From Polynucleobacter sp. MWH-P3-07-1 (GTDB taxonomy: Bacteria > Pseudomonadota > Gammaproteobacteria > Burkholderiales > Burkholderiaceae), in contig NZ_CP061296.1 in NCBI RefSeq assembly GCF_018687555.1, positions 1,565,983 to 1,629,982 of the forward strand: a stretch of DNA of 64,000 nucleotides. The letters are read 5' to 3'. Under the pieces are notes generated by a model that was not told where the DNA came from, searched no databases, and was given only the letters and a program-made list of their open reading frames with translations. Positions 1 to 64,000 of this stretch are shown here, piece by piece. How positions within the stretch are numbered: position 1 is the stretch's first letter; each line of letters starts with the position of its first letter. The position numbers and the translations under genes are program-made.

Positions 1-376
1 CCCACAGTAGTTGCACTCGACCCCCTTCTCGACCCACACCAACTCGCAACTGTCGCATTAAATATAAGCCCTCAACACAGGATGCATTTTGCGCTGTGCA
101 CTCTGCGGCAGGGCGTGCGATTAACATAGTCCACTTTCCACTAAGCGGTACATCAAACCATGCCGGATTGGTATCTTGCACTGGCTGCACTAAAGTGCCG
201 AAATTGGTCTTACCACCCTCTGGCTTAAATACGTAATACGCTAAATAGGATGCAATGACTGGTGCAGCACAGGCAAGCAATAAGAGCAACATTTGTAGAC
301 GCCCACGACGAGTCCGCGCATCAATTGCTGCACCGTCTGACTGTGCAGAAGGAATTAATAGCTCTTCTTTACTCAC
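1..376 (-). CDS. Cytochrome-oxidase-associated membrane protein, partial
   Basis: The gene runs off the left edge of the window, so only the first 125 codons are visible. I place the start at a GTG that overlaps the SURF1 stop by 8 bases; the only early in-frame ATG lies inside the membrane segment. The visible part has a polar N-terminus of about 28 residues, one hydrophobic segment (about residues 29-47) and then a polar, probably periplasmic region with two cysteines. A gene of this type usually follows SURF1 and precedes COX15/ctaA in betaproteobacterial oxidase clusters, so a role in oxidase assembly is inferred from context. No catalytic motif is visible. Confidence 0.7.
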   Translation of the reverse strand, partial: MSKEELLIPSAQSDGAAIDARTRRGRLQMLLLLLACAAPVIASYLAYYVFKPEGGKTNFGTLVQPVQDTNPAWFDVPLSGKWTMLIARPAAECTAQNASCVEGLYLMRQLRVGVGREGGRVQLLW

Positions 377-1139
377 TCATACCCCCAGATAACTTTCGGT
401 ATTGTCGGATACCCGAAATCAACCAAAACAAGAATGCGCATACTGCCAAAGCAAACCACTGAAAGGCATAAGCATAATGGCGATCTACCCCTGTTGTCAG
501 TGGGGCCCATTGTCTCAGCAAACCATCTGCCTGCCCATGCTCGATCTCACGCAAAATAAAAGGACTTTGGCTCCAGCCATGGCTCTTGGCCTCCTGCTCA
601 AGATCTAGATTTTGTTGAATCCTGGGTTGAATAGATTGATCAGAATTACTAATCCCAAATTGATAGACCCTGCCTGGATTAGCAAATACGACTCCCTCTA
701 CTGAAACAGGTTTACCAGGTGTAGCCACAGAAGGAAGCTTGAGTCGATCTAAACCATTGCGGGGAGCCCAGCCCCGATTTATCCAAAGAATCCGTCCACT
801 ATCCAGCCTTAATGGCATCAAGACATAAAACCCAGCCTGAGCCGCCTCTCCGTCTTTAGGGGCCGGCTGTGGACGGTTATCCAGCCAAATTGCCTCCTCT
901 AGAATAAAAATACCTTGCGCAACCATGCGTCGCTGATTGGTCTCAGCCAAAGTCCAGTCTTGCGCGCCCGCCTGTAGCGCTGGCATGGCTTGCTTGGCGA
1001 CTAAGTTGGCAGCGAGCATAATCTTTTCATTGGCTCTGCGTAACTGCCAAAAGCCTGCACTGCTGCAAATGATGATCGTGATTAAGGCTGCTAAAGTAGC
1101 AACTATGCGCTTAGTAACGAGGCTAGAAAAAATATTCAA
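369..1139 (-). CDS. SURF1 family cytochrome oxidase assembly protein
   Basis: SURF1 proteins help insert heme a during assembly of subunit I of cytochrome c oxidase. This 256-residue protein has the family architecture: an N-terminal membrane helix (about residues 12-32) followed by FWQLRRA, a large periplasmic domain with the NRGW segment, and a C-terminal helix ending in a short basic tail. The start is TTG with no clear ribosome binding site; no good in-frame alternative exists before residue 40. It starts 14 bases from the divergent DUF2909 gene and its stop overlaps the next oxidase-cluster gene. Confidence 0.9.
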   Translation of the reverse strand: MNIFSSLVTKRIVATLAALITIIICSSAGFWQLRRANEKIMLAANLVAKQAMPALQAGAQDWTLAETNQRRMVAQGIFILEEAIWLDNRPQPAPKDGEAAQAGFYVLMPLRLDSGRILWINRGWAPRNGLDRLKLPSVATPGKPVSVEGVVFANPGRVYQFGISNSDQSIQPRIQQNLDLEQEAKSHGWSQSPFILREIEHGQADGLLRQWAPLTTGVDRHYAYAFQWFALAVCAFLFWLISGIRQYRKLSGGMSE

Positions 1140-1153
1140 TTGAGGATGTTGAA

Positions 1154-1366
1154 ATGAAGTGGATTATTCCCATCGTACTGCTAATGATCGTTGGAAGCTT
1201 GGGCTCAGCCCTGTATTACATGATGAAAGGTAAAGGCTCTAGCCCAAAAATGGTGTATTCCTTAATGTTCCGTATTGGGTTATCACTGCTGCTATTCATC
1301 GGTATTTTGCTTGCGTATTACTTTGGACTTATACAGCCTACCGGCATCCGCGTTGGCGGCAACTAA
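1154..1366 (+). CDS. Twin transmembrane protein, DUF2909 family
   Basis: This 70-residue protein is two hydrophobic helices (about residues 3-22 and 36-58) joined by a short Gly/Ser/Lys-rich loop, with almost no soluble part. Small proteins of this kind occur in betaproteobacterial cytochrome oxidase clusters next to SURF1 and ctaE, but their function is not established. The ATG follows a GAGG about 8 bases upstream. It is the only plus-strand gene within the oxidase region and converges on ctaE. Confidence 0.8.
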   Translation: MKWIIPIVLLMIVGSLGSALYYMMKGKGSSPKMVYSLMFRIGLSLLLFIGILLAYYFGLIQPTGIRVGGN

Positions 1367-1390
1367 AGAAATCAATTACGCGGTAAAACA

Positions 1391-1413
1391 AATCGGGGCT
1401 TAAAGCCCCGATT
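1391..1413 (-). terminator. Rho-independent terminator after ctaE
   Basis: A perfect 10-bp stem (AATCGGGGCT paired with AGCCCCGATT) encloses a 3-base loop. It lies between the convergent ends of the DUF2909 gene and ctaE. Read on the minus strand the stem is followed by a T-rich run, so it mainly serves ctaE; the plus-strand downstream sequence is also moderately T-rich, so it may act in both directions. Confidence 0.8.
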
Positions 1414-1423
1414 CTGATTTAAC

Positions 1424-2278
1424 TTACATCCAGTAAACGCAGATGTATAGACCGAGCCAGACAACGTCAACAAAGTGCCAGTACCAAGCGGCACCTTCAA
1501 AGGCAAAATGGTGCTCAGGGGTAAAGTCACCACGAATCAAGCGACGCAATACGATTGCCAACATGGTACCGCCTAAGAACACGTGGAAGCCATGGAAGCC
1601 CGTCAGCATGAAAAAGGTTGAGCCATAAACACCTGAGGTCAATTTCAGATTGAGCTCATGATAGGCATGGTAGTACTCAAAGGCTTGGAAGCACAAGAAA
1701 ACAAAGCCGAGGCCTACTGTTGCTGCTAAGCCAACAATGGCTTGCTTCATATGATTCTTCACTAATGCGTGGTGCGCAAATGTGATGGTGACACCAGAAC
1801 TCAACAATAATAGGGTGTTGATGGTGGGAATTGGCCAAGGACCCATCGTTTCGAATGGAGCAACCAAACCAGCAGGGCCATCATTAGGCCAAACTGCAGA
1901 GAAATTGGGCCAAATCAACTTGCTTTCAACATCGCCCATCCAAGGCATCGCGATATTTCTGGCATAGAACAGCGCAGCAAAGAAAGCGCCGAAGAACATG
2001 ATTTCAGAGAAGATAAACCAGGCCATCGACCAACGATAGGAGACGTCCACATTCGCGCCATTTTTACCGGCATTAGACTCAGCAATCGTATCGCCAAACC
2101 AGTTATAGAGCACATACAAAACCCACACAATGCCAGCGATTGACAAGGGGCCGCCCCAAGCTGCGTGATTGACCCATCCGACCATGCCGAAGCCAAAACC
2201 GATCAGGCCAATCGCAGCCATCACCGGATGTCTAGATAGGCCGGGAACGAAATAATAAGGGGTTGAATTGGATGACAT
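1424..2278 (-). CDS. ctaE: Cytochrome c oxidase subunit III
   Basis: Subunit III is the seven-helix core subunit of the aa3/caa3-type oxidase in the inner membrane; it stabilises subunit I and the proton uptake path. The 284-residue protein shows the family segments RHPVMAAIG near the start, FAHHALV in the middle and GFHGFHVFLG and WYWHFVDVVWL near the end. I use the internal ATG at 2278, preceded by AGAGAG six bases upstream, rather than an upstream TTG at 2296. It is the last gene before the terminator in the ctaC-ctaD-cox11-DUF2970-ctaE run. Confidence 0.95.
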   Translation of the reverse strand: MSSNSTPYYFVPGLSRHPVMAAIGLIGFGFGMVGWVNHAAWGGPLSIAGIVWVLYVLYNWFGDTIAESNAGKNGANVDVSYRWSMAWFIFSEIMFFGAFFAALFYARNIAMPWMGDVESKLIWPNFSAVWPNDGPAGLVAPFETMGPWPIPTINTLLLLSSGVTITFAHHALVKNHMKQAIVGLAATVGLGFVFLCFQAFEYYHAYHELNLKLTSGVYGSTFFMLTGFHGFHVFLGGTMLAIVLRRLIRGDFTPEHHFAFEGAAWYWHFVDVVWLGLYICVYWM

Positions 2279-2307
2279 CTGATTCTCTCTATTCAATCAA
2301 AAAATTA

Positions 2308-2499
2308 TTAATGGGATACCACTGCTCTCACAATTAACAAAAGGGTGCCCATGAAAACCAAAGCCCCAAGCACACCCGCAATGATAATGTGAACAAAACT
2401 TATTGAAGCAACATCATCTTGAAGGCCTGCTTTTTTGCGGACCCCCAAAAAAGCCCATAAAACTGCTTTCATGGACTTCAAAAAGCTACTCTTTTTCAT
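2308..2499 (-). CDS. DUF2970 family small membrane protein
   Basis: This 63-residue protein has a basic N-terminal half containing the VLWAFLGVRK segment typical of DUF2970, followed by one C-terminal hydrophobic helix (about residues 36-58). The family has no proven function but sits between cox11 and ctaE in betaproteobacteria, so an accessory role in oxidase assembly is likely. Its ATG overlaps the cox11 TGA by four bases (ATGA), which suggests translational coupling. Confidence 0.85.
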   Translation of the reverse strand: MKKSSFLKSMKAVLWAFLGVRKKAGLQDDVASISFVHIIIAGVLGALVFMGTLLLIVRAVVSH

Positions 2500-3089
2500 A
2501 TCGTCGCCTTTGATTTTGGTGTCGTCGCTCCGGGAGCTGCTGGAGGCACACCAACCTCAAAGAAGGTATATGACAAAGTAATGGTTTTGACATCGTCTGG
2601 TAACCCAGAGTCAATCACAAATACCACTGGCATTTTTCTAGTTTCGTTAGCGGCTAAGGTTTGCTGTTGAAAACAAAAACATTCCAGTTTGGTAAAAAAT
2701 TCTGTGGCGATCTTTGGTGCATAGCTGGGAATGGCTTGGGCTTGCACTGCGCGATCTAATTTATTGGAGACCTCATACACAATTTCAGTCATCTCTCCTG
2801 GATGAACTTCCAAATAATTCTTCATCGGGTGAAAGCTAAACGGCCCCCGGCTGTTGGAGTCAAACTCAACAGTCACTTTACGTGAGTAATCCACTTGAGT
2901 GTTGCCTACTTTATTAGCGCTATAGGCTCTGACACCATAGTCATTCTTGCTAGTAACCACATTGATACCTGTTACTTCGCATAATGCTTTGTATAGGGGA
3001 ACTAGCGCATACCCAAAACCAAACATCAACACGGAAGCGATTAAGAGCTTCAGCAAGATTTGGCGGTTGAGATTTTGAGAGATGGACAT
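2496..3089 (-). CDS. ctaG: Cytochrome c oxidase assembly protein Cox11/CtaG
   Basis: Cox11 delivers copper to the CuB site of subunit I from the periplasmic side of the inner membrane. The 197-residue protein has one N-terminal anchor helix (about residues 11-30), the conserved PLYKALCEVTG segment with Cys37, and the copper-binding CFCF motif (Cys137 and Cys139). The beta-sandwich region carrying EVHPGE lies between them. It follows the small assembly protein and overlaps the DUF2970 start by four bases. Confidence 0.95.
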   Translation of the reverse strand: MSISQNLNRQILLKLLIASVLMFGFGYALVPLYKALCEVTGINVVTSKNDYGVRAYSANKVGNTQVDYSRKVTVEFDSNSRGPFSFHPMKNYLEVHPGEMTEIVYEVSNKLDRAVQAQAIPSYAPKIATEFFTKLECFCFQQQTLAANETRKMPVVFVIDSGLPDDVKTITLSYTFFEVGVPPAAPGATTPKSKATI

Positions 3090-3103
3090 TGAGCAGCGTA
3101 GGT

Positions 3104-3235
3104 TTAACTTAAGAGGCTATGTTTAAGCACGATGCCAATGAAGAAAACAATAGCAATACTTAAAAGTACAAACCCCAACCGCCGGTTATTGGCAGCTGAG
3201 GTTTGTTGTTGAGCAGATTTAAATTCCTGCTTCAT
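3104..3235 (-). CDS. Cytochrome oxidase small assembly protein, 43 aa
   Basis: A 43-residue reading frame starts at an ATG inside the last codons of ctaD, overlapping it by 17 bases in another frame, and ends 15 bases before the cox11 ATG. The product has a polar N-terminus rich in Gln and Ala, an NNRRLG turn, and one hydrophobic helix (about residues 22-38). Tiny single-helix proteins annotated as cytochrome oxidase small assembly proteins occur at exactly this position in Burkholderiales. The assignment rests on position, size and topology. Confidence 0.8.
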
Positions 3236-4838
3236 GCAATTGTTCAGCGTTTGGAGGAGTCTCAAAAGTATGATGAGGCGCTGGGGAAGGAACTGTCCAC
3301 TCTAGGCCTTTTGCACCATCCCAAGGCTTCATTGGGGCCTTTTGACCATGGCCACGATAAGCAGGCAATGCTACGAAGAAAAGGAAGTAAACCTGGGACA
3401 AACCAAAACCAAACGCGCCAATTGAGGCAATCATATTGAAGTCCGCAAACTGGGTTGGATAGTCAGCGTAACGACGTGGCATACCTGCTAAACCTAAGAA
3501 GTGCATTGGGAAGAAGGTGATGTTGAAGAAAATCATGGAAGCCCAGAAGTGAATCTTGCCACGTGTTTCATTAGCCATCATGCCGGTCCACTTTGGACAC
3601 CAGTAATAGAAACCAGCGAACATTGCAAATAAAGAACCTGCGACCAATACATAGTGGAAGTGAGCAACCACATAATAGGTATCTTGCAAGCCAATATCGA
3701 TTGGCGCCATCGCCAATATTAAGCCAGTGAAACCGCCCATAGTAAATACAAAGATAAAGCCAACGGCCCACAACATTGGAGTTTCAAAGGTCATCGAACC
3801 CTTCCACATGGTTGCGACCCAGTTAAAAATCTTCACGCCAGTTGGTACGGCAATCAACATCGTGGCGTACATGAAGAAGAGTTGGCCTGTTACTGGCATG
3901 CCCGTTGCAAACATGTGGTGTGCCCATACGATGAAGGACAAGATCGCAATCGATGAAGTTGCATAAACCATCGAGCTGTAACCGAACAAGGTTTTTCTGG
4001 AGAAGGCTGGAACGATTTCACTAATGATTCCGAAAGCAGGAAGAATCATGATGTAAACCTCTGGGTGACCAAAGAACCAGAAAATGTGCTGGAACATAAT
4101 GGGGTCACCACCGCCCACTGCGGAGAAGAATGAAGTGCCGAAGTGACGATCAGTCAAGACCATCGTAATCGCGCCCGCTAAGACAGGCATAACCGCAATC
4201 AACAAATAGGCAGTAATCAACCAAGTCCAGCAGAACATTGGCATCTTCATCAGCGTCATCCCTGGAGCACGCATATTCAAAATGGTGACAATGATGTTGA
4301 TTGAACCCATGATGGAAGAAGCACCCAGCAAGTGGAGGGCAAAAATCGCCATATCCATACCGGGACCCATTTGCGAGGTCAATGGTGCGTAGATAGTCCA
4401 ACCGCCTGCGGGAGCGCCGCCAGGAGCCAAGAAAGAACTCAATAGCAAAGTGGCTGCAACTGGCAGAATCCAGAAGCTGAAATTATTCATTCGAGCGAAT
4501 GCCATATCAGATGCCCCAATTTGCAAAGGCACCATCCAGTTCGCAAAACCAACGAAGGCCGGCATGATAGCGCCGAACACCATCACCAATCCGTGCATGG
4601 TGGTTAACTGATTGAAGAACTCAGGGCGGAAGAATTGCAAGCCAGGCTGGAACAACTCCAAACGAATACCCAAAGCCATCGTTCCGCCAGCCAACAAGCT
4701 AACGAAAGAAAAAATTAAGTACATCGTGCCGATGTCTTTGTGGTTAGTAGCAAACAACCAGCGACGCCAACCATGTGGCGTGTGATCATCATGCGCATGA
4801 TCATGTGCGTGATCGAGAGAGCCAGTAACTGTGTTCAT
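3219..4838 (-). CDS. ctaD: Cytochrome c oxidase subunit I
   Basis: This is the catalytic heme a/a3-CuB subunit that reduces oxygen to water and pumps protons. The 539-residue protein has twelve helices and the expected ligands: His82 (TMHG) and His395 region (VAHFH, with His393) for the hemes, and His258 with crosslink Tyr262 (GHPEVY) plus His307-His308 (WAHH) for CuB. Glu260 of GHPEVY corresponds to the D-channel glutamate. The N-terminus is rich in His and Asp. The ATG follows GGAG five bases upstream. Confidence 0.97.
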
Positions 4839-4879
4839 GTTTACTCCGGTTTCGTTTTATCGGTATTTGTTTAAATGAA

Positions 4880-6031
4880 TTATTTGTGTAAAGCAGCTAC
4901 ATCGGAAGTTTGGATGACTTCACCAGTGTGGTTGCTCCAGGCATTCCGCTCATAGGTAATCACAGCTGCGATATCGCCGTCAGAAAGTACACCGGCCCAC
5001 TTAGGCATCGCGTTCTTGCCATTCAGCACCATTTGAATCTGATATGCCTTAGGACCGTTAACCACTTTGCTACCGTCCAGTGCTGGGAAAGAGCCTGCAC
5101 CTTTGCCGTTAGGCTGATGGCATGCTGCGCAATTCGCTGCATATACTTTTTCACCGCGGGCTTTTTGTTCTTCAAGGGTATACACCTTGGATGGATCTTC
5201 ACCACCTGCAGCCATGGCTTTTTGTTTCTCAGCAACCCACGCGGTGTAATCCTCAGCGGAAACTACCTTTACAACGATAGGCATAAATGCGTGCTCTGCA
5301 CCACAGAGCTCGGAGCATTGACCGCGGAACGTACCGATCTTGTCTGCCCGGAACCAAGTATCACGCACAAAGCCAGGAATCGCATCTTGCTTGACGCCAA
5401 AAGCAGGAATAGTCCAGGAGTGAATGACGTCATTCGCAGTAGTGATCATGCGAATTTTTTTGCCGACTGGCACAACCATTTCATTGTCGACTTCCATCAA
5501 ATAGGTATTTGATTTTGGTGCCAAGTTGTTAATGGCTTCGCGTGAAGTTGAGAGCGTGGAAAGGAAGTTAATGCCTTCGCCTTCGCCTTTAATGTAGTCG
5601 TAGCCCCATTTCCACTGATAGCCAGTGACTTTGATAGTGATATCAGAGTTGGTGGTGTCTTTCATTGCTACAACAGTTTTGGTAGCTGGCAAAGCCATAC
5701 CAATCACAATTAATAATGGCACTACAGTCCAGATAATTTCAACAGTTGTGCTTTCATGGAAAGAGGCTGATTTGTGACCGAGTGATTTACGGTGCTTAAG
5801 AATGGAGTAAAACATCACTCCGAATACGCCAATAAAAATGACCGCACAAATGATGAGCATCATGATATGCAAACCATGAATTTGCTCCATGATTTTTGTT
5901 GCAGGTGCAGCAAAATTGATTTGATTTACGGCTGGGCCGCCAGGCATGTTTTCTGAAGCGTTTGCAAGCGTTATGCCCAAACTCGCTAAAAGTGTTAGCG
6001 CAGCCTTAGTGACTTTTCCAAATAAATTCAT
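4880..6031 (-). CDS. ctaC: Cytochrome c oxidase subunit II with fused cytochrome c domain
   Basis: Subunit II accepts electrons at the binuclear CuA centre. The 383-residue protein has a signal peptide (about residues 1-25), two membrane helices (about 52-78 and 96-118), a cupredoxin domain with CuA ligands His204, Cys239, Glu241, Cys243, His247 and Met250, and a C-terminal class I cytochrome c domain with heme motif CAACH at 301-305 and a likely Met ligand in AMPKW. The fused cytochrome makes this a caa3-type enzyme. It is the first gene of the oxidase operon. Confidence 0.97.
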   Translation of the reverse strand: MNLFGKVTKAALTLLASLGITLANASENMPGGPAVNQINFAAPATKIMEQIHGLHIMMLIICAVIFIGVFGVMFYSILKHRKSLGHKSASFHESTTVEIIWTVVPLLIVIGMALPATKTVVAMKDTTNSDITIKVTGYQWKWGYDYIKGEGEGINFLSTLSTSREAINNLAPKSNTYLMEVDNEMVVPVGKKIRMITTANDVIHSWTIPAFGVKQDAIPGFVRDTWFRADKIGTFRGQCSELCGAEHAFMPIVVKVVSAEDYTAWVAEKQKAMAAGGEDPSKVYTLEEQKARGEKVYAANCAACHQPNGKGAGSFPALDGSKVVNGPKAYQIQMVLNGKNAMPKWAGVLSDGDIAAVITYERNAWSNHTGEVIQTSDVAALHK

Positions 6032-6119
6032 CTTATTCTCTATTTATTGTCCCCAGCAAATTGAACAATCTTGCTTGGGATGCTCAAAAAGCGGTATCTA
6101 GCCAATACATCCAGCGGTA

Positions 6120-6148
6120 ATTATAGGGTGAATTAACAGCTTCAACAA
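6120..6148 (-). promoter_or_regulatory. Sigma-70-type promoter of the ctaC oxidase operon
   Basis: Read on the minus strand, a consensus TATAAT (-10, 6120-6125) lies 17 bases downstream of TTGTTG (-35, 6143-6148). It sits about 90 bases upstream of ctaC in the 178-base gap after the bioC-like gene, and no other gene separates it from the operon. The -10 is a perfect match and the -35 matches only in TTG. Confidence 0.55.
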
Positions 6149-6209
6149 TTGAGCCCCTCGAAGAGCAAAAGGATGATTAGTGGCTCAAAATGATAGTAAG
6201 CACTTACAT

Positions 6210-7010
6210 TTAATTAGGATCACGGCTTGTCTTGCGCTGAATTTGCCGGGGATCAATATAAGCCAGCTGATCTTTGGCTCTAGTGAGGTGCTTACCGATA
6301 GCCCACGCATGTCCGTAGACCACCTCCAGAGTCATTTTTTTAGGTAACTCCGGGGTAGCCACCTGCATTTGGGGTGCTTGAGACATTAGTTGCAAAGCAA
6401 TCGAGTCTGCCACTAAAAGAGCATCTGATTCGTATTCCAAATGAACATACTCCATGTCCATCACCGGCTCTGAAAAGCCTTCTGATAGAACTGCATCCCC
6501 CATATCGTGCATATCCCAAGGACTCGCCAACTTTTGTAGAACCCCCTCTAGCCCAGGTATGCCAATCAACTCTTTACCAGTATCAGGGCCTAAGTAGGCA
6601 AAGGTCAGAAGCCCACCCTCCCGCAGCACTCTCCAACATTCCTGTAAAAAATGTTTTGGGTCAGGAAGGTTTTGTAGAAGCAAATCGCTAAAGACCAAAT
6701 CAACCGAATCATCCGGAAGATCAATGTGCCCAGTCTGTCGATAACGCTCTAAAGAAAACTGATTTCCTCCGCGAAATATTGCGCGCGATTTTCGAAACAT
6801 CTGATAGCACCACGAATCCCAGGCATTCATGGTGGGTTCTGAAGCGCTATTGATGCTCACACCCGGAAATCGCTTAGCTAAAAGTGAAGCATGCTTCCCC
6901 GGAAAATCCGGAATCACCAGCAGATCATTTACATCAAGCTTAACGATTTCTAGCTTTTGCATCATCCGACTTGCAATTTCGGATTGAAGCCATCTTAGGG
7001 GTTGGGTCAT
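6210..7010 (-). CDS. BioC-like class I methyltransferase with altered SAM loop
   Basis: The 266-residue protein resembles malonyl-ACP methyltransferase BioC: DLPDDSVDLVFS, LLLQNLPDP, WRVLREGGLLTF and the characteristic GPDTGKEL are all present in order. However, the glycine-rich SAM loop expected near residue 35 (usually GxGxG) is replaced by a stretch reading PDFPGKHASLL, so canonical motif I is missing. It may be a divergent methyltransferase or a non-catalytic relative. The ATG at 7010 is used in place of an upstream TTG at 7049; it is 23 bases from the divergent comF start. No other biotin synthesis gene lies in the window. Confidence 0.7.
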   Translation of the reverse strand: MTQPLRWLQSEIASRMMQKLEIVKLDVNDLLVIPDFPGKHASLLAKRFPGVSINSASEPTMNAWDSWCYQMFRKSRAIFRGGNQFSLERYRQTGHIDLPDDSVDLVFSDLLLQNLPDPKHFLQECWRVLREGGLLTFAYLGPDTGKELIGIPGLEGVLQKLASPWDMHDMGDAVLSEGFSEPVMDMEYVHLEYESDALLVADSIALQLMSQAPQMQVATPELPKKMTLEVVYGHAWAIGKHLTRAKDQLAYIDPRQIQRKTSRDPN

Positions 7011-7033
7011 GTGCTCAGTATACTCAGCGGCCC

Positions 7034-7774
7034 ATGTTTTCAATAGCAAAACTATTGCCCAACGCTTGCATTATTTGCGAGTCTTTTCAGGATGATCTCG
7101 TTTGCCTAGGATGCTTGAAAAAACTCTCTGATGAGGCTCTTTGTCATTATGAATGTTGCAGACAATGCGGCATCTGCTTAACTGCAATCGAACTTAGTGC
7201 AGGCAAGTGTGATGAATGTCGACTAGAACCGCCCCACTTTGATGAGAGCGTTTGTCTTGCATCTTATGAAAGCGGTTTGCAAAAATCCCTACATAATTTG
7301 AAATACACCAAGCGCATCAGTGTGGCGCATGGCTTAGCGAGTACTTGGAATCACATTCTGGCATCGCGCTTAGATTATGTTGGAATTGACGTGGCAATGC
7401 CTGTGCCACTGAGTCAGAAAAAATTATGCGAGAGAGGTTTCAACCAAAGCTGGGAAATTCTGCGTCGCATACAAGTACCCAAAACCATTCAAAAATTAGC
7501 GTGTGTGCTACAAAGACATCATGCGCCACATGACCTTGTGGGATCTGACAGCACTTCACGCGCAGAAACGGTCAAAGGTATGTTTTATCTCAATCCTCAC
7601 TTCAAAGATTCCATCAAAGGCCGGCACGTGGTGATTTTTGATGATGTGATGACAAGCAAAGCCACTTTGAATGAAATTGCTGCTGTTCTGAAGGACAATG
7701 GAGCTTCACGAGTTCTGAATTGGGTTTTACTCAGAACCCCAAGATACATGACCAAAAGATTGCAGCATGTTTAA
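7034..7774 (+). CDS. comF: ComF family phosphoribosyltransferase-like protein
   Basis: ComF proteins combine an N-terminal zinc-binding region with a phosphoribosyltransferase-like domain and are linked to DNA uptake. The 246-residue product has paired cysteines near the start (CIIC, CLGC, CRQCGIC and CDEC within about residues 12-70), the conserved CERGFNQ segment, and a PRPP-type loop VVIFDDVMTSKAT near the C-terminus. The ATG at 7034 gives a family-length protein; an upstream extension would overlap the divergent methyltransferase. It overlaps trmL by 8 bases. Confidence 0.9.
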   Translation: MFSIAKLLPNACIICESFQDDLVCLGCLKKLSDEALCHYECCRQCGICLTAIELSAGKCDECRLEPPHFDESVCLASYESGLQKSLHNLKYTKRISVAHGLASTWNHILASRLDYVGIDVAMPVPLSQKKLCERGFNQSWEILRRIQVPKTIQKLACVLQRHHAPHDLVGSDSTSRAETVKGMFYLNPHFKDSIKGRHVVIFDDVMTSKATLNEIAAVLKDNGASRVLNWVLLRTPRYMTKRLQHV

Positions 7775-8237
7775 CATTGTTTTATTCGAACCTGAAATCC
7801 CACCTAACACCGGCAACATCATCCGCCTGTGTGCGAACACTGGAGCCTCGCTTCATTTAATTGAGCCTCTAGGTTTTCCGATGGAGGACGCAAAGCTTCG
7901 GAGAGCGGGTTTGGATTACCACGAATTTACTAGCGTCAAAGTACATCAAAACTGGCAAGTTTTTCTCATGAATGAACAGCCCAAAATGGAGCGGGTGTTT
8001 GCACTAACCACGAAAGGCTCTGGGCATTTTCATGCTGGCCATTATCAGCCAGGCGATTATTTTGTCTTTGGCTCTGAAACCAAAGGCATTACTGACGAAG
8101 TGAGAGATTCCATTGCTGCCCAAAACCGGATGCGCTTAGCGATGCAAGAGAGCAGTCGCAGTCTTAATCTTTCCAATACGGTTGCGATTGTTGTCTACGA
8201 AGCCTGGCGACAAAATGGTTTGCAAGGCGGTAGCTAG
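7767..8237 (+). CDS. trmL: tRNA (cytidine(34)-2'-O)-methyltransferase
   Basis: TrmL methylates the wobble-base ribose of tRNA-Leu isoacceptors using SAM. The 156-residue SPOUT-fold protein contains the family motifs EPEIPPNTGNIIRLCANTG near the start, FGSETKGI in the middle, and the knot segment RSLNLSNTVAIVVYEAWRQ near the end. Length fits the family exactly. It overlaps comF by 8 bases and converges with gpsA. Confidence 0.95.
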   Translation: MFNIVLFEPEIPPNTGNIIRLCANTGASLHLIEPLGFPMEDAKLRRAGLDYHEFTSVKVHQNWQVFLMNEQPKMERVFALTTKGSGHFHAGHYQPGDYFVFGSETKGITDEVRDSIAAQNRMRLAMQESSRSLNLSNTVAIVVYEAWRQNGLQGGS

Positions 8238-8250
8238 AAAATGAGCTGAA

Positions 8251-9273
8251 TCAGACTTCTGTTGTTGGATCGCGACCCATTAATTTCTGCAAAGCTTCTT
8301 GCGCACCAACATGACCGGATAAAACTTCCGTCATCGCATTCGTAATAGGCATTTCTACCCCCAGGCGCGCCGCTAAATTACTTACTGCCGAGGCACACAA
8401 AACGCCTTCAGCTACATGCCCTAGTCCATCTAATATTGTTTGTAGTGGCTGGCCCGTAGCAAGCGCTAAGCCCACTTGTCGATTTCTTGAAAGGTCGCCA
8501 GTGGCTGTCAAGATCAAATCGCCAACGCCCGTTAATCCCATGCAGGTTTCTGAGCGTCCCCCGGCTGCTTTAACCAAGCGCATCATTTCTGCCAAGCCTC
8601 GCGTGAGAACTGCTGCACGCGCATTCAGCCCCAGATTTAAGCCATCACTGATACCCGCCACAATAGCCAGTACATTTTTAATTGCGCCACCCAACTCAAC
8701 GCCGATCAAATCATCGCTTGCATAGATTCGCATATTGCCATGATGAAAAGCGGTTTGCACAATCGTACATAGTTCATCTGATTGACTGGCCACCGTCAAA
8801 GCGCAAGGCATTCCATTGGCTACCTCTTTGGCAAAACTGGGTCCAGACAACACACCGTATGCATGCTTGATACCTTTGTTGTGCAAACGATCTTCTCGCT
8901 CTACGACTTGATGTGGCAAAAAGGTCGAGCTTGGCTCTAAACCCTTACACAGCCAAACAATGTTTAAAGCATGTTTCGCAACTTGCAATACTTGAACAAG
9001 TGTCTCTGCTAAACCTGCCATCGGGGTTGCAATCACCAATAAATCATGCGGGCCTAAGCGATGAATCGCCACAGAAAAATTGGCCTCTAGGCGCAGGCTC
9101 TTGGGTAATGCGAAGCCAGGCAAGTAGGCGCGGTTCTCACCCTGTTTTTGAATATGCTCAATCTGCTCCAAGGAGCGCGACCATAAACAGACTTGGTCAT
9201 GCTCAAGAAAACGAGCAGCCTGAACGGCCATCGCCGTTCCCCAGGCTCCAGCTCCAAGCAGCGTCACTTTCAT
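8251..9273 (-). CDS. gpsA: Glycerol-3-phosphate dehydrogenase [NAD(P)+]
   Basis: GpsA reduces dihydroxyacetone phosphate to sn-glycerol-3-phosphate for phospholipid synthesis. The 340-residue protein has the N-terminal nucleotide-binding loop GAGAWGTAMA, the WLCKGLE and GPSFAKEVA segments, and the catalytic-lysine region GAIKNVLAIVAGI. It follows secB with a 25-base gap; the secB-gpsA pairing downstream of grxC is a familiar proteobacterial order. Confidence 0.96.
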   Translation of the reverse strand: MKVTLLGAGAWGTAMAVQAARFLEHDQVCLWSRSLEQIEHIQKQGENRAYLPGFALPKSLRLEANFSVAIHRLGPHDLLVIATPMAGLAETLVQVLQVAKHALNIVWLCKGLEPSSTFLPHQVVEREDRLHNKGIKHAYGVLSGPSFAKEVANGMPCALTVASQSDELCTIVQTAFHHGNMRIYASDDLIGVELGGAIKNVLAIVAGISDGLNLGLNARAAVLTRGLAEMMRLVKAAGGRSETCMGLTGVGDLILTATGDLSRNRQVGLALATGQPLQTILDGLGHVAEGVLCASAVSNLAARLGVEMPITNAMTEVLSGHVGAQEALQKLMGRDPTTEV

Positions 9274-9298
9274 GATCTGTTGGCCCTATTTAAACAGC

Positions 9299-9823
9299 TT
9301 AGTTAGGAAGAATGATCTTGCTTTCTTCGGCGGAACTATCTTCTGAGCCCGCACCAGCCTGTTGAGCCTGCATTAAGCGATGCTCATACATTCCGTGGAA
9401 ATTGACTTCATTCAAATGAATCGGCTGGAAGCCAGCGCGGCTGATGGTGTCAGCAATATTGGAGCGCAAATAAGGATACAAAATCGTTGGGCAAGCAATA
9501 CCTAGCATGGGGTCAATCTGCTCAGGAGGGATATTGGCAAATTCAAAAATACCGGTTTGATTGGCTTCAATTAAAAACAATACTTTGCCCTCAATGCGGG
9601 CGGTAACAGTCCCAATCACGCTGACCTCAAATAATCCATCTGAAAGACGGGTGACTGCAATATCGATTTCAACTTGAACTTGTGGTTCTTTTGGAATCAA
9701 TAATATTTCTGGCGCATTTGGCTGCTCCAAGGAAAGATCTTTTAGATAGACACGTTGAATCCGAAAGCTCGGGGCCTGATCTTGATCCAAACCATCTTGA
9801 GTTGAAGTGGCTTTATCGCTCAT
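9299..9823 (-). CDS. secB: Protein-export chaperone SecB
   Basis: SecB is the cytosolic tetrameric chaperone that keeps preproteins unfolded and hands them to SecA. The 174-residue product shows the family core: [19 protein letters not shown] near residue 20, the [10 protein letters not shown] region, and [23 protein letters not shown] near residue 115. The tail after residue 150 is acidic and Ser/Glu-rich. It sits between grxC and gpsA. Confidence 0.96.
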
Positions 9824-9845
9824 GAAAATTCTCTCTATTGAATAT

Positions 9846-10100
9846 TTACGCTAAAAGAAGGTCTAACTGTCCAGCACGATCTAGGGCTACCAGATCATCA
9901 TATCCACCAACATGGGTATCGCCAATATAGATTTGCGGCACGGTTCTACGACCCGTTTTTGTCATCATGATTTCGCGCTGAGCTGGATCTTTGTCGATCA
10001 AAATCTTCTCTAGATTGCTTACCCCTTTTTTCTGCAAAAGCTTTTCGGCCATCACGCAGTAAGGGCAAACTTGGGTGCTATACATCAAGACTTGTGGCAT
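9846..10100 (-). CDS. grxC: Glutaredoxin 3
   Basis: This 84-residue glutaredoxin reduces disulfides using glutathione. The redox motif CPYC is at residues 12-15, followed by the [18 protein letters not shown] segment that binds glutathione. Length is typical of GrxC. It is five bases downstream of the rhodanese gene and upstream of secB, a common betaproteobacterial order. Confidence 0.95.
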
Positions 10101-10105
10101 ATTTT

Positions 10106-10519
10106 TTACTTAACTAAAGGCAAAGCGGCTGCTTTCCAAGCAGCGATTCCGCCGTCTAAGGCGGCTACTTCAGCAAACCCGAGTGTTTTGACCACCGCAA
10201 CGGCTTTACGAGAGTCACTACCATTCTCACAAATTAAGACCACTGGATGCTTGCGATCCAGCTTGAGCTTACCCATCTCAGCGCCTAGGGTAGCGGCGGC
10301 GGCGAATTTCGCCCCAGGCAAGTGACCTGCTTTAAAGGCATCTTCAGAGCGCAAATCAAAGACATAGGCCTTACGACGATTGATCCAAATCGTCGCCTCG
10401 GTTGGAGAGAGGCCCTTTCCACTAATAAGCGTAGATAATGTGGGTAGGAAGAGTGCGATACCTGAAACAGCTAGTAAGGCAATCAGCGCTAAATTGTCAA
10501 TTTGAGTGAAAAAGTTCAT
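10106..10519 (-). CDS. Rhodanese-like domain protein, membrane anchored
   Basis: The 137-residue protein has one N-terminal hydrophobic helix (about residues 10-28) and a single rhodanese domain with the FDLRSEDAFKAGHLPGA segment and a putative catalytic cysteine in ICENGSDSRKA. The active loop runs from Cys to Arg over six residues, compatible with sulfurtransferase activity. I take the ATG at 10519; a GTG one codon upstream is less likely. It heads the rhodanese-grxC-secB-gpsA run and is divergent from gpmA. Confidence 0.9.
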   Translation of the reverse strand: MNFFTQIDNLALIALLAVSGIALFLPTLSTLISGKGLSPTEATIWINRRKAYVFDLRSEDAFKAGHLPGAKFAAAATLGAEMGKLKLDRKHPVVLICENGSDSRKAVAVVKTLGFAEVAALDGGIAAWKAAALPLVK

Positions 10520-10541
10520 CACCAGATTATAGAATGGCTCT

Positions 10542-11231
10542 ATGAAACAACTTGTTCTTATTCGTCACGGCGAATCCGCTTGGAATCTTGAAAACCGCTT
10601 CACCGGCTGGGCCGATGTTGATTTGACCCCAAATGGGGCAAAACAAGCGCATGCTGCAGGTGAAAAGCTTCTCAAAGCGGGTTACGTATTTGACATTGCC
10701 TATACCTCCGTTCTCAAGCGTGCGATCCGAACCTTGTGGGGCGTTCAAGATGCCATGGACCTCATGTGGATTCCAGTAGTTCATAGCTGGCGTTTAAACG
10801 AACGCCACTATGGCGCGTTAACGGGTTTAAATAAAGCAGAGACTGCCACACAGTATGGTGATGAGCAAGTACACATCTGGAGAAGGTCTTACAACATCCG
10901 CCCCCCTCTATTAGAGACGCACGATGAACGCAATCCCCAAAAAGATCGCCGCTATGAAAAACTCCACCCCTCTGAAGTGCCTCTTGGCGAATGCCTTGAA
11001 GACAATGTCGAGCGGGTCCTACCCTTGTGGAATGAGTCGATCGCCCCTGCACTCAAAGCTGGCAAGCGAATTGTCTTGGTTGCACACGGCAATAGCATCC
11101 GAGCACTCATCAAATACTTAGATCAACTTTCTGATGAAGCCATCATGGAAGTGAACGTTCCAAATGGTATTCCCTTGGTATATGAGCTTGATGACAATCT
11201 CAAGCCTATTCGCCATTTCTATTTAGATTAA
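10542..11231 (+). CDS. gpmA: 2,3-bisphosphoglycerate-dependent phosphoglycerate mutase
   Basis: GpmA interconverts 3- and 2-phosphoglycerate in glycolysis and gluconeogenesis. The 229-residue protein has the phosphohistidine motif RHGESAWN (His9), the [11 protein letters not shown] segment, the [15 protein letters not shown] region and the second active-site histidine in [10 protein letters not shown]. It starts 22 bases from the divergent rhodanese gene and is followed after 11 bases by ctpA. Confidence 0.96.
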
Positions 11232-11242
11232 AAAGAAAAAAT

Positions 11243-12682
11243 ATGCGCCAATTTTTAAAGAATTTTGCCCTCATTGCGATTGGCTTAATTGCAGGGGTGG
11301 CAGCAACGATTCAATTGTCGGCAACGGCTCAACAAAATACGACACTACCCTTGGATGAGCTTCGTACGCTCTCGAACGTATTTGCCCAGATCAAACGTGA
11401 ATATGTGGAACCAATCGAAGATAAGCAATTATTAACAGATGCAGTAAAGGGTATGGTCAGTAGCCTTGACCCTCACTCTACATTTCTAGATAAAAAAGAT
11501 TTTGAAGAGATGCAGGAGCAAACTACAGGTAAGTTTGCTGGTCTCGGAATTGAAATCACCTCTGAGGATGGCTTAGTGAAAGTCTTGAATCCCATTGAAG
11601 GCAGTCCTGCAGAGCGAGCTGGCCTTCAGGCTGGGGATTTAATTACTCGCTTGGACGACAAGCCTGTCCGCGGCATGTCGCTTGATAAAGCCGTTCGAAC
11701 CATGCGTGGCACTCCTGGCACAAAAATTACGTTGACCATTTATCGCAAGAGTGAAGAACGGACATTTCCTGTCACAATCACTCGCGCAGAAATTAAAGTG
11801 CAATCAGTCAAAGCCAAGATTTTAGATAAGGATATTGCTTGGGTGCGCGTCACCAGCTTTCAAGAGCGAACCGTTCCAGATCTTGCTAAAAAACTGACTG
11901 AGTTGGCAGCGCAAGACCCCAAGCTAAAAGGGATTATCTTGGACCTTCGCAATAATGGTGGCGGTCTCTTACAAGGTGCAGTCGGTGTTGCAGCGGCATT
12001 CTTACCAAACGATGCAGTGATTGTTTCTACCAAAGGCCAAACGCAAGATTCAAAACAAGTATTTAATGCAACGCCGGCCATGTATCGATTAAATGAGCCT
12101 GGCGATCCCCTTGCTGGCGTCCCTGAAATCTTTAAGAAACTTCCGATGGTGGTTTTGGTAAATGCCTATTCTGCTTCAGCCTCTGAAATTGTGGCAGGCG
12201 CTCTACAAGATTACAAACGGGCAACGATTATCGGTAAGACCACCTTTGGTAAAGGTTCCGTACAAACTGTGCGCCCCCTCACCAATGACAGCGCCCTCAA
12301 GATTACGACTGCTTACTACTACACACCTAATGGCAGATCTATTCAAGCTTTTGGCATCAAGCCTGACATTGCGGTAGATCAAAGTAAAGATGGCGATCCA
12401 GATGATGTCCTGATTACTCGCGAGGTTGATAGCGAGAAACATCTTCGTAATAAACAGGCATCTGAAGAAAAATTAATTGCTGATCGTGAAAAGCGTCGTT
12501 TAGAAGAGATGCAGCGCATTGAAGAAAAAAATGCAAAGAAGACCGATCAAGAAAAAGAGGCTGAAAAAGCTAAGGCCAAAAAGCCTATCGAACTTGGTAG
12601 CTCTGATGACTTTATGCTCGAGCAAGCTGTCTCCTACTTAAATGGTGGCACCGTTAAACGTTCTGCTTCCAAACTCGAATAA
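11243..12682 (+). CDS. C-terminal processing peptidase, S41 family
   Basis: S41A peptidases are periplasmic serine proteases that trim C-termini of envelope proteins. The 479-residue protein has an N-terminal hydrophobic signal or anchor (about residues 7-27), a PDZ domain (about 92-175) and a catalytic core with Ser312 in SASASE, Lys337 in TFGKGSVQ and Gln341. After residue 400 a charged, Lys/Glu-rich, probably coiled-coil stretch is present. It follows gpmA by 11 bases, likely in one transcript with the MoeB-like gene. Confidence 0.93.
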   Translation: MRQFLKNFALIAIGLIAGVAATIQLSATAQQNTTLPLDELRTLSNVFAQIKREYVEPIEDKQLLTDAVKGMVSSLDPHSTFLDKKDFEEMQEQTTGKFAGLGIEITSEDGLVKVLNPIEGSPAERAGLQAGDLITRLDDKPVRGMSLDKAVRTMRGTPGTKITLTIYRKSEERTFPVTITRAEIKVQSVKAKILDKDIAWVRVTSFQERTVPDLAKKLTELAAQDPKLKGIILDLRNNGGGLLQGAVGVAAAFLPNDAVIVSTKGQTQDSKQVFNATPAMYRLNEPGDPLAGVPEIFKKLPMVVLVNAYSASASEIVAGALQDYKRATIIGKTTFGKGSVQTVRPLTNDSALKITTAYYYTPNGRSIQAFGIKPDIAVDQSKDGDPDDVLITREVDSEKHLRNKQASEEKLIADREKRRLEEMQRIEEKNAKKTDQEKEAEKAKAKKPIELGSSDDFMLEQAVSYLNGGTVKRSASKLE

Positions 12683-12709
12683 ATCCGTTAGCACCGCTCG
12701 AGATAGAAA

Positions 12710-13462
12710 ATGAATGATGAACAGCTACTGCGCTATTCAAGGCACTTGCTACTCGAAGAGATTGATGTTGCTGGCCAAGAAAAACTGCTTGCCTCACACG
12801 CTGTCATTATTGGCGCCGGAGGACTTGGCAGTGCTGCAGCTCCCTACCTAGCTGCGGCAGGTATCGGCAAACTGACTTTGGTTGATCATGACCAGGTTGA
12901 TTTAACCAATCTTCAACGGCAAGTGATGCACTCCCATAAAACGATTGGGCAAAATAAAGCTGTATCTGGGAAACAATTTCTGGAACAGCTTAATAGCACG
13001 ATTGAACTCATTGCTGTTGAGGAAAGGGCAAGCGCCAAGTTGCTGAATCCACTTCTGCCAACAGCACAGATTGTCTTGGATTGCACTGATAACTATGCGA
13101 CAAGACAGCTCATCAATCTCGCTTGTGTTGAGCACCGTTTGCCCCTGGTATCGGGAGCTGCACTTCGCTTTGATGGTCAGGTGAATGTCTTTGATATTCG
13201 TAGTCCTGAATCACCCTGCTATGCCTGTATCTTTTCTCCAGAGGAGCAGTTTGAAGAAACCAATTGTGCAAGCATGGGAGTCTTTGCCCCACTAGTAGGC
13301 ATCATTGGCAGCATTCAAGCAGCCCAAGCTTTGCAACTCCTGATCGGCTTTGGTGATTCACTGATCGGCAGAATGCTGCTTTGGAATGCGCTCACCACCC
13401 AAATCGATGAAATTCGCTTAAAACGCAATCCTGAATGCTCAGTTTGTGGCAATCGTCACTAA
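12710..13462 (+). CDS. MoeB/ThiF family sulfur-carrier adenylyltransferase
   Basis: E1-like enzymes of this family adenylate the C-terminus of a small ubiquitin-like sulfur carrier (MoaD or ThiS). The 250-residue product has the ATP-binding GAGGLGSA loop at about residues 35-42, VDHDQVDLTNLQRQ, the CTDN segment, a conserved cysteine in NCASMGVFAP (Cys186), and two zinc-binding CxxC pairs (170/173 and 243/246). No moaD or thiS is adjacent, so I cannot say which pathway it serves. Confidence 0.9.
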   Translation: MNDEQLLRYSRHLLLEEIDVAGQEKLLASHAVIIGAGGLGSAAAPYLAAAGIGKLTLVDHDQVDLTNLQRQVMHSHKTIGQNKAVSGKQFLEQLNSTIELIAVEERASAKLLNPLLPTAQIVLDCTDNYATRQLINLACVEHRLPLVSGAALRFDGQVNVFDIRSPESPCYACIFSPEEQFEETNCASMGVFAPLVGIIGSIQAAQALQLLIGFGDSLIGRMLLWNALTTQIDEIRLKRNPECSVCGNRH

Positions 13463-13481
13463 ACCGATTTACTAAGTGAAT

Positions 13482-15236
13482 CTAACTCGCTAAGAGGCGC
13501 TCAAGCGCGATCGCCTGAGCCTCTGGCTCAACTGCTTTCAGAATTTCAGGGAGGTGAGATTTGAGCTGACTGACATTGGCCTTGAGTATTTCACGCTTCA
13601 CCAATAAAAGTTGACTAAAGTGCATGGAGAAGTCGGTTAAGCCCATTGCCAGCAATAGCTTAGTCAATGTTGGGTCGCCCGCCATCTCACCACAAATAGC
13701 AATTGGCGTCTTCGCTTTGTTTGCTTGGGTAATGATGGTGTACAGCAAACTCAAGATAGCGGGATGCAAAGGATCATACAAATGTGCCACAGCATGATCA
13801 GCCCGGTCAATCGCCAAAGTGTATTGAATTAAATCATTTGTACCAATCGATAAAAAATCAAAGTGGTGAATGAATAAAGGAAGCGTCAATGCAGCCGCAG
13901 GGATCTCAATCATGGCGCCAACTTGGATATTGGGATTAAATGATTGGCCTCGTTGATGCAGCTGCTGTTTGGCCTTTTCAATCAAGCGGAATGTTTCATG
14001 AATCTCTTTTGCATGCGCCAGCATCGGAATCATGATCCGAGCCTGTCCATGAGCCGATGCCCGCAAAATTGCTCTTAATTGCGTTAGGAAAATTTCTGGC
14101 TCAGTGAGGGACCAACGAATCGCTCGCAAGCCTAATGGTGAAGTTCCTGTTTGCGATAAATCGCTGCCAGCCCCCAGGGCTTTATCTGCGCCCACGTCTA
14201 TCGTCCTGATATTCACTGGCAAACCATGCATTAATTCGATAACGCGCCGATATTCCTCGTATTGTTGCTCTTCATCTGGCAATGCCTGATTACGATCCAT
14301 GAACAAGAATTCAGAACGAAATAAACCTACACCGACCGCCCCAAACTCAACAGCCTGAATAGCATCTTCAGGAAGCTCAATATTGGCAAATAATTCAATG
14401 GCTACTCCATCTGCTGTGCAGGTTTTGGAGTGCTTCAGATTCTGTAACTTACTAGTTTCTTCGATTGCCTTGACTTGAAGGGCGCGATACTCAGCCAATA
14501 ATTGCTCATCTGGGGCAACAATCACAACCCCATGCTCTCCGTCCAAAATGAGCCAGTCGCCATGACGAATCATTTCACTAGCGTGTCGCACGCCAAGCAC
14601 TGCCGGTATTTCCATACTGCGCGCCACAATGGCAGTATGCGAGGTCTTGCCTCCAAGATCGGTTACAAAGCCCGTGAATGCATGTTCTTTAAAACGCAAC
14701 ATATCATGCGGAGCAATGTCATGCGCAACGATAATGGCATCTGCTCCAAGCTCGCTCGTTGGTAGAGCATCGGGTTCTTGCAAAGAATCGGATTGCTGAT
14801 TACTGAGAGCCTTTAAAACACGCTCAGCCACCTGACGAATATCATTTGCACGCTCTTTGAGATAGGCATCCTCAATCTCAGAAAACTGCTCAAGTAAATC
14901 ATTCAATTCGGTTGTCAGCGCCCAGGCTGCATTTAAGCGCTCAGTCCGAATCAGCTTGAGTGGTTTTTCAGCAAGAGCAGGGTCAGCCAAAATCATGCCA
15001 TGCACATCCAAGAAAGCGGCCATCTCCTGAGGGGCATCTTTAGGCAGGCCTTTGCGCAATTGATCTAGCTCTAAACGAACTTGCTCAAAAGCATCTAATA
15101 ATTTTTGCGCTTCCGCCTCTTCTTTGCCCGGCTCAATCACATGGTGACTGACCTCTAATGCCGCACGCGAAATCAACACTGCCTTGCCAATTGCAATACC
15201 CTTCGATACCGGAATACCGTGCAAGGCAAATGTCAT
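13482..15236 (-). CDS. ptsI: PTS enzyme I
   Basis: Enzyme I autophosphorylates from phosphoenolpyruvate and passes the phosphate to HPr. The 584-residue protein has the N-terminal swivelling domain with active His200 in GGKTSHTAIVARS, and the C-terminal PEP-binding barrel with LFRSEFLFMDR, GTNDLIQYTLAIDRAD and the cysteine-containing ICGEMAGDP segment. It lies two bases downstream of ptsH. The PTS genes here lack any sugar permease. Confidence 0.96.
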   Translation of the reverse strand: MTFALHGIPVSKGIAIGKAVLISRAALEVSHHVIEPGKEEAEAQKLLDAFEQVRLELDQLRKGLPKDAPQEMAAFLDVHGMILADPALAEKPLKLIRTERLNAAWALTTELNDLLEQFSEIEDAYLKERANDIRQVAERVLKALSNQQSDSLQEPDALPTSELGADAIIVAHDIAPHDMLRFKEHAFTGFVTDLGGKTSHTAIVARSMEIPAVLGVRHASEMIRHGDWLILDGEHGVVIVAPDEQLLAEYRALQVKAIEETSKLQNLKHSKTCTADGVAIELFANIELPEDAIQAVEFGAVGVGLFRSEFLFMDRNQALPDEEQQYEEYRRVIELMHGLPVNIRTIDVGADKALGAGSDLSQTGTSPLGLRAIRWSLTEPEIFLTQLRAILRASAHGQARIMIPMLAHAKEIHETFRLIEKAKQQLHQRGQSFNPNIQVGAMIEIPAAALTLPLFIHHFDFLSIGTNDLIQYTLAIDRADHAVAHLYDPLHPAILSLLYTIITQANKAKTPIAICGEMAGDPTLTKLLLAMGLTDFSMHFSQLLLVKREILKANVSQLKSHLPEILKAVEPEAQAIALERLLAS

Positions 15237-15238
15237 CG

Positions 15239-15508
15239 TTATTCAGCCTCACCAAAACGGTTATTAATCAGCTCGGTTAAGGCCTGCATAGCCTCATCCG
15301 CTTTATCACCAATCGTTTCAAGCGTCACAGTGCTGCCAATACCGGCAGCTAGCATCATGACACCCATGATGCTTTTTGCATTAATTTGACGTCCATTGCG
15401 AGATAGCAATATTTCACAGGGAAATTCAGCCGCTAATTGAGAGAGCTTAGCAGAGGCCCGAGCATGTAATCCAAGCTTATTCACAATCTGAATATCGGCA
15501 ACTGGCAT
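15239..15508 (-). CDS. ptsH: HPr phosphocarrier protein
   Basis: HPr shuttles phosphate from enzyme I to EIIA components. The 89-residue protein carries the active His15 (GLHARAS) and a regulatory-type Ser46 (AKSIMGVMML), as in bacteria that also encode HPr kinase, although no hprK is in the window. Its ATG directly abuts the EIIA stop codon (TAAATG) and it is followed by ptsI. Confidence 0.96.
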   Translation of the reverse strand: MPVADIQIVNKLGLHARASAKLSQLAAEFPCEILLSRNGRQINAKSIMGVMMLAAGIGSTVTLETIGDKADEAMQALTELINNRFGEAE

Positions 15509-15949
15509 TTATGTTTGCTCCTGAGTTTTTTCTGTGGCAACTTTATTTCCCAAGCGAAGGATTCCATTCTGGCCACCTTGTAGCGCTTTGAGGGCCAAGC
15601 TCTCTAAACCATCTTCTCGGTGTGAAATACAACGCATCAACATTGGCAGATTTAAGCCTGCCAAAACAATGACTTTGGGATGCAGACCAGATGACGAGCC
15701 ATTGGTCTCTAATTTAGTAGCCACATTAGCAGGGGTGGCGCCCATCACATCGGTTAGCACTAGAACTCCGTTGCCATTATCAACTTCATTCGCCGCTTGT
15801 AGCACCCGCTCAAAACTGACCTTCGTATCCTCATAAGGCGGAATATCAATTGCCCTGACTCGCTCAGGCGATTTACCAAAAATGTGCTCTGCAAACCCGT
15901 ACATGGCACTTGCTACCGGAGTATGCGCAACAATAATAATTCCAGCCAT
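15509..15949 (-). CDS. Mannose-family PTS EIIA component
   Basis: This 146-residue protein matches the EIIA-Man fold: MAGIIIVAHT at the N-terminus puts the phosphorylatable histidine at residue 9, followed by a VLTDVMGATPAN segment near residue 67 and the NLPMLMR motif. I use the ATG at 15949, two bases after the gshB stop, not an upstream extension inside gshB. No EIIB, EIIC or EIID is nearby, so a regulatory role is more likely than sugar uptake. Confidence 0.93.
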   Translation of the reverse strand: MAGIIIVAHTPVASAMYGFAEHIFGKSPERVRAIDIPPYEDTKVSFERVLQAANEVDNGNGVLVLTDVMGATPANVATKLETNGSSSGLHPKVIVLAGLNLPMLMRCISHREDGLESLALKALQGGQNGILRLGNKVATEKTQEQT

Positions 15950-15951
15950 TT

Positions 15952-16893
15952 TTATTTCAATGCTTTCTCTAAGGCCTCTAGCCAAAACTGAGCTACATCA
16001 ATGCCACTTTGCTCAGTTATCTCAACAAAACAAGTCGGGCTTGTGACATTGATTTCAGTCAAATACCCGCCAATTAAATCCAATCCTACTAAAAATAAAC
16101 CGCGTTGATTCAGCAATGGGGCCAACTTTTGTGCAAGCCCTAATTCTTGAGGAGTGAGCTGCATTGCCACGCCCTTCCCTCCAGCGGCTAAGTTACCCCG
16201 AATCTCGCTGCCCTGTGGAATACGAGCCAAGGCAAAAGGCACTACCTCGCCACCAATCAAAAGCACCCGCTTGTCACCCTGCGAAATCTCTGGCAAGAAA
16301 CGCTGAATCATCAAGGTTCTCAAGCCATTCTCTCCCAGAGTTTCAACAATGCTTGCCAAGTTGAGGCCATCAGGCCCGACACGAAATACACCCATTCCAC
16401 CCATACCATCTAATGGCTTAATGACAATATCGCGATGCGCTTCATGAAACTTCACTACGGCAGAAAGTTCACGAGTCACTAAAGTTGGGGGGGTAAGCTC
16501 AGGAAATTCAGTGATCGATAACTTTTCTGAATGATCACGAATAGCGTTTGGGTCGTTGAATACCTTTGCGCCTTGACGTACAGCCGCCGACAAGAGCCAA
16601 GTGGTATTAAGGTATTCAATATCAAAAGGAGGATCGGTACGCATCAGTACTGCAGAAAAATCTTTTAGGGCGCGTGCCTTGGTTTTTCCCAACTCAAACC
16701 AAGCATGTCCACTGGGCTTGATTGCTAGCGCTTGGCAATCAGCAATGACTGCCTCGCCGCTCCAAAGAATATTGCGACTTTCTGCAAACCATAATTGATG
16801 CCCTGCGGTCTGGGCAGCGCGCATCATCGCCAAGGTGGAGTCTTTCGAGACCTTAAAACTCTCCAGTGGATCGGCAATAAATAAAAAATCCAT
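15952..16893 (-). CDS. gshB: Glutathione synthase
   Basis: GshB joins gamma-glutamylcysteine and glycine using ATP. The 313-residue ATP-grasp protein begins with the family segment FIADPLESFKVSKDSTLAMMRAA and shows RTDPPFDIEYLNTTWLL, IKPLDGMGGMGVFR and the C-terminal EINVTSPTCFVEI ligand region. It is 38 bases downstream of gshA and two bases upstream of the EIIA gene, so glutathione and PTS genes probably share a transcript. Confidence 0.97.
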   Translation of the reverse strand: MDFLFIADPLESFKVSKDSTLAMMRAAQTAGHQLWFAESRNILWSGEAVIADCQALAIKPSGHAWFELGKTKARALKDFSAVLMRTDPPFDIEYLNTTWLLSAAVRQGAKVFNDPNAIRDHSEKLSITEFPELTPPTLVTRELSAVVKFHEAHRDIVIKPLDGMGGMGVFRVGPDGLNLASIVETLGENGLRTLMIQRFLPEISQGDKRVLLIGGEVVPFALARIPQGSEIRGNLAAGGKGVAMQLTPQELGLAQKLAPLLNQRGLFLVGLDLIGGYLTEINVTSPTCFVEITEQSGIDVAQFWLEALEKALK

Positions 16894-16931
16894 TCATCTA
16901 CCTCTATATCGCCATTAGCAATGCAGGAACA

Positions 16932-18230
16932 TTAAACGACTTCAGCATCAGGATCGGTCCGCTCCAACTCCAGAGAGGCGGCCAATAAAGCCAGACGAGC
17001 AACAACGCCATACAGATAAAAACGGTTTGGTGCTGCGCTACCGGGCTTGGCCTGCATATCAGGCATTGAGTTTTGCTCAAAAGCCAGTGGTACGAAATGC
17101 ATTCCAGGGGCATTGAGGTTCTCATCTGGTCCACGATCAGTATGAACTCGGTAGAAGCCACCAATCACATAGCGATCAATCATATAGACCACAGGCTCAG
17201 CAACAGCCTCGTTGACTTTCTCAAAGGTGTAGACACCCTCTTGGATCAATACATCGCTGACCTCAAGGCCCTCCTTGACGACACTCATCTTGTTGCGATC
17301 TTTGCGATTGAGGTCTTTTAGCTGCGCCGGGTCATGTACCACCATGACTCCCATGCCATAGGTGCCGGCATCAGCTTTCACAACGACATAAGGCTTCTCT
17401 TTAATACCGTACTCACGATATTTTTTGGCGGTCTTTTTCAGAATCTGTTCAACGGCTGTTTGTAGCTCGTCTTCACCCCTGCGCTCATGGAAGTTCACAT
17501 TCTTGCAGCTCGTGAAAAAAGGACTAATCATCCAGGGATCAATATCGACTACTTTAGAAAACTTCTTCGCAACCTCTTCGTAGGCTGCAAAGTGATTTGA
17601 TTTACGACGAGTCTGCCAGCCTGCGTGCAAGCCGGGCAGTAAATACTGCTCATAAATATTTTCTAGAACAGGAGGAATTCCTGCGGACAAATCATTGTTT
17701 AGCAAAATGGAACAAGGATCAAAATCTTTCAAGCCGAGGCGCTGCTTCTTCAAACCCAAGCGCTCTAAAGGCTCCATCAATAAACGATTGCCGTCGGGCA
17801 ACTCAATCCAAGTTGGTTTCTTAATCTCATCTGACAAAGTACCTAAACGGACATTCAAGCCTGCTTGACGCAAGATAGAAGATAAGCGGGCAATATTTTG
17901 TAGGTAGAAGGTATTACGAGTATGACGCTCCGGAATCAACAATAAATTCTTGGCCTCAGGGCAAATCTTCTCAATTGCAGCCATAGCTGCCTGAACAGCC
18001 AGGGGTAGCATCTGTGGCGATAAATTATTAAATCCGCCAGGGAATAGATTGGTATCTACTGGTGCGAGCTTGAAGCCCGAATTTCGGAGATCAACTGAAC
18101 AGTAAAAAGGAGGGGTGTGTTCTTGCCACTCCAGCCTAAACCAGCGCTCAATTGTTGGGGTTGCTTCTAGAACCTTGGACTCGAGCTCGAGCAAGGGACC
18201 GCTAAGGGCTGTGATGAGATGTGGAACCAT
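16932..18230 (-). CDS. gshA: Glutamate-cysteine ligase, proteobacterial GshA type
   Basis: GshA makes gamma-glutamylcysteine, the first step of glutathione synthesis. The 432-residue protein belongs to the ligase type typical of Burkholderia, Ralstonia and relatives: it has the FNNLSPQMLPLA segment, the MISPFFTSCKNVNFHERRG region and VVVKADAGTYGMGVMVV near residue 305, and is unlike the enterobacterial GshA sequence. It is the first gene of the gshA-gshB-EIIA-ptsH-ptsI run and starts just beyond the amtB terminator. Confidence 0.93.
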   Translation of the reverse strand: MVPHLITALSGPLLELESKVLEATPTIERWFRLEWQEHTPPFYCSVDLRNSGFKLAPVDTNLFPGGFNNLSPQMLPLAVQAAMAAIEKICPEAKNLLLIPERHTRNTFYLQNIARLSSILRQAGLNVRLGTLSDEIKKPTWIELPDGNRLLMEPLERLGLKKQRLGLKDFDPCSILLNNDLSAGIPPVLENIYEQYLLPGLHAGWQTRRKSNHFAAYEEVAKKFSKVVDIDPWMISPFFTSCKNVNFHERRGEDELQTAVEQILKKTAKKYREYGIKEKPYVVVKADAGTYGMGVMVVHDPAQLKDLNRKDRNKMSVVKEGLEVSDVLIQEGVYTFEKVNEAVAEPVVYMIDRYVIGGFYRVHTDRGPDENLNAPGMHFVPLAFEQNSMPDMQAKPGSAAPNRFYLYGVVARLALLAASLELERTDPDAEVV

Positions 18231-18260
18231 TTCACCATTGTAAGATTATTAAAAGAAAGA

Positions 18261-18282
18261 CGCGGAATCCAAGGATTCCGCG
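18261..18282 (-). terminator. Rho-independent terminator after amtB
   Basis: A perfect 10-bp inverted repeat (CGCGGAATCC paired with GGATTCCGCG) with a 2-base centre lies 52 bases past the amtB stop. On the minus strand it is followed by a T-rich run (TCTTTCTTTT), as expected for an intrinsic terminator of the porin-glnK-amtB operon. It stands just upstream of gshA. Confidence 0.85.
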
Positions 18283-18333
18283 CTTAAAAATCAGGCAACC
18301 TGAAGGCCGCCCGATTGAGGGGTAATGAACTAA

Positions 18334-19800
18334 TTAAGACTCGTAAGCTGATTCTTCGTGGGAAGCAATATCCAGGCCTTCGCGCTCTTCTTCTTCCTTA
18401 ACACGGAGACCAATAACCATATCGATCAACTTGAAGGCAATGAAAGAAACTACGCCAGACCAGATCAAGGTGGTAATCACGCCTTGAGCTTGGATCCACA
18501 ATTGGCTGGCAATAGAGTAATCAGGGGCAACTGCATTAGCAACATAATCCCAGATACCTGTGCCACCCAATGCTGGGTCAGCAAAAACACCGGTTAACAA
18601 GGCGCCCAAAATACCGCCAACGCCGTGCACACCGAATACATCTAAGCTATCGTCAGAGCCCAAGATTTTCTTGAGACCTGTTACACCCCACAAGCAAACT
18701 ACACCTGCAGCAACACCGATAGCGAGAGCGCCCATTGGGCCTACAAAGCCAGCAGCTGGAGTAATAGCGACCAAACCTGCTACGCAACCAGATGCGCCAC
18801 CTAACATGGATGGCTTGCCTTTGAGAATCCACTCAGCGCATGACCAGCCGATAACAGCTGCAGCAGTTGCCAAATAGGTGTTAACGAAAGCCAATGCCGC
18901 ACTACCGTTAGCCTCAAGAGCCGATCCAGCATTAAAGCCAAACCAACCGAACCACAAGAGTGCTGCACCAGACATAACGTAAACCAAGTTATGTGGCTTC
19001 ATTGGCTCTTTGCCGTAACCCAAACGCTTACCGATAACGAAGGAACCAACCAAACCAGCGATAGCAGCGTTGATATGAACAACGGTACCACCAGCAAAGT
19101 CGAGAATACCCTTCTGCCACAACCAACCAGCACGAGCTGTAATAGCGTCGAGTGATGCGGCATCTTTGATGTCATCAGGACCAGGCCAGAACCAAACCAT
19201 GTGGGCGATTGGCAAGTAGCTGAATGTGAACCAGAGGATCATGAAAATCAAAATTGCGGAGAACTTAGCGCGCTCAGCGAATGAACCAATGATCAAACAG
19301 CAAGTAATTGTCGCGAACACTGCTTGGAAAGCCATGAATACATACTCAGGAATGCCAACACCCTTAGAGAAGGTTGCTGCGATAGAGTCTGGAGTCAGGC
19401 CAGCCAAAAAGAGTCGATCTGTTCCACCGATGAATGCTCCGCCTTCCGTGAACGCCAAACTGTATCCATAAAGGGACCAGAGTACCGTTATCACTGAGAA
19501 GATCATGAAGCACTGCATACAAATAGACAGTACATTTTTGCTACGTGTCAGACCGCCGTAGAACAAAGCCAAACCAGGAAGGGTCATCAACAGCACGAGT
19601 GCTGTAGACATCAACATCCAAGCGGTATCGCCTTTGTTTACTGTGTCGGCAGGAGCCGCAGCAGCTGGAGCGGCAGCAGGTGCAGAAACAGCAGGCTTCG
19701 CTGTATCGGCAAATACTGGTGCGCTAACCATGACACCGGTTGCACCGATAGCCATAGCCATCGCGCTTCCAGCGATAAGTCGTTTCATCCAAGTTAACAT
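18334..19800 (-). CDS. amtB: Ammonium transporter
   Basis: AmtB is the trimeric inner-membrane ammonium channel. The 488-residue protein has a signal peptide (about residues 1-31), an Ala/Pro-rich linker, and about eleven helices with the family signature FAGGTVVHINAAIAGLVG carrying the first pore histidine and DVFGVHGVGGILGALLTG carrying the second. The ATG at 19800 with AGAGG six bases upstream is chosen over an upstream extension that would run through glnK. It lies 13 bases after glnK, the usual partner that blocks the channel. Confidence 0.96.
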   Translation of the reverse strand: MLTWMKRLIAGSAMAMAIGATGVMVSAPVFADTAKPAVSAPAAAPAAAAPADTVNKGDTAWMLMSTALVLLMTLPGLALFYGGLTRSKNVLSICMQCFMIFSVITVLWSLYGYSLAFTEGGAFIGGTDRLFLAGLTPDSIAATFSKGVGIPEYVFMAFQAVFATITCCLIIGSFAERAKFSAILIFMILWFTFSYLPIAHMVWFWPGPDDIKDAASLDAITARAGWLWQKGILDFAGGTVVHINAAIAGLVGSFVIGKRLGYGKEPMKPHNLVYVMSGAALLWFGWFGFNAGSALEANGSAALAFVNTYLATAAAVIGWSCAEWILKGKPSMLGGASGCVAGLVAITPAAGFVGPMGALAIGVAAGVVCLWGVTGLKKILGSDDSLDVFGVHGVGGILGALLTGVFADPALGGTGIWDYVANAVAPDYSIASQLWIQAQGVITTLIWSGVVSFIAFKLIDMVIGLRVKEEEEREGLDIASHEESAYES

Positions 19801-19813
19801 TTTCAACCTCTCT

Positions 19814-20164
<351 letters not shown>

Positions 20165-20176
20165 TCAGGGAAAGAA

Positions 20177-21067
20177 TTAGAAAGTTTTTGTTAAAGAAAC
20201 CAGACCAGTGGCTTTACCAGTGTTCTTACCTTGTGGATCTGAGTAGCCGTATGCACCCTTATAGGTAGCAGCATTGGTACCAACATAAGCCAAAGCGCCA
20301 GATAAGCCACCGCCAAAGTCTTTTGTTACGCCCAGCTTCCAATCGGTGTAGCTATAAAGTGTGCTATTGGTGAGACCGTTCACGTTGCCAGAAGTGCCCC
20401 AAGTTGTATTGCTAGAAGGCTGATGGCCTGCAACATATTGATAGCCAATGTGTCCGTTAAGAGCAAGGCCCCATACACCAGTGTCATAGTTCGCAGTGAA
20501 ATCAGGGTAGTAAGAACCACTAGAATTGACATTACCAAACAGTGTTGAAACAGCGTATGAGAACTTTACGAAACCTGTCAATGGGCCGTATGTGTAGTTC
20601 TGTGCTGCATAAATCTCTGTAGTGTTTGGATTAGCTTGCTGGCTAGTTAATTGGATACCGCTTGTTGGGTAGTAGTACTGCAAGATACCTAAATCAGATG
20701 CAAAACCTTCGCCAATCAGTTCTTTCTTAAAGCCACCGTAGAAATCCATTTCGATTGGTGCAGATGTGCTTACTCCAGCAGCAGTTTTGTAATTATCTCC
20801 AACCCAGCTAATGGAACTATTCCAGTTTCCAACATAAAAACCGCTTTCGTGGGCGTAATCAAATCCACCTTGAATTGCTGGTTTAAAGTTTGATTGGCTG
20901 ATACCACGATAGCGATAATCATTGACCACTGTAACGTTCGCTACGATTGGGCTAACTTCAGGCACATCAGCAGCTGGTGCGTCTTCCGCGAATGCTGACG
21001 CACACGCTAAGCTAGTCAACAAGCCTACTGCTACTGCAGAGATTGCTTTCTTTTGTAAAGATTTCAT
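20177..21067 (-). CDS. TorF family putative porin
   Basis: The 296-residue product has a signal peptide (about residues 1-26, ending ASAFA) and a beta-rich mature part starting with VTVVNDYRYRGISQSNFKPAIQGG, the hallmark of the TorF/CHP02001 family of predicted outer-membrane beta-barrels. It ends with Phe, as outer-membrane proteins often do. The ATG follows AGGAGT seven bases upstream. It sits 24 bases upstream of glnK and is probably co-transcribed with glnK-amtB, which suggests passage of a nitrogen compound through the outer membrane; the substrate is unknown. Confidence 0.88.
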   Translation of the reverse strand: MKSLQKKAISAVAVGLLTSLACASAFAEDAPAADVPEVSPIVANVTVVNDYRYRGISQSNFKPAIQGGFDYAHESGFYVGNWNSSISWVGDNYKTAAGVSTSAPIEMDFYGGFKKELIGEGFASDLGILQYYYPTSGIQLTSQQANPNTTEIYAAQNYTYGPLTGFVKFSYAVSTLFGNVNSSGSYYPDFTANYDTGVWGLALNGHIGYQYVAGHQPSSNTTWGTSGNVNGLTNSTLYSYTDWKLGVTKDFGGGLSGALAYVGTNAATYKGAYGYSDPQGKNTGKATGLVSLTKTF

Positions 21068-21179
21068 AAAATTACTCCTACGGGTTGTAAATAAAAAAGA
21101 GGTTGATGCATATTGCATGGTGCAATCATGAGGGTTTGTCACTAGACTGAAATCTAAGAATTCACCAAATCAATGCATA

Positions 21180-21196
21180 TGCACCAAAATGGTACA
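21180..21196 (-). promoter_or_regulatory. NtrC-like binding site before the porin-glnK-amtB operon
   Basis: The 17-base sequence TGCACCAAAATGGTACA is a near-perfect dyad, with one position off symmetry, and matches the NtrC consensus TGCAC-N7-GTGCA in all but one base. It lies about 113 bases upstream of the porin start. A second, less regular TGCAT...GGTGCA repeat lies at 21107-21124. I did not find a convincing sigma-54 promoter between the site and the gene. Confidence 0.6.
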
Positions 21197-21242
21197 TAAA
21201 ATCAGTTGCAAAGTGACTTTTTAGCCAATTTTGAGGTCTTTT

Positions 21243-21263
21243 TAGGGTTTTTCACCCTAAATT
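21243..21263. other. Short hairpin in the porin-ubiK intergenic region
   Basis: An 8-bp perfect inverted repeat (TTTAGGGT paired with ACCCTAAA, loop of 5) stands in the 262-base gap between the divergent porin and ubiK genes, the largest gap in the window. It is not placed to terminate either gene, so it may be an operator or lie in the ubiK leader. Confidence 0.4.
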
Positions 21264-21329
21264 CCCATCCAAATTAAAATTAGCTCTGTGACTATTAAGC
21301 AACATTAACCAATTTGGGCCCTTTAGATC

Positions 21330-21584
21330 ATGCAAAAACCTGGTGAAATCCTCGAGCAAATTCAACGCATCGCAGGTGATATGCAAAACAAAGTGAGTGA
21401 GGCGATTAAAAATTCACCAGCGCAAGAGATTGAAAAGAATGTGCGCGCCATGATGAATCAAGGTTTTCAAAAAATGGATCTGGTCACTCGCGAAGAGTTT
21501 GAATTGCAATCCAAAGTACTTGCAAAGACTCGTGAGAAATTGGAAACACTCGAAGCTAAAGTAGCCGCTCTGGAAAAGTCTTAA
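21330..21584 (+). CDS. ubiK: Ubiquinone biosynthesis accessory factor UbiK
   Basis: UbiK (BMFP/YqiC family) is a small coiled-coil protein that supports the soluble ubiquinone-biosynthesis complex. The 84-residue protein has an amphipathic N-terminal part, a segment MMNQGFQKMDLVTREEFELQSKVLAKTRE and a C-terminal leucine-zipper-like coiled coil (about residues 50-82). Its TAA shares the bases TTAA with the stop of the convergent lipoprotein gene. Confidence 0.88.
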   Translation: MQKPGEILEQIQRIAGDMQNKVSEAIKNSPAQEIEKNVRAMMNQGFQKMDLVTREEFELQSKVLAKTREKLETLEAKVAALEKS

Positions 21585-22189
21585 TCCAGTTTGAACTCTT
21601 CAAAAAAGGGTGAGAACGCTTCATTGTTTAAAACTGTTTTTGGATCTTCATTGCTAGCGCCAGTTCTTAATACTGTTAGCTGGTAAATCCATGCTCCCTC
21701 ATTTTCAACAGTGCCAGTAATCCACATCACGCGCATCAGCTGGCGTGTTGCATTATTTTTTTCACTCGCTGGGATCTCTAGGAAATAGCTCTTCGCGGCC
21801 ATGCGCTGCTGATTAGCATTTCTGTAGTAGCTCTCTTGAGAGACCGCATTTTGAAGATTCACTCCGGCTCTATTCAATACGTTATTTTGCAGTTGTTCCA
21901 AAATCTTTGGCAAGAACTCTGCTTGCTTACCAACTAAATGAATACTGCTAACAGAATAGATATCGTCACCAACTTTAGCAGCTTGGAGCACTTGATGAAT
22001 CACTTGATCTTGGAACGGAAGATTTCTTTCTAACTTATCAGGCTTGGCTGGAAATAAAGTTGAATAACTTTCTTCAGGGGCTTGAACAGTGCGCCAATTC
22101 AAGCTTGGACTGCAAGCCAGCATTCCAAATATTAATGCAATGCTCAATAGCGCTTGAGCAATCTTTGCTCTAAACAATCCCTGCCTCAT
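21581..22189 (-). CDS. Putative lipoprotein of unknown function
   Basis: The 202-residue product has a lipoprotein signal peptide with lipobox around MLAC at about residues 21-24, then a mature domain that I do not recognise. It contains mixed alpha and beta segments and no visible catalytic motif. I use the ATG at 22189, which overlaps the 3' end of lipA by 20 bases; the longer upstream reading frame lies wholly inside lipA. Its stop overlaps that of ubiK by four bases. Translational coupling to lipA is possible. Confidence 0.75.
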
Positions 22190-23186
22190 GCGCTTGTTGA
22201 TCAGCGTGATAGCTAGAGCGCACCATGGCCCCAACTGCCGCATGGGAGAAGCCCATCTTATATGCCTCTTCTTCAAAATGTTTAAAGACATCCGGGTGCA
22301 CATAGCGCTTGACGGGCAAGTGGTGACCTGAAGGCGCCAAGTACTGACCGATCGTAAGCATGTCAATATTGTGCTCACGCATATCGCGCATCACTGCCAA
22401 GATTTCTTCATCGGTTTCACCAAGACCCACCATCAGACCACTCTTAGTGGGAATATGGGGAAAGCGCGCCTTGAAATCTTTTAATAACTTTAGCGAGTGC
22501 AAATAGTCTGCGCCAGGACGCGCTTCCTTGTATAGACGAGGAACCGTTTCTAAATTGTGATTCATCACATCAGGCAGACCCATAGACGCATGCTCAGAAA
22601 AAATATCCAGCGCTTTATCTAGGCGCCCTCGGAAATCTGGTACCAAAACTTCAATACGGGTCTTCGGTGAGAGCGCTCTACTTTGAGTAATGCAGTCGAC
22701 ATAATGCATCGCACCACCATCACGTAGATCATCTCGATCTACGCTGGTAATCACGACGTAGTTGAGCTTGAGTGCAGCAATCGTCCTAGCTAAATTATGA
22801 GGCTCGTTCTGGTCAAGTGGATCCGGCCTACCATGACCGACATCACAAAATGGGCAACGGCGTGTGCACTTATCACCCATGATCATGAAAGTTGCAGTAC
22901 CTTTACCAAAGCATTCACCAATATTTGGGCAACTTGCTTCTTCGCAAACGGTTACCAACTCATTCTCACGCAAAATCTTTTTGATCTCTGAAAAACGAGA
23001 ATTGCCAGAGGCTGCCTTAACCCGAATCCAATCTGGCTTTTTTAGCATCTCCTCGAGGGGGACAATCTTGATCGGAATACGCGCAGTCTTCTCGCTCGAC
23101 TTTTGCTTGCGAGAGGCGTCATAGTTCAGATCTTTGCGCTCTTCAATCTGGGGGGCGTTTTTATTAGTAGTCATTGATGAAGTCAT
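22170..23186 (-). CDS. lipA: Lipoyl synthase
   Basis: LipA is a radical-SAM enzyme that inserts two sulfurs into octanoyl groups on lipoyl domains. The 338-residue protein has the auxiliary cluster cysteines in [12 protein letters not shown] (81, 86, 92), the radical-SAM CxxxCxxC motif (107, 111, 114) and a C-terminal RSSYHA segment with the serine ligand. Its ATG overlaps the lipB stop by one base (TAATG). A second ATG four codons downstream is a possible alternative start. Confidence 0.97.
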
Positions 23187-23827
23187 TACTTCTGTAGGTG
23201 TCGCTTTAAGTTCTCCACTAACTTTTGGGAAACGTTCTCTATATTGTCCTTGATCCCTAAGGTTTGCATATCCACTGTCCGCAAACCCTCATACCCACAA
23301 GGGTGGATACGGCTAAAAGCCGCCAAATCAGTCGATACATTTAAGGCTAGGCCATGATAAGAATAGCTTTTGGAGACTTTCAGACCCAAGGCGGCAATCT
23401 TTGCACCTACCCACTCCTGAGGCACTTTTTCTTGCGCTGCTATATAGATGCCGGGGGCACCTGCCTGGCGCTCTGCTTGCAGCCCATATTCAGCCAGGGT
23501 ATCAATCAGGGCTTGCTCAATCCTCGAGACTAGCTCTTTCACAAATATTCCAAGGCGCTTGAGGTCCAGGAGCAAGTAGATCACGATTTGCCCGGGACCA
23601 TGATAGGTAATCTCACCGCCACGATCAACCTCAACCAGAGGTATATCTGCGCTTGGCGAATGCAAGTTTTGTGGATCACCCGCGAGGCCGAGAGTAAAGA
23701 CGGGGTGATGCTCTAGCACCCAAATCTCATCAGCAGCATCAGCCGTTCGTTTCTGAGTAAATTCACGCATCGCTTCATAGGTTGCAGAGTAGTCCACCAA
23801 GCCCAATTGCTTTACAAGAATTTGCAT
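23186..23827 (-). CDS. lipB: Octanoyltransferase
   Basis: LipB transfers octanoate from acyl carrier protein to lipoyl domains. The 213-residue product shows [21 protein letters not shown], the catalytic lysine in GAKIAALGL and the catalytic cysteine in HPCGYEG. It follows the DUF493 gene by 29 bases and is coupled to lipA, giving the usual ybeD-lipB-lipA order. Confidence 0.96.
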
Positions 23828-23856
23828 TGATTAAATTGAGTGCCGGTAATTCGCTC

Positions 23857-24123
23857 TTACAAGACCATGCTCACGAGCGGATGAGTCGATAGCGTTCTAT
23901 ATAACTCATCGAGCTGCTCACGACTGGTCGCATTAATAGGCAAAGTAATACCTAGGTAATTACCATCCTTAGAAGGTCGTTGCTCAACCTTACTCTCATC
24001 AAAAATGGGATCAAATTGTTTAGCGATATGAATAATCGCTGGCAAATATTCAGGGACTGATTTACCCATCACCTTAATCGGAAAAACAGATGGATATTCA
24101 ATGAGGGATTTTTCTTCGGCCAT
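23857..24123 (-). CDS. DUF493 (YbeD) family protein
   Basis: This 88-residue protein matches the YbeD family, which has an ACT-like fold and no established activity: it contains YPSVFPIKVMGK near the start and the C-terminal ELYRTLSTHPLVSMVL segment. YbeD commonly precedes lipB, as here, so a link with lipoate metabolism has been suggested from context. Its ATG overlaps the upstream hydrolase stop by one base (TAATG). Confidence 0.9.
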   Translation of the reverse strand: MAEEKSLIEYPSVFPIKVMGKSVPEYLPAIIHIAKQFDPIFDESKVEQRPSKDGNYLGITLPINATSREQLDELYRTLSTHPLVSMVL

Positions 24124-24839
24124 TATTGACTCCGGTGATCAGGCATACCTAACCAGGCGCCTGTAATGATGTTACGAATCAAGTGAAGGCGCCGATGAAA
24201 AAAATGATCTGCTCCAGGAACCACTTGGACAATGAGCTCTTGAGGGCGCGCCCAATTTAAAACATCGATGAGGGGGATCGTTTCATCTAACTCGCCATGA
24301 ATCAAAATCGTATCCGCCGGGACAGGAGCTAGCTCCCATTTGCCCGCAGCACTACCCACCATCACTAGGCGCTCGGCCGGACGCCCCAAGTCAATGAGTC
24401 GTTGGATTAAATGGCTACCTACAAAGCTCCCAAAGGAAAAGCCTGACACCACAAAAGGCAAATCATTCGTAGCGTTTACCCAATTCTGAGCTTGCGTCAC
24501 TGGAAGGTTTGCCCAAGAAGATGGGGTTCGCATCCAGTCGCTAATATGCAACAGGTCTTCCAGCTCACCGCGACCATCATCATGCACGCCAGCCGTTTCA
24601 CCAACCCCCCGGAAGTTTGGGCGGACGCTAACATAGCCGAGCTGATTGAAGGCGCGCGCCATCGTTTGCGCAACCTTGTTGTCCATTGTGCCGCCCAGTA
24701 AGGGGTGAGGGTGTGCTACCAAAGCCAGGCCCCGGACAGGAAATGTAGGGTCGGCCTTCAGTTCGTCAGGTAAATCAATCGAGACTTGAATCGGGCCGAC
24801 TAGACCGGCAATCGTCATCACTTGGGTACGACTATTCAT
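24123..24839 (-). CDS. Alpha/beta hydrolase
   Basis: The 238-residue protein is an alpha/beta hydrolase: HPHPLLGGTMDNKV near residue 40, RPNFRGVGET near residue 75, a nucleophile elbow GFSFGS around residue 137, and a C-terminal histidine in GADHFFHRRL. These features match the COG2945-type family of predicted hydrolases. The substrate is unknown. It is 11 bases downstream of the ferredoxin-like gene. Confidence 0.9.
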   Translation of the reverse strand: MNSRTQVMTIAGLVGPIQVSIDLPDELKADPTFPVRGLALVAHPHPLLGGTMDNKVAQTMARAFNQLGYVSVRPNFRGVGETAGVHDDGRGELEDLLHISDWMRTPSSWANLPVTQAQNWVNATNDLPFVVSGFSFGSFVGSHLIQRLIDLGRPAERLVMVGSAAGKWELAPVPADTILIHGELDETIPLIDVLNWARPQELIVQVVPGADHFFHRRLHLIRNIITGAWLGMPDHRSQ

Positions 24840-24850
24840 AAAAGTATTCT

Positions 24851-25159
24851 TTAAATTAATTGCAAACGTTCAACTACACGTCCTTCAATTAGATGAGACT
24901 GAATAACCTCTTCAACATCTTCAGTATCTACAAAGGTGTACCAAATTCCTTCTGGATAAACGACCATGACTGGACCATCATTGCAACGGTCTAGGCAGCC
25001 AGCTTTATTCACGCGAATCTTTCCAGGCCCAGCTAAGCCCAATTCTTTTACTCGGTTTTTGGCATATTCAAATAGTGCGAATGCATTGTGTTGAGCACAA
25101 CAATTGTCACCGTTGCTACGCTCATTGAGACAAAAAAATAGATGGTGTGAGAAGCTCAT
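24851..25159 (-). CDS. Thioredoxin-like [2Fe-2S] ferredoxin
   Basis: The 102-residue protein has the cysteine pattern of thioredoxin-like 2Fe-2S ferredoxins: Cys10 with Cys20/Cys21 near the start and Cys55 and Cys59 in KAGCLDRC, followed by NDGPVMVVYPEG. It probably transfers electrons in the cytoplasm; partner unknown. It is 15 bases downstream of the VanZ gene and precedes the hydrolase, suggesting an operon. Confidence 0.88.
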   Translation of the reverse strand: MSFSHHLFFCLNERSNGDNCCAQHNAFALFEYAKNRVKELGLAGPGKIRVNKAGCLDRCNDGPVMVVYPEGIWYTFVDTEDVEEVIQSHLIEGRVVERLQLI

Positions 25160-25174
25160 AAGAAATTATATCGA

Positions 25175-26269
25175 TCAATATTTCAGGCGAATGCTCAATT
25201 TATCCCACAATAGCCAAACTAAGGCTAGGGGTAGCCATGCTATGGAGACCCATTGCATTAAATCATTGAAATGCAATAAGCGCCCCTGATACCAATGGCG
25301 CAGAGTCAAAATAAAATAGGGGTTATCAGGCAATACATAGATTGCTAAAGTACTCCCGAGCAAGCAAACCAAAGCCAGCCACGTTTTTAAAACTATCGGC
25401 AACTGCAATGCCCATTTCAAAATTACGCTGGCGATCAGCATTCCCCAGAGTGCGCCATCAGTCAACCAAAGCAAGCTGTACTCAGTGCCAAACTGTAAGG
25501 CGGTGAAGAGTGTTTTGATGAGCACGGTCAGCAATAGCAAGCCATTGAGAATGCGCCACTGTGGCGCCTTTGGTCTCATCCCCAAAGAAAGGAGTAAAGC
25601 AGCGCCCAGCCAGCAGATTGAGGTAATCAATGTCTCCTGTAAAAAATGGTTAACCACCGTGGTACCCCAATCAATCGAGCCAAAAATGGCTTGCCCCCAT
25701 ACCCCAGTACCCAGCCAAGAGCTTTGCGGATAAATCTGAGCCCAAGGAAAAAGCAGCAGTAAGGCACAAGCAATCCAATTCAGACCAAACCACTGGTCAA
25801 AACATCGTCTAATGACGCTTCCGGAAAGCCATTCTGGCCCCAAGGGGATAGCTAGCAAGCCTCCCAAGACGCCGCCCAGAATATTTGCCCACCAATCCAT
25901 CTGACTCGGAATACGGGTCGGTAGCCAAGTTTGAAGAGATTCCACGAGGAACGCCAATCCAGCACTAGCCAAGAGCGCTAATCCCAAGGCCACAAAATTG
26001 CGCCAACGTGGATAGGCAGCAAAAACCAGCAAAAATCCCAGCGGGATATAAGCCAGGATATTGACCGAAACATCAAAGAGGGTAATGAAACGGGGTAATG
26101 GGGCATCCAACCAGGCCCAGGGGGCTAGGCTAGTTTCAAAGTCAAAATCGAAGGGATTCAGGCTTACATACAGAATTAATAGTGCATAGGCAAGACTCAA
26201 CACCCTAGCCATAGGCATGGCCTGCACTGGCCAAACTAATTTTCGGGGTCTTTGATCTTGAGCATGCAT
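25175..26269 (-). CDS. VanZ family membrane protein
   Basis: The 364-residue protein is highly hydrophobic, with about nine to ten predicted helices. The N-terminal third carries the VanZ-like pattern: LNPFDFD after the first helix, SVNILAYIPLGFLL, and SLQTWLPTRIPSQMDWWANILGG. The C-terminal half has further helices. VanZ proteins are linked to glycopeptide resistance in Gram-positives but most members have no known role. It starts 37 bases from the divergent birA. Confidence 0.85.
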   Translation of the reverse strand: MHAQDQRPRKLVWPVQAMPMARVLSLAYALLILYVSLNPFDFDFETSLAPWAWLDAPLPRFITLFDVSVNILAYIPLGFLLVFAAYPRWRNFVALGLALLASAGLAFLVESLQTWLPTRIPSQMDWWANILGGVLGGLLAIPLGPEWLSGSVIRRCFDQWFGLNWIACALLLLFPWAQIYPQSSWLGTGVWGQAIFGSIDWGTTVVNHFLQETLITSICWLGAALLLSLGMRPKAPQWRILNGLLLLTVLIKTLFTALQFGTEYSLLWLTDGALWGMLIASVILKWALQLPIVLKTWLALVCLLGSTLAIYVLPDNPYFILTLRHWYQGRLLHFNDLMQWVSIAWLPLALVWLLWDKLSIRLKY

Positions 26270-26306
26270 TCCCCAATTCTAGGCTAGACCTTTCTACAAT
26301 AGTCTA

Positions 26307-27101
26307 ATGAGTAGCCATTGCATCCTTGAACGCGTCGCAGAAACCGAATCTACTAATGATGACCTCATGGCGCGCTGGCGCGCTGGTGAGTTAATTGATC
26401 CGATTGCACGTCTAGCTCAAAATCAGACCGCCGGCAAAGGTAGAGCAGGTCGATCTTGGTTAGCCAGTCCACAGGATTCACTTTGTTTTTCCTTGGCATA
26501 TCCCTTCCAAAGAAAACTCGCAGACCTCTCTGGTTTGAGTCTCCTAGTTGGATTAGCGGTAATCTCGGGGATCTCAAAAGCACTAAATCTTTCAGAAGAT
26601 ATTCTCTACCAAAGGGGATTACGCCTCAAATGGCCAAACGATTTATTGCTAAATCAAGGAAAGCTAGGCGGCATTTTGATTGAAGGTGGTCAAACAAAAA
26701 TCGGCGATCCAAGCTGGATGATTATTGGCATTGGGATCAATCTACAAAATGCGCGGGCTTTTAATGAGGCGTTGCACCAAGAATATCCCATTACCGCATT
26801 AGATCAACTCCTCAATCCGCAAGAAACAGTGCCCGATGCAGAATGGATTTGGTTAAAAATGGTTGAGGAATTGGAATCTGTACTGTCTCAATTTGATCAA
26901 ACAGGTTTTAGCCAATATCAAAAACTTTGGATGCATTGGGATGCTTACCAAAATCATCCTGTCCGCATTACTGGTGCAGGCCAAGAAGCGATTGAGGGGA
27001 TTGCGCGAGGAATCGATGCTTCTGGTGCCCTTAGATTAGAGACTGAAGAAAAAATGATCAGCATTCATGCGGGAGATGTTTCCTTGAGGATTACAAAATG
27101 A
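26307..27101 (+). CDS. birA: Biotin-[acetyl-CoA-carboxylase] ligase
   Basis: BirA activates biotin as biotinyl-AMP and attaches it to the biotin carboxyl carrier protein. The 264-residue protein begins directly in the catalytic domain (ETESTNDDLMARW), has the biotin loop GKGRAGRSWLASP with KWPNDLLL and KLGGILIEG, and a small C-terminal SH3-like domain. It lacks the N-terminal helix-turn-helix of the E. coli repressor form, so it should not regulate transcription. It overlaps coaX by four bases. Confidence 0.95.
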   Translation: MSSHCILERVAETESTNDDLMARWRAGELIDPIARLAQNQTAGKGRAGRSWLASPQDSLCFSLAYPFQRKLADLSGLSLLVGLAVISGISKALNLSEDILYQRGLRLKWPNDLLLNQGKLGGILIEGGQTKIGDPSWMIIGIGINLQNARAFNEALHQEYPITALDQLLNPQETVPDAEWIWLKMVEELESVLSQFDQTGFSQYQKLWMHWDAYQNHPVRITGAGQEAIEGIARGIDASGALRLETEEKMISIHAGDVSLRITK

Positions 27102-27916
27102 GTCTCTACTTATTGTTTGATATTGGCAATACCCGAATGAAATGGGCTGCAATTGAATCCACTCATAATCCCTCTGATCGTCAGAAAAAATTATGGGCTT
27201 ACTCTGGTTCAATCAGTAGTAAATCTTTAGAGTCTGCTGAACATCGGGCTGAACTTGCTGACTATATTGCTAAGACCCTTCCCAAACCCGATGCCATTGC
27301 TTTTGCTTGCGTCGCCGGCGACCGAGCAATCACCAATCTGAAAACACTGTTTCCGCAATGGGATGATCTGGTCTGGCAAGAACTCACTGGCAACACTACA
27401 TTCAATGGAATGCGGACGCTATATCAAGAGCCTAAGAAGCTTGGGGCAGACCGCTGGGCTGGCCTCATCGGCGCTCGCGCACTATCCAGCACCAATACTT
27501 TAGTGGTCAATAGTGGAACGGCAACGACGATTGATTTACTGGGAGCTAACGGTATACATTACGGCGGCTGGATTCTGCCAGGCTTAGATTTGATGCAATC
27601 CGGGCTGCAAGTCAATACTGCTCAGCTACCTCTAGCTATTCGCTCAGCCGAGCACTCCGGCTTTGGACTCAATACCAACGATGCAATCATTTCTGGATGT
27701 GATGCAGCACAGCTTGGCGCAATTGAATATGCAGCGCAGATTGCTAAGTCAATCAATCATCCAATTGAGCGGATTTATTTAGATGGCGGTAATGCCAAAA
27801 TTTTGCATCAAGCGATTCAAAAAGGCTTAACGCCAAGCTTAGGCCTTGCTGAATGCGTTGATGGTTTAGTGCTACGCGGACTATGGTCCTGGCTACTGCA
27901 GTCTCAAAAGTCTTAA
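27098..27916 (+). CDS. coaX: Type III pantothenate kinase
   Basis: CoaX phosphorylates pantothenate, the first step of coenzyme A synthesis. The 272-residue protein has the N-terminal phosphate-binding FDIGNTRMKW, the GADRWAGLIGAR segment and VNSGTATTIDLL in the nucleotide-binding core. The ATG overlaps the birA stop (ATGA). Pairing of birA with coaX is widespread in betaproteobacteria. Its stop overlaps that of hldE by four bases on the opposite strand. Confidence 0.96.
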   Translation: MSLYLLFDIGNTRMKWAAIESTHNPSDRQKKLWAYSGSISSKSLESAEHRAELADYIAKTLPKPDAIAFACVAGDRAITNLKTLFPQWDDLVWQELTGNTTFNGMRTLYQEPKKLGADRWAGLIGARALSSTNTLVVNSGTATTIDLLGANGIHYGGWILPGLDLMQSGLQVNTAQLPLAIRSAEHSGFGLNTNDAIISGCDAAQLGAIEYAAQIAKSINHPIERIYLDGGNAKILHQAIQKGLTPSLGLAECVDGLVLRGLWSWLLQSQKS

Positions 27917-28401
27917 GACCGAATACGCCCTAATAAGGTAGTGGTTGAGCGCTCATATACGAAAGGGATCGCAATCGCTTTGCCACCCCAAGTCTTAACC
28001 AGTTTTGTCTCATCGAGCGTATCAATTTCATAATCACCGCCCTTGACGTAAATATCTGGACGAATCTGCTCAATGAGCTTCACAGGGGTTTTCTCAGTAA
28101 AGATTGCTACGAGATCTACGCTCTCCAACGCTGCTAAGAGTGCTAGGCGGTCTGCCTCATTATTAATAGGTCGATCATCACCTTTGCCCAGCATTTTGAC
28201 TGAGACATCTGAGTTGACCCCAACCACCAAACTAGCGCCTAAGGATTTTGCTTGCGCAAGATAGCTTGCATGGCCGCGGTGAAGAATATCGAAAACCCCA
28301 TTAGTAAAAACCAGAGGTCTGGGTAATTGTGCAATCCGCTCGTGTAACTGCTCAGGCGGGCAAATTTTTTCCTCAAAAGATGGCATTGGCAGCGAAGTCA
28401 T
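27913..28401 (-). CDS. D-glycero-beta-D-manno-heptose 1-phosphate adenylyltransferase, stand-alone
   Basis: This 162-residue protein matches the C-terminal adenylyltransferase domain of HldE/RfaE: FTNGVFDILHRGHASYLA holds the HxGH nucleotidyl-transfer motif, and NSDVSVKMLGKGDDRPI and RPDIYVKGGDYE follow. It makes ADP-heptose for the LPS inner core. The kinase half is not adjacent, so this is the split (RfaE2-type) form common in betaproteobacteria. Confidence 0.92.
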   Translation of the reverse strand: MTSLPMPSFEEKICPPEQLHERIAQLPRPLVFTNGVFDILHRGHASYLAQAKSLGASLVVGVNSDVSVKMLGKGDDRPINNEADRLALLAALESVDLVAIFTEKTPVKLIEQIRPDIYVKGGDYEIDTLDETKLVKTWGGKAIAIPFVYERSTTTLLGRIRS

Positions 28402-28435
28402 GACTCAATATTAAAGGCTTTTGATACTGTCAAAC

Positions 28436-28453
28436 GACATTCCCCAGAATGTC
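28436..28453. promoter_or_regulatory. Perfect 18-bp dyad upstream of the gpx operon
   Basis: The 18 bases GACATTCCCCAGAATGTC form a perfect 7-bp inverted repeat with a 4-base spacer, 41 bases upstream of the gpx ATG. The left arm also pairs with TGTC at 28428-28431 as TGTC-AAAC-GACA. It looks like a binding site for a dimeric regulator rather than a terminator, because it has no following T run and stands between divergent genes. Confidence 0.5.
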
Positions 28454-28493
28454 TTAGACTTGCACACCTAGACACCTTATTTACAGGCGCACC

Positions 28494-29075
28494 ATGACCC
28501 AATTTCATAGATTAATAGCACTTCTGAGCATGACTCCATTTTTACTAGGATTAGGCATGAATTCCGTTAAAGCTGCACCAGCAAGTTGCAGCCCCTTGCT
28601 TTCTCATACCTTCCCCCGACTGCAGGACGAAGCGCCTCAAAATCTTTGCCAATATCAAGGCAAAGTACTGTTAGTCGTCAATACTGCCAGCTACTGTGGC
28701 TTTACGGGTCAATACGAAGACTTAGAAAAGATCTATGCCAAATATAAGGACCAAGGCTTTGTCGTTTTAGGATTTCCGTCGAATGATTTTGGTCAGCAAG
28801 AACCGGGTAGCAATAAAGAAATTGCTGACTTCTGTAAAAATACCTACGACGTCAAATTTCCAATGTTTGCCAAGAGTTCTGTGAGCGGATCAAGCGCGAA
28901 TCCCTTGTTCAAAATGCTGATTGCCAAAACTGGCACAACTCCCAAATGGAATTTCTATAAATACCTAATCGATCGCAATGGCAATGTAGTCGATTCTTTT
29001 GGAAGCATGACCAAACCAACCAGCAGCAGTGTGGTTGATGAAATCCAAAAGCTCCTAGGGGAAAAAGTTCAGTGA
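28494..29075 (+). CDS. Glutathione peroxidase family protein, exported
   Basis: This family reduces hydrogen peroxide and lipid hydroperoxides using thiols. The 193-residue protein has a signal peptide (about residues 1-28), the catalytic cysteine Cys68 in NTASYCGFTGQYEDLE, a Gln in NDFGQQEPGS and a Trp in KWNFYKYL, completing the catalytic site. It uses Cys, not selenocysteine. The signal peptide places it in the periplasm, unlike many bacterial homologues. It heads a five-gene operon and overlaps the next gene by four bases (GTGA). Confidence 0.93.
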   Translation: MTQFHRLIALLSMTPFLLGLGMNSVKAAPASCSPLLSHTFPRLQDEAPQNLCQYQGKVLLVVNTASYCGFTGQYEDLEKIYAKYKDQGFVVLGFPSNDFGQQEPGSNKEIADFCKNTYDVKFPMFAKSSVSGSSANPLFKMLIAKTGTTPKWNFYKYLIDRNGNVVDSFGSMTKPTSSSVVDEIQKLLGEKVQ

Positions 29076-30460
29076 GTAAAAAAAGAATTGCCATCATTGG
29101 CGCAGGTATTTCTGGCCTTGGTTGCGCCTATGCATTAAGACAGTGTCCTGAGACTGAAATTACCCTCTATGAAGGCGGCGATCATATTGGCGGCCATAGC
29201 AATACAGTAGATTTTTCTTTAGATACCCCAGAGGGCAAAATTCAATACGGGATTGATACTGGTTTCTTAGTGTTTAATCGCAAAACCTATCCTCGTTTGC
29301 TGCGCTTATTTGAGCAGATCAAAGCACCGATCGCGAATTCTGAAATGTCTTTTTCTGTTTCGATCTCGCCTGATGATCAACATCGCGGTGACCGCAAGAT
29401 TGAGTGGGCTGGCAATGATCTCAATTCTTTTTTTGGACAAAGAGCAAATCTATTCTCTAGATCATTCTGGACAATGGCTTACGATATTTTGCGCTTTAAT
29501 CGTCTTGCCACTAAGTTGGCTCAGAAACAAATCCTTGCTGGGCAAGAATATGCAGAACCTGATGAGCCTATCGCTGATTTTTTAAATCGCAATCGCTTCA
29601 GCCAAAGCTTTAGAGAGAATTATTTTCTTCCGATGATTGGTGCAATCTGGTCATGCTCAGTTGAGCAAATGCTGGAGTTCCCAATTCAAACGATGGTGCG
29701 CTTTTGCCATAACCACGGACTATTACAAATCCAGAATCGTCCCCAGTGGCTTACAGTCCAGGGCGGATCCAGAGAATATGTACAGCGTATCGTAGCCGCG
29801 CTCGAGCAACATCAAGTAAAAATTCAGCGGGAAGCAGTGATTCAAGTCAATGCTAGTCGAGATGGCGATTCGCCAGTCGAAGTCATCAGTTCAAATGGCA
29901 GCGCTCTATTTGATGAAGTGGTGATGGCCTGTCATAGTGATCAAAGTTTACAAATCGTCAAAGGCATCGATCAGACTGCGCAAAACATTTTGGCTGCCAT
30001 ACCCTATCAAAAGAACCGCGCCTTTTTGCACACGGACCAGCATTTCCTACCCAAAACACAACGCTGTTGGGCAGCCTGGAATTACACCGCTAAATCTGGT
30101 GCAGCACCTTCCGCAAAGAAACACGTGAGCGTGAATTACCTCATCAATCGTTTGCAGCCTTTGCCAGACGCGCTGAAAACGATACCCATCATTGTGAGCC
30201 TTAACCCATCAACCGAACCAGATCCTCAATTGGTACATGCAGAGATTGAATACTCCCATCCCGTTTTTGATATGGCGGCCATTCAGGCGCAAAAGCAATT
30301 GCCGTTGATTCAAGGAAATAATGGAATTTGGTATTGCGGTGCATGGACGGGCTTTGGCTTTCATGAAGATGGCTTGCGCTCGGGTGAACTGGTTGCAGAA
30401 GACTTACTTGAAAATATTCACTCGCCCTCACAATCTCGTCGGACCCAAGACGCCCAATAA
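29072..30460 (+). CDS. FAD-dependent amine-oxidase-like oxidoreductase
   Basis: The 462-residue protein begins with a Rossmann FAD loop (IAIIGAGISGLGCAYAL) and ends with a GIWYCGAWTGFGFHEDGLRSGELVAEDLL motif typical of amine-oxidase-like flavoproteins of the COG2907 group. Members sit beside DUF1365 and Cfa genes in many proteobacteria and are thought to act on membrane fatty acids or lipids, but no defined reaction is assigned here. The start is GTG overlapping the gpx stop. Confidence 0.9.
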   Translation: MSKKRIAIIGAGISGLGCAYALRQCPETEITLYEGGDHIGGHSNTVDFSLDTPEGKIQYGIDTGFLVFNRKTYPRLLRLFEQIKAPIANSEMSFSVSISPDDQHRGDRKIEWAGNDLNSFFGQRANLFSRSFWTMAYDILRFNRLATKLAQKQILAGQEYAEPDEPIADFLNRNRFSQSFRENYFLPMIGAIWSCSVEQMLEFPIQTMVRFCHNHGLLQIQNRPQWLTVQGGSREYVQRIVAALEQHQVKIQREAVIQVNASRDGDSPVEVISSNGSALFDEVVMACHSDQSLQIVKGIDQTAQNILAAIPYQKNRAFLHTDQHFLPKTQRCWAAWNYTAKSGAAPSAKKHVSVNYLINRLQPLPDALKTIPIIVSLNPSTEPDPQLVHAEIEYSHPVFDMAAIQAQKQLPLIQGNNGIWYCGAWTGFGFHEDGLRSGELVAEDLLENIHSPSQSRRTQDAQ

Positions 30461-31246
30461 ATGAATCAAGCCAAGATCAATTTTGGATTCGTTAAACATC
30501 GTCGTTTTAGACCAGCTCAAAATGCGTTTTCTTATGGAGTCTTTACGCTATCCATTCCGATGCGCTCCAGAAAACAAGCCCCTCAACTGTTAAGCAAGCA
30601 TGGGGTTAGCGATAACCAAGCCGGCTTATTTGCTTTTCATGATCGAGATCATGGCCAAGGGGGCAACTGCTCCCTTCAGTGGATTGAGAAAATCCTAGAG
30701 GCAAACCACATTCACAATGTTGATGGCGAGATCTGGCTACAAACCTTCCCCAGAATATTGGGCTACGTTTTTAATCCTGTCAGCCTTTGGCTATGCACTC
30801 GCGCCAATGGTGAAGTTCAGGCAGTTCTGGCAGAGGTCAATAATACTTTTGGTGAGCGGCACTGCTACCTTCTATTTAAAGATTCGGGCGAAGCTCTCCG
30901 CTCCGGGGAGACCCTGCTCTCTCAGAAAGTCTTTCATGTTTCTCCATTTTGCTCGGTGAGCGGCGAATACCACTTCCGCTTTCTCTTTCCCAACGATAGC
31001 AATAGCAAGCATCACTCTCTATGCCGTATTGAATTACATGAGGATGGCCTGCCCTTAATTCATACCAGTATCAGCGGGGAGGCGCGTGAGCTAAGTCGAA
31101 AAATGCTTTATGTAGCATTCTTGCGTTATCCTTTAATGAGCCTAGGGGTGATTTTTAGGATTCACTGGCAAGCCTTGAAGTTATGGCTTAAAGGCGTTCC
31201 TTTTCACTCAAAACCCAAACCTCCTGAACTTGAAGTAAGCAGATGA
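30461..31246 (+). CDS. DUF1365 family protein
   Basis: The 261-residue protein matches DUF1365: it starts [20 protein letters not shown] and has the conserved [16 protein letters not shown] and [15 protein letters not shown] segments. Its function is not known; the family nearly always neighbours an FAD oxidoreductase and a Cfa-type methyltransferase, as here. The ATG directly follows the preceding stop codon and the end overlaps cfa by four bases. Confidence 0.92.
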
Positions 31247-32523
31247 ATCGTCCCGGTCAATCCCTTCTCTCTCGTCTGAGCTTCTCGCGCCCCGAGAGAA
31301 AAAATAGCAAACCCCATCAGGGAGGCTTTGCTGCAACTTCATTACTGAAGCTACTGGAAAAGCTCCAGACTGGATTTCTGGTGATGCGCCTTCCGGATGG
31401 CAGTACTCGCCAATTTGGATCATCGTCGGACACCCTGCACGCTGAAATTCAAATTCTAGATTGGTCTGTCTTTAAAGCTACCCTTTCCCATGGCGATATT
31501 GGTTTTGCCGAAAGCTATATCAAGGGTCACTGGGATACGCCAGATTTAAAAGCCATACTAGATTTGGCTGTTTGTAACCGTGCCTTACTAGAAAAAGTGA
31601 TCTACGGTAGCTGGTACGGATCTCTGTTTTATCGCATCAAACATTTTCTGAGGGATAACACGAAGTCGGGTAGCCGAAAAAATATTCACGCACATTACGA
31701 TCTTGGAAATGCCTTTTATACGCTTTGGCTGGATCCAACCATGAGCTATTCCAGCGCATGGTTTGCCAATGACGATAAACGAACATTAGCTAGCGCCCAA
31801 AAAGCTAAGATTGAGCGCATTCTTCAATCTCTTAACACCAAACCCAATAGTGACATCCTAGAAATTGGCTGTGGCTGGGGCGGCTTTATGGAAGAAGCTA
31901 TTCATGCAGGCATGAATGTCACCGGACTCACTCTATCGACCGAACAAAAGCGCTATGCAGAAGAGCGGCTGAAAAATCTTGGTAGCCAGAATCAGTTTGA
32001 AGTGCGCCTTCAGGACTATCGAGACTGCAAAGAACGATTTGACGGAATTGCCTCGATTGAAATGTTCGAAGCGGTTGGTGAAAAACACTGGCCTGAATAT
32101 TTTCAAACGATCGCACACTGCCTCAAAGAGAGCGGTAAAGCCTGCATTCAGACGATCGTGATTGCTGATGAACTTTTTGCACGCTATCGTAATAGCACAG
32201 ACTTTATCCAGCAATATGTGTTCCCAGGCGGAATGCTGCCATCGCGTTCAGTATTTAAATCCTATGCTGAAAAGGCAGGCTTGAAAATTGAATCTGAATT
32301 TGCATTTGGTCTGGACTATGCAAAAACCCTTTGTGTTTGGCGTGATAGCTTTAATGGGAAGCTACAAGAGGTAAGACGTCTTGGGTTTGATGAAGCTTTT
32401 ATTCGCCTATGGAATTTCTACTTAATGTACTGTGCCGCAGGCTTTGCTCAGGGCAGTATTGACGTCATTCAATTCACACTCAGCCATCAACCCAGGCTAC
32501 AGCCCCATGAGGCCTTTCACTGA
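31243..32523 (+). CDS. Cyclopropane-fatty-acyl-phospholipid synthase family methyltransferase
   Basis: Members transfer a methyl or methylene group from SAM to unsaturated acyl chains of membrane phospholipids. The 426-residue protein has an N-terminal lipid-binding-like domain and a SAM domain with [15 protein letters not shown] near residue 207, [27 protein letters not shown] and [14 protein letters not shown]. In this operon it could be a Cfa enzyme or the UfaM-like methyltransferase of furan fatty acid synthesis; the sequence alone does not decide. Confidence 0.9.
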
Positions 32524-33299
32524 TGAAACAAAAAGGTATCGGGCAATTTGCAGGCAAACGAGTCTGGGTCATTGGGGCTTCTAGCGGAATTGGTGAAGCC
32601 TGCGCCAAGGCCTTACTTTCACAATCTGCCAAAGTCGCCTTATCTAGTCGTCGTGTTGAGCGACTGAATACGATTGCAGCGGAATATTCCCAATCTCAGA
32701 GCTTGGTTCTTCCTCTGGATGTTACTCATACAGAGCAAATGCAAGCTGCCTATCAAACCATCTCGAATCAATGGGGAGGAATTGATTTACTCCTTTTTGT
32801 CTCAGGCCTTTATATTCCGCTGAGAGCAGACGAATTTGAGATAGATGCTGCTGAAAAAACGATTGATGCGAATTTACTGGGTCCGATGAGAGCCGTATCG
32901 ATTGTCTTGCCTGCCATGCTCAAGGCACATGATGGACATATCGCAATTGTGGGGAGTGTAGCGGGCTATAGTGGCTTACCTAAAGCACTAGCTTATGGTC
33001 CAAGCAAAGCAGGCATCATCAATTTTTGCGAGACCCTGTTTTATGACTTGCTTCCCCAAGGAGTGAGCGTTCATATGATTTCTCCCGGGTTTGTCGCTAC
33101 GGAGGCTACGGCTCAAAATGATTTTGAAATGCCTGCACTGATCACTGCGGAAAAAGCTGCCCAAGAAATCTTATCTGGCATTCAAAAAGGGGGGTTTGAC
33201 ATTCACTTTCCGAAGCAATTCTCAGGTTTTTTGAAGTTCCTCAGAATTCTGCCCTACCCGATTTATTTCTGGATTGTCAGACGCTTCGTGAAGATTTAA
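32523..33299 (+). CDS. Short-chain dehydrogenase/reductase
   Basis: A 258-residue SDR: NAD(P) loop VIGASSGIGEACAKAL near residue 16, a serine in VGSVAGYSG and the catalytic YGPSK pair near residue 158-162. It overlaps the cfa stop by one base (TGATG), so it is the last gene of the gpx operon. SDRs at this position in similar operons are linked to lipid modification, but the substrate is unknown. The C-terminal RFVKI tail is hydrophobic with basic residues, compatible with membrane association. Confidence 0.9.
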   Translation: MKQKGIGQFAGKRVWVIGASSGIGEACAKALLSQSAKVALSSRRVERLNTIAAEYSQSQSLVLPLDVTHTEQMQAAYQTISNQWGGIDLLLFVSGLYIPLRADEFEIDAAEKTIDANLLGPMRAVSIVLPAMLKAHDGHIAIVGSVAGYSGLPKALAYGPSKAGIINFCETLFYDLLPQGVSVHMISPGFVATEATAQNDFEMPALITAEKAAQEILSGIQKGGFDIHFPKQFSGFLKFLRILPYPIYFWIVRRFVKI

Positions 33300-33321
33300 T
33301 GCCTCTAGCAAGAGAGAGAGA

Positions 33322-33978
33322 TTATTTGTAGCGGTCCTTGCGAATCTTGTCTTCCAAGAAAGTCATCACCTCAATTGCCTTCGCTTTAGAGCCTGCTATA
33401 GAAGGTGAAGTAACGTAGCGACCTTGCATCACAATGGTTGGCACGCCATCAATGTGATATTGCATCACCAATTGGTTGGCTGCTTTTGCTTTTGAAACAA
33501 CCGCAAACGAGCGATAGTTCGTTAAAAATGCATTGCGGTCGATGCCCTGCGAGGCTACCCAATCCGCAATTTCGTTTTCAGTTAAGAGGCGTTTATTTTC
33601 TTTATGAATTGCATAGAAAACTTTGTCATTCAGAGCATCGGCCTTACCCATGGCCAATAGCGCATAGTAAAGCTGGCTATGCGGTAAAAAATCCTCTCTA
33701 AAGGCAACTGGTACTCTTTGGAAAGCAACATCTTTTGGCTGGCTCTTAACCCATGCACTTAAATCAGGTTCAAAGTCATAGCAGTGTGGACATCCGTACC
33801 AAAAGAATTCGATAACCTCAACCTTTCCCTTTGCTGTAACTGGCTGCGCATCAGGCAATACTCGATATTCAAATCCTTCTTCAATTTTTCCGCCAGGTAT
33901 TTTGCCTTGCGCGTTTGCTACCCCAACTAGTAGTAAGCAGGAAATAAAAAGGATTGCTCTTCTATTGAATGTGATCAT
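33322..33978 (-). CDS. dsbA: Thiol:disulfide interchange protein DsbA family
   Basis: DsbA introduces disulfide bonds into exported proteins. The 218-residue product has a signal peptide (about residues 1-23) and the thioredoxin-type CPHC active site in FFWYGCPHCYDFEP, with the cis-proline loop GVPTIVMQG near the C-terminus. It overlaps the upstream SPOR gene by four bases, and together they lie between the gpx operon and argS. Confidence 0.94.
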   Translation of the reverse strand: MITFNRRAILFISCLLLVGVANAQGKIPGGKIEEGFEYRVLPDAQPVTAKGKVEVIEFFWYGCPHCYDFEPDLSAWVKSQPKDVAFQRVPVAFREDFLPHSQLYYALLAMGKADALNDKVFYAIHKENKRLLTENEIADWVASQGIDRNAFLTNYRSFAVVSKAKAANQLVMQYHIDGVPTIVMQGRYVTSPSIAGSKAKAIEVMTFLEDKIRKDRYK

Positions 33979-34565
33979 GATTTATTGGATTTAATCAGGG
34001 TGGTTTTGATGCCCATTTTGCTTAGCTTATCGCTGATCGCTTTACTATCATCGGCTGAGTTGAATGGACCAACTCTGACCCGCCACACCGTATTGCCATC
34101 AGTTGTGAGCTCGCTGAGCTGCGATTGCACTCCCTGAATCGCTAAGTTTGCTTTTTGAGCATCTGCATCTGCTTGCTTACTAAAAGCGCCCACTTGCAAA
34201 AAGAATACAGCGTCTGCTTTGGCCGCTGGGGCCGGATCAGGAGCTTTCTTGCCACTAACTAAATCCCCAATCGGGTCTAAAGCCGGAGCTGTAGTTTTAC
34301 CCTGCAAGGGCTTATTCAGATCTAGAGGTGCTGGCGGCGTCGAATCCTGGCCATCTGAGCTTGGGGCAGATTTGATATTCAACGGGAGATTTGTGGCGCG
34401 CACTCCAGGTCTTTCCTGGGGTGTATTTTTGGACAAGTAAAACGCAATCAAAAGAGCGGCACCAAGACCGACTGCAAGGCCAACCACAAATCCGATGAGG
34501 GTCCCGCCATATTCAGAATGGTCTTGAGTTATGAAGCGCGACAATTGATTCGGTTTTTTCATCAT
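33975..34565 (-). CDS. SPOR domain protein
   Basis: The 196-residue protein has one membrane helix (about residues 23-44), a Pro/Ala-rich linker, and a C-terminal SPOR domain (about residues 120-196) starting FFLQVGAFSKQADADAQKANL and containing TVWRVRVGPF. SPOR domains bind glycan strands stripped of peptides at division sites. Two adjacent ATG codons exist; a Shine-Dalgarno AGGA fits the second better. It is followed by dsbA and preceded by argS. Confidence 0.92.
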   Translation of the reverse strand: MMKKPNQLSRFITQDHSEYGGTLIGFVVGLAVGLGAALLIAFYLSKNTPQERPGVRATNLPLNIKSAPSSDGQDSTPPAPLDLNKPLQGKTTAPALDPIGDLVSGKKAPDPAPAAKADAVFFLQVGAFSKQADADAQKANLAIQGVQSQLSELTTDGNTVWRVRVGPFNSADDSKAISDKLSKMGIKTTLIKSNKS

Positions 34566-34598
34566 ATCCTCATCTTACATTTTCACTTCAAGCCTAGC

Positions 34599-36341
34599 TC
34601 ACATCTTAGCGGGTGCTGAAACCCCTAGCAATTTCAGGCCATTTTGCAGCACTTGTCGCGTTGCAGAAAGCAAAGCGATACGCGCCAATTTTAAGGCTGG
34701 ATCATCGACCAAGACCCGGTCAGCATTGTAAAAAGTATGGAAATCTCCTGCTAAGTCTCGCAGATAAAAAGCGAGGACATGAGGTGCTAGCTCGGTTGCT
34801 GCCGCTGCCAACATTTCCGGATATTCAGCCAAGCGCCTTAAAAGATGATCAGAGGCCTTGCTATTCAGCAAGGATAAATCTGCAGTCATCAACTCACTCG
34901 GCTGACCACCCCACTGTTGGAGGATGGAACAAATCCGTGCGTGGGCATATTGCACATAAAACACAGGGTTCTCATCATTTTGTTGCAGAGCTAAATCAAT
35001 GTCGAATACGAATTCAGTATCAGCTTTGCGCGAAATTAAGAAGAAACGCACTGCATCACGACCACGCTGCAAAGCAAGGGCACGATCTGCCTCGTTCATC
35101 TCATCACTAACACCACCAGACCATTCAACCAGATCTCGGACGGTGACATAAGATCCTGCGCGCTTAGAAATCTTCACTTCCTCGCCATTACGCATCACGG
35201 TTACCATCTTATGTAAGACATACTCAGGATAGGTTTTGGGAATAGTCCATCCCCGCTTTTGTGCTACACCCTGAAGACCTGAGCGAACTCGTGCGATCGT
35301 ACCGTGGTGATCGCTTCCCTGAACATTAATGACCTTCTCAAAGCCACGTTGCCACTTGCTGGTATGGTAGGCAACATCAGGCACAAAGTAAGTAAAACTT
35401 CCATCAGACTTGCGCATCACACGATCTTTATCGTCTCCATCCGAAGTCGTATTGAGCCATAAAGCGCCCTCAGACTCATAGGTCTTTCCGACCTGACTTA
35501 AGTCTTGCACGATTTGAGCAACACTGCCATCGGTATATAAAGAAGATTCAAGATAGTAACAATCAAATTGCACACCAAACGTTTTAAGATCAATATCTTG
35601 TTCATTGCGCAAATAGGCAACTGCAAACTGACGAATCGCCTCCAAGCGATCTTCTGCGGAAGCGCTAGATATATCTGCTGCAGACCCTTTAAATGCCTGT
35701 GCAATATCAGCAATATATTCACCGTTATAAGCCTGCTCCGGCCACTCTGAATCGCCAGGCTTTAGTCCATCAAGACGTGCCTTAACTGATAGCGCCAGAT
35801 TGGCGATTTGTACGCCTGCATCGTTGTAATAAAACTCTCGATGTACACGTATACCTTGGGTAGCTAATAAATTAGCTAGAGCATCACCAAGTGCGGCCTG
35901 TCTTCCATGTCCAACATGCAAAGGGCCCGTTGGGTTAGCAGAGACAAACTCGATCATGGCTTTAGGAGAATTTGGGCCAGCCGGGACAACTCCAAAAGCT
36001 TCGCCAGCAGTCAAGACCTCATTGATCACCGAAGTCTTAGCTGCATTACTCAAACGGAAGTTAATAAATCCTGGACCAGCAATCTCACAAGCTTGAATTA
36101 ACTCATCATAGCCAGCCTGTATTTTGAGGCGCTCGACTAGAGCTTGAGCCAATTCCCGAGGATTCATTTGCCATGCTTTAGCAATCTGTAGTGCAATATT
36201 GCAAGCAACATCACCATGTTCAACCGCTTTAGGCCGCTCCAGGCGTGGCTCAGCCGGCTGCGCTTGGCCATGCTCTAGGGCCAAACTCTTTAAAGCGGCG
36301 CTCAGCATGGCGACTAAACGATTTTTATTGGTTAGCAACAT
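34599..36341 (-). CDS. argS: Arginyl-tRNA synthetase
   Basis: ArgS charges tRNA-Arg. The 580-residue class I enzyme has the HIGH-equivalent in [20 protein letters not shown], the [18 protein letters not shown] segment, a KMSKS-equivalent VKISKRAG loop, and a C-terminal anticodon-binding helical domain ending in [11 protein letters not shown]. It is in the same orientation as the SPOR and dsbA genes and starts 35 bases from the divergent DUF1840 gene. Confidence 0.97.
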
Positions 36342-36376
36342 AGAAGAGTGAGTTTATCAGGTGGTAAGCTATCAGA

Positions 36377-36670
36377 ATGATCTATCAATTTCGCTCCAAA
36401 GCGGGTCCCGATGTCATTATGCTCAGCGATTTGACTGAGCGGATTTTTACCATTCTGGGGCGGCAACTCGAAGCTCAGGGCATCTTTACCGTTGAGCAGC
36501 TCCCCAGCTTAATCACTGCGCTAGAAACTGCTATTTTGAATGACCTAGAGGAGCGCAAAGAAAACGATAAGCCCAAAAAAAGTGATCGCTTGGGGCAGCG
36601 CGCATATCCTTTTTTAGAACTCCTTAAACAGTCCAACGCTAAAGAAGAGCCGGTAATGTGGGGTGTTTAG
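36377..36670 (+). CDS. DUF1840 family protein
   Basis: A 97-residue protein starting with MIYQFRSKAGPDVIMLSDLTERI, the conserved opening of DUF1840, then an acidic and Lys-rich mid-region and a C-terminal LGQRAYPFLELL segment. Family function is not known. It is a short plus-strand gene between argS and the split metH pair. Confidence 0.88.
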   Translation: MIYQFRSKAGPDVIMLSDLTERIFTILGRQLEAQGIFTVEQLPSLITALETAILNDLEERKENDKPKKSDRLGQRAYPFLELLKQSNAKEEPVMWGV

Positions 36671-36681
36671 GCTAATTTAGC

Positions 36682-39405
36682 TTAATCCAGTGAGCTGGAT
36701 AATTGGCGCCGAACCTCTTCAATAGCCTCACCACGACGCAGCGCTAAATCAGCTAACTGGTCTTCAGAAACCTTACCCACATTAAAGTAACGGGCCTCAG
36801 GATGGGCGAGGTAAAAACCGCTCACACTCGACGCTGGATTCATGGCCATCGATTCAGTCAAAGTCATTCCAATGTCTTCTGAACCCAGAACCCGTAATAA
36901 ATCTTTTTTTACTTCATGTGCAGGGCAAGCAGGGTAACCAGGAGCCGGACGAATGCCTCGATAATCTTCATCGATCATTTGCTCATTGGTCAACATCTCA
37001 TCGGTAGCGTAACCCCATAAATCGGTTCGTACTCGATGATGCATTAACTCGGCAAAAGCTTCAGCCAATCGATCGGCCAAGGCCTTCAACATAATTGCGC
37101 TGTAGTCATCATGCTTTGCCTGAAACTCAGCCACTTTCTTTTCAACACCATGACCAGTGGTGACAGCAAAGCATCCCAGATAATCAGCAACACCAGAATC
37201 CTTGGGAGCAACATAATCCGCTAAACAACGATTGGGGCGACGTACTCCATCGACAATTGGACGCTCGGATTGTTGGCGTAAGTTATGCCACACGAATAGA
37301 GGATGCTCTTTCGACTCATCGCTATATAAAACAATATCATCGCCAACTGTAGCGGCTGGGTAAAACGCTACTACAGCGTCAGCTTGTAACCACTGCCCCT
37401 GAATGAGTTTTTTCAATAATACTTGCGCATCTTCAAAGACTTTGCGAGCCTCAACTCCAACGATCTCGTCATCCAAAATTGCTGGAAATTTACCGGCTAA
37501 ATCCCAAGTTTGAAAAAATGGTGTCCAGTCAATGTACTTGGCAATCTCACTGAGGGCAAAGTTCTTAAACACTCTACGCCCAATAAATTTGGGCTTTTCT
37601 GGCGTGTAATGCGCCCAATCAATTAATTCACGATTCTTGCGGGCTGCTTCTAACGAAATGGTTGGGGCTGCCTTTCGATTGGCGTGCTGTTTACGAATCC
37701 GCTCATAGTCATCGCGCAAATCTTGAATGAACTTCTTCGCACTCTCATCCGATAGCAAACTCGATGCCACAGAAACTGAGCGTGACGCATCAGGTACATA
37801 GACTACTGGGCCGTCATAGTGAGGAGCAATCTTGACAGCAGTGTGCACGCGCGAGGTAGTAGCGCCACCAATCATGAGCGGAATCTGCTTCTCACGGAAA
37901 TATGGATCGCGCTGCATTTCTTGCGCGACATAGGTCATCTCTTCTAAAGATGGAGTAATCAAGCCCGATAAGCCTACGATGTCTGCATTCTCATCTTTGG
38001 CTTTCTGTAAGATTTGAGCGCAAGGCACCATCACACCCATATTGGCTACTTCAAAGTTATTACATTGCAAAACCACCGTCACAATATTTTTACCAATGTC
38101 GTGCACATCGCCCTTGACGGTAGCCATCACAATTTTGCCCTTGGCTTTAGCTTCTCCTCCAGCAGCAACATGCTGACGCTTCTCTTCTTCAATATAGGGG
38201 ATCAGTAAAGCAACAGCTTGCTTCATGACGCGAGCGCTCTTTACGACTTGGGGCAAAAACATCTTGCCTTCTCCAAATAGATCACCAACTACATTCATGC
38301 CATCCATTAATGGACCTTCGATCACCTCGATCGGTCTGCCGCCACCGCCCATGATCTCGGCCCGTAATTCTTCGGTATCTTCTTCAATAAAGCTGGTAAT
38401 ACCGTTAACTAAAGCATGCGTTAAACGGGATCGCACAGGATCATCACGCCAAACCAAGTTCTCGACCTGTTTTGTACCATCGCCTTTAAATTGATCAGCG
38501 ATGGCCAACAATCTCTCGGTTGGAGTCTGACCATCTTTTTCTTTAAAGCGATTGAGAACAACATCTTCAACTCGCTCTTTGAGCTCGGGGTCGAGATCCT
38601 CATAAACACCCAACTGACCCGCATTGACGATACCCATGTCCATGCCGGCTTTAACAGCGTGATATAGAAAAACGGTATGAATCGCTTCACGAACCCGTTC
38701 ATTGCCTCTAAAGGAGAAGCTCACATTAGAGACGCCACCACTAATCTTGGCGCCGGGTAAGTTTTCCTTAATCCAGCGAGTCGCATTAATGAAATCCACC
38801 GCATAGTTATCGTGCTCTTCAATACCAGTAGCAATCGCAAAAATATTGGGATCAAAAATAATGTCTTCTGCCGGAAATCCCACTTCATTGACGAGGATGT
38901 CATAGCAGCGCTTACAAATCTCCGTTTTGCGCTCATAGGTGTCTGCTTGACCCTGTTCATCAAAGGCCATGACTACGGTTGCTGCGCCATAGCGACGAAT
39001 TAATTTTGCCTGCGCCCTAAAAGATGCTTCGCCTTCTTTTAAGGAAATCGAGTTAACAATTGGCTTGCCTTGAATACATTTCAGGCCGGCTTCAATCACA
39101 CTCCACTTTGAGGAATCGATCATGATCGGTACACGAGCAATATCAGGTTCTGAGGCAATGAGATTGAGGAAGCGTGTCATCGCTGCTTCAGAATCCAACA
39201 TGGCTTCATCCATATTGATATCAATAATCTGAGCGCCATTCTCAACTTGCTGTCGAGCAACCGTTAAGGCCTCATCAAATTGATTATTCAAAATCATGCG
39301 TGCAAAAGCTTTTGAGCCGGTAACGTTGGTACGCTCGCCGATGTTTACAAAGCGTAAGTCTGCTGAAAGATTGAAGGCCTCAAGACCGGAGAGCTTCATC
39401 GTCAT
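36682..39405 (-). CDS. metH: Methionine synthase, folate/B12/activation domains
   Basis: This 907-residue product covers the C-terminal three modules of cobalamin-dependent methionine synthase: a methyl-THF-binding domain (about residues 1-300; ERTNVTGS), a cap plus B12 domain (about 310-560) with the cobalamin histidine in DVHDIGKNI (His435), and a SAM-binding reactivation domain (about 600-890; [12 protein letters not shown] and RYFNVGKV). The homocysteine module is encoded separately by the preceding gene, whose stop overlaps this start by four bases. Confidence 0.95.
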
Positions 39406-40466
39406 TCATCCACCTCAACAGTTTCCCGATAAAACGCCCGCGGCTTTCGTTTGGCAACTGCTTGGGCAATTGCCCGAATATGTTCTGGGGTTGTGCCACA
39501 GCACCCGCCTACGAGATTGACTAAGCCGTCTTTGGCAAAGCCATCAACCAAACTAGAAGTGATATCCGGTGTTTCATCAAAGCCGGTATCGCTCATCGGA
39601 TTGGGCAAGCCTGCATTGGGATAGCAAGAGACTGCGGTATTACAGATTTTTGCGAGCTCAGCAATATAAGGGCGCATTAATGCGGCACCTAGAGCGCAAT
39701 TTAATCCAAAGGTTAAAGGTTGTATATGACGCAGGCTATTCCAGAAAGCTTCAACCGTTTGCCCAGAAAGAATCCGACCCGAGGCATCGGTCACCGTGCC
39801 AGAGATCATGACTGGTAAGCACTCGCCGGTTTCTTCAAAAAACTCATCCAAGGCAAACAAAGCCGCTTTTGCATTTAAGGTATCAAAGATGGTTTCGACT
39901 AAGAACAAGTCCACACCACCAGCAAATAATCCCTCTATCTGTTCGCGATAAGAAGCACGTAAAGTATCGAAGTTGACATTGCGTGCGCCTGGATCATTCA
40001 CATCCGGTGAAATGCTGGCTGTCTTTGGTGTAGGTCCGATCGCGCCCGCAACAAAACGGGGCTTATCTGCGGTGCTGTATTTGTCACAAGCTACGCGCGC
40101 TAACCTGGCTGAGACTTCATTCATCTCACGAGCCAATTCTGGCATTTTGTAATCCTCTTGGGCTACCGAGGTGGCGCCAAAAGTATTGGTCTCGATAATA
40201 TCTGCACCAGCCTCCAAGTACTCCTCATGAATCTTCTGAATAATCTGGGGTTGGGTTAAAACCAATAACTCGTTATTTCCTTTAAGGTCACCCGGGTGAT
40301 TCTCAAAACGGGTATTACTCGGCAAACCCCGATAATCTTGTTCTGTAAGCTTGTACTGCTGGATCATGGTGCCCATTGCCCCATCCAGAATCAGAATGCG
40401 CTGTTTCAACAGCTCAGGCAGCGTCTGGCCACGCGTATAAGATGGAAAATGGGCTTTAGATTGCAT
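39402..40466 (-). CDS. Methionine synthase homocysteine-binding subunit
   Basis: The 354-residue protein corresponds to the N-terminal homocysteine S-methyltransferase module of Met[12 protein letters not shown] near residue 30, ETNTFGAT, and zinc-binding cysteines in GLNCALGA and [10 protein letters not shown]. It should work together with the downstream metH product; the four-base overlap suggests equal synthesis. The ATG at 40466 is used; a TTG three codons upstream is also possible. No cobalamin riboswitch is visible in the 77 bases up to phaM. Confidence 0.93.
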
Positions 40467-40543
40467 TGTTACCAAACGAAGATTAATCTCTAGAATCCCT
40501 TATTCTATCGGCTTTAGTCACTTTTATCTGAATCGGAGCATAT

Positions 40544-40987
40544 ATGTTCGGAACTATCCCTGAATTTAATCAAAGCCTTGAAATGTTTAAAACCATGTGG
40601 GGTCAAAATGCCGCTGGTCAGATGCCAGGTCAATTTCCCTTTACCGCTGATTCCAGCAAGGCTGGCAATGGTTTTGCTGCAGCATTTCCAGGCCTCGATG
40701 TTGATGAGCTAGAAAAGCGCATTAAAGACCTCAAGAGCGTCGAAAACTGGCTTAATCTCAATCTCAATATCCTGAAATCAACTATTCAGGGTCTTGAAGT
40801 ACAACATGCCACCATGATGGCTTTAAAGTCTTTTGGTGATGCTGTTTCAGCCTCAGCGAACGACCTCAAGCAAAAGAGCACTGCACCTAAGGCTGCGGCT
40901 AAACCACGGAAAACCGCAAAACCCCGTCGTCGCAAAGCTGGCGACGCAACTTTCCTCGACGCAGTAGGTAATTCAGATGAGCAATAG
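40544..40987 (+). CDS. phaM: PhaM family PHB granule regulatory protein
   Basis: PhaM links polyhydroxybutyrate granules to the nucleoid and activates PHB synthase. The 147-residue protein has the family core PGLDVDELEKRIKDLKSVENWLNLNLN and an amphipathic alpha-helix (about residues 60-105), followed by a Lys/Ala/Pro-rich basic tail with PRKTAKPRRRK that resembles histone H1-like DNA-binding tails. The ATG has GGAG six bases upstream. Its 3' end overlaps the convergent MBL-hydrolase gene by 89 bases. No phaC or phaA is in the window. Confidence 0.88.
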   Translation: MFGTIPEFNQSLEMFKTMWGQNAAGQMPGQFPFTADSSKAGNGFAAAFPGLDVDELEKRIKDLKSVENWLNLNLNILKSTIQGLEVQHATMMALKSFGDAVSASANDLKQKSTAPKAAAKPRKTAKPRRRKAGDATFLDAVGNSDEQ

Positions 40988-41990
40988 ATTCACCCATGGC
41001 AAAAGTCATTTGGTGAATATCGAGCTCGCGTCTAAATAAGACGGACACGATCTCTCTCGCATGAGCAGGCTTTTGACAAGCCTCCATCGTTTCTGCCAAG
41101 CGTTCATCATGATGTTTCTTGAGCTGAGCTACTCTTACTTTGATTCCTGTAAAAGGTTTGCCATGGGAGGGCAGCACCAAAGTGTCATCAGGCAAAGGTA
41201 GAAATCGCTCCAAAGAATCTAAATACAAACCCAATGGATCGGCATCGGGGTCTGCATCGTAGACACTCACATTAGTGGAGATGCGGGGTAATAACATGTC
41301 CCCCGATATTAAAACGCCTAAGTCTTTACAAAAAAGAGATGCATGTTCGGGCGCATGTCCAAACCCCATAATGACTTGCCAATCATGTCCCCCAATGATA
41401 ATTTGCTCGCCATCAATAATGCGACGATATTGTCTTGGTACACCAGGAACCATCTTGCTGTAGTAACTTGAGCGTCCCCGAATTCTTTCTAGATCTTCAG
41501 GAGTGGTCAAACCATGTTTCTGAAAATGATCAGCTGAGCCTCCGCTGCCCGCCCTGTTACCAACTGCAGCCCCGCCCTCTTTGTGACTTAACCACTGCGC
41601 TGTCAAATAATCCGTCATTGAAATCCACAGGGGTATATTCCAGCGTTCGCATAGCCACTGTGATAAACCGATGTGATCGGGATGCATGTGGGTAACGATC
41701 ACACGCAAAATTGGCAAGCCTTTTAATTGGGTGGCAAAGATCTGCTCCCATGTTGCTTGAGTCTCTTCATTGGCAATGCCACAATCCACAATTGTCCAAC
41801 CAGCAATGCCATCAATTTGGTCTTGCAAAAGCCACAAGTTAATATGGTCTAAAACAAATGGCAGTCGCATTCTGAGCCAATACACTCCTGTTGCCACCTC
41901 AATACATTCACCCATCTGGGGTAATTGATCCGCTAAGGGATAATGAATGGCGCGTTCTTGATCTGCCTTGCTTTGACTTTGTGTATTCAT
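40899..41990 (-). CDS. MBL-fold metallo-hydrolase
   Basis: The 363-residue protein has the metallo-beta-lactamase metal motif HMHPDH in VTHMHPDHIGL, a downstream GHAPEHAS segment, GDMLLPRIS and LPSHGKP, so a dinuclear metal site is expected. The C-terminal region (HLNYLLRRGKLRR...DGVLRF) forms a winged-helix-like tail as in COG0491 relatives. The ATG at 41990 is preferred to an upstream TTG that lies in the DUF1289 gene. Its last 29 codons are antisense to phaM. Confidence 0.9.
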   Translation of the reverse strand: MNTQSQSKADQERAIHYPLADQLPQMGECIEVATGVYWLRMRLPFVLDHINLWLLQDQIDGIAGWTIVDCGIANEETQATWEQIFATQLKGLPILRVIVTHMHPDHIGLSQWLCERWNIPLWISMTDYLTAQWLSHKEGGAAVGNRAGSGGSADHFQKHGLTTPEDLERIRGRSSYYSKMVPGVPRQYRRIIDGEQIIIGGHDWQVIMGFGHAPEHASLFCKDLGVLISGDMLLPRISTNVSVYDADPDADPLGLYLDSLERFLPLPDDTLVLPSHGKPFTGIKVRVAQLKKHHDERLAETMEACQKPAHAREIVSVLFRRELDIHQMTFAMGESIAHLNYLLRRGKLRRQLCDDGVLRFSVV

Positions 41991-41991
41991 A

Positions 41992-42174
41992 TTGATTGGT
42001 CTTGCTTTGACAACCGTTCCATCACCTTGTAATAACCATTGCAAAATTGACCCTCACAATGGATATTGCCGTGGTTGTTATCGATCGCTTCCAGAAATCA
42101 CAAGCTGGTCCGTAATGACTGATGAGGAAAAACTTGCGGTCTACGCTCACATCTCTGAACGTAGACCCAAATAA
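41992..42174 (+). CDS. DUF1289 family cysteine-rich protein
   Basis: The 60-residue product has the DUF1289 pattern: SPCNNHCKIDPHNGYCRGCYRSLPEITSW gives four cysteines in two pairs, probably binding a metal, followed by a MTDEEKLAVYAHI segment. The only sensible start codons are TTG at 41992 or 42004 because an in-frame stop lies just upstream. It begins one base from the divergent MBL gene start, and it converges with the acuI-like gene. Confidence 0.85.
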   Translation: MIGLALTTVPSPCNNHCKIDPHNGYCRGCYRSLPEITSWSVMTDEEKLAVYAHISERRPK

Positions 42175-42181
42175 AATTAGC

Positions 42182-43165
42182 TTACTTATTTACATCCACA
42201 ATTAAGCGTCCACGCACATTTCCAGCCATCAACTTTTGTGCATACTCAATAGAGTCTGCCAGGCTGATTTCGTGAGAAATCTCATCTAGTGTTTTTAGAT
42301 CTAGCAACTTGCTGAGTTGCTCGTAAGCAGCAATCCGTTTTCCACGTGGCACAGTAACGCTATTAATGCCATACAAAGTGACGCCACGCAAAATAAATGG
42401 CGCAACGGTTGAAGGAAAGTCCATGCCTTGTGCAAGACCGCAAGCGGCTACCGCGCCATCACTCTTAGTCTGAGCGCAAGCATTTGCAAGAGTATGACTG
42501 CCCACACTATCAACCACGGCAGCCCAACGCTCTTTAGCCAGTGGCTTGCCTGGGGCAGATAAGCTTGCGCGGTCAATCACTTCAGTGGCGCCCAGCTTTT
42601 TCAAGTAATCTGCCTCTGCCATCCGCCCAGTACTTGCAACTACCTTGAAACCCAACTTACTGAGTAAGGCGATCGCAATGCTCCCAACACCGCCAGCCGC
42701 ACCTGTCACCAAGACCTCGCCATCACTAGGTTTGGTTCCATGCTTTTCCAGCGCCATGATGCATAACATGGCCGTATACCCAGCAGTTCCGATAGCAAGC
42801 GCTTGCTTGGCAGTTAAGCCCTTGGGTAAGGGAATCAACCAATCTGACTTCACTCGAGCCTGTTGCGACAAACCACCCCAATGACCCTCGCCTACACCCC
42901 AGCCATTCAGAAGCACCATATCGCCCACCTTAAAGTCGGGGCTACTGCTCTCCAAGACCTCGCCGGCAAAATCAATCCCGGGCACCATCGGAAAACTTCG
43001 CACTACTGGGCCTTTGCCAGTAATCGCTAAGCCATCTTTGTAATTTAGGGTGGAATACAGCACTTTTACCCTGACATCCCCCTCAGGCAGGCTAGATTCA
43101 TCGACTTGAGCCAACTCAGCCCGATACCCCTGATCATCCTTATTTACTAAAATGGCCTTAAACAT
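42182..43165 (-). CDS. AcuI/YhdH-type quinone oxidoreductase (acryloyl-CoA reductase family)
   Basis: This 327-residue medium-chain reductase has STLNYKDGLAITGKGPVVRSFPMVPGIDFAGEV, the feature of the YhdH/AcuI subgroup, and the NADPH loop GAAGGVGSIAIALL near residue 155. AcuI enzymes reduce acryloyl-CoA to propionyl-CoA with NADPH; others detoxify electrophiles. The substrate here is inferred from subgroup similarity only. It is transcribed away from the downstream lipoprotein gene. Confidence 0.88.
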   Translation of the reverse strand: MFKAILVNKDDQGYRAELAQVDESSLPEGDVRVKVLYSTLNYKDGLAITGKGPVVRSFPMVPGIDFAGEVLESSSPDFKVGDMVLLNGWGVGEGHWGGLSQQARVKSDWLIPLPKGLTAKQALAIGTAGYTAMLCIMALEKHGTKPSDGEVLVTGAAGGVGSIAIALLSKLGFKVVASTGRMAEADYLKKLGATEVIDRASLSAPGKPLAKERWAAVVDSVGSHTLANACAQTKSDGAVAACGLAQGMDFPSTVAPFILRGVTLYGINSVTVPRGKRIAAYEQLSKLLDLKTLDEISHEISLADSIEYAQKLMAGNVRGRLIVDVNK

Positions 43166-43254
43166 ATCCTATCCTTATATAAAATCCCGTTTTACGATAA
43201 ACAAACTGCTTAAAAGGTTTATCCTAGCAAGCATTATTGACGATGGACGTTCCC

Positions 43255-43551
43255 ATGAAAAAAATTCTACTCTTAAGTATTGTTTCAAGCTTCATTCTCA
43301 CTGGATGCTACCCAACTTCAGTAGACATGTCCCTGGGTAATATGCGTCTGATTACCTCTAGCGCAGATCCTCAAGATACCGAGAACTTTGCCATGAAGAC
43401 TTGTAAGAACGATTTTTATGAAGGAGCTAGCTTCTTATCTAAGGCTGGCAAAGAATATCGCTTTAAGTGCGTTAAGGCTGAAGAGAATGAAGTCTTGATT
43501 CCGATTCCTGGTACCACCATCAACCCAGAAAACACAGCCGGAGCGAAGTGA
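43255..43551 (+). CDS. Small lipoprotein of unknown function
   Basis: The 98-residue product has a lipoprotein signal MKKILLLSIVSSFILTGC, with the lipidation cysteine at residue 18, and a short mature part with two further cysteines (in KTCKND and FKCVK) that could form a disulfide. I do not recognise the family. The ATG at 43255 follows GGACG seven bases upstream. It overlaps the flavin reductase gene by four bases (GTGA). Confidence 0.75.
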   Translation: MKKILLLSIVSSFILTGCYPTSVDMSLGNMRLITSSADPQDTENFAMKTCKNDFYEGASFLSKAGKEYRFKCVKAEENEVLIPIPGTTINPENTAGAK

Positions 43552-44042
43552 GTCCCTTTACCTCACAAGAACTTCGCAAGGGCTTTTCTTCTTTTGCAAC
43601 TGGGGTGACTGTTATCACCTGCTTGGATGACAGTCAACAGGCTCATGGCATCACCATCAGCTCCTTTAATACGGTCTCTCTTGAGCCGCCACTGATCCTG
43701 TGGAGCTTAAAAAAGCATTCTCGTTTAATGCCCTTCTTTGAAGTTGGCCATCCACAGTTGATTCACGTTCTTGCAAGAGGCCAAGAAGATCTTGCGATGC
43801 ATTTTGCTACTGTCAAAGAAAACCAGTTTGATGGCGTCGCTCACCGCATCACTGCAAACGGGCTTACGCAGCTTAATGATTGTGTTGCTTATTATGAGTG
43901 CGAGACCATCTCTGTTTATGCGGGCGGTGATCACAATATTATTGTTGCTAAAGTACTTCAGCTCCAAAATCATCCGGAGTGTGAGCCCCTCATTTTTGCC
44001 AAGAGCAAATTTGTTGGTCTCGATTTTGTCCAAGACATTTAG
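43548..44042 (+). CDS. Flavin reductase family protein
   Basis: The 164-residue protein has the FMN-binding split-barrel pattern of flavin reductases: FSSFATGVTVITC near residue 12, the GITISSFNTVSLEPPLILWSL segment and SLKKHSRLMPFF. Such proteins supply reduced flavin to a partner monooxygenase or act alone. No monooxygenase is adjacent. The GTG start overlaps the lipoprotein stop. Confidence 0.9.
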   Translation: MSPFTSQELRKGFSSFATGVTVITCLDDSQQAHGITISSFNTVSLEPPLILWSLKKHSRLMPFFEVGHPQLIHVLARGQEDLAMHFATVKENQFDGVAHRITANGLTQLNDCVAYYECETISVYAGGDHNIIVAKVLQLQNHPECEPLIFAKSKFVGLDFVQDI

Positions 44043-44074
44043 TTAGTCAATCTTTTTGCACTGAAAGAAGCTCA

Positions 44075-44743
44075 ATGCTGCGCTTATGGGGTAGACAAAG
44101 CTCAATTAATGTTCAAAAGGTCCTATGGTGCCTTGCAGAGCTGGAGCTCAAAGAGGGCGCTGACTTCGAACGTATTGATGCTGGGCTAGAGTTTGGAATA
44201 AACCGTAGCTCTGAATACTTAAGCATGAATCCCAATGGTTTAGTGCCTACTTTAGAAGATGGCGAGCTTGTGCTGTGGGAATCTAATACCATCATGCGTT
44301 ACTTGGTCAGAGCTTACGATGTCAAACAAAGATTCTCGACTGATATTGCTACACAATCTCAGTCCAGTAAATGGTTAGATTGGCAACTCAGTACGATGTG
44401 GCCACCCTTGCGAGGCACATTTCTGGGTTTGACTCGCACCCCTGAGGCCGAGCGTAATTACGCAGCAATCAAAAAAGGCTACCAAGACACCAATGTGCAT
44501 CTAGCCATGTTGGATAACATTCTAAGCAAACAAAGCTTCTGCTCTGGAGACCAGTTTCATATTGGAGACATTCCCCTTGGACTTTGTGTCAATCGGTGGA
44601 TTCTGCTTCACCAGGCCTTCCCAGAAAAAACTGGGCCTAAAGCCGACCTAATTCATATTGATCAATGGCTAAAGCGCCTAGAGGATCGAACGCACTACTC
44701 TGAGATTGCCGAAAAAGAATTAAATATGGTTAAGCTTGATTAG
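44075..44743 (+). CDS. Glutathione S-transferase family protein
   Basis: The 222-residue protein has an N-terminal thioredoxin-like domain (LRLWGRQSSINVQKVLWCLAEL, NPNGLVPTLEDGELVLWESNTIMRYL) and an alpha-helical C-terminal domain. The NPNG-VP and ES segments are the glutathione-binding elements of the family. The acceptor substrate is unknown. It ends two bases from the convergent glmS stop. Confidence 0.9.
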   Translation: MLRLWGRQSSINVQKVLWCLAELELKEGADFERIDAGLEFGINRSSEYLSMNPNGLVPTLEDGELVLWESNTIMRYLVRAYDVKQRFSTDIATQSQSSKWLDWQLSTMWPPLRGTFLGLTRTPEAERNYAAIKKGYQDTNVHLAMLDNILSKQSFCSGDQFHIGDIPLGLCVNRWILLHQAFPEKTGPKADLIHIDQWLKRLEDRTHYSEIAEKELNMVKLD

Positions 44744-44745
44744 CT

Positions 44746-46578
44746 TTATTCAACCGTAACGCTCTTTGCAAGATTGCGAGGTTTGTCGACATCCGTTCCG
44801 CGTGCACAGGCAGTGTGATATGCGAGTAACTGCAAAGGTACAACGTGCAAGATGGGGGATAAATTGCCGTAGTGCTCAGGCAAACGTATCACATGAATTT
44901 CGTCAGTGTTCACAATATCAGTATCGTGATCAGCAAATACATAGAGCATTCCGCCACGCGCCTTCACCTCTTGCATGTTCGACTTGAGCTTCTCGAGTAA
45001 TTCATCCTTTGGCGCGATGGTGACGACGGGCATCTTGTCCGTAACTAGTGCCAAGGGGCCATGTTTAAGCTCTCCAGCAGGATAAGCTTCAGCATGAATA
45101 TAAGAAATTTCTTTGAGCTTGAGCGCACCTTCTAAAGCAATTGGGTAATGCATGCCTCTGCCCAAAAACAGCGCATTCTCACATTTAGCAAAGGCCTCAC
45201 TCCAAGCAATGATTTGGGGCTCGAGGGCTAAAACGGAATGTAGCGCTTTAGGCAAATGCCGCAACTCTCTTAAGAGTTTCTTTTCTTGATCAGGATTTAA
45301 TTTACCAGCGCGCTTTGCAATCGATAGGGTCAGTAGGTAAAGCGCGAGTAATTGGGTTGTAAATGCTTTGGTAGAGGCAACACCAATCTCGGTTCCAGCC
45401 TTGGTCAAAAAATGCCAATCGGTCTCGCGAACCATTGCACTTGAAGCCACATTACAAATCGCCAGGGTAAAGCGATGGCCCAAGCTCTTGGCATGGCGCA
45501 AGGCTGCTAAGGTATCTGCCGTTTCACCTGACTGAGAAACTACAATGACTAGAGTGTTAGGAAAAGACACGGTTTTGCGATAGCGATATTCACTCGCAAT
45601 TTCTACTTGAGTAGGAATGCCTGCAATCTCTTCTAACCAATACTTCGCAACGCAAGCCGAGTAATAACTTGTACCGCAGGCCAAAATCAAAATCTGATCA
45701 AAAGTATTCCAATCTGCTGGCTTCGCTCCAAATAATTCAGGTCCAAATTGAGTAATGTTGGCAAGGGTATCGCCGATTGCACGAGGTTGCTCAAAAATCT
45801 CTTTTTGCATGTAATGCTGATATGGGCCCAGATCGACCGCTTCTGATTGAGTGGGCATGGGCTTAGAGGGCCTCTTCACTTCTTGTCCAGCCTGGTCCAG
45901 AATCTGGATAGTGCTCGCTTTAATGACTGCTACATCACCCTCTTCTAGATACACCATAGAATGGGCGCGTCCAGCTAATGCAAGAGCATCTGAGGCCAGG
46001 AAGTTTTCGCCCTCACCCAATGCGATGACTAAGGGCGACCCTACACGAGCCCCGATCAGAAGCTCTGGCTGATCTTGCGCAATGACGCCGACGGCATATG
46101 CGCCATGCAATCTCGGTAGTACTGATCTCACAGCGAATCCAAGATCTTTTTGCCCTTGAGCTACATAAGCTTGATGAATTAAATGGGCAATAACCTCAGT
46201 ATCTGTTTCTGAGGTAAATACGTAGCCTGCGGACTGAAGCTCTGACCTAAGAGCTTCATAATTCTCAATGATGCCGTTATGGACGACTGCAATCAGTCCA
46301 TTTGAAATATGGGGATGAGCGTTCTGTGTATCAGGCTTGCCATGGGTTGCCCAGCGCGTATGCGCAATGCCTAAGGTGCCAATAAATTGCTTACCTTGCT
46401 CAGCCAATTCAGCAACACGCGCAGTGGTTCTAGCACGCTCAATAGGATGCTTAGTATCGGCACTATTGATGACAGCAAAGCCGCAAGAGTCATAACCGCG
46501 GTACTCTAAGCGACGCAAGCCCTCAATCAATACTTCGACAATATTTTTACTAGAGACAGCGCCGACGATTCCGCACAT
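44746..46578 (-). CDS. glmS: Glutamine-fructose-6-phosphate aminotransferase
   Basis: GlmS makes glucosamine-6-phosphate from fructose-6-phosphate and glutamine for cell wall and LPS. The 610-residue protein has N-terminal nucleophile Cys2 (MCGIVGAV), the glutamine-binding THTRWATHG region, and two SIS sugar-isomerase domains with [13 protein letters not shown] and STKAFTTQ, ending in AKSVTVE. It follows glmU with a one-base overlap (TAATG), forming a UDP-GlcNAc synthesis pair. Confidence 0.97.
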
Positions 46579-48026
46579 TACTTGCGACCCTTCAGTACCT
46601 TCTTCACTGCTTGCTTAGAAGCAGCTTTAACGGTGACTTTTTTTGTAGGTCGCTTCCACTCTAAAGAGATTTGCTTCACTCTCGAAATCGTCAATTGATT
46701 AGCAGGTGCATCTTTGGTCAAAGTAGTGCCGGCACCCAAGGTCGCTCCGCGCTTCACCCGAATTGGTGCCACCAACTGAGTGTCAGAGCCAATGAAGACA
46801 TCATCTTCAATAATCGTTTGGTGTTTATTGACGCCATCGTAATTACAAGTAATGGTGCCCGCTCCAATATTGACACGGGCTCCAACAATTGAATCGCCAA
46901 CATAAGATAAGTGATTGGCCTTGCTATTGCTTCCAATCTTGCTATTTTTCACTTCGACGAAGTTCCCGATATGTACTTCATTGGCGAGCTCGGCACCAGG
47001 ACGTAAGCGAGCGTAAGGGCCAATCACCGCATTTGCCCCCACCTTTGCGCCATCTAAGTGGCTGAAGGGGTGAATGGAAACGTCTTTACCAATGTCGCAA
47101 TCGCGAACGATGCAATAAGGTCCGATCTTCACTCCCGAGGCTAGGCGAACGCTTCCCTCAAAAACACAACCTACATCAATGAAAACATCGCTTCCGCAAT
47201 CGAGCTTGCCACGAATATCAATCCGAGCAGGGTCAGCCAAAGATACACCGCCCTCCATTAAGTCTTTTGCCAATTGCAGTTGATATACCCGCTCTAGGCT
47301 AGCCAATTGCTCACGGCTATTCACCCCAATGATTTCAAACTCATGATCAGCTTGCGCTGTCCGAATGGGAACGCCATCCTTCACTGCCATGGCGATAACG
47401 TCAGTTAAATAGTATTCCCCTTGAGCATTATTAGCACTTAATGACTTCAGCCATTTTTTGAGGGGAGTCGTTGGCAACACCATGATGCCGGTATTAATTT
47501 CAGTAATCTGCTTTTGTGCAAACGTCGCATCTTTCTCTTCAATAATGGCACATACTGCACCATTGGAATCTCGGATGATGCGGCCGTAGCCTGTTGGTAC
47601 ATCAACATTTTGTGTCAATAAAGCTAGGGCAGATTCCTGACCGCGAGCGCCATCTGCTAATTTAGCGAGGATGCTGAGCGTTCTCTTACTAGTCAGCGGA
47701 ACATCTCCATAGAGAACTAAAGTAGGCTCTTGGGAATCCAGCTTACTCAAGGTCTGCAAAAGAGCGTGGCCAGTCCCTTTTTGTTCTGCCTGCAAAACAG
47801 TGCTGACTTTATTAAATACAGGATGCTCAGCTAAAAAACTCTTGACGTCTGCAGCGCCGTGACCAACCACAACAATCGGGCCTTGTTTAACCTGCTTGCC
47901 CAGCAAAGATAAAGCGGTATCCAGCACATATTGCAAGAGGGGCTTGCCAGCGAGATTTTGCAAAACTTTGGGCAATGCGGATTTCATCCGCTTACCCTGT
48001 CCTGCAGCCAAAATGACGATGTTCAT
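46578..48026 (-). CDS. glmU: Bifunctional UDP-GlcNAc pyrophosphorylase/glucosamine-1-P acetyltransferase
   Basis: GlmU acetylates glucosamine-1-phosphate and couples it to UTP. The 482-residue protein has the N-terminal nucleotidyltransferase loop [17 protein letters not shown] and a C-terminal left-handed beta-helix with hexapeptide repeats and the acetyl-CoA segment [18 protein letters not shown] basic tail of about 25 residues ([11 protein letters not shown]...) extends past the usual end. It is flanked by ttcA upstream and glmS downstream with short overlaps. Confidence 0.97.
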
Positions 48027-48931
48027 ATCAAGGGATTATAAGTCCCTGGAATCAGGGTTCCACAAGCCAATTCATCCAATTCAGCCTCATCGATCGCCTT
48101 GTCTCCAGCCGATCTAGCGGCAATTCCAGACAGAACTGAAGAAATATCCAGGTTTTTGAAATCAAAGGCCTCTGCGTCCATTAAGTGCGAAGGGACGATG
48201 TGATGCATTGCTCGAAATATATTCTCTACGCGGCCCGGATATTGCTTTTCCCATTCGCGCAACATTTGTTTCATGGCCTGCCGCTGTAAATTTGGCTGGC
48301 TACCACACAAGTCACATGGAATGATTGGGAAGTTCATATCAGCCGCATACCGCTCTAATAATTTCTCTGGCACATACGCTAAAGGACGAATCACAATATG
48401 CTTGCCATCATCCGAACGGAGTTTAGGTGGCATACCCTTAAGTTTGCCCGCATGAAATAAATTGAGTAATAAGGTTTGCAAAATGTCATCACGATGATGG
48501 CCAAGTGCAATTTTTGTGGCGCCCAACTCATCCGCTACGCGGTACAAAATGCCACGACGCAAGCGTGAACATAATCCACAAGTTGTTTTGCCTTCTGGAA
48601 TCACCCGCTTCACAATGCTATAGGTGTCTTGCTCTTCAATATGAAAAGGCACGCCCAATACAGACAAGTAATTTGGCAAAGTCTCCGCGGGAAAGTTAGG
48701 TTGTTTCTGATCTAAGTTAACAGCGACAATCTCAAACTGAATCGGGGCTCGCTCACGCAACTTGAGCAATATATCAAGCATGGCAAAACTATCTTTTCCA
48801 CCCGATACACAAACCATGACTTTGTCACCATCTTCAATCATGCCAAAGTCGCCAATGGCTTGACCGGCCAAACGGCAAAGCTTTTTCTCTAGCTTATTTT
48901 CTTCAAAGGCGACTTTACGAATATCGTTCAT
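48023..48931 (-). CDS. ttcA: tRNA 2-thiocytidine biosynthesis protein TtcA
   Basis: TtcA thiolates C32 of some tRNAs with an Fe-S cluster and ATP. The 302-residue protein carries the PP-loop [10 protein letters not shown] near residue 45 and the paired cysteines [11 protein letters not shown] and [14 protein letters not shown]. The stop overlaps the glmU start by four bases and it is 12 bases downstream of folB. Confidence 0.95.
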
Positions 48932-48943
48932 AACATTTAAAAA

Positions 48944-49339
48944 TTAGACCGGCTTGATGCGAAATACTTCTACGCCTACTGAATGGCAGTCAGGATAGAC
49001 ATCTGGCTTGGCAGTGCTAACACGAACCGCCAACACTTTTGGGTGAGCCAGCATAGCGGCAACAATATCATCACAAAAAGTTTCTTGTAAGTGGATATGG
49101 CCCTGCAAAGCCCTATTTTTAATAGTTTCGCGGATAAAGTCATAGTCAACCACCTCTCCCAATAAATCTTGTTTGGGAGTATTGAGTCCAAGTGGAATAT
49201 ATAAATCCACATTGAGAATCACGCGTTGTTCCGCTTTCTTCTCAAAATCATGAACGCCGATATTGATGTAAATCTCGTAGTCGCGCAAATATAAACGGCG
49301 GCAGTCAATCAGACTGGGATGGGAGAGAATGGCTTGCAT
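48944..49339 (-). CDS. folB: Dihydroneopterin aldolase
   Basis: FolB cleaves dihydroneopterin to 6-hydroxymethyldihydropterin in folate synthesis and can epimerise it. The 131-residue protein contains the family motifs NIGVHDFEKKAEQRVILNVD, a central VVDYDFIRETI and the SVGVEVFR end. It is 21 bases downstream of the pteridine-reductase-like SDR gene and upstream of ttcA. Confidence 0.93.
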   Translation of the reverse strand: MQAILSHPSLIDCRRLYLRDYEIYINIGVHDFEKKAEQRVILNVDLYIPLGLNTPKQDLLGEVVDYDFIRETIKNRALQGHIHLQETFCDDIVAAMLAHPKVLAVRVSTAKPDVYPDCHSVGVEVFRIKPV

Positions 49340-49360
49340 GAGTTAATTTACCTTGGTCAT

Positions 49361-50164
49361 TTAGTGAGTCTTGAACATCACATCTCGCTCCGATGGCAAC
49401 AAATGTTGCCCACCATCAACGTAGAGTGTCGTTCCAGTAATTGCAGATGACTCTGCTAAAAATATGGCGGCTTTAGCCACGTCGATTGCCTTAGAAGAGC
49501 GACCGAGCGGGGTCATTTGATGCGCCTTTGAAAATCCCTCAGCTGTTTGATCGCCAGAAGGGAGCGTAATTCCAGGAGCTAGGCCAATCACGCGGAGTAA
49601 AGGGGCAAAATCGACTGCCAAAATTTCGATTGAGCTGAGTAAGGCGCTTTTTGATAGCGTGTAAGACAAGTAATCTGGATTGGGATTAATGAGTTTTTGA
49701 TCTAGTAGCTGTATCACTGATGGAATACATTCGCTCTCCAACTGATGTTGCTTCTGATGTTCAAAAAACATTTGCGAAAGAATGATTGGCGCCGTCAAGT
49801 TCACCTGCATATGTGCCAATACATTTTTTCCACTTAAAGGAGTATCTGAATTTGCTCGATCGTATTGAAAAATTGAAGCACTATTAATGATGCAGCCTAG
49901 ATTCGGAAATGCTTTAGCTACAGCTGTAAATAGTTCTTTTGCTTCTACCTCCTTACTCAAGTCAGCCTGAAAAGCTAGCGCCTTGACCCCGAGGGCAAGA
50001 ATATCGGTAACCGTCTGCTTTGCTTCAGTAGCGGATCGACCATAATGAATAGCAATGTCCCAACCCTGACGAGCAAATTCCAAAGCAATTTCTCGACCCA
50101 AACGCTTTGCAGCGCCGGTCACTAAAACGGCTTTATTTGACGTAAATTGGGACGCAGAACTCAT
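49361..50164 (-). CDS. SDR-type pteridine reductase (FolM-like)
   Basis: The 267-residue SDR has the NADP loop VTGAAKRLGREIALEF, which follows the TGxxxRxG variant seen in pteridine reductases, a serine-like position and the catalytic YTLSK motif (YLSYTLSKSALLSS). FolM enzymes reduce dihydromonapterin or dihydrofolate. Its neighbour folB makes this assignment plausible; the exact substrate is inferred. It starts 31 bases from the divergent MidA-like gene. Confidence 0.8.
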   Translation of the reverse strand: MSSASQFTSNKAVLVTGAAKRLGREIALEFARQGWDIAIHYGRSATEAKQTVTDILALGVKALAFQADLSKEVEAKELFTAVAKAFPNLGCIINSASIFQYDRANSDTPLSGKNVLAHMQVNLTAPIILSQMFFEHQKQHQLESECIPSVIQLLDQKLINPNPDYLSYTLSKSALLSSIEILAVDFAPLLRVIGLAPGITLPSGDQTAEGFSKAHQMTPLGRSSKAIDVAKAAIFLAESSAITGTTLYVDGGQHLLPSERDVMFKTH

Positions 50165-50195
50165 GTGCAGTTAAATTCTCTTAGACTAGCGAGCT

Positions 50196-51383
50196 ATGGA
50201 TATTACCTTGACCAGCCTAGAAGCGGAGCATAGCCAACTGCTCTGCAGCAAAATTCGTGCTGAAATCAGTGCTAAAGGCGGCTGGATCCCCTTCTCCCGC
50301 TTTATGCAAATGGCCCTGTACGAACCCGGCATGGGCTATTACAGCGCTGGCGCCCACAAACTGGGAGCAGGGGGTGACTTTACGACAGCGCCTGAATTAA
50401 GCCCATTATTTGGCTCCGCAGTTGCCAATACCCTCTTACCGGTTCTGGAAGGGTTTAAATCAAAAGATCTGCCAAGCAAAATTTTGGAATTTGGAGCTGG
50501 CACCGGCAAATTGGCTGAGGCGATTTTGCTGCACCTGGGCAAACAGGGCTTTAGCCTCGATGCTTACGAAATTATCGAAATCTCTCCAGACTTGGCTGCC
50601 AGACAGCAATCACGTCTAAACCACCTAATCGCTAGTCAAGAGAGCAGCACTACTTGTCACTGGCTAGATGAATTACCCCAAAACTATCAGGGGGTGATTA
50701 TTGCTAACGAGGTCATCGACGCCATTCCTTGTGAGCTGATTATTTTTGAGAACGGCTTTTGGCATTGGCGCGGGGTCTCTGATGAGAATGGGCAGTTTCT
50801 TTGGAAGACCGGTAAACCAGTTAATCAAAATGCATTACCCACAATCTTATTGAATGGAAATTTTCCCGAAGGCTACACGACTGAACTGCATCCTCAAGCT
50901 CATGCTTGGATGCGTCAAGTCGCACAGCAACTTCAGACTGGATTATTTCTGACTTTAGATTATGGCTTTCCAGAGTCTGAGTACTATCACGCTCAAAGAC
51001 AAGAAGGTACTTTGATTGCGCATCACCGCCACCACGCAATACCCGACCCCTTTCATTTGCCGGGTCTTTGTGATTTAACGACACATGTGGAGTGGCTTGA
51101 GCTTGCTCGTATTGCTCTCGCAGAACAAGCAGATGATGTTTTCCTGACTAATCAAGGGGCTTATCTGCTCAACGCAGGGATCGGTGAACTGGCTTTAGAG
51201 CTTGCTGATCCAAAAGACGCTGAAACATTTTTGCCAATCTCCAACGCCTTACAAAAACTACTCTCTGAAGCAGAGATGGGCGAGCTCTTTAAAGCGTTTG
51301 CTTTCTCAAAGAATTTGAGTGATCTCATTCCGGGACAACATCTTCAAGACTTGCCTGGTTTGGGTGGTCGTAATCGCCTCTAG
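50196..51383 (+). CDS. MidA-like SAM-dependent methyltransferase (DUF185)
   Basis: This 395-residue protein belongs to the COG1565/NDUFAF7-related family: GWIPFSRFMQMALYEPGMGYYSAG near residue 30, the SAM loop LEFGAGTGKLAEAIL near residue 95, ANEVIDAIPCELI and GLFLTLDYGFPESEYYH. Eukaryotic members methylate an arginine of complex I subunit NDUFS2; bacterial roles are unclear. It is transcribed alone and abuts the cca stop. Confidence 0.9.
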   Translation: MDITLTSLEAEHSQLLCSKIRAEISAKGGWIPFSRFMQMALYEPGMGYYSAGAHKLGAGGDFTTAPELSPLFGSAVANTLLPVLEGFKSKDLPSKILEFGAGTGKLAEAILLHLGKQGFSLDAYEIIEISPDLAARQQSRLNHLIASQESSTTCHWLDELPQNYQGVIIANEVIDAIPCELIIFENGFWHWRGVSDENGQFLWKTGKPVNQNALPTILLNGNFPEGYTTELHPQAHAWMRQVAQQLQTGLFLTLDYGFPESEYYHAQRQEGTLIAHHRHHAIPDPFHLPGLCDLTTHVEWLELARIALAEQADDVFLTNQGAYLLNAGIGELALELADPKDAETFLPISNALQKLLSEAEMGELFKAFAFSKNLSDLIPGQHLQDLPGLGGRNRL

Positions 51384-52508
51384 CTAAAGAGCTGCAGCAA
51401 TCGCTGCTAAGCGTGCCTTTTCCACCACTATCCGAATCTTCTCGCCGTTATTTCTATCGGAGGAGTCAAGATCAGCAATGCATTGCGCTAACTCTAGGGC
51501 TTGGGCTTTTTGTAAGGCCTGAATCAGATCGCTCACCTCAAAGCCGATTTGTTTGGCCAGGGTCAAAACCATCATCGCTCGCTCTGGCTTGCGCCACACA
51601 TCAGCACGATTAAACCAAGCCAGAATCTCTTGAGCAGTATTTTTCTGATCTCCTCTTTGCTTTAACAAGAGATTCAGTTCACTAAAAATTTCACTGAAGT
51701 CGCGAACTTCATTTGGCATCTTTACCGCCTCTGACCATGCTCGAATTTCAGTAGGCGGTAAATTCATGAGCACCACTGCACAACGCTCCTCTAATGTTGG
51801 AGGGGCAATCCGCAAATAGTCTCGCAAGCTCTCTCGTTGTGGTTCATCGATGAGCTGCGCATTTAGACTGCTTGGTAACAGCAATTTTGCAGCGCCGGCA
51901 TCCAGTAAGACCTGAAACATCCGCATGGGCTTAGTGGCTGTTAGACCTCTTGATAGCTCTTGCCAAATTCTTTCGGATGAGAGTGCTGCCAGCTCGCCAG
52001 ATCGAACGATTGCTTGAATTGCGAGGAGGGTTTCCTCGGCTACGATAAATTCAGGAAAGCGGGCTGCAAAGCGGGCCACCCGAAGTAAACGTAGAGGGTC
52101 CTCAGCAAAAGCATCGGAGACATGACGCAAAATCTTTTTGGCTAAATCTGCTTGTCCATTAAATGGATCAATGATGGGGCCCACCCACTCGCCATTTTCA
52201 GAGAGCTCTTGTGCCATGGCATTGATGGTTAAATCACGACGCTCAAGGTCTTGCTCCAGGGTGACAGAAGGATCTGCATGGAATACAAAACCTTTATACC
52301 CAGCGCCTGTTTTGCGCTCGGTTCTAGCCAAGGCATATTCAGCCTGAGTGGCGGGATGTAAAAAAACAGGGAAGTCCTTGCCGACTGGACGAAAACCTTT
52401 TGCAAGCATTTCCTCTACAGAACTTCCTACCACCACATAATCGATATCGTGGGCTGGGATGCCCATCAAGGTATCTCGTATTGCGCCACCAACAGCGTAG
52501 GTTTTCAC
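51384..52508 (-). CDS. cca: CCA-adding tRNA nucleotidyltransferase
   Basis: Cca adds or repairs the 3' CCA end of tRNA. The 374-residue class II nucleotidyltransferase starts with [27 protein letters not shown] carrying the DxD metal ligands, then [10 protein letters not shown] and [16 protein letters not shown]. It lacks the extra C-terminal HD domain of the long E. coli form. The start is GTG with a weak Shine-Dalgarno. It is three bases downstream of the NDUFA9-like gene. Confidence 0.95.
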
Positions 52509-52511
52509 GAA

Positions 52512-53420
52512 CTAGCCCATTCCTTCAAGCGTATGGCGACTCATTCCAAAGACATCCACTAAGGCATCTTGACTATTAACAGGCAAAGTATTGGGCAAAC
52601 TCATCGAAGCAATATTATCTCGAGACATTAGCGTAGGTCCCGGTAAATATTCAAATGCAAGGGCTTGCAAATACCCGACTAGATTAGGCACAGGAATAAT
52701 CACACACTTTGTCTTGGCTTTTCGAGCTGCGAACTCCACAATGGCCTTCATCGTTAATACATCTGGTCCAACTAAATCATAGGACTGGTGAATTGTCTGG
52801 GGCATGGTGAGCGATTTCACAAATGCACTGGCTACATCATCAACGCTGACAGGCTGAAACTGTGCATCACAATGTGCTAAAGGCAAAGCCGGAAATAATG
52901 TTGTCAGCTTAGAAAATAAATTAATGAACTGATCGGCCGCACCAAAAATGACAGAGGGTCTAAAGATTGTCCAATCGAGATTGCTCGCCTTCACTGCAGC
53001 CTCTCCAGCGCCTTTGCTCCGCTGGTACATCGAAGGGCCGTGCTCGTCGGCGCCTAAAGCACTCATATGAAGGTAGCGCTTCAGGCCATGCAATTGCATT
53101 GCGGTGATAATGTTTTTGGGCAGCTCGACATGCGCCGCCTTAAATACTTTGCCATAGGGTTTGGCGGGCTGATCGTGCAGAACGCCCACCAAATTAATCA
53201 CTGCACCATGAGAGCGCACTCGACCGCATAAATTTTGTAGCTCATCAAAATCATGAATATCGGCATCCTCAAGATGCACCTTGGGTAACATTCTGAGCTC
53301 ACGAGCTGCGCCTAAATGTCGAGTAGGCAGCAATACTGAATAACCCGCATTTTGTAGTTTTGCCGCTAAAACGCGGCCCACAAATCCATTGCCACCGATG
53401 AGTAAGATGTCGTATTTCAT
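52512..53420 (-). CDS. Complex I NDUFA9 subunit-like NAD(P)H-binding protein
   Basis: The 302-residue protein is an atypical SDR with NAD(P) loop LIGGNGFVGRVLAAKL and the segment GLKRYLHMSALGADEHGPSMYQRSKGAGE, which places the Tyr and Lys of the family active site. The pattern matches the bacterial NDUFA9-like group, which is often linked to quinone metabolism or complex I assembly, but no direct function is proven. It lies between slt and cca. Confidence 0.85.
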   Translation of the reverse strand: MKYDILLIGGNGFVGRVLAAKLQNAGYSVLLPTRHLGAARELRMLPKVHLEDADIHDFDELQNLCGRVRSHGAVINLVGVLHDQPAKPYGKVFKAAHVELPKNIITAMQLHGLKRYLHMSALGADEHGPSMYQRSKGAGEAAVKASNLDWTIFRPSVIFGAADQFINLFSKLTTLFPALPLAHCDAQFQPVSVDDVASAFVKSLTMPQTIHQSYDLVGPDVLTMKAIVEFAARKAKTKCVIIPVPNLVGYLQALAFEYLPGPTLMSRDNIASMSLPNTLPVNSQDALVDVFGMSRHTLEGMG

Positions 53421-53436
53421 AAGATTGATTATCTCC

Positions 53437-55401
53437 TTAAGGTAAATCGCTTTGCGTTGCCGCTTTTGGAGTAATGGTGCCTAAGCGCTGTTTTAAGGAT
53501 TGTGACTGCCCTTGCATGACAGATGCGTAATAACTGGAATTAGACAATACGTTCTTGACGTAGGTGCGAGTCTCATTAAAAGGAATAGTCTCAGCAAAAA
53601 TAGCACCTTCAACTGGCCCATCCAATTTCTCGCGCCACTGTTTTGAGCGGCCCGGGCCAGCATTGTAGGCAGCCGAGGCTAGCACCCACGAGCCATCCAA
53701 ATCATTGAGAACCATATTGAGGTAATTGCTACCGAGCGTCAAGTTGGTATTTCTATCTTGGAGCTGTTGGCTGGTATATGAAGTCATCCCGATTTTCTTG
53801 GCAACATACTTTGCAGTATTTGGCATGACTTGCATCAAGCCTGCCGCACCGACATTCGATGAAGCATTCATAATGAAACGGGATTCTTGACGGATGAGTC
53901 CGTATGCCCAAGCCAAATTCAAATCAATCTGTTTAGCAATCGGTGCCAAGTCATCTTTAAAAGGGGTTGGGTAGCGCAAGGTGAAATCATGTTCCTGCTT
54001 AGTACGATCGGCAGTATTGACAACACGATCATATAAATTCACCCTCTTTCCGTACTCCGCAGCAGCTAACAATTGCTTATCGGACATATTGCGCAGCTCC
54101 CAATTCCACTCTCGATTGCCTTCAAATCGAAGATTCATTGCGTAAAGATGTTGTGCCCGAATAAAACCATTGCGATTTGCCATCACATCAATTTCTTGCT
54201 CAGAAACTTTAGTTCGAGCTGGGGCATGATTCGATTTACCCAACTCTTCACGCGCTAGTTGGCCGTAAAAATTAAATTGATCCTGAATCAGCTCAAAGGA
54301 TTCGCGAGCTTTGGCGTCTTGTCCATCTGCCTTCAGTGCACGACCATACCAGTAGGTCCAGGCCGGATCTCGACTGCGGACCGCCGGATTCATACCCTCG
54401 ATGGCCTGCTTCACTAAAGTCCAATCTTTCACCCTCAAGCCTGCTCGAACCTTCCACTCTTGACTCTCTGTAGAGAGGAGCTCGTTATAACCTAAAGCCT
54501 GCTGTAGTCGATAGGCATCATCGGCATTGGGATCCAGCTTCTTAGCCAAAAATTGGCCGATCACTCCCCAAGCGACAGCCTGGTTCTCTTTGCTGTAGCG
54601 ATTACCGATTTGCTGAAAATCTTTATATGCTCTGGCTGGATCCGTTTTCGCCATCTTCACCACATCAGCAATGGGATCTTCGCCACCTAAACGACGCGAC
54701 ATCGTATCAAAGCCCATTTCATTAGCAGCGCGACCGATGGCCCTACCCTCACTTGGCGTCATGCCTCCAGCCTGAACTAGAAGTGGCACCAATTCTTGAC
54801 AAGATTGCCCAAAGTAACGAGGGTCAATCAAAATGCTGCGCGCATCAAATGCAACCTTGCTAGCATTCTCACCTTGAGCTAAATGCGATTGCAATACATA
54901 GCATTTGACCGTTGTATCGTCATCGACAACAAACTTGGCGTACTCAGCATCAAAATTACTCCAATCTTTTCGCTTACCCAATACCAGCAACCAGTCATTG
55001 CGCATTCGATCTGCAATTGCACTCCCTTGATACTGATTTAAAAAAGCGATAACTTGTGAATCTGCACCAGTATCTGCGCGCGCTCCGCCTCCACTATCAA
55101 ATAATTGAGGCTTAATTCGAAAGTAAGTAACGTAATCATCGTAGGGGTAGTTTGCTAAAGCTGCAGCTAATTGCTGCGACCTGAAGACATCATTTTTTTT
55201 CGCGGCTTCACGTAATTCGATAAAAGTACGGTCAGCATCAGTGATTTCTTCTGGGGCAAGCTTACTTTCATAAGACTTGGGCAAATGGACTTTCTTTGAC
55301 TTGTCTGCAAACGCGCCTGGACTCATCAGGGCTGCCCATAGGATCAGCAATCCAGAAAGGATTTTCAATGCTGGTGCCGGGTTCTGATGCGACTTTCTCA
55401 C
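53437..55401 (-). CDS. Soluble lytic murein transglycosylase
   Basis: Periplasmic enzyme that cleaves peptidoglycan glycan strands to anhydromuropeptides. The 654-residue protein has a signal peptide (ALKILSGLLILWAALMSPGAFA), a long alpha-superhelical region and a C-terminal lysozyme-like domain with catalytic Glu in YGLIRQESRF, plus NVGAAGLMQVMPNTA and LASAAYNAGPGR. I prefer the GTG at 55401 with AAGG seven bases upstream; an ATG at 55458 would extend the N-terminus into the divergent gene region without gaining a domain. Confidence 0.9.
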   Translation of the reverse strand: MRKSHQNPAPALKILSGLLILWAALMSPGAFADKSKKVHLPKSYESKLAPEEITDADRTFIELREAAKKNDVFRSQQLAAALANYPYDDYVTYFRIKPQLFDSGGGARADTGADSQVIAFLNQYQGSAIADRMRNDWLLVLGKRKDWSNFDAEYAKFVVDDDTTVKCYVLQSHLAQGENASKVAFDARSILIDPRYFGQSCQELVPLLVQAGGMTPSEGRAIGRAANEMGFDTMSRRLGGEDPIADVVKMAKTDPARAYKDFQQIGNRYSKENQAVAWGVIGQFLAKKLDPNADDAYRLQQALGYNELLSTESQEWKVRAGLRVKDWTLVKQAIEGMNPAVRSRDPAWTYWYGRALKADGQDAKARESFELIQDQFNFYGQLAREELGKSNHAPARTKVSEQEIDVMANRNGFIRAQHLYAMNLRFEGNREWNWELRNMSDKQLLAAAEYGKRVNLYDRVVNTADRTKQEHDFTLRYPTPFKDDLAPIAKQIDLNLAWAYGLIRQESRFIMNASSNVGAAGLMQVMPNTAKYVAKKIGMTSYTSQQLQDRNTNLTLGSNYLNMVLNDLDGSWVLASAAYNAGPGRSKQWREKLDGPVEGAIFAETIPFNETRTYVKNVLSNSSYYASVMQGQSQSLKQRLGTITPKAATQSDLP

Positions 55402-55443
55402 TATGTAACCTTGTTTACTATATTTCTTAATTTTCACCTGATA

Positions 55444-56064
55444 ATGCTCGATATGCACGGTAATTCAACAAAATCTCTCCGCCAAGACTTACTCAGGCAA
55501 CGCAGTGAGTTTATGGCATCGCCAGACTATGCTCAAACTGAAGCTAGGCTAATTGGGGTATTGAATCAATTTTTGACAAAGCATTCTTCAGAGCTTAAAT
55601 CTATCGCCTTATATTGCCCCATCCAAAATGAAATTGATTTACGGCCTACCCTATTGGATTGGGCAAAGGCTCAAGCCCATCGCCAACTGGCCCTGCCTTA
55701 TGCAAAAGAAGATAAGCATTTGGATTTTTATCTTTGGCAAGCGGGGGATGTTTTAAGCCCAAGCAAGCATGGGGTGCCAGAGCCGATTCCCAGCAATTCT
55801 CAAAGACCCCAAATTCTTCCTGACTGTATTTTGCTGCCCTGTGTTGGCTGGTCAGAGTCGCAGGACAAGAAAAAGCATTGGCGACTAGGTTATGGTGGAG
55901 GCTACTTTGATAGAACCCTGGCTCTTTTGAAAAAACTGGGGCGCCAGCCGATCTGTATCGGCATCGGCTTTGATTGGCAAAAACTAGATGACACAAAGTG
56001 GTCTGCTCAAACCCATGATGAGCCTCTGACCTACATGCTGACCGAGTCTGGCTTAAGACCCTAG
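55444..56064 (+). CDS. 5-formyltetrahydrofolate cyclo-ligase
   Basis: This enzyme uses ATP to turn 5-formyl-THF into 5,10-methenyl-THF. The 206-residue protein has the N-terminal KSLRQDLLRQRSEF, the LPYAKEDKHLDFYLW segment and the conserved RLGYGGGYFDRTLALL nucleotide/folate loop near the C-terminus. ATG 55444 is chosen; ATG 55453 is an equally possible start. Its 3' end overlaps the convergent metF by 12 bases. Confidence 0.92.
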   Translation: MLDMHGNSTKSLRQDLLRQRSEFMASPDYAQTEARLIGVLNQFLTKHSSELKSIALYCPIQNEIDLRPTLLDWAKAQAHRQLALPYAKEDKHLDFYLWQAGDVLSPSKHGVPEPIPSNSQRPQILPDCILLPCVGWSESQDKKKHWRLGYGGGYFDRTLALLKKLGRQPICIGIGFDWQKLDDTKWSAQTHDEPLTYMLTESGLRP

Positions 56065-56883
56065 ACTGAGGTTGTCTGCAATAGCCAAAACGGCTTCTGC
56101 CTGGTTCAATGAATAAAAGTGCAATCCCGGGGCGCCGGCTACTAACAGTTGATCGCAGAGATCAGTAACTACTTGTTCACCAAAAGCTCGAATCGAGGCT
56201 ACATCATCTCCATAGGACTGTAGACGCAATCGAATCCAGCGAGGAATTTCAGCGCCACAGGCATCTGAAAAACGCAGTAACTGCGTACTGTTAGTGATGG
56301 GCATAATCCCGGCAATGATAGGCTGCGTAACACCCATTTCGTAAGCTTCATCTACAAAGCGGAAGTAGGCGTCGGTATTGTAAAAGTACTGAGTCACAGC
56401 AGAATTCGCGCCCGCCTTCATTTTCTGAACAAAAAAGTCAATGTCACTCGCTGGTGATTTCGCTTGAGGATGGGTTTCTGGATAAGCAGCTACATCGATA
56501 TGAAACCAGTCGCCTGTCTCTGAGCGAATAAATTCCACCAGCTCATTCGCATGATGGAACTCACCGTATTGGCCCATGCCCGATGGCAGATCACCACGTA
56601 AGGCAACGATGCGCTTAATACCGAGCGCTTGATATTGCTTCAGCATCTGACGCACACTCTCACGCGAACTGCCCACACAAGACAAGTGTGGAGCAACCAT
56701 TGCACCAGCCGCATGAATATCACTAACCACTTTTAAAGTCCCAGACTGGGTAGAGCCACCAGCACCAAAAGTAACAGAATAAAACGCGGGCTTGAGAGTT
56801 TCGCTCAAGCGCTCGCGCACTAAACGTAATTTATTCTCACCTTCTGGTGTTTTAGGGGGAAAGAATTCAACGCTCAGTTCCAT
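56053..56883 (-). CDS. metF: Methylenetetrahydrofolate reductase
   Basis: MetF reduces 5,10-methylene-THF to 5-methyl-THF, the methyl donor for methionine synthase. The 276-residue FAD enzyme begins with LSVEFFPPKTPEGENKL and has FGAGGSTQSGT, the HLSCVGSS segment, ALRGDLPSG and AVTQYFYNTDAYFRF. It is 30 bases downstream of ahcY, and both lie behind the SAH riboswitch, the classical betaproteobacterial arrangement. Confidence 0.97.
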   Translation of the reverse strand: MELSVEFFPPKTPEGENKLRLVRERLSETLKPAFYSVTFGAGGSTQSGTLKVVSDIHAAGAMVAPHLSCVGSSRESVRQMLKQYQALGIKRIVALRGDLPSGMGQYGEFHHANELVEFIRSETGDWFHIDVAAYPETHPQAKSPASDIDFFVQKMKAGANSAVTQYFYNTDAYFRFVDEAYEMGVTQPIIAGIMPITNSTQLLRFSDACGAEIPRWIRLRLQSYGDDVASIRAFGEQVVTDLCDQLLVAGAPGLHFYSLNQAEAVLAIADNLSLGS

Positions 56884-56913
56884 TACCTTAGCCTAGTCTT
56901 TTTAGTAGCTTGA

Positions 56914-58365
56914 TTAATAACGATAGTGATCAGGCTTGTAAGGCCCTTGCTTAGTGACGCCAATATAAGAAGCCTGCTGATCACTTAACTCCGTTAACTG
57001 TGCATTGAGCTTCTTCAACTGTAAGCGTGCCACCTTCTCATCAAGATGCTTAGGCAAGGTGTAAACACCGACAGGATACTTGTCTGTGCCGACTGCATTC
57101 CACAATTCAATCTGAGCAATCACTTGATTGGCGAAAGAAGAGCTCATGACATAGGAAGGATGGCCAGTGCCGCAACCCAGATTTACCAAACGACCCTTAG
57201 CCAAAATAATGATACGCTTTTCAGGCATCCCATTAGCGGCTGGGAAAATCACATGATCAACCTGAGGCTTAATTTCTTCCCAACGGTACTTTTCAATACC
57301 AGCCACATCAATCTCATTATCGAAGTGGCCAATATTACAAACGATCGCTTGATCTTTCATCTTGACCATATGGTCATGAGTGATGACATGGTAATTGCCT
57401 GTCGCAGAAACAAAGATATCTGCCTTATCAGCAGCGTAGTCCATTGTCACAACGCGATAGCCTTCCATTGCAGCTTGTAGGGCACAAATGGGATCGACTT
57501 CAGTGACCCAAACCTGGGCAGATAAAGCACGCAAAGCTTGTGCAGAGCCCTTACCCACGTCGCCATAACCACACACTACAGCTACCTTACCGGCAATCAT
57601 GACATCCGTTGCACGCTTAATCGCATCTACCAATGACTCACGGCAACCATAAAGATTATCAAACTTACTCTTGGTGACGGAGTCGTTCACATTGATCGCA
57701 GGAAACTTGAGTTCTCCCTTTGCAAACATTTGATAAAGACGATGCACGCCTGTTGTAGTTTCCTCTGTAACGCCTTTGACTTTCTCCAGACGAGTTGAAT
57801 ACCAAGTTGGATCAATAGCCAATTTATTTTTAATGGTGGCGAACAGAATGGTTTCTTCTTCGCTGGTTGGGTGACTAATACAGGCTTGATCTTTTTCAGC
57901 GCGTGCACCAAGGTGCAATAACAAAGTAGCATCACCACCATCATCCAAAATCATATTAGTGAATCCACCGTCGGCCCACTCAAAAATACGGTGTGTGAAA
58001 TCCCAATACTGCTCGAGGGTCTCACCTTTAATCGCAAACACGGGTGTACCGTTTGCTGCAATCGCTGCAGCAGCATGATCTTGAGTCGAGAAAATATTAC
58101 AAGAGGCCCACTGCACTTCGGCACCAAGCGCCTCTAGGGTTTCAATCAACACGGCTGTTTGAATGGTCATATGCAAAGAGCCAGTAATACGGGCCCCACG
58201 CAAAGGTTGTTGCGCAGAAAATTCATCGCGAATTGCGATGAGTCCAGGCATCTCGGTCTCGGCAATGGCAATTTCTTTACGGCCAAAGTTAGATAAAGAA
58301 ATATCAGCAATAGCACAACGCGTGGCTACGAAATCTTGTAGATTGAAATCAGAAACGGTATTCAT
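56914..58365 (-). CDS. ahcY: Adenosylhomocysteinase
   Basis: AhcY hydrolyses SAH to adenosine and homocysteine, relieving inhibition of methyltransferases. The 483-residue protein has NAD-binding loop [17 protein letters not shown], the [16 protein letters not shown] segment, GHFDNEIDV and the C-terminal [19 protein letters not shown]...[11 protein letters not shown] use the ATG at 58365, preceded by GGAG five bases upstream. The preceding leader carries an SAH riboswitch. Confidence 0.97.
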
Positions 58366-58433
58366 GAATGCTCCAGCTAAATACGACCCAATGCCGGAGT
58401 AGATAATCGCTAGCCATTGAATCATGGGTTAGC

Positions 58434-58533
58434 GAGCGCGGTTGCAATAAGTAAATTCGGGATAGAAAAATTTACTCCCTCCAAGCCTGGGGATTGGCTG
58501 GTTCACAGCAATCCTTGCAACGCTCCTTGAAGG
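58434..58533 (-). ncRNA. SAH riboswitch in the ahcY-metF leader
   Basis: Read on the minus strand, the segment contains the conserved SAH-riboswitch elements in order: AAGGAGCGTTGCAA at the 5' side, CCCAGGCTTG in the middle and AACCGCGCTC at the 3' end. P1 pairs TTCAAG (58526-58531) with CTTGGA (58480-58485); P2 pairs GGATTG with CAATCC; GAGCG (58521-58525) pairs with CGCTC (58434-58438) as a pseudoknot; and an AGTAAAT/ATTTACT stem (58450-58456 with 58470-58476) closes P4. The ahcY ATG is about 70 bases downstream. Confidence 0.93.
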
Positions 58534-58536
58534 TAT

Positions 58537-58560
58537 GGGGAAATTGTAAACAATTTCCCC
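58537..58560. promoter_or_regulatory. Perfect 24-base palindrome over a candidate ahcY promoter
   Basis: GGGGAAATTG and CAATTTCCCC form a perfect inverted repeat separated by TAAA (effectively an 11-bp stem). It begins 20 bases past the metK stop and ends 4 bases before the riboswitch P1. On the minus strand a TACAAT -10-like box (58543-58548) lies within it, which would put the transcription start near 58536, directly before the riboswitch. It lacks a T run on the minus side, so it is a poor metK terminator. Confidence 0.55.
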
Positions 58561-58579
58561 ACTTTTAACTCAATATTGC

Positions 58580-59746
58580 TTATAAACCTGCTGCAGCCTT
58601 TAATGCAGGGGCTTTATCACATTGCTCCCAAGTAAATTCAGGCTCTTCACGACCAAAGTGGCCATAAGCAGCTGTTTTACGATAGATCGGACGCAGTAGA
58701 TTGAGCATCTTTACGATACCCTTGGGACGCAGATCAAAGTGCTCTGAAACCAACTGAGCAATCTTTTCATCAGAAATCTTGCCAGTGCCAAAGGTGCTAA
58801 CCATCACTGAAGTAGGCTTAGCAACACCAATCGCATAGGAGATCTGAATCAAGCACTTACTAGCCAATCCAGCAGCAACGACGTTCTTGGCAACATAACG
58901 ACCTGCGTAAGCAGCCGAGCGGTCAACTTTAGAGGGATCTTTTCCTGAGAAAGCGCCGCCGCCGTGGGGTGCTGCACCACCATAGGTATCCACAATAATC
59001 TTGCGACCTGTTAAACCGCAATCACCCTGTGGGCCACCAATCACAAAGCGGCCGGTAGGATTAACGAGATACTTAATCGCCCCTTTGACTAAATGCTTTG
59101 GCAATACCGGTTTGATGATTTCTTCAATGACTGCTTCGCGCAATTTCTCCAAAGAGACGTCTTCTGCATGCTGGGTGGATAGCACCACAGTATCAATAGA
59201 ATCGGGCTTCCCATCTACATAACGCAGGGTAACTTGGGATTTGGCATCTGGGCGCAACCAATTTAAGCGACCATCACGACGCAGTTGAGACTGACGCTCG
59301 ACCAAACGATGCGATAAGTGAATTGGCAAAGGCATTAACTCAGCAGTTTCATCGCAAGCGTATCCAAACATCAAGCCTTGGTCGCCAGCGCCTTGATCAA
59401 GGCCATCGTCATGGGCTTTATCAACACCTTGAGCAATATCGGGACTCTGCTTGTCGTAGGCTACTAAGACTGCGCAGCCTTTGTAATCAATGCCATAAGC
59501 GGTATTGTCGTACCCGATTTCACGCAAGGTATTACGGGCTACTTGAATGTAATCTACGTTGGCATTGGTTGTAATTTCTCCAGCCAATACCACTAAACCG
59601 GTATTACAGAGTGTCTCAGCCGCAACACGTGCAGTTGGATCTTGGGTCAGGATGGCATCGAGGATGGCATCAGAGATCTGATCAGAGACTTTATCGGGGT
59701 GACCTTCAGAAACCGATTCTGAGGTAAAGAAGTAATCATTAGCCAT
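58580..59746 (-). CDS. metK: S-adenosylmethionine synthetase
   Basis: MetK makes SAM from methionine and ATP. The 388-residue protein starts with [26 protein letters not shown] and contains [41 protein letters not shown] and [19 protein letters not shown]. The Shine-Dalgarno AAGGA is seven bases before the ATG. The gene has a structured 5' leader of about 120 bases and lies directly upstream of the SAH-riboswitch-controlled ahcY. Confidence 0.97.
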
Positions 59747-59780
59747 TGCATATTCCTTTGAAAATTAACACGATCATTAG

Positions 59781-59851
59781 GACAACTCGACGTGCCAGGA
59801 ACCACAACGGCGACGCTTTAGCAGATTTTTTGAATCGCCCTGCAAGTTGTC
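59781..59851 (-). ncRNA. Structured RNA element in the metK 5' leader
   Basis: On the minus strand, GACAACTTG (59843-59851) pairs with CGAGTTGTC (59781-59789) over nine base pairs, including one G-U pair that would be an A-C mismatch on the plus strand; this favours the metK orientation. Inside, CAGG pairs with CCTG (59796-59799) and GCGA with TCGC, with a large A-rich apical loop. The element sits about 34 bases before the metK ATG. I could not match it to a known riboswitch family from memory. Confidence 0.55.
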
Positions 59852-59870
59852 TTAACTCAGCGATGTCTCA

Positions 59871-59900
59871 ATTTTATCCCAAAAATAAGAAATATTTCAA
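59871..59900 (-). promoter_or_regulatory. Sigma-70-type promoter of metK
   Basis: On the minus strand, TTGAAA (59895-59900) and TAAAAT (59871-59876) each match the consensus at five of six positions and are 18 bases apart. They predict a transcript start near 59864, giving a leader of about 118 bases that contains the stem-rich element at 59781-59851. Confidence 0.6.
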
Positions 59901-59949
59901 GATCGTCCAGAAATTTGGTTCTATACCAATCATTGAATATCATTGTTAG

Positions 59950-60810
59950 GTGCAAAAACTCCTACTAAAGCCCGTTCTTGTTTTGATTGCTGTGCTGCCC
60001 TTATGCATTGTGCAAATGATCGGCGCTGGCTTGGGTCTCTTGGCTTATCTTGGCTCGGCAAGCTATCGACAACTTTTTCGCTCTCAATATCTTGCTGTCC
60101 TCAAGGCTCATCAATTGCCCTCGCGTCTCTGGACCGCAGTAATGGCCTCAGGCCAGCTCTTTTCAGATAGCCTCTGGATTTGGCGTAACCCCAAACAGGC
60201 ACTGAAATTAGCCGAGATCCAAAATTGGGATTTGGTAGAAGCTGCGATTAATGAAGGGCATGGGCTTGTGATGTTGACGCCGCACTTGGGTGGCTTTGAG
60301 ATTATTCCACGCGTGCTGGCTCAACATTTTCCTGCAACCATCCTCTATCGCCCTTCGCGTCAAGATTGGCTCAATAGCATTGTGGAAGAAGGTCGTGCTT
60401 ATCCTAATATGCATTTTGTGCCAACCAATTTAAATGGGGTGAGACAAATGACGCGCGCCTTAAGCAAAGGTGAAGCGATTGGAATATTGCCTGATCAAGT
60501 TCCCAGTGGTGGCGATGGCGTTTGGGTACCTTTCTTTGGTCGTCCCGCCTACACTACACCCCTGCCAGCCCGCCTTGCCAATCGTAACAAGACTCCCGTC
60601 ATTATGTTTACTGCTAAGCGTAAAAATCTAGGGCAAGGCTGGTTAATGCAAGCAACGCGCCTAGCTCCATTTTCAGAGGATGCAAATTTAGCCGCCACTG
60701 AGATGAATCAGGCAATTGAACATGCGATTCTCAAAGCGCCAGAGCAATTTATCTGGGCATATAACCGCTACAAGCATCCAGCTGGTGCAGAACTGCCTCC
60801 AAGCAATTAA
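59950..60810 (+). CDS. Lysophospholipid/lipid A acyltransferase family protein
   Basis: The 286-residue protein belongs to the LpxL/HtrB acyltransferase family: an N-terminal membrane segment (residues 5-26), the catalytic-type HxxxxE motif in MLTPHLGGFEIIP near residue 100, LYRPSRQDWLN and GILPDQVPSGGDGVWVPFFGR. It probably adds a secondary acyl chain to lipid A. The start is GTG. It is followed after 18 bases by a second family member. Confidence 0.9.
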   Translation: MQKLLLKPVLVLIAVLPLCIVQMIGAGLGLLAYLGSASYRQLFRSQYLAVLKAHQLPSRLWTAVMASGQLFSDSLWIWRNPKQALKLAEIQNWDLVEAAINEGHGLVMLTPHLGGFEIIPRVLAQHFPATILYRPSRQDWLNSIVEEGRAYPNMHFVPTNLNGVRQMTRALSKGEAIGILPDQVPSGGDGVWVPFFGRPAYTTPLPARLANRNKTPVIMFTAKRKNLGQGWLMQATRLAPFSEDANLAATEMNQAIEHAILKAPEQFIWAYNRYKHPAGAELPPSN

Positions 60811-60828
60811 TTCATACCGATACCCGAC

Positions 60829-61728
60829 ATGATTTGGCTCCAAAACTTCTTTAATTTTTTAGCGCTCAATCTGCTCCGATTATTTGCATTCTTGCCTTAT
60901 CAACTCACGATTCGGATTGGTTACGGTCTTGGCTGGCTTGCAGCGCATATTCCAAATGAGCGTGCAAAAGTTGTCAAAACCAATTTGCGTTTATGTTTTC
61001 CAAATCTGAGCGAGTCTGAAATTGATGCATTAGCGATCGAGCATTGGAAACTATTTGGTCGCAGCGTACTGGAACGCAGTCGTATTTGGCTGGGAAGTGA
61101 CAAGCAAATAACAGACATTGTTTCGATTGAGTCTGAAATTACCCTTGGGGATCGCAAGCCTCGTCTATTAATTAACCCGCACTTTGTTGGCCTGGAGGGC
61201 GGCTTCATGGCCCTGTCTGCTCTAGCGAGCAAGCACGACTGGCCTCGGGGGGCTGGTCTTTATCAAAATATGAAGAATCCCTTCTTCAACCAAAAGATGA
61301 TTGAATGGCGCAATCGCTTTGGCGGCAAGTCGATTGAGCGACAAAGTCGTCTGCGCGATCTCATTCGGGAAATTCAAACGGGCAATTTCATTTTTATTGC
61401 ACCCGATATCGACCTTGGTCCAAAAGATTCCGTTTTCGTACCCTTCTTTGGCATTCCAACGAATACGATCACTTCCGTATCTCGTCTAGCTAAATTAAGC
61501 GGTGCTGAGGTCTGTCTGATGACAACCACTTTGAATACAGATCGAAATGGTTATACCTGTCATATCAGTGCCCCGCTGTCGAACTTCCCATCTGATGATG
61601 TGGAAAAAGATACAGCAAGACTCAATCAATACATCGAGGAGCTTGTGAGAGAAAGACCGGCAGAGTACTATTGGGTTCATAAGCGCTTTAAACATCGGCC
61701 GCCAGGCGAGCCAAGCCTCTACTCTTAA
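60829..61728 (+). CDS. LpxL/LpxM-type lipid A biosynthesis acyltransferase
   Basis: The 299-residue protein has an N-terminal membrane segment, the HxxxxE motif in LINPHFVGLEGGFMAL, and FIAPDIDLGPKDSVFVPFFGIPT, ending with YYWVHKRFKHRPPGEPSLY. It resembles its upstream neighbour in layout but not closely in sequence, so the pair may add different lipid A acyl chains. It lies 18 bases after the first acyltransferase and 17 bases before dapF. Confidence 0.9.
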   Translation: MIWLQNFFNFLALNLLRLFAFLPYQLTIRIGYGLGWLAAHIPNERAKVVKTNLRLCFPNLSESEIDALAIEHWKLFGRSVLERSRIWLGSDKQITDIVSIESEITLGDRKPRLLINPHFVGLEGGFMALSALASKHDWPRGAGLYQNMKNPFFNQKMIEWRNRFGGKSIERQSRLRDLIREIQTGNFIFIAPDIDLGPKDSVFVPFFGIPTNTITSVSRLAKLSGAEVCLMTTTLNTDRNGYTCHISAPLSNFPSDDVEKDTARLNQYIEELVRERPAEYYWVHKRFKHRPPGEPSLYS

Positions 61729-61745
61729 TTGAAGGACTCTGAATT

Positions 61746-62642
61746 TTGAACACCTCATCACGCAAACTGCGCTTCACCAAAATGCATGGTGCTGGCAATG
61801 ATTTCATTGTCGTGAATGGCATCGACCAGGACCTGAGCAAAATCACGCCCGATCAATGGCGCTCATTATCGAATCGTCAATTTGGAATTGGCGCAGACCA
61901 GATCTTATTGATCGAAAAACCCACTCGCCCTGATGCGGATTTTCGTTATCGCATCTTCAATTCAGATGGTGGCGAAGTGGAACAATGCGGCAATGGCTCG
62001 CGCTGTTTTGTACGCTATGTTCACGAGCAGGGTCTCTCGAATAAAAATCCACTGCAAGTAGAGGTGGCTCATACTGTCATTAGTCTTAGGGCTCTGGACA
62101 ATGGTGATGTCGAGGTAGATATGGGCGCCCCTATTTTTGAGCCCGCCTTAGTTCCATTTAATCCTGAAGGCATTGCTAGTAAGCAAGAGTTTCATGAAAC
62201 GCTCTACGCACTACCCATTGGGAAAAATCCCGGCGCTCACGATGATTGGGTTGCTGTTTTATCGATGGGCAATCCCCATGCGGTTCAGGTTGTACTGGAT
62301 GTCGACAGTGCTCCAGTTCGTATTGAAGGCCCCTCGATTGAAATGCATCCCGCATTCCCAAAGCGTGTGAATGCAGGCTATATGCAGATTCTCAATCGCC
62401 ATGAAATCAAATTACGGGTCTTTGAACGTGGCGCAGGAGAAACGCTAGCCTGTGGCACTGGTGCATGTGCTGCGGTGGTATCCGGAATTCGCCGCGCCCT
62501 TTTAGATTCGCCAGTGAAGGTTCACACCCGTGGCGGTGATCTCGAAATTTCCTGGAAGGGAATCGTCGATGGCGTAGCTCAGTCCGTCATCATGACTGGA
62601 CCTGCCACCACTGTCTTTGAAGGCGAAATAGAGCTGAATTAA
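61746..62642 (+). CDS. dapF: Diaminopimelate epimerase
   Basis: DapF converts LL- to meso-diaminopimelate for lysine and peptidoglycan synthesis. The 298-residue protein has [14 protein letters not shown] at the start and the two catalytic cysteines in EQCGNGSRC and LACGTGACA. The start is TTG with AAGGA upstream; the first internal ATG is inside the first beta-strand motif and would truncate it. It converges with pyrE, ending three bases before its stop. Confidence 0.96.
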
Positions 62643-62645
62643 GCG

Positions 62646-63314
62646 CTACACACCGTACTGATCGCGATAGGCTTTAACAGCAGGCAGATAGTTAGCGAGC
62701 TCGGCATTACTGGAAGCAGCCAAAAAACCCATCAGATCTGCCAAGTTTGCAATAGCAATTACCGGCAAACCAAACTCTTGCTCAACAGATTGCACCGCAG
62801 ACTGCTTGCCGATATCCGTTGCAGTGCCGGATTTTTCCATTCGATCTAGAGCAATCAATACCGCTACTGGCTCGGCGCCAGCAGCGCGGATTAGATCTAC
62901 AGACTCACGCACAGAAGTTCCTGCTGAAATGACATCGTCCACAATCACAACCCTGCCCTGAACTGGCGCGCCGACCAGGGATCCTCCCTCGCCATGATCT
63001 TTGGCTTCTTTACGGTTATATGCATAAGGCACATTGCGTCCTTGATCAGCTAGTGCAATCGCAGTAGCTGCAGCCAAGGTGATCCCCTTATAAGCTGGGC
63101 CATACAACATATCAAACTGAATTTGAGAGTTGCTGAGGGCTTGAGCATAGTAATGACCCAGGCTGCTTAAGCGCTTTCCATCATTGAAACCACCCGCATT
63201 AAAAAAATAAGGGGATAGACGTCCCGCTTTAGTTTTAAACTCGCCAAAGGACAAAACCTTTGCCTCTAAGGCAAAACGAATAAAGTTATCTTGATTAGAA
63301 TTTTCTGAGCTCAT
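62646..63314 (-). CDS. pyrE: Orotate phosphoribosyltransferase
   Basis: PyrE makes orotidine 5'-monophosphate from orotate and PRPP in pyrimidine synthesis. The 222-residue protein has SPYFFNAGGFNDGKRL, YGPAYKGITLAAA, NRKEAKDHGEGG and the PRPP loop VVIVDDVISAGTSVRES. It starts 8 bases from the divergent xth gene. Confidence 0.96.
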   Translation of the reverse strand: MSSENSNQDNFIRFALEAKVLSFGEFKTKAGRLSPYFFNAGGFNDGKRLSSLGHYYAQALSNSQIQFDMLYGPAYKGITLAAATAIALADQGRNVPYAYNRKEAKDHGEGGSLVGAPVQGRVVIVDDVISAGTSVRESVDLIRAAGAEPVAVLIALDRMEKSGTATDIGKQSAVQSVEQEFGLPVIAIANLADLMGFLAASSNAELANYLPAVKAYRDQYGV

Positions 63315-63322
63315 AGGCCTCC

Positions 63323-64000
63323 ATGTTACGCATCATTTCCGCTAACCTCAACGGTATTCGTTCTGCAAGCAAAAAAGGCTTTCTGCCATGGATGCTTGCT
63401 CAAAAGGCAGACTTTGTCTGCATGCAAGAACTCAAAGCCCAACGAGACGATCTCGAAGAAGACATTCTCAATCCCGGGGGACTAAACGGCTTCTTCCACC
63501 ATGCTGAAAAAAAGGGTTACAGTGGCTGCGGTATTTATACCCCCCACCAACCTGATGATGTTCTTTATGGCTTTGGTAATCCTGAGTTTGATGCTGAAGG
63601 TCGCTATGTCGAAGCCCGCTTTAAAAAACTGTCGATCATCTCGGTATATATGCCCTCTGGCTCAAGCTCAGAGGATAGGCAGGTAGCCAAGTTTCGCTAT
63701 CTGGAGGCTTTTTTGCCCCACCTCGTTAAGCTGAAAAAGTCTGGTCGTGAAATTGTGCTCTGTGGTGACGTCAATATTGCCCATCAAGAAATCGATCTTA
63801 AAAACTGGAAGGGCAATCTCAAGAACTCAGGTTTCTTGCCTGAGGAGCGCGCCTGGCTCACCAATTTATTTGATCAAGTGGGCTATGTGGATGTCTATCG
63901 TCAGCTTGAACCAAGCGCTAGTGAAGAGTGCTATACCTGGTGGAGCCAGCGTGGACAGGCCTATGCGAAGAATGTTGGATGGCGGATTGACTATCAAATT
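63323..64000 (+). CDS. xth: Exodeoxyribonuclease III, partial
   Basis: This gene runs past the right edge after 226 codons. The visible part has the AP-endonuclease family motifs: SANLNGIRSASKKGF at the start, MQELKAQ with the catalytic Glu, GCGIYTP, SVYMPSGSS and CGDVNIAHQEIDLKNW. Such enzymes cut abasic sites and degrade DNA 3' to 5'. The ATG at 63323 leaves an 8-base gap to pyrE, and no strong Shine-Dalgarno is evident. Confidence 0.93.
   Translation, partial: MLRIISANLNGIRSASKKGFLPWMLAQKADFVCMQELKAQRDDLEEDILNPGGLNGFFHHAEKKGYSGCGIYTPHQPDDVLYGFGNPEFDAEGRYVEARFKKLSIISVYMPSGSSSEDRQVAKFRYLEAFLPHLVKLKKSGREIVLCGDVNIAHQEIDLKNWKGNLKNSGFLPEERAWLTNLFDQVGYVDVYRQLEPSASEECYTWWSQRGQAYAKNVGWRIDYQI

Follow-up and report, generated by a model that had tools for sequence, protein, structure and literature searches.

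The five-gene operon at positions 28494-33299 of the window (by which we mean the whole 64,000-nucleotide stretch of Polynucleobacter sp. MWH-P3-07-1 DNA that was analysed) is, judged by its genes, a regulator-less variant of the known ufa system led by a glutathione peroxidase (GPx). We give a probability of roughly 70% to the reading that the operon furnishes membrane phospholipids with furan fatty acids, supplies a periplasmic reductase of lipid peroxides as well, and derives from a LitR-controlled ancestor with LitR now missing. An operon for furan fatty acids and an exported peroxidase, present throughout the genus, would offer a concrete, testable mechanism for singlet-oxygen tolerance, and would represent a light-stress module persisting without its light sensor.

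All five genes lie on the + strand, and the ORFs confirm the order and tight junctions described in an earlier note on this DNA; the families it had named (GPx, FAD oxidoreductase, DUF1365, Cfa-type methyltransferase and SDR) all gave Pfam matches. The GPx gene (28494-29075, 193 aa; GSHPx, 2.8e-36) overlaps by 4 bases the GTG-initiated gene of an FAD protein, ufaD (29072-30460, 462 aa; Amino_oxidase, 2.4e-16, and NAD_binding_8). Abutting ufaD with no base between is ufaO, for a DUF1365 protein (30461-31246, 261 aa; DUF1365, 6.2e-74), followed with another 4-base overlap by ufaM, for a SAM-dependent fatty acyl methyltransferase of the CMAS/Cfa type (31243-32523, 426 aa; CMAS, 1e-84), and with a 1-base overlap by the gene of an SDR-family oxidoreductase (32523-33299, 258 aa; adh_short, 1.4e-43).

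The presence of DUF1365 in 117 of 121 Polynucleobacter genomes argues that the operon is not a chance assembly. Among 37 loci read from these 117, GPx stood with the four lipid genes in 32 (including L038 and L043, where the DUF1365 frame, missed by the ORF picker, comes from a genome match); two had the lipid genes sited elsewhere, without GPx, and in three the operon had decayed. We also surveyed the best 80 matches, a set biased to near relatives, 37 of them outside Polynucleobacter: UfaD and UfaO occurred together in all 80 of these loci, a Cfa-type gene in 79 and an SDR gene in 69.

For genes 2-4 the best reading is ufaD, ufaO and ufaM. The co-occurrence of UfaD-, UfaO- and UfaM-family genes is indicated by Pfam, by shared loci and by the tree group of the methyltransferase; the furan reading of the earlier note stands, with the correction that the set would be the whole ufaD-ufaO-ufaM pathway and not a mere resemblance to furan-acid operons. 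In R. sphaeroides and R. palustris, 11-methyl-18:1 is the UfaM product, and ufaD, ufaO and ufaM make 9M5-FuFA (PMC7380195). By the steps shown in these bacteria, UfaM would here convert cis-vaccenate (18:1) to 11-methyl-18:1, UfaD would turn this into a methyl diene with conjugated double bonds, and UfaO would introduce oxygen derived from O2 and complete the ring of the furan, 9M5-FuFA. In the membrane, the furan would serve as a sacrificial scavenger of singlet oxygen, and lipid hydroperoxides left by singlet oxygen would be reduced by the exported GPx; transcription would depend either on a conserved promoter bound by some factor or on an unregulated promoter.

The ufaD product is best read as FAD-dependent acyl desaturase-like, by family and by synteny with RSP1091/RPA2571 (PMC7380195). 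DUF1365 is the UfaO family, which converts the methylated diene into the furan by oxidation (PMC7380195); we found a single DUF1365 gene in the genome, and its product shares 52 invariant columns with relatives in Polynucleobacter and other Betaproteobacteria (25 sequences). A predicted UfaO model (pLDDT 84.8, pTM 0.85) had no Foldseek match at E<=0.001, and a sequence search of the PDB gave no relative at E<=1; the best VIA-align Z values were 7.5 (OlmO spirocyclase) and 6.9 (nitrobindin), which hint at a lipid barrel of calycin type, a lead only with Z below 8. In R. sphaeroides the operon's SDR-family gene, RSP1087, was dispensable for FuFA (PMC7380195, PMC7074977).

The window methyltransferase, encoded by the sole full-length CMAS gene of the genome, appears to be UfaM-type rather than the cyclopropane synthase that 'Cfa-type' would imply; on residues and tree together we rejected an ordinary Cfa identity. 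In the tree it groups with other ufaO-linked enzymes (support 99/96), apart from cyclopropane synthases and outside the E. coli Cfa group. This comparison used 33 of 39 intended linked rows, leaving out L034, L133, L137, L138, L150 and L168, for which no full ORF was recovered; the label test for ufaO-linked rows required three changes because the label 'other' had been given to L088 (same cluster, non-adjacent) and to L090 (Methylophaga, with no DUF1365 annotation inside 8 kb). At the position of E. coli H266 all 33 ufaO-linked enzymes have Q, at that of C139 32 of the 33 have S, and EAVG occurs in 33 of 33, whereas the eight ordinary Cfas invariably have H, C and EHVG. The bicarbonate-site set of Cfa (E. 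coli C139, E239, H266, I268 and Y317) is accordingly incomplete in the window UfaM, with E, I and Y retained, C139 replaced by S and H266 by Q.

We regard it as very unlikely that the methyltransferase is an ordinary Cfa in a cyclopropane operon, with accessory genes of unrelated function. Its top NCBIfam matches are indeed cyclopropane synthase models, but all fall under cut-off (263.5 vs 400 for PRK11705). The Q/S signature leaves the product unfixed, since cotton CPS1 and CPS2, which bear similar substitutions (with I729 printed at one position), are producers of cyclopropanes (PMC3132707). Over-expression of Halomonas ufaM in E. coli, with the host's own cfa present, also led to the detection of cyclic acids (PMC12089945). 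Against a cyclopropane operon, besides the position of the enzyme in the tree, the profiles of four Polynucleobacter type strains list 11-methyl C18:1w7c at 1.1-8.1% without naming any cyclopropane acid (PMC5018217, Table 4). A pathway that stops early, with 11-methyl-18:1 (perhaps the methyl diene) as the membrane lipid and UfaD/UfaO drifted to another step, is in our view unlikely. Routine fatty acid profiles name library peaks only, so that a furan acid could have escaped notice in them, which weakens the case for an early stop; MIDI summed feature 7 can include a cyclopropane C19 acid. That case draws on the type-strain peaks, which do not include furan acids, and on the visible share of 11-methyl-18:1, which in P. 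sinensis equals the remaining 18:1w7c (both 1.1%) (PMC5018217). A point against the main reading is that three of the four strains also list 'summed feature 7 (including C19:1w6c)' at 0.3-2.0% (PMC5018217). We found no report of a furan acid in Polynucleobacter in the literature covered. For one of the four type strains, P. sinensis MWH-HuW1, the operon was read in the strain itself (locus L154, lying identical inside L034). Occurrence of 11-methyl-18:1 points to UfaM activity only, and its build-up could mean slow UfaD/UfaO; the retention of UfaO across the genus, with its invariant columns, speaks against an early stop.

Gene 1 is predicted to encode a periplasmic-type GPx, whose first 28 or so residues would form a hydrophobic export signal (cleavage site judged by eye); a crude hydropathy score with no negative control showed a hydrophobic N-terminus in the window GPx and in all 91 relatives that were scored. 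Residues C68, Q102, W152 and N153, which we take to be the peroxidatic Cys, Gln, Trp, Asn tetrad, as well as C114 and the pair C32/C52, are at least 97% invariant across 93 sequences, among which some genomes figure twice. The earlier note was right that a peroxidase leads the set, but other genomes share the trait: GPx comes before ufaD at 60 of the best 80 loci, LitR-linked ones included. These comprise 19 of the 37 loci outside Polynucleobacter, from Burkholderiaceae and Oxalobacteraceae among others, and many of them adjoin LitR or photolyase; a periplasmic GPx would have its place in the ufa operon of many Betaproteobacteria. No prior description of a link between periplasmic GPx and the ufa operon was present among the literature matches listed. 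Precedents for a response in which GPx and FolE2 take part come from Shewanella, where periplasmic PgpD depends on RpoE2 (PMC4336711), from R. capsulatus, where the GPx gene bsaA1 adjoins rpoE-chrR and FolE2 belongs to the RpoE regulon (PMC7074977), and from Chlamydomonas, where singlet-oxygen induction of CFA1, CFA2, GPX5 and a DUF1365 gene requires SAK1 (PMC4067076).

It is rather unlikely, though worth weighing, that GPx is a separate peroxide-defence gene merely sharing the promoter, the operon being no light or singlet-oxygen module. In P. sinensis and G031 (L034, L045) the lipid genes have no adjoining GPx, so that the lipid branch of P. sinensis is independent of it; 12 of the 24 LitR-linked loci among the best 80 lack a leading GPx, and G107 keeps an intact GPx despite broken lipid genes. 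The frequency of GPx-led loci within and outside the genus, many beside LitR or photolyase, argues for a joint module instead, as does the predicted regulon that a periplasmic GPx shares with phrB/cfa genes in Shewanella (PMC4336711).

No sigma factor, anti-sigma factor or photolyase adjoins the operon, as the earlier note had said; the two photolyase-family genes found in the genome, at 233.6 kb and 365.3 kb, are outside the window (1566.0-1630.0 kb). Its conclusion that control must come from elsewhere also holds. Neither LitR nor an RpoE-ChrR pair was found in the genome. With LitR of P. cosmopolitanus as query, 12 of the 121 genomes of the genus gave a match (E<=1e-20), this one not among them, and none of the three MerR_1 matches here is LitR. 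An RpoE-ChrR pair was seen neither beside the operon nor in the genome, with the proviso that a very divergent sigma could escape the Sigma70_r2 search; this search gave three matches, one an ECF with a DUF3619 partner. A ChrR-like protein of the genome is a double cupin, aligning solely to the cupin part of ChrR. RpoE-type control was rejected, given that no ECF-ChrR pair was found in the genome and that no TGATC-type element is conserved (by eye) upstream of the operon.

Relatives are arranged differently. At loci of divergent Polynucleobacter and other Betaproteobacteria among the best 80, a B12-type LitR/CarH gene (MerR_1 plus two B12-binding domains) adjoins the operon, often with a photolyase gene too. 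Boxes of the form TTGTC-N3-GACAA were present in 30 of 31 intergenic regions of LitR-linked relatives, two genomes being counted twice (L035/L143, L036/L133); the pattern was picked after viewing part of the regions, and a box with at most one mismatch occurred in 12 of the 13 regions outside that view. The likeness of the lipid set to RpoE-ChrR- and LitR-linked operons, pointed out previously, is borne out at 11 annotated plasmid-record DUF1365 loci: five have an ECF sigma and anti-sigma gene (L089, L091, L092, L094, L188), three MerR (L087, L093, L185), one TetR (L088) and two neither kind (L184, L186). Judging from its distribution, the operon probably arose from a light-response operon under LitR control, and on parsimony LitR appears to have been lost in this lineage rather than gained elsewhere.

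Upstream sequence comparison revealed a conserved promoter block, GACATTCCCCAGAATGTCTTAGACTTG (28436..28462, + strand), in which TAGACT (28455-28460) is the likely -10 element. Among 63 unique upstream regions, TAGACT is found in 59, TTAGACTT in 50 and the core TGTCTTAGAC, which resembles a LitR box, in 46. Column identity in the block is mostly 0.75-1.00, with 0.31 and 0.43 at 28442-28443, vs about 0.25-0.5 in the flanks (28422-28430 and 28463-28482); these values are from 52 of the 63 sequences, chosen for carrying AATGNCTTARACT, so that columns 28448-28460 are high partly by construction. The best LitR-box candidates upstream, ATGTCTTAGACTT and TTGATACTGTCAA, have three mismatches each to the TTGTC-N3-GACAA pattern of betaproteobacterial relatives. 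The block has a single exact copy in the genome, and a regulon sharing it was rejected, there being besides this copy only one 3-mismatch site vs one reversed-control match. A sigma-70 scan was uninformative (2 promoter-like sites vs 7.2 expected), no Rfam match to an RNA regulator was obtained within 26000-36000, and a relocated DPRP photolyase (L198) is without an element of this type, its nearest box with at most two mismatches lying ~1.3 kb upstream. One could speculate that the main Polynucleobacter lineage, having lost the B12 photoreceptor-repressor LitR, retained the furan-lipid/peroxidase module as an orphaned light-response operon, in which a relic of the LitR box became a conserved promoter element with a new regulator, and that this operon is the basis of singlet-oxygen tolerance in humic lakes; we consider this possible but doubtful.

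The freshwater lifestyle suggested earlier fits. Polynucleobacter is an abundant lake bacterium, and its singlet-oxygen tolerance, so far unexplained, has a candidate basis in the ufa operon. The PnecC group resists singlet oxygen, yet is harmed by H2O2 (PMC3965437); presence of the operon alone leaves the PnecA/PnecC difference unexplained, as the operon is genus-wide. According to the lake study, genomes of abundant freshwater clades have no RpoE/ChrR homologues (PMC3965437), and the P. asymbioticus genome paper speaks of 'no unusual adaptations' (PMC3308952).

Among known systems, the ufa pathway of R. sphaeroides and R. palustris has the same three enzyme families, with an SDR associated as RSP1087; it differs in that here a periplasmic GPx leads and the genome search gave no RpoE-ChrR pair. 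The R. palustris genes ufaD, ufaO and ufaM are numbered consecutively (RPA2571-2569); in R. sphaeroides ufaM is far from ufaD/ufaO (PMC12089945), whereas here it is within the operon. The phrB-ufaM light operons under Pseudomonas LitR (PplR/PmlR) likewise have polycistronic FAD oxidoreductase, SDR and UfaM genes, and FolE is light-inducible under the same regulators (PMC9758184); LitR was not found in the present genome, and the Pseudomonas box is TGTACA-N12-TGTACA, unlike that of the betaproteobacterial relatives. The RpoE2-ChrR regulon of Shewanella oneidensis brings a periplasmic GPx together with photolyase and Cfa-type genes in a single response to oxidative stress (PMC4336711), but GPx is there in a separate ECF-driven operon (pgpD-hemH2), whereas here it is gene 1 of a ufa operon with no sigma factor. 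In Aeromonas salmonicida, cfa, SDR, FAD-dependent oxidoreductase and DUF1365 genes form a predicted operon, no GPx being named, and this cluster is lowered by external riboflavin (PMC10012899).

We characterized the five-gene operon on the + strand at 28494-33299 as a probable furan fatty acid operon, genus-wide and led by a glutathione peroxidase (GPx); it is a variant of a known system, without the light regulator that adjoins the copies of relatives. By Pfam match the gene order is glutathione peroxidase, FAD amine-oxidase-like protein (ufaD), DUF1365 protein (ufaO), CMAS/Cfa-type methyltransferase (ufaM) and short-chain dehydrogenase (SDR), with successive overlaps of 4, 0, 4 and 1 bases between the called ORFs; the gene set and tight joining described in the earlier note were thus confirmed. 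An RfaE2-like gene (start 28401) is divergent upstream and a DsbA-like gene (end 33322) convergent downstream, both named by eye. The genome, a single contig of 1.71 Mb, has one DUF1365 gene, one full-length CMAS gene besides a partial match of 31.9 bits and, for GPx, one strong and two weak matches, one of the weak ones above the cut-off.

Furan fatty acids scavenge singlet oxygen. The pathway to the methylated furan fatty acid 9M5-FuFA was worked out by Lemke et al. (2020, PMC7380195): UfaM adds a methyl group to cis-vaccenate, giving 11Me-12t-18:1, UfaD desaturates this acid to 11Me-10t,12t-18:2, and UfaO, a DUF1365 protein, converts the latter to 9M5-FuFA, the oxygen coming from O2. These three genes are sufficient for the product; those of R. 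palustris are RPA2571, 2570 and 2569. Halomonas has all three in a row, and its UfaM yields 11-methyloctadec-12-enoate in E. coli (PMC12089945). The R. sphaeroides operon includes an SDR-family member, RSP1087 (PMC7074977), which is dispensable, FuFA being made without it (PMC7380195); hence we gave the SDR of the window no pathway step. Family and synteny argue strongly for the predicted enzyme assignments, while scavenging, the substrate of the GPx, the regulation and the loss of LitR, a B12-type MerR light regulator, are what we infer. Among the open-access PMC papers listed by our searches, none linked furan acids to Polynucleobacter or GPx to ufa genes.

Gene 4 had to be weighed as a UfaM against an ordinary Cfa, for which bicarbonate-site residues are named in E. 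coli (PMC3132707, PMC11387697). We aligned 33 ufaO-linked methyltransferases (the window, nine from plasmid records and 23 from other loci) with eight ordinary Cfas, including that of E. coli, and five others; six intended linked rows had no full ORF and were left out. The position of E. coli Cfa H266 holds Q in all 33 linked proteins and that of C139 holds S in 32 (C is kept in locus L186), and EAVG stands in 33/33 where 8/8 Cfas have EHVG. In the tree, a branch with support 99/96 splits off the linked proteins along with those of loci L088 and L090, the Cfa group being separate (98/85). Signature and tree mark the methyltransferase family and not its product, since cotton GhCPS1 and GhCPS2 carry such substitutions yet make cyclopropanes (PMC3132707).

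Fatty acid chemistry is available for type strains of the genus: 11-methyl C18:1w7c was reported at 3.1% in P. asymbioticus, 8.1% in P. yangtzensis, 1.1% in P. sinensis and 4.2% in P. duraquae, while Table 4 of the same source names no cyclopropane acid for these four and gives summed feature 7 at no more than 2.0%, with none in P. duraquae (PMC5018217). Judging from its name, the reported 11-methyl acid would be the product of UfaM. Summed feature 7 can hide a cyclopropane acid. In P. sinensis MWH-HuW1 a single strain supplies both the genes and the chemistry (L154, which carries the strain name, is identical inside L034); the locus reads ufaD-ufaO-ufaM-SDR-SnoaL, with GPx absent there.

The UfaO model (m65dda87965b8; pLDDT 84.8, pTM 0.85) is strand-rich, with two C-terminal helices. 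Its best second-look match was a spirocyclase (Z 7.5, rmsd 3.8, 127 aligned), followed by nitrobindin (Z 6.9, rmsd 4.3, 135 aligned); at scores within the range of chance arrangements, the predicted fold is possibly calycin-like, and a lipid-holding barrel would suit an acyl-chain enzyme.

In 93 aligned GPx proteins, residues C68, Q102, W152, N153 and C114 are at least 97% invariant, and by a crude measure the N-terminus is strongly hydrophobic in 91 of 91 scored relatives. The enzyme would be a periplasmic reductase of lipid hydroperoxides. An extra N-terminal pair, C32/C52, precedes the catalytic domain and is also at least 97% invariant in the window protein (28494-29075) and 92 relatives; it is possibly a periplasmic disulfide. 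Elsewhere, S. oneidensis PgpD is exported and RpoE2-dependent (PMC4336711), R. capsulatus GPx BsaA1 adjoins rpoE-chrR and is singlet-oxygen-inducible (PMC7074977), and in Chlamydomonas singlet-oxygen induction of CFA1, CFA2, GPX5 and a DUF1365 gene is listed as requiring SAK1 (PMC4067076).

We scanned genome contigs with the UfaO alignment and kept the best 80 loci; the top matches were from Polynucleobacter, including several named species, with 79% identity to Polynucleobacter sp. 73C-SIWE. Several contigs stop within the locus, so tblastn counts over these 80 loci are lower bounds: at least 80 for UfaD and for UfaO, 79 for the Cfa type, 69 for SDR, 61 for GPx (60 upstream of ufaD, with the L153 match downstream), 24 for LitR-type MerR, 17 for DPRP photolyase and 11 for FolE2, with one weak match for ECF and none for ChrR. 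Within this set GPx leads at least 41 of the 43 loci taken as Polynucleobacter (L096-L136, L143, L154) and at least 19 of 37 others, and stands in front in at least 12 of 24 LitR-bearing loci. P. cosmopolitanus and similar divergent Polynucleobacter have the order photolyase-LitR-(divergent)-GPx-(FolE2)-UfaD-UfaO-UfaM-SDR-SnoaL, the P. cosmopolitanus LitR having MerR_1, B12-binding_2 and B12-binding domains, each above cut-off; a P. meluiroseus MAG (L125) retains the photolyase alone beside GPx. A FolE2-sized gene lies between GPx and ufaD in 5 of 37 genus loci read, two being Pfam-confirmed; FolE2 (type I GTP cyclohydrolase folE2 in Pfam) has this place at L041:6736-7539 and L035:10736-11530. 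Among 11 DUF1365 loci from plasmid records, an ECF/anti-sigma pair occurs in five (L089, L091, L092, L094, L188), MerR in three (L087, L093, L185), TetR in one (L088) and none of these in L184 and L186; in L094, UfaD-UfaO have no methyltransferase next to them. The likeness to RpoE-ChrR- and LitR-linked operons claimed in the earlier note is borne out by those five plasmid-record loci and the LitR-type MerR counts, and the peroxidase it placed at the head of the operon leads in relatives as well (at least 60 of the best 80 loci).

DUF1365 is present in 117 of 121 Polynucleobacter genomes, and in 95 of the 96 with ≥90% completeness and ≤5% contamination. In three genomes (G016, G102, G107; loci L039, L040, L064) several operon genes, not every one, have stops or frame breaks; the CoaX, RfaE2 and DsbA flanks are intact despite this decay. 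In a fourth (G105, L193), whose flanking genes are likewise intact, we detected no remnant of the four lipid genes in the interval from GPx to DsbA; the GPx there has a stop in the signal region and an altered N153. GPx was damaged along with lipid genes in three of the four decayed genomes (it is intact in G107), a pattern largely as expected of a single functional unit.

P. necessarius (PnecC) in humic lake water was up or unaffected under singlet oxygen and down under H2O2, and genomes of abundant freshwater clades are, according to the same authors, without homologues of these RpoE/ChrR-type sigma factors (PMC3965437). The P. asymbioticus genome paper lists a GPx (Pnuc_1970), with no unusual adaptation reported (PMC3308952).

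LitR was not found in the genome of the window; the 12 genus genomes (of 121) in which the P. cosmopolitanus protein has a match do not include it. Three MerR_1 matches here are, by eye, two short regulators and a DNA methylase; one of three Sigma70_r2 matches is an ECF sigma factor adjoining a DUF3619 gene, and a free-standing double cupin resembles the cupin part of ChrR only. Of 63 unique regions upstream of the operon, 59 contain TAGACT, a plausible -10 element, and 46 contain TGTCTTAGAC. For the 52 of these 63 regions chosen for the presence of AATGNCTTARACT, column identity at 28435-28447, outside the chosen motif, is mostly 0.75-0.92, falling to 0.25-0.5 further out; by its conservation, the promoter region is not idle. 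Of 31 intergenic regions in LitR-linked loci, 30 carry TTGTC-N3-GACAA boxes (≤1 mismatch), and the total of 39 observed compares with 0.3 expected from shuffles (shuffle maximum 4); these betaproteobacterial sites (L131:962-1924 and others) differ from the TGTACA-N12-TGTACA of Pseudomonas. The window's core, TGTCTTAGAC, is also the core of box CTGTCTTAGACAT in divergent Polynucleobacter (L130, L132). Since the whole window site has 3 mismatches, descent of the promoter core from a LitR box is offered as a suggestion.

The double cupin (L059:4751-5404; G000:C1 ~1302.8-1303.4 kb) consists of two cupin domains of the ChrR type and lacks an anti-sigma domain; by eye an amino acid permease adjoins it. 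A DPRP photolyase, of the family found next to the operon in relatives, is located elsewhere in the genome (L198:1802-3361; G000:C1 ~365.3 kb), where the conserved promoter block is absent. Mobile elements are suggested by recombinase-like genes and by a DNA methyltransferase whose N-terminus is of MerR type, seen by eye at L059:8222-8794 and L083:2298-5510 (G000:C1 ~1.30-1.33 Mb).
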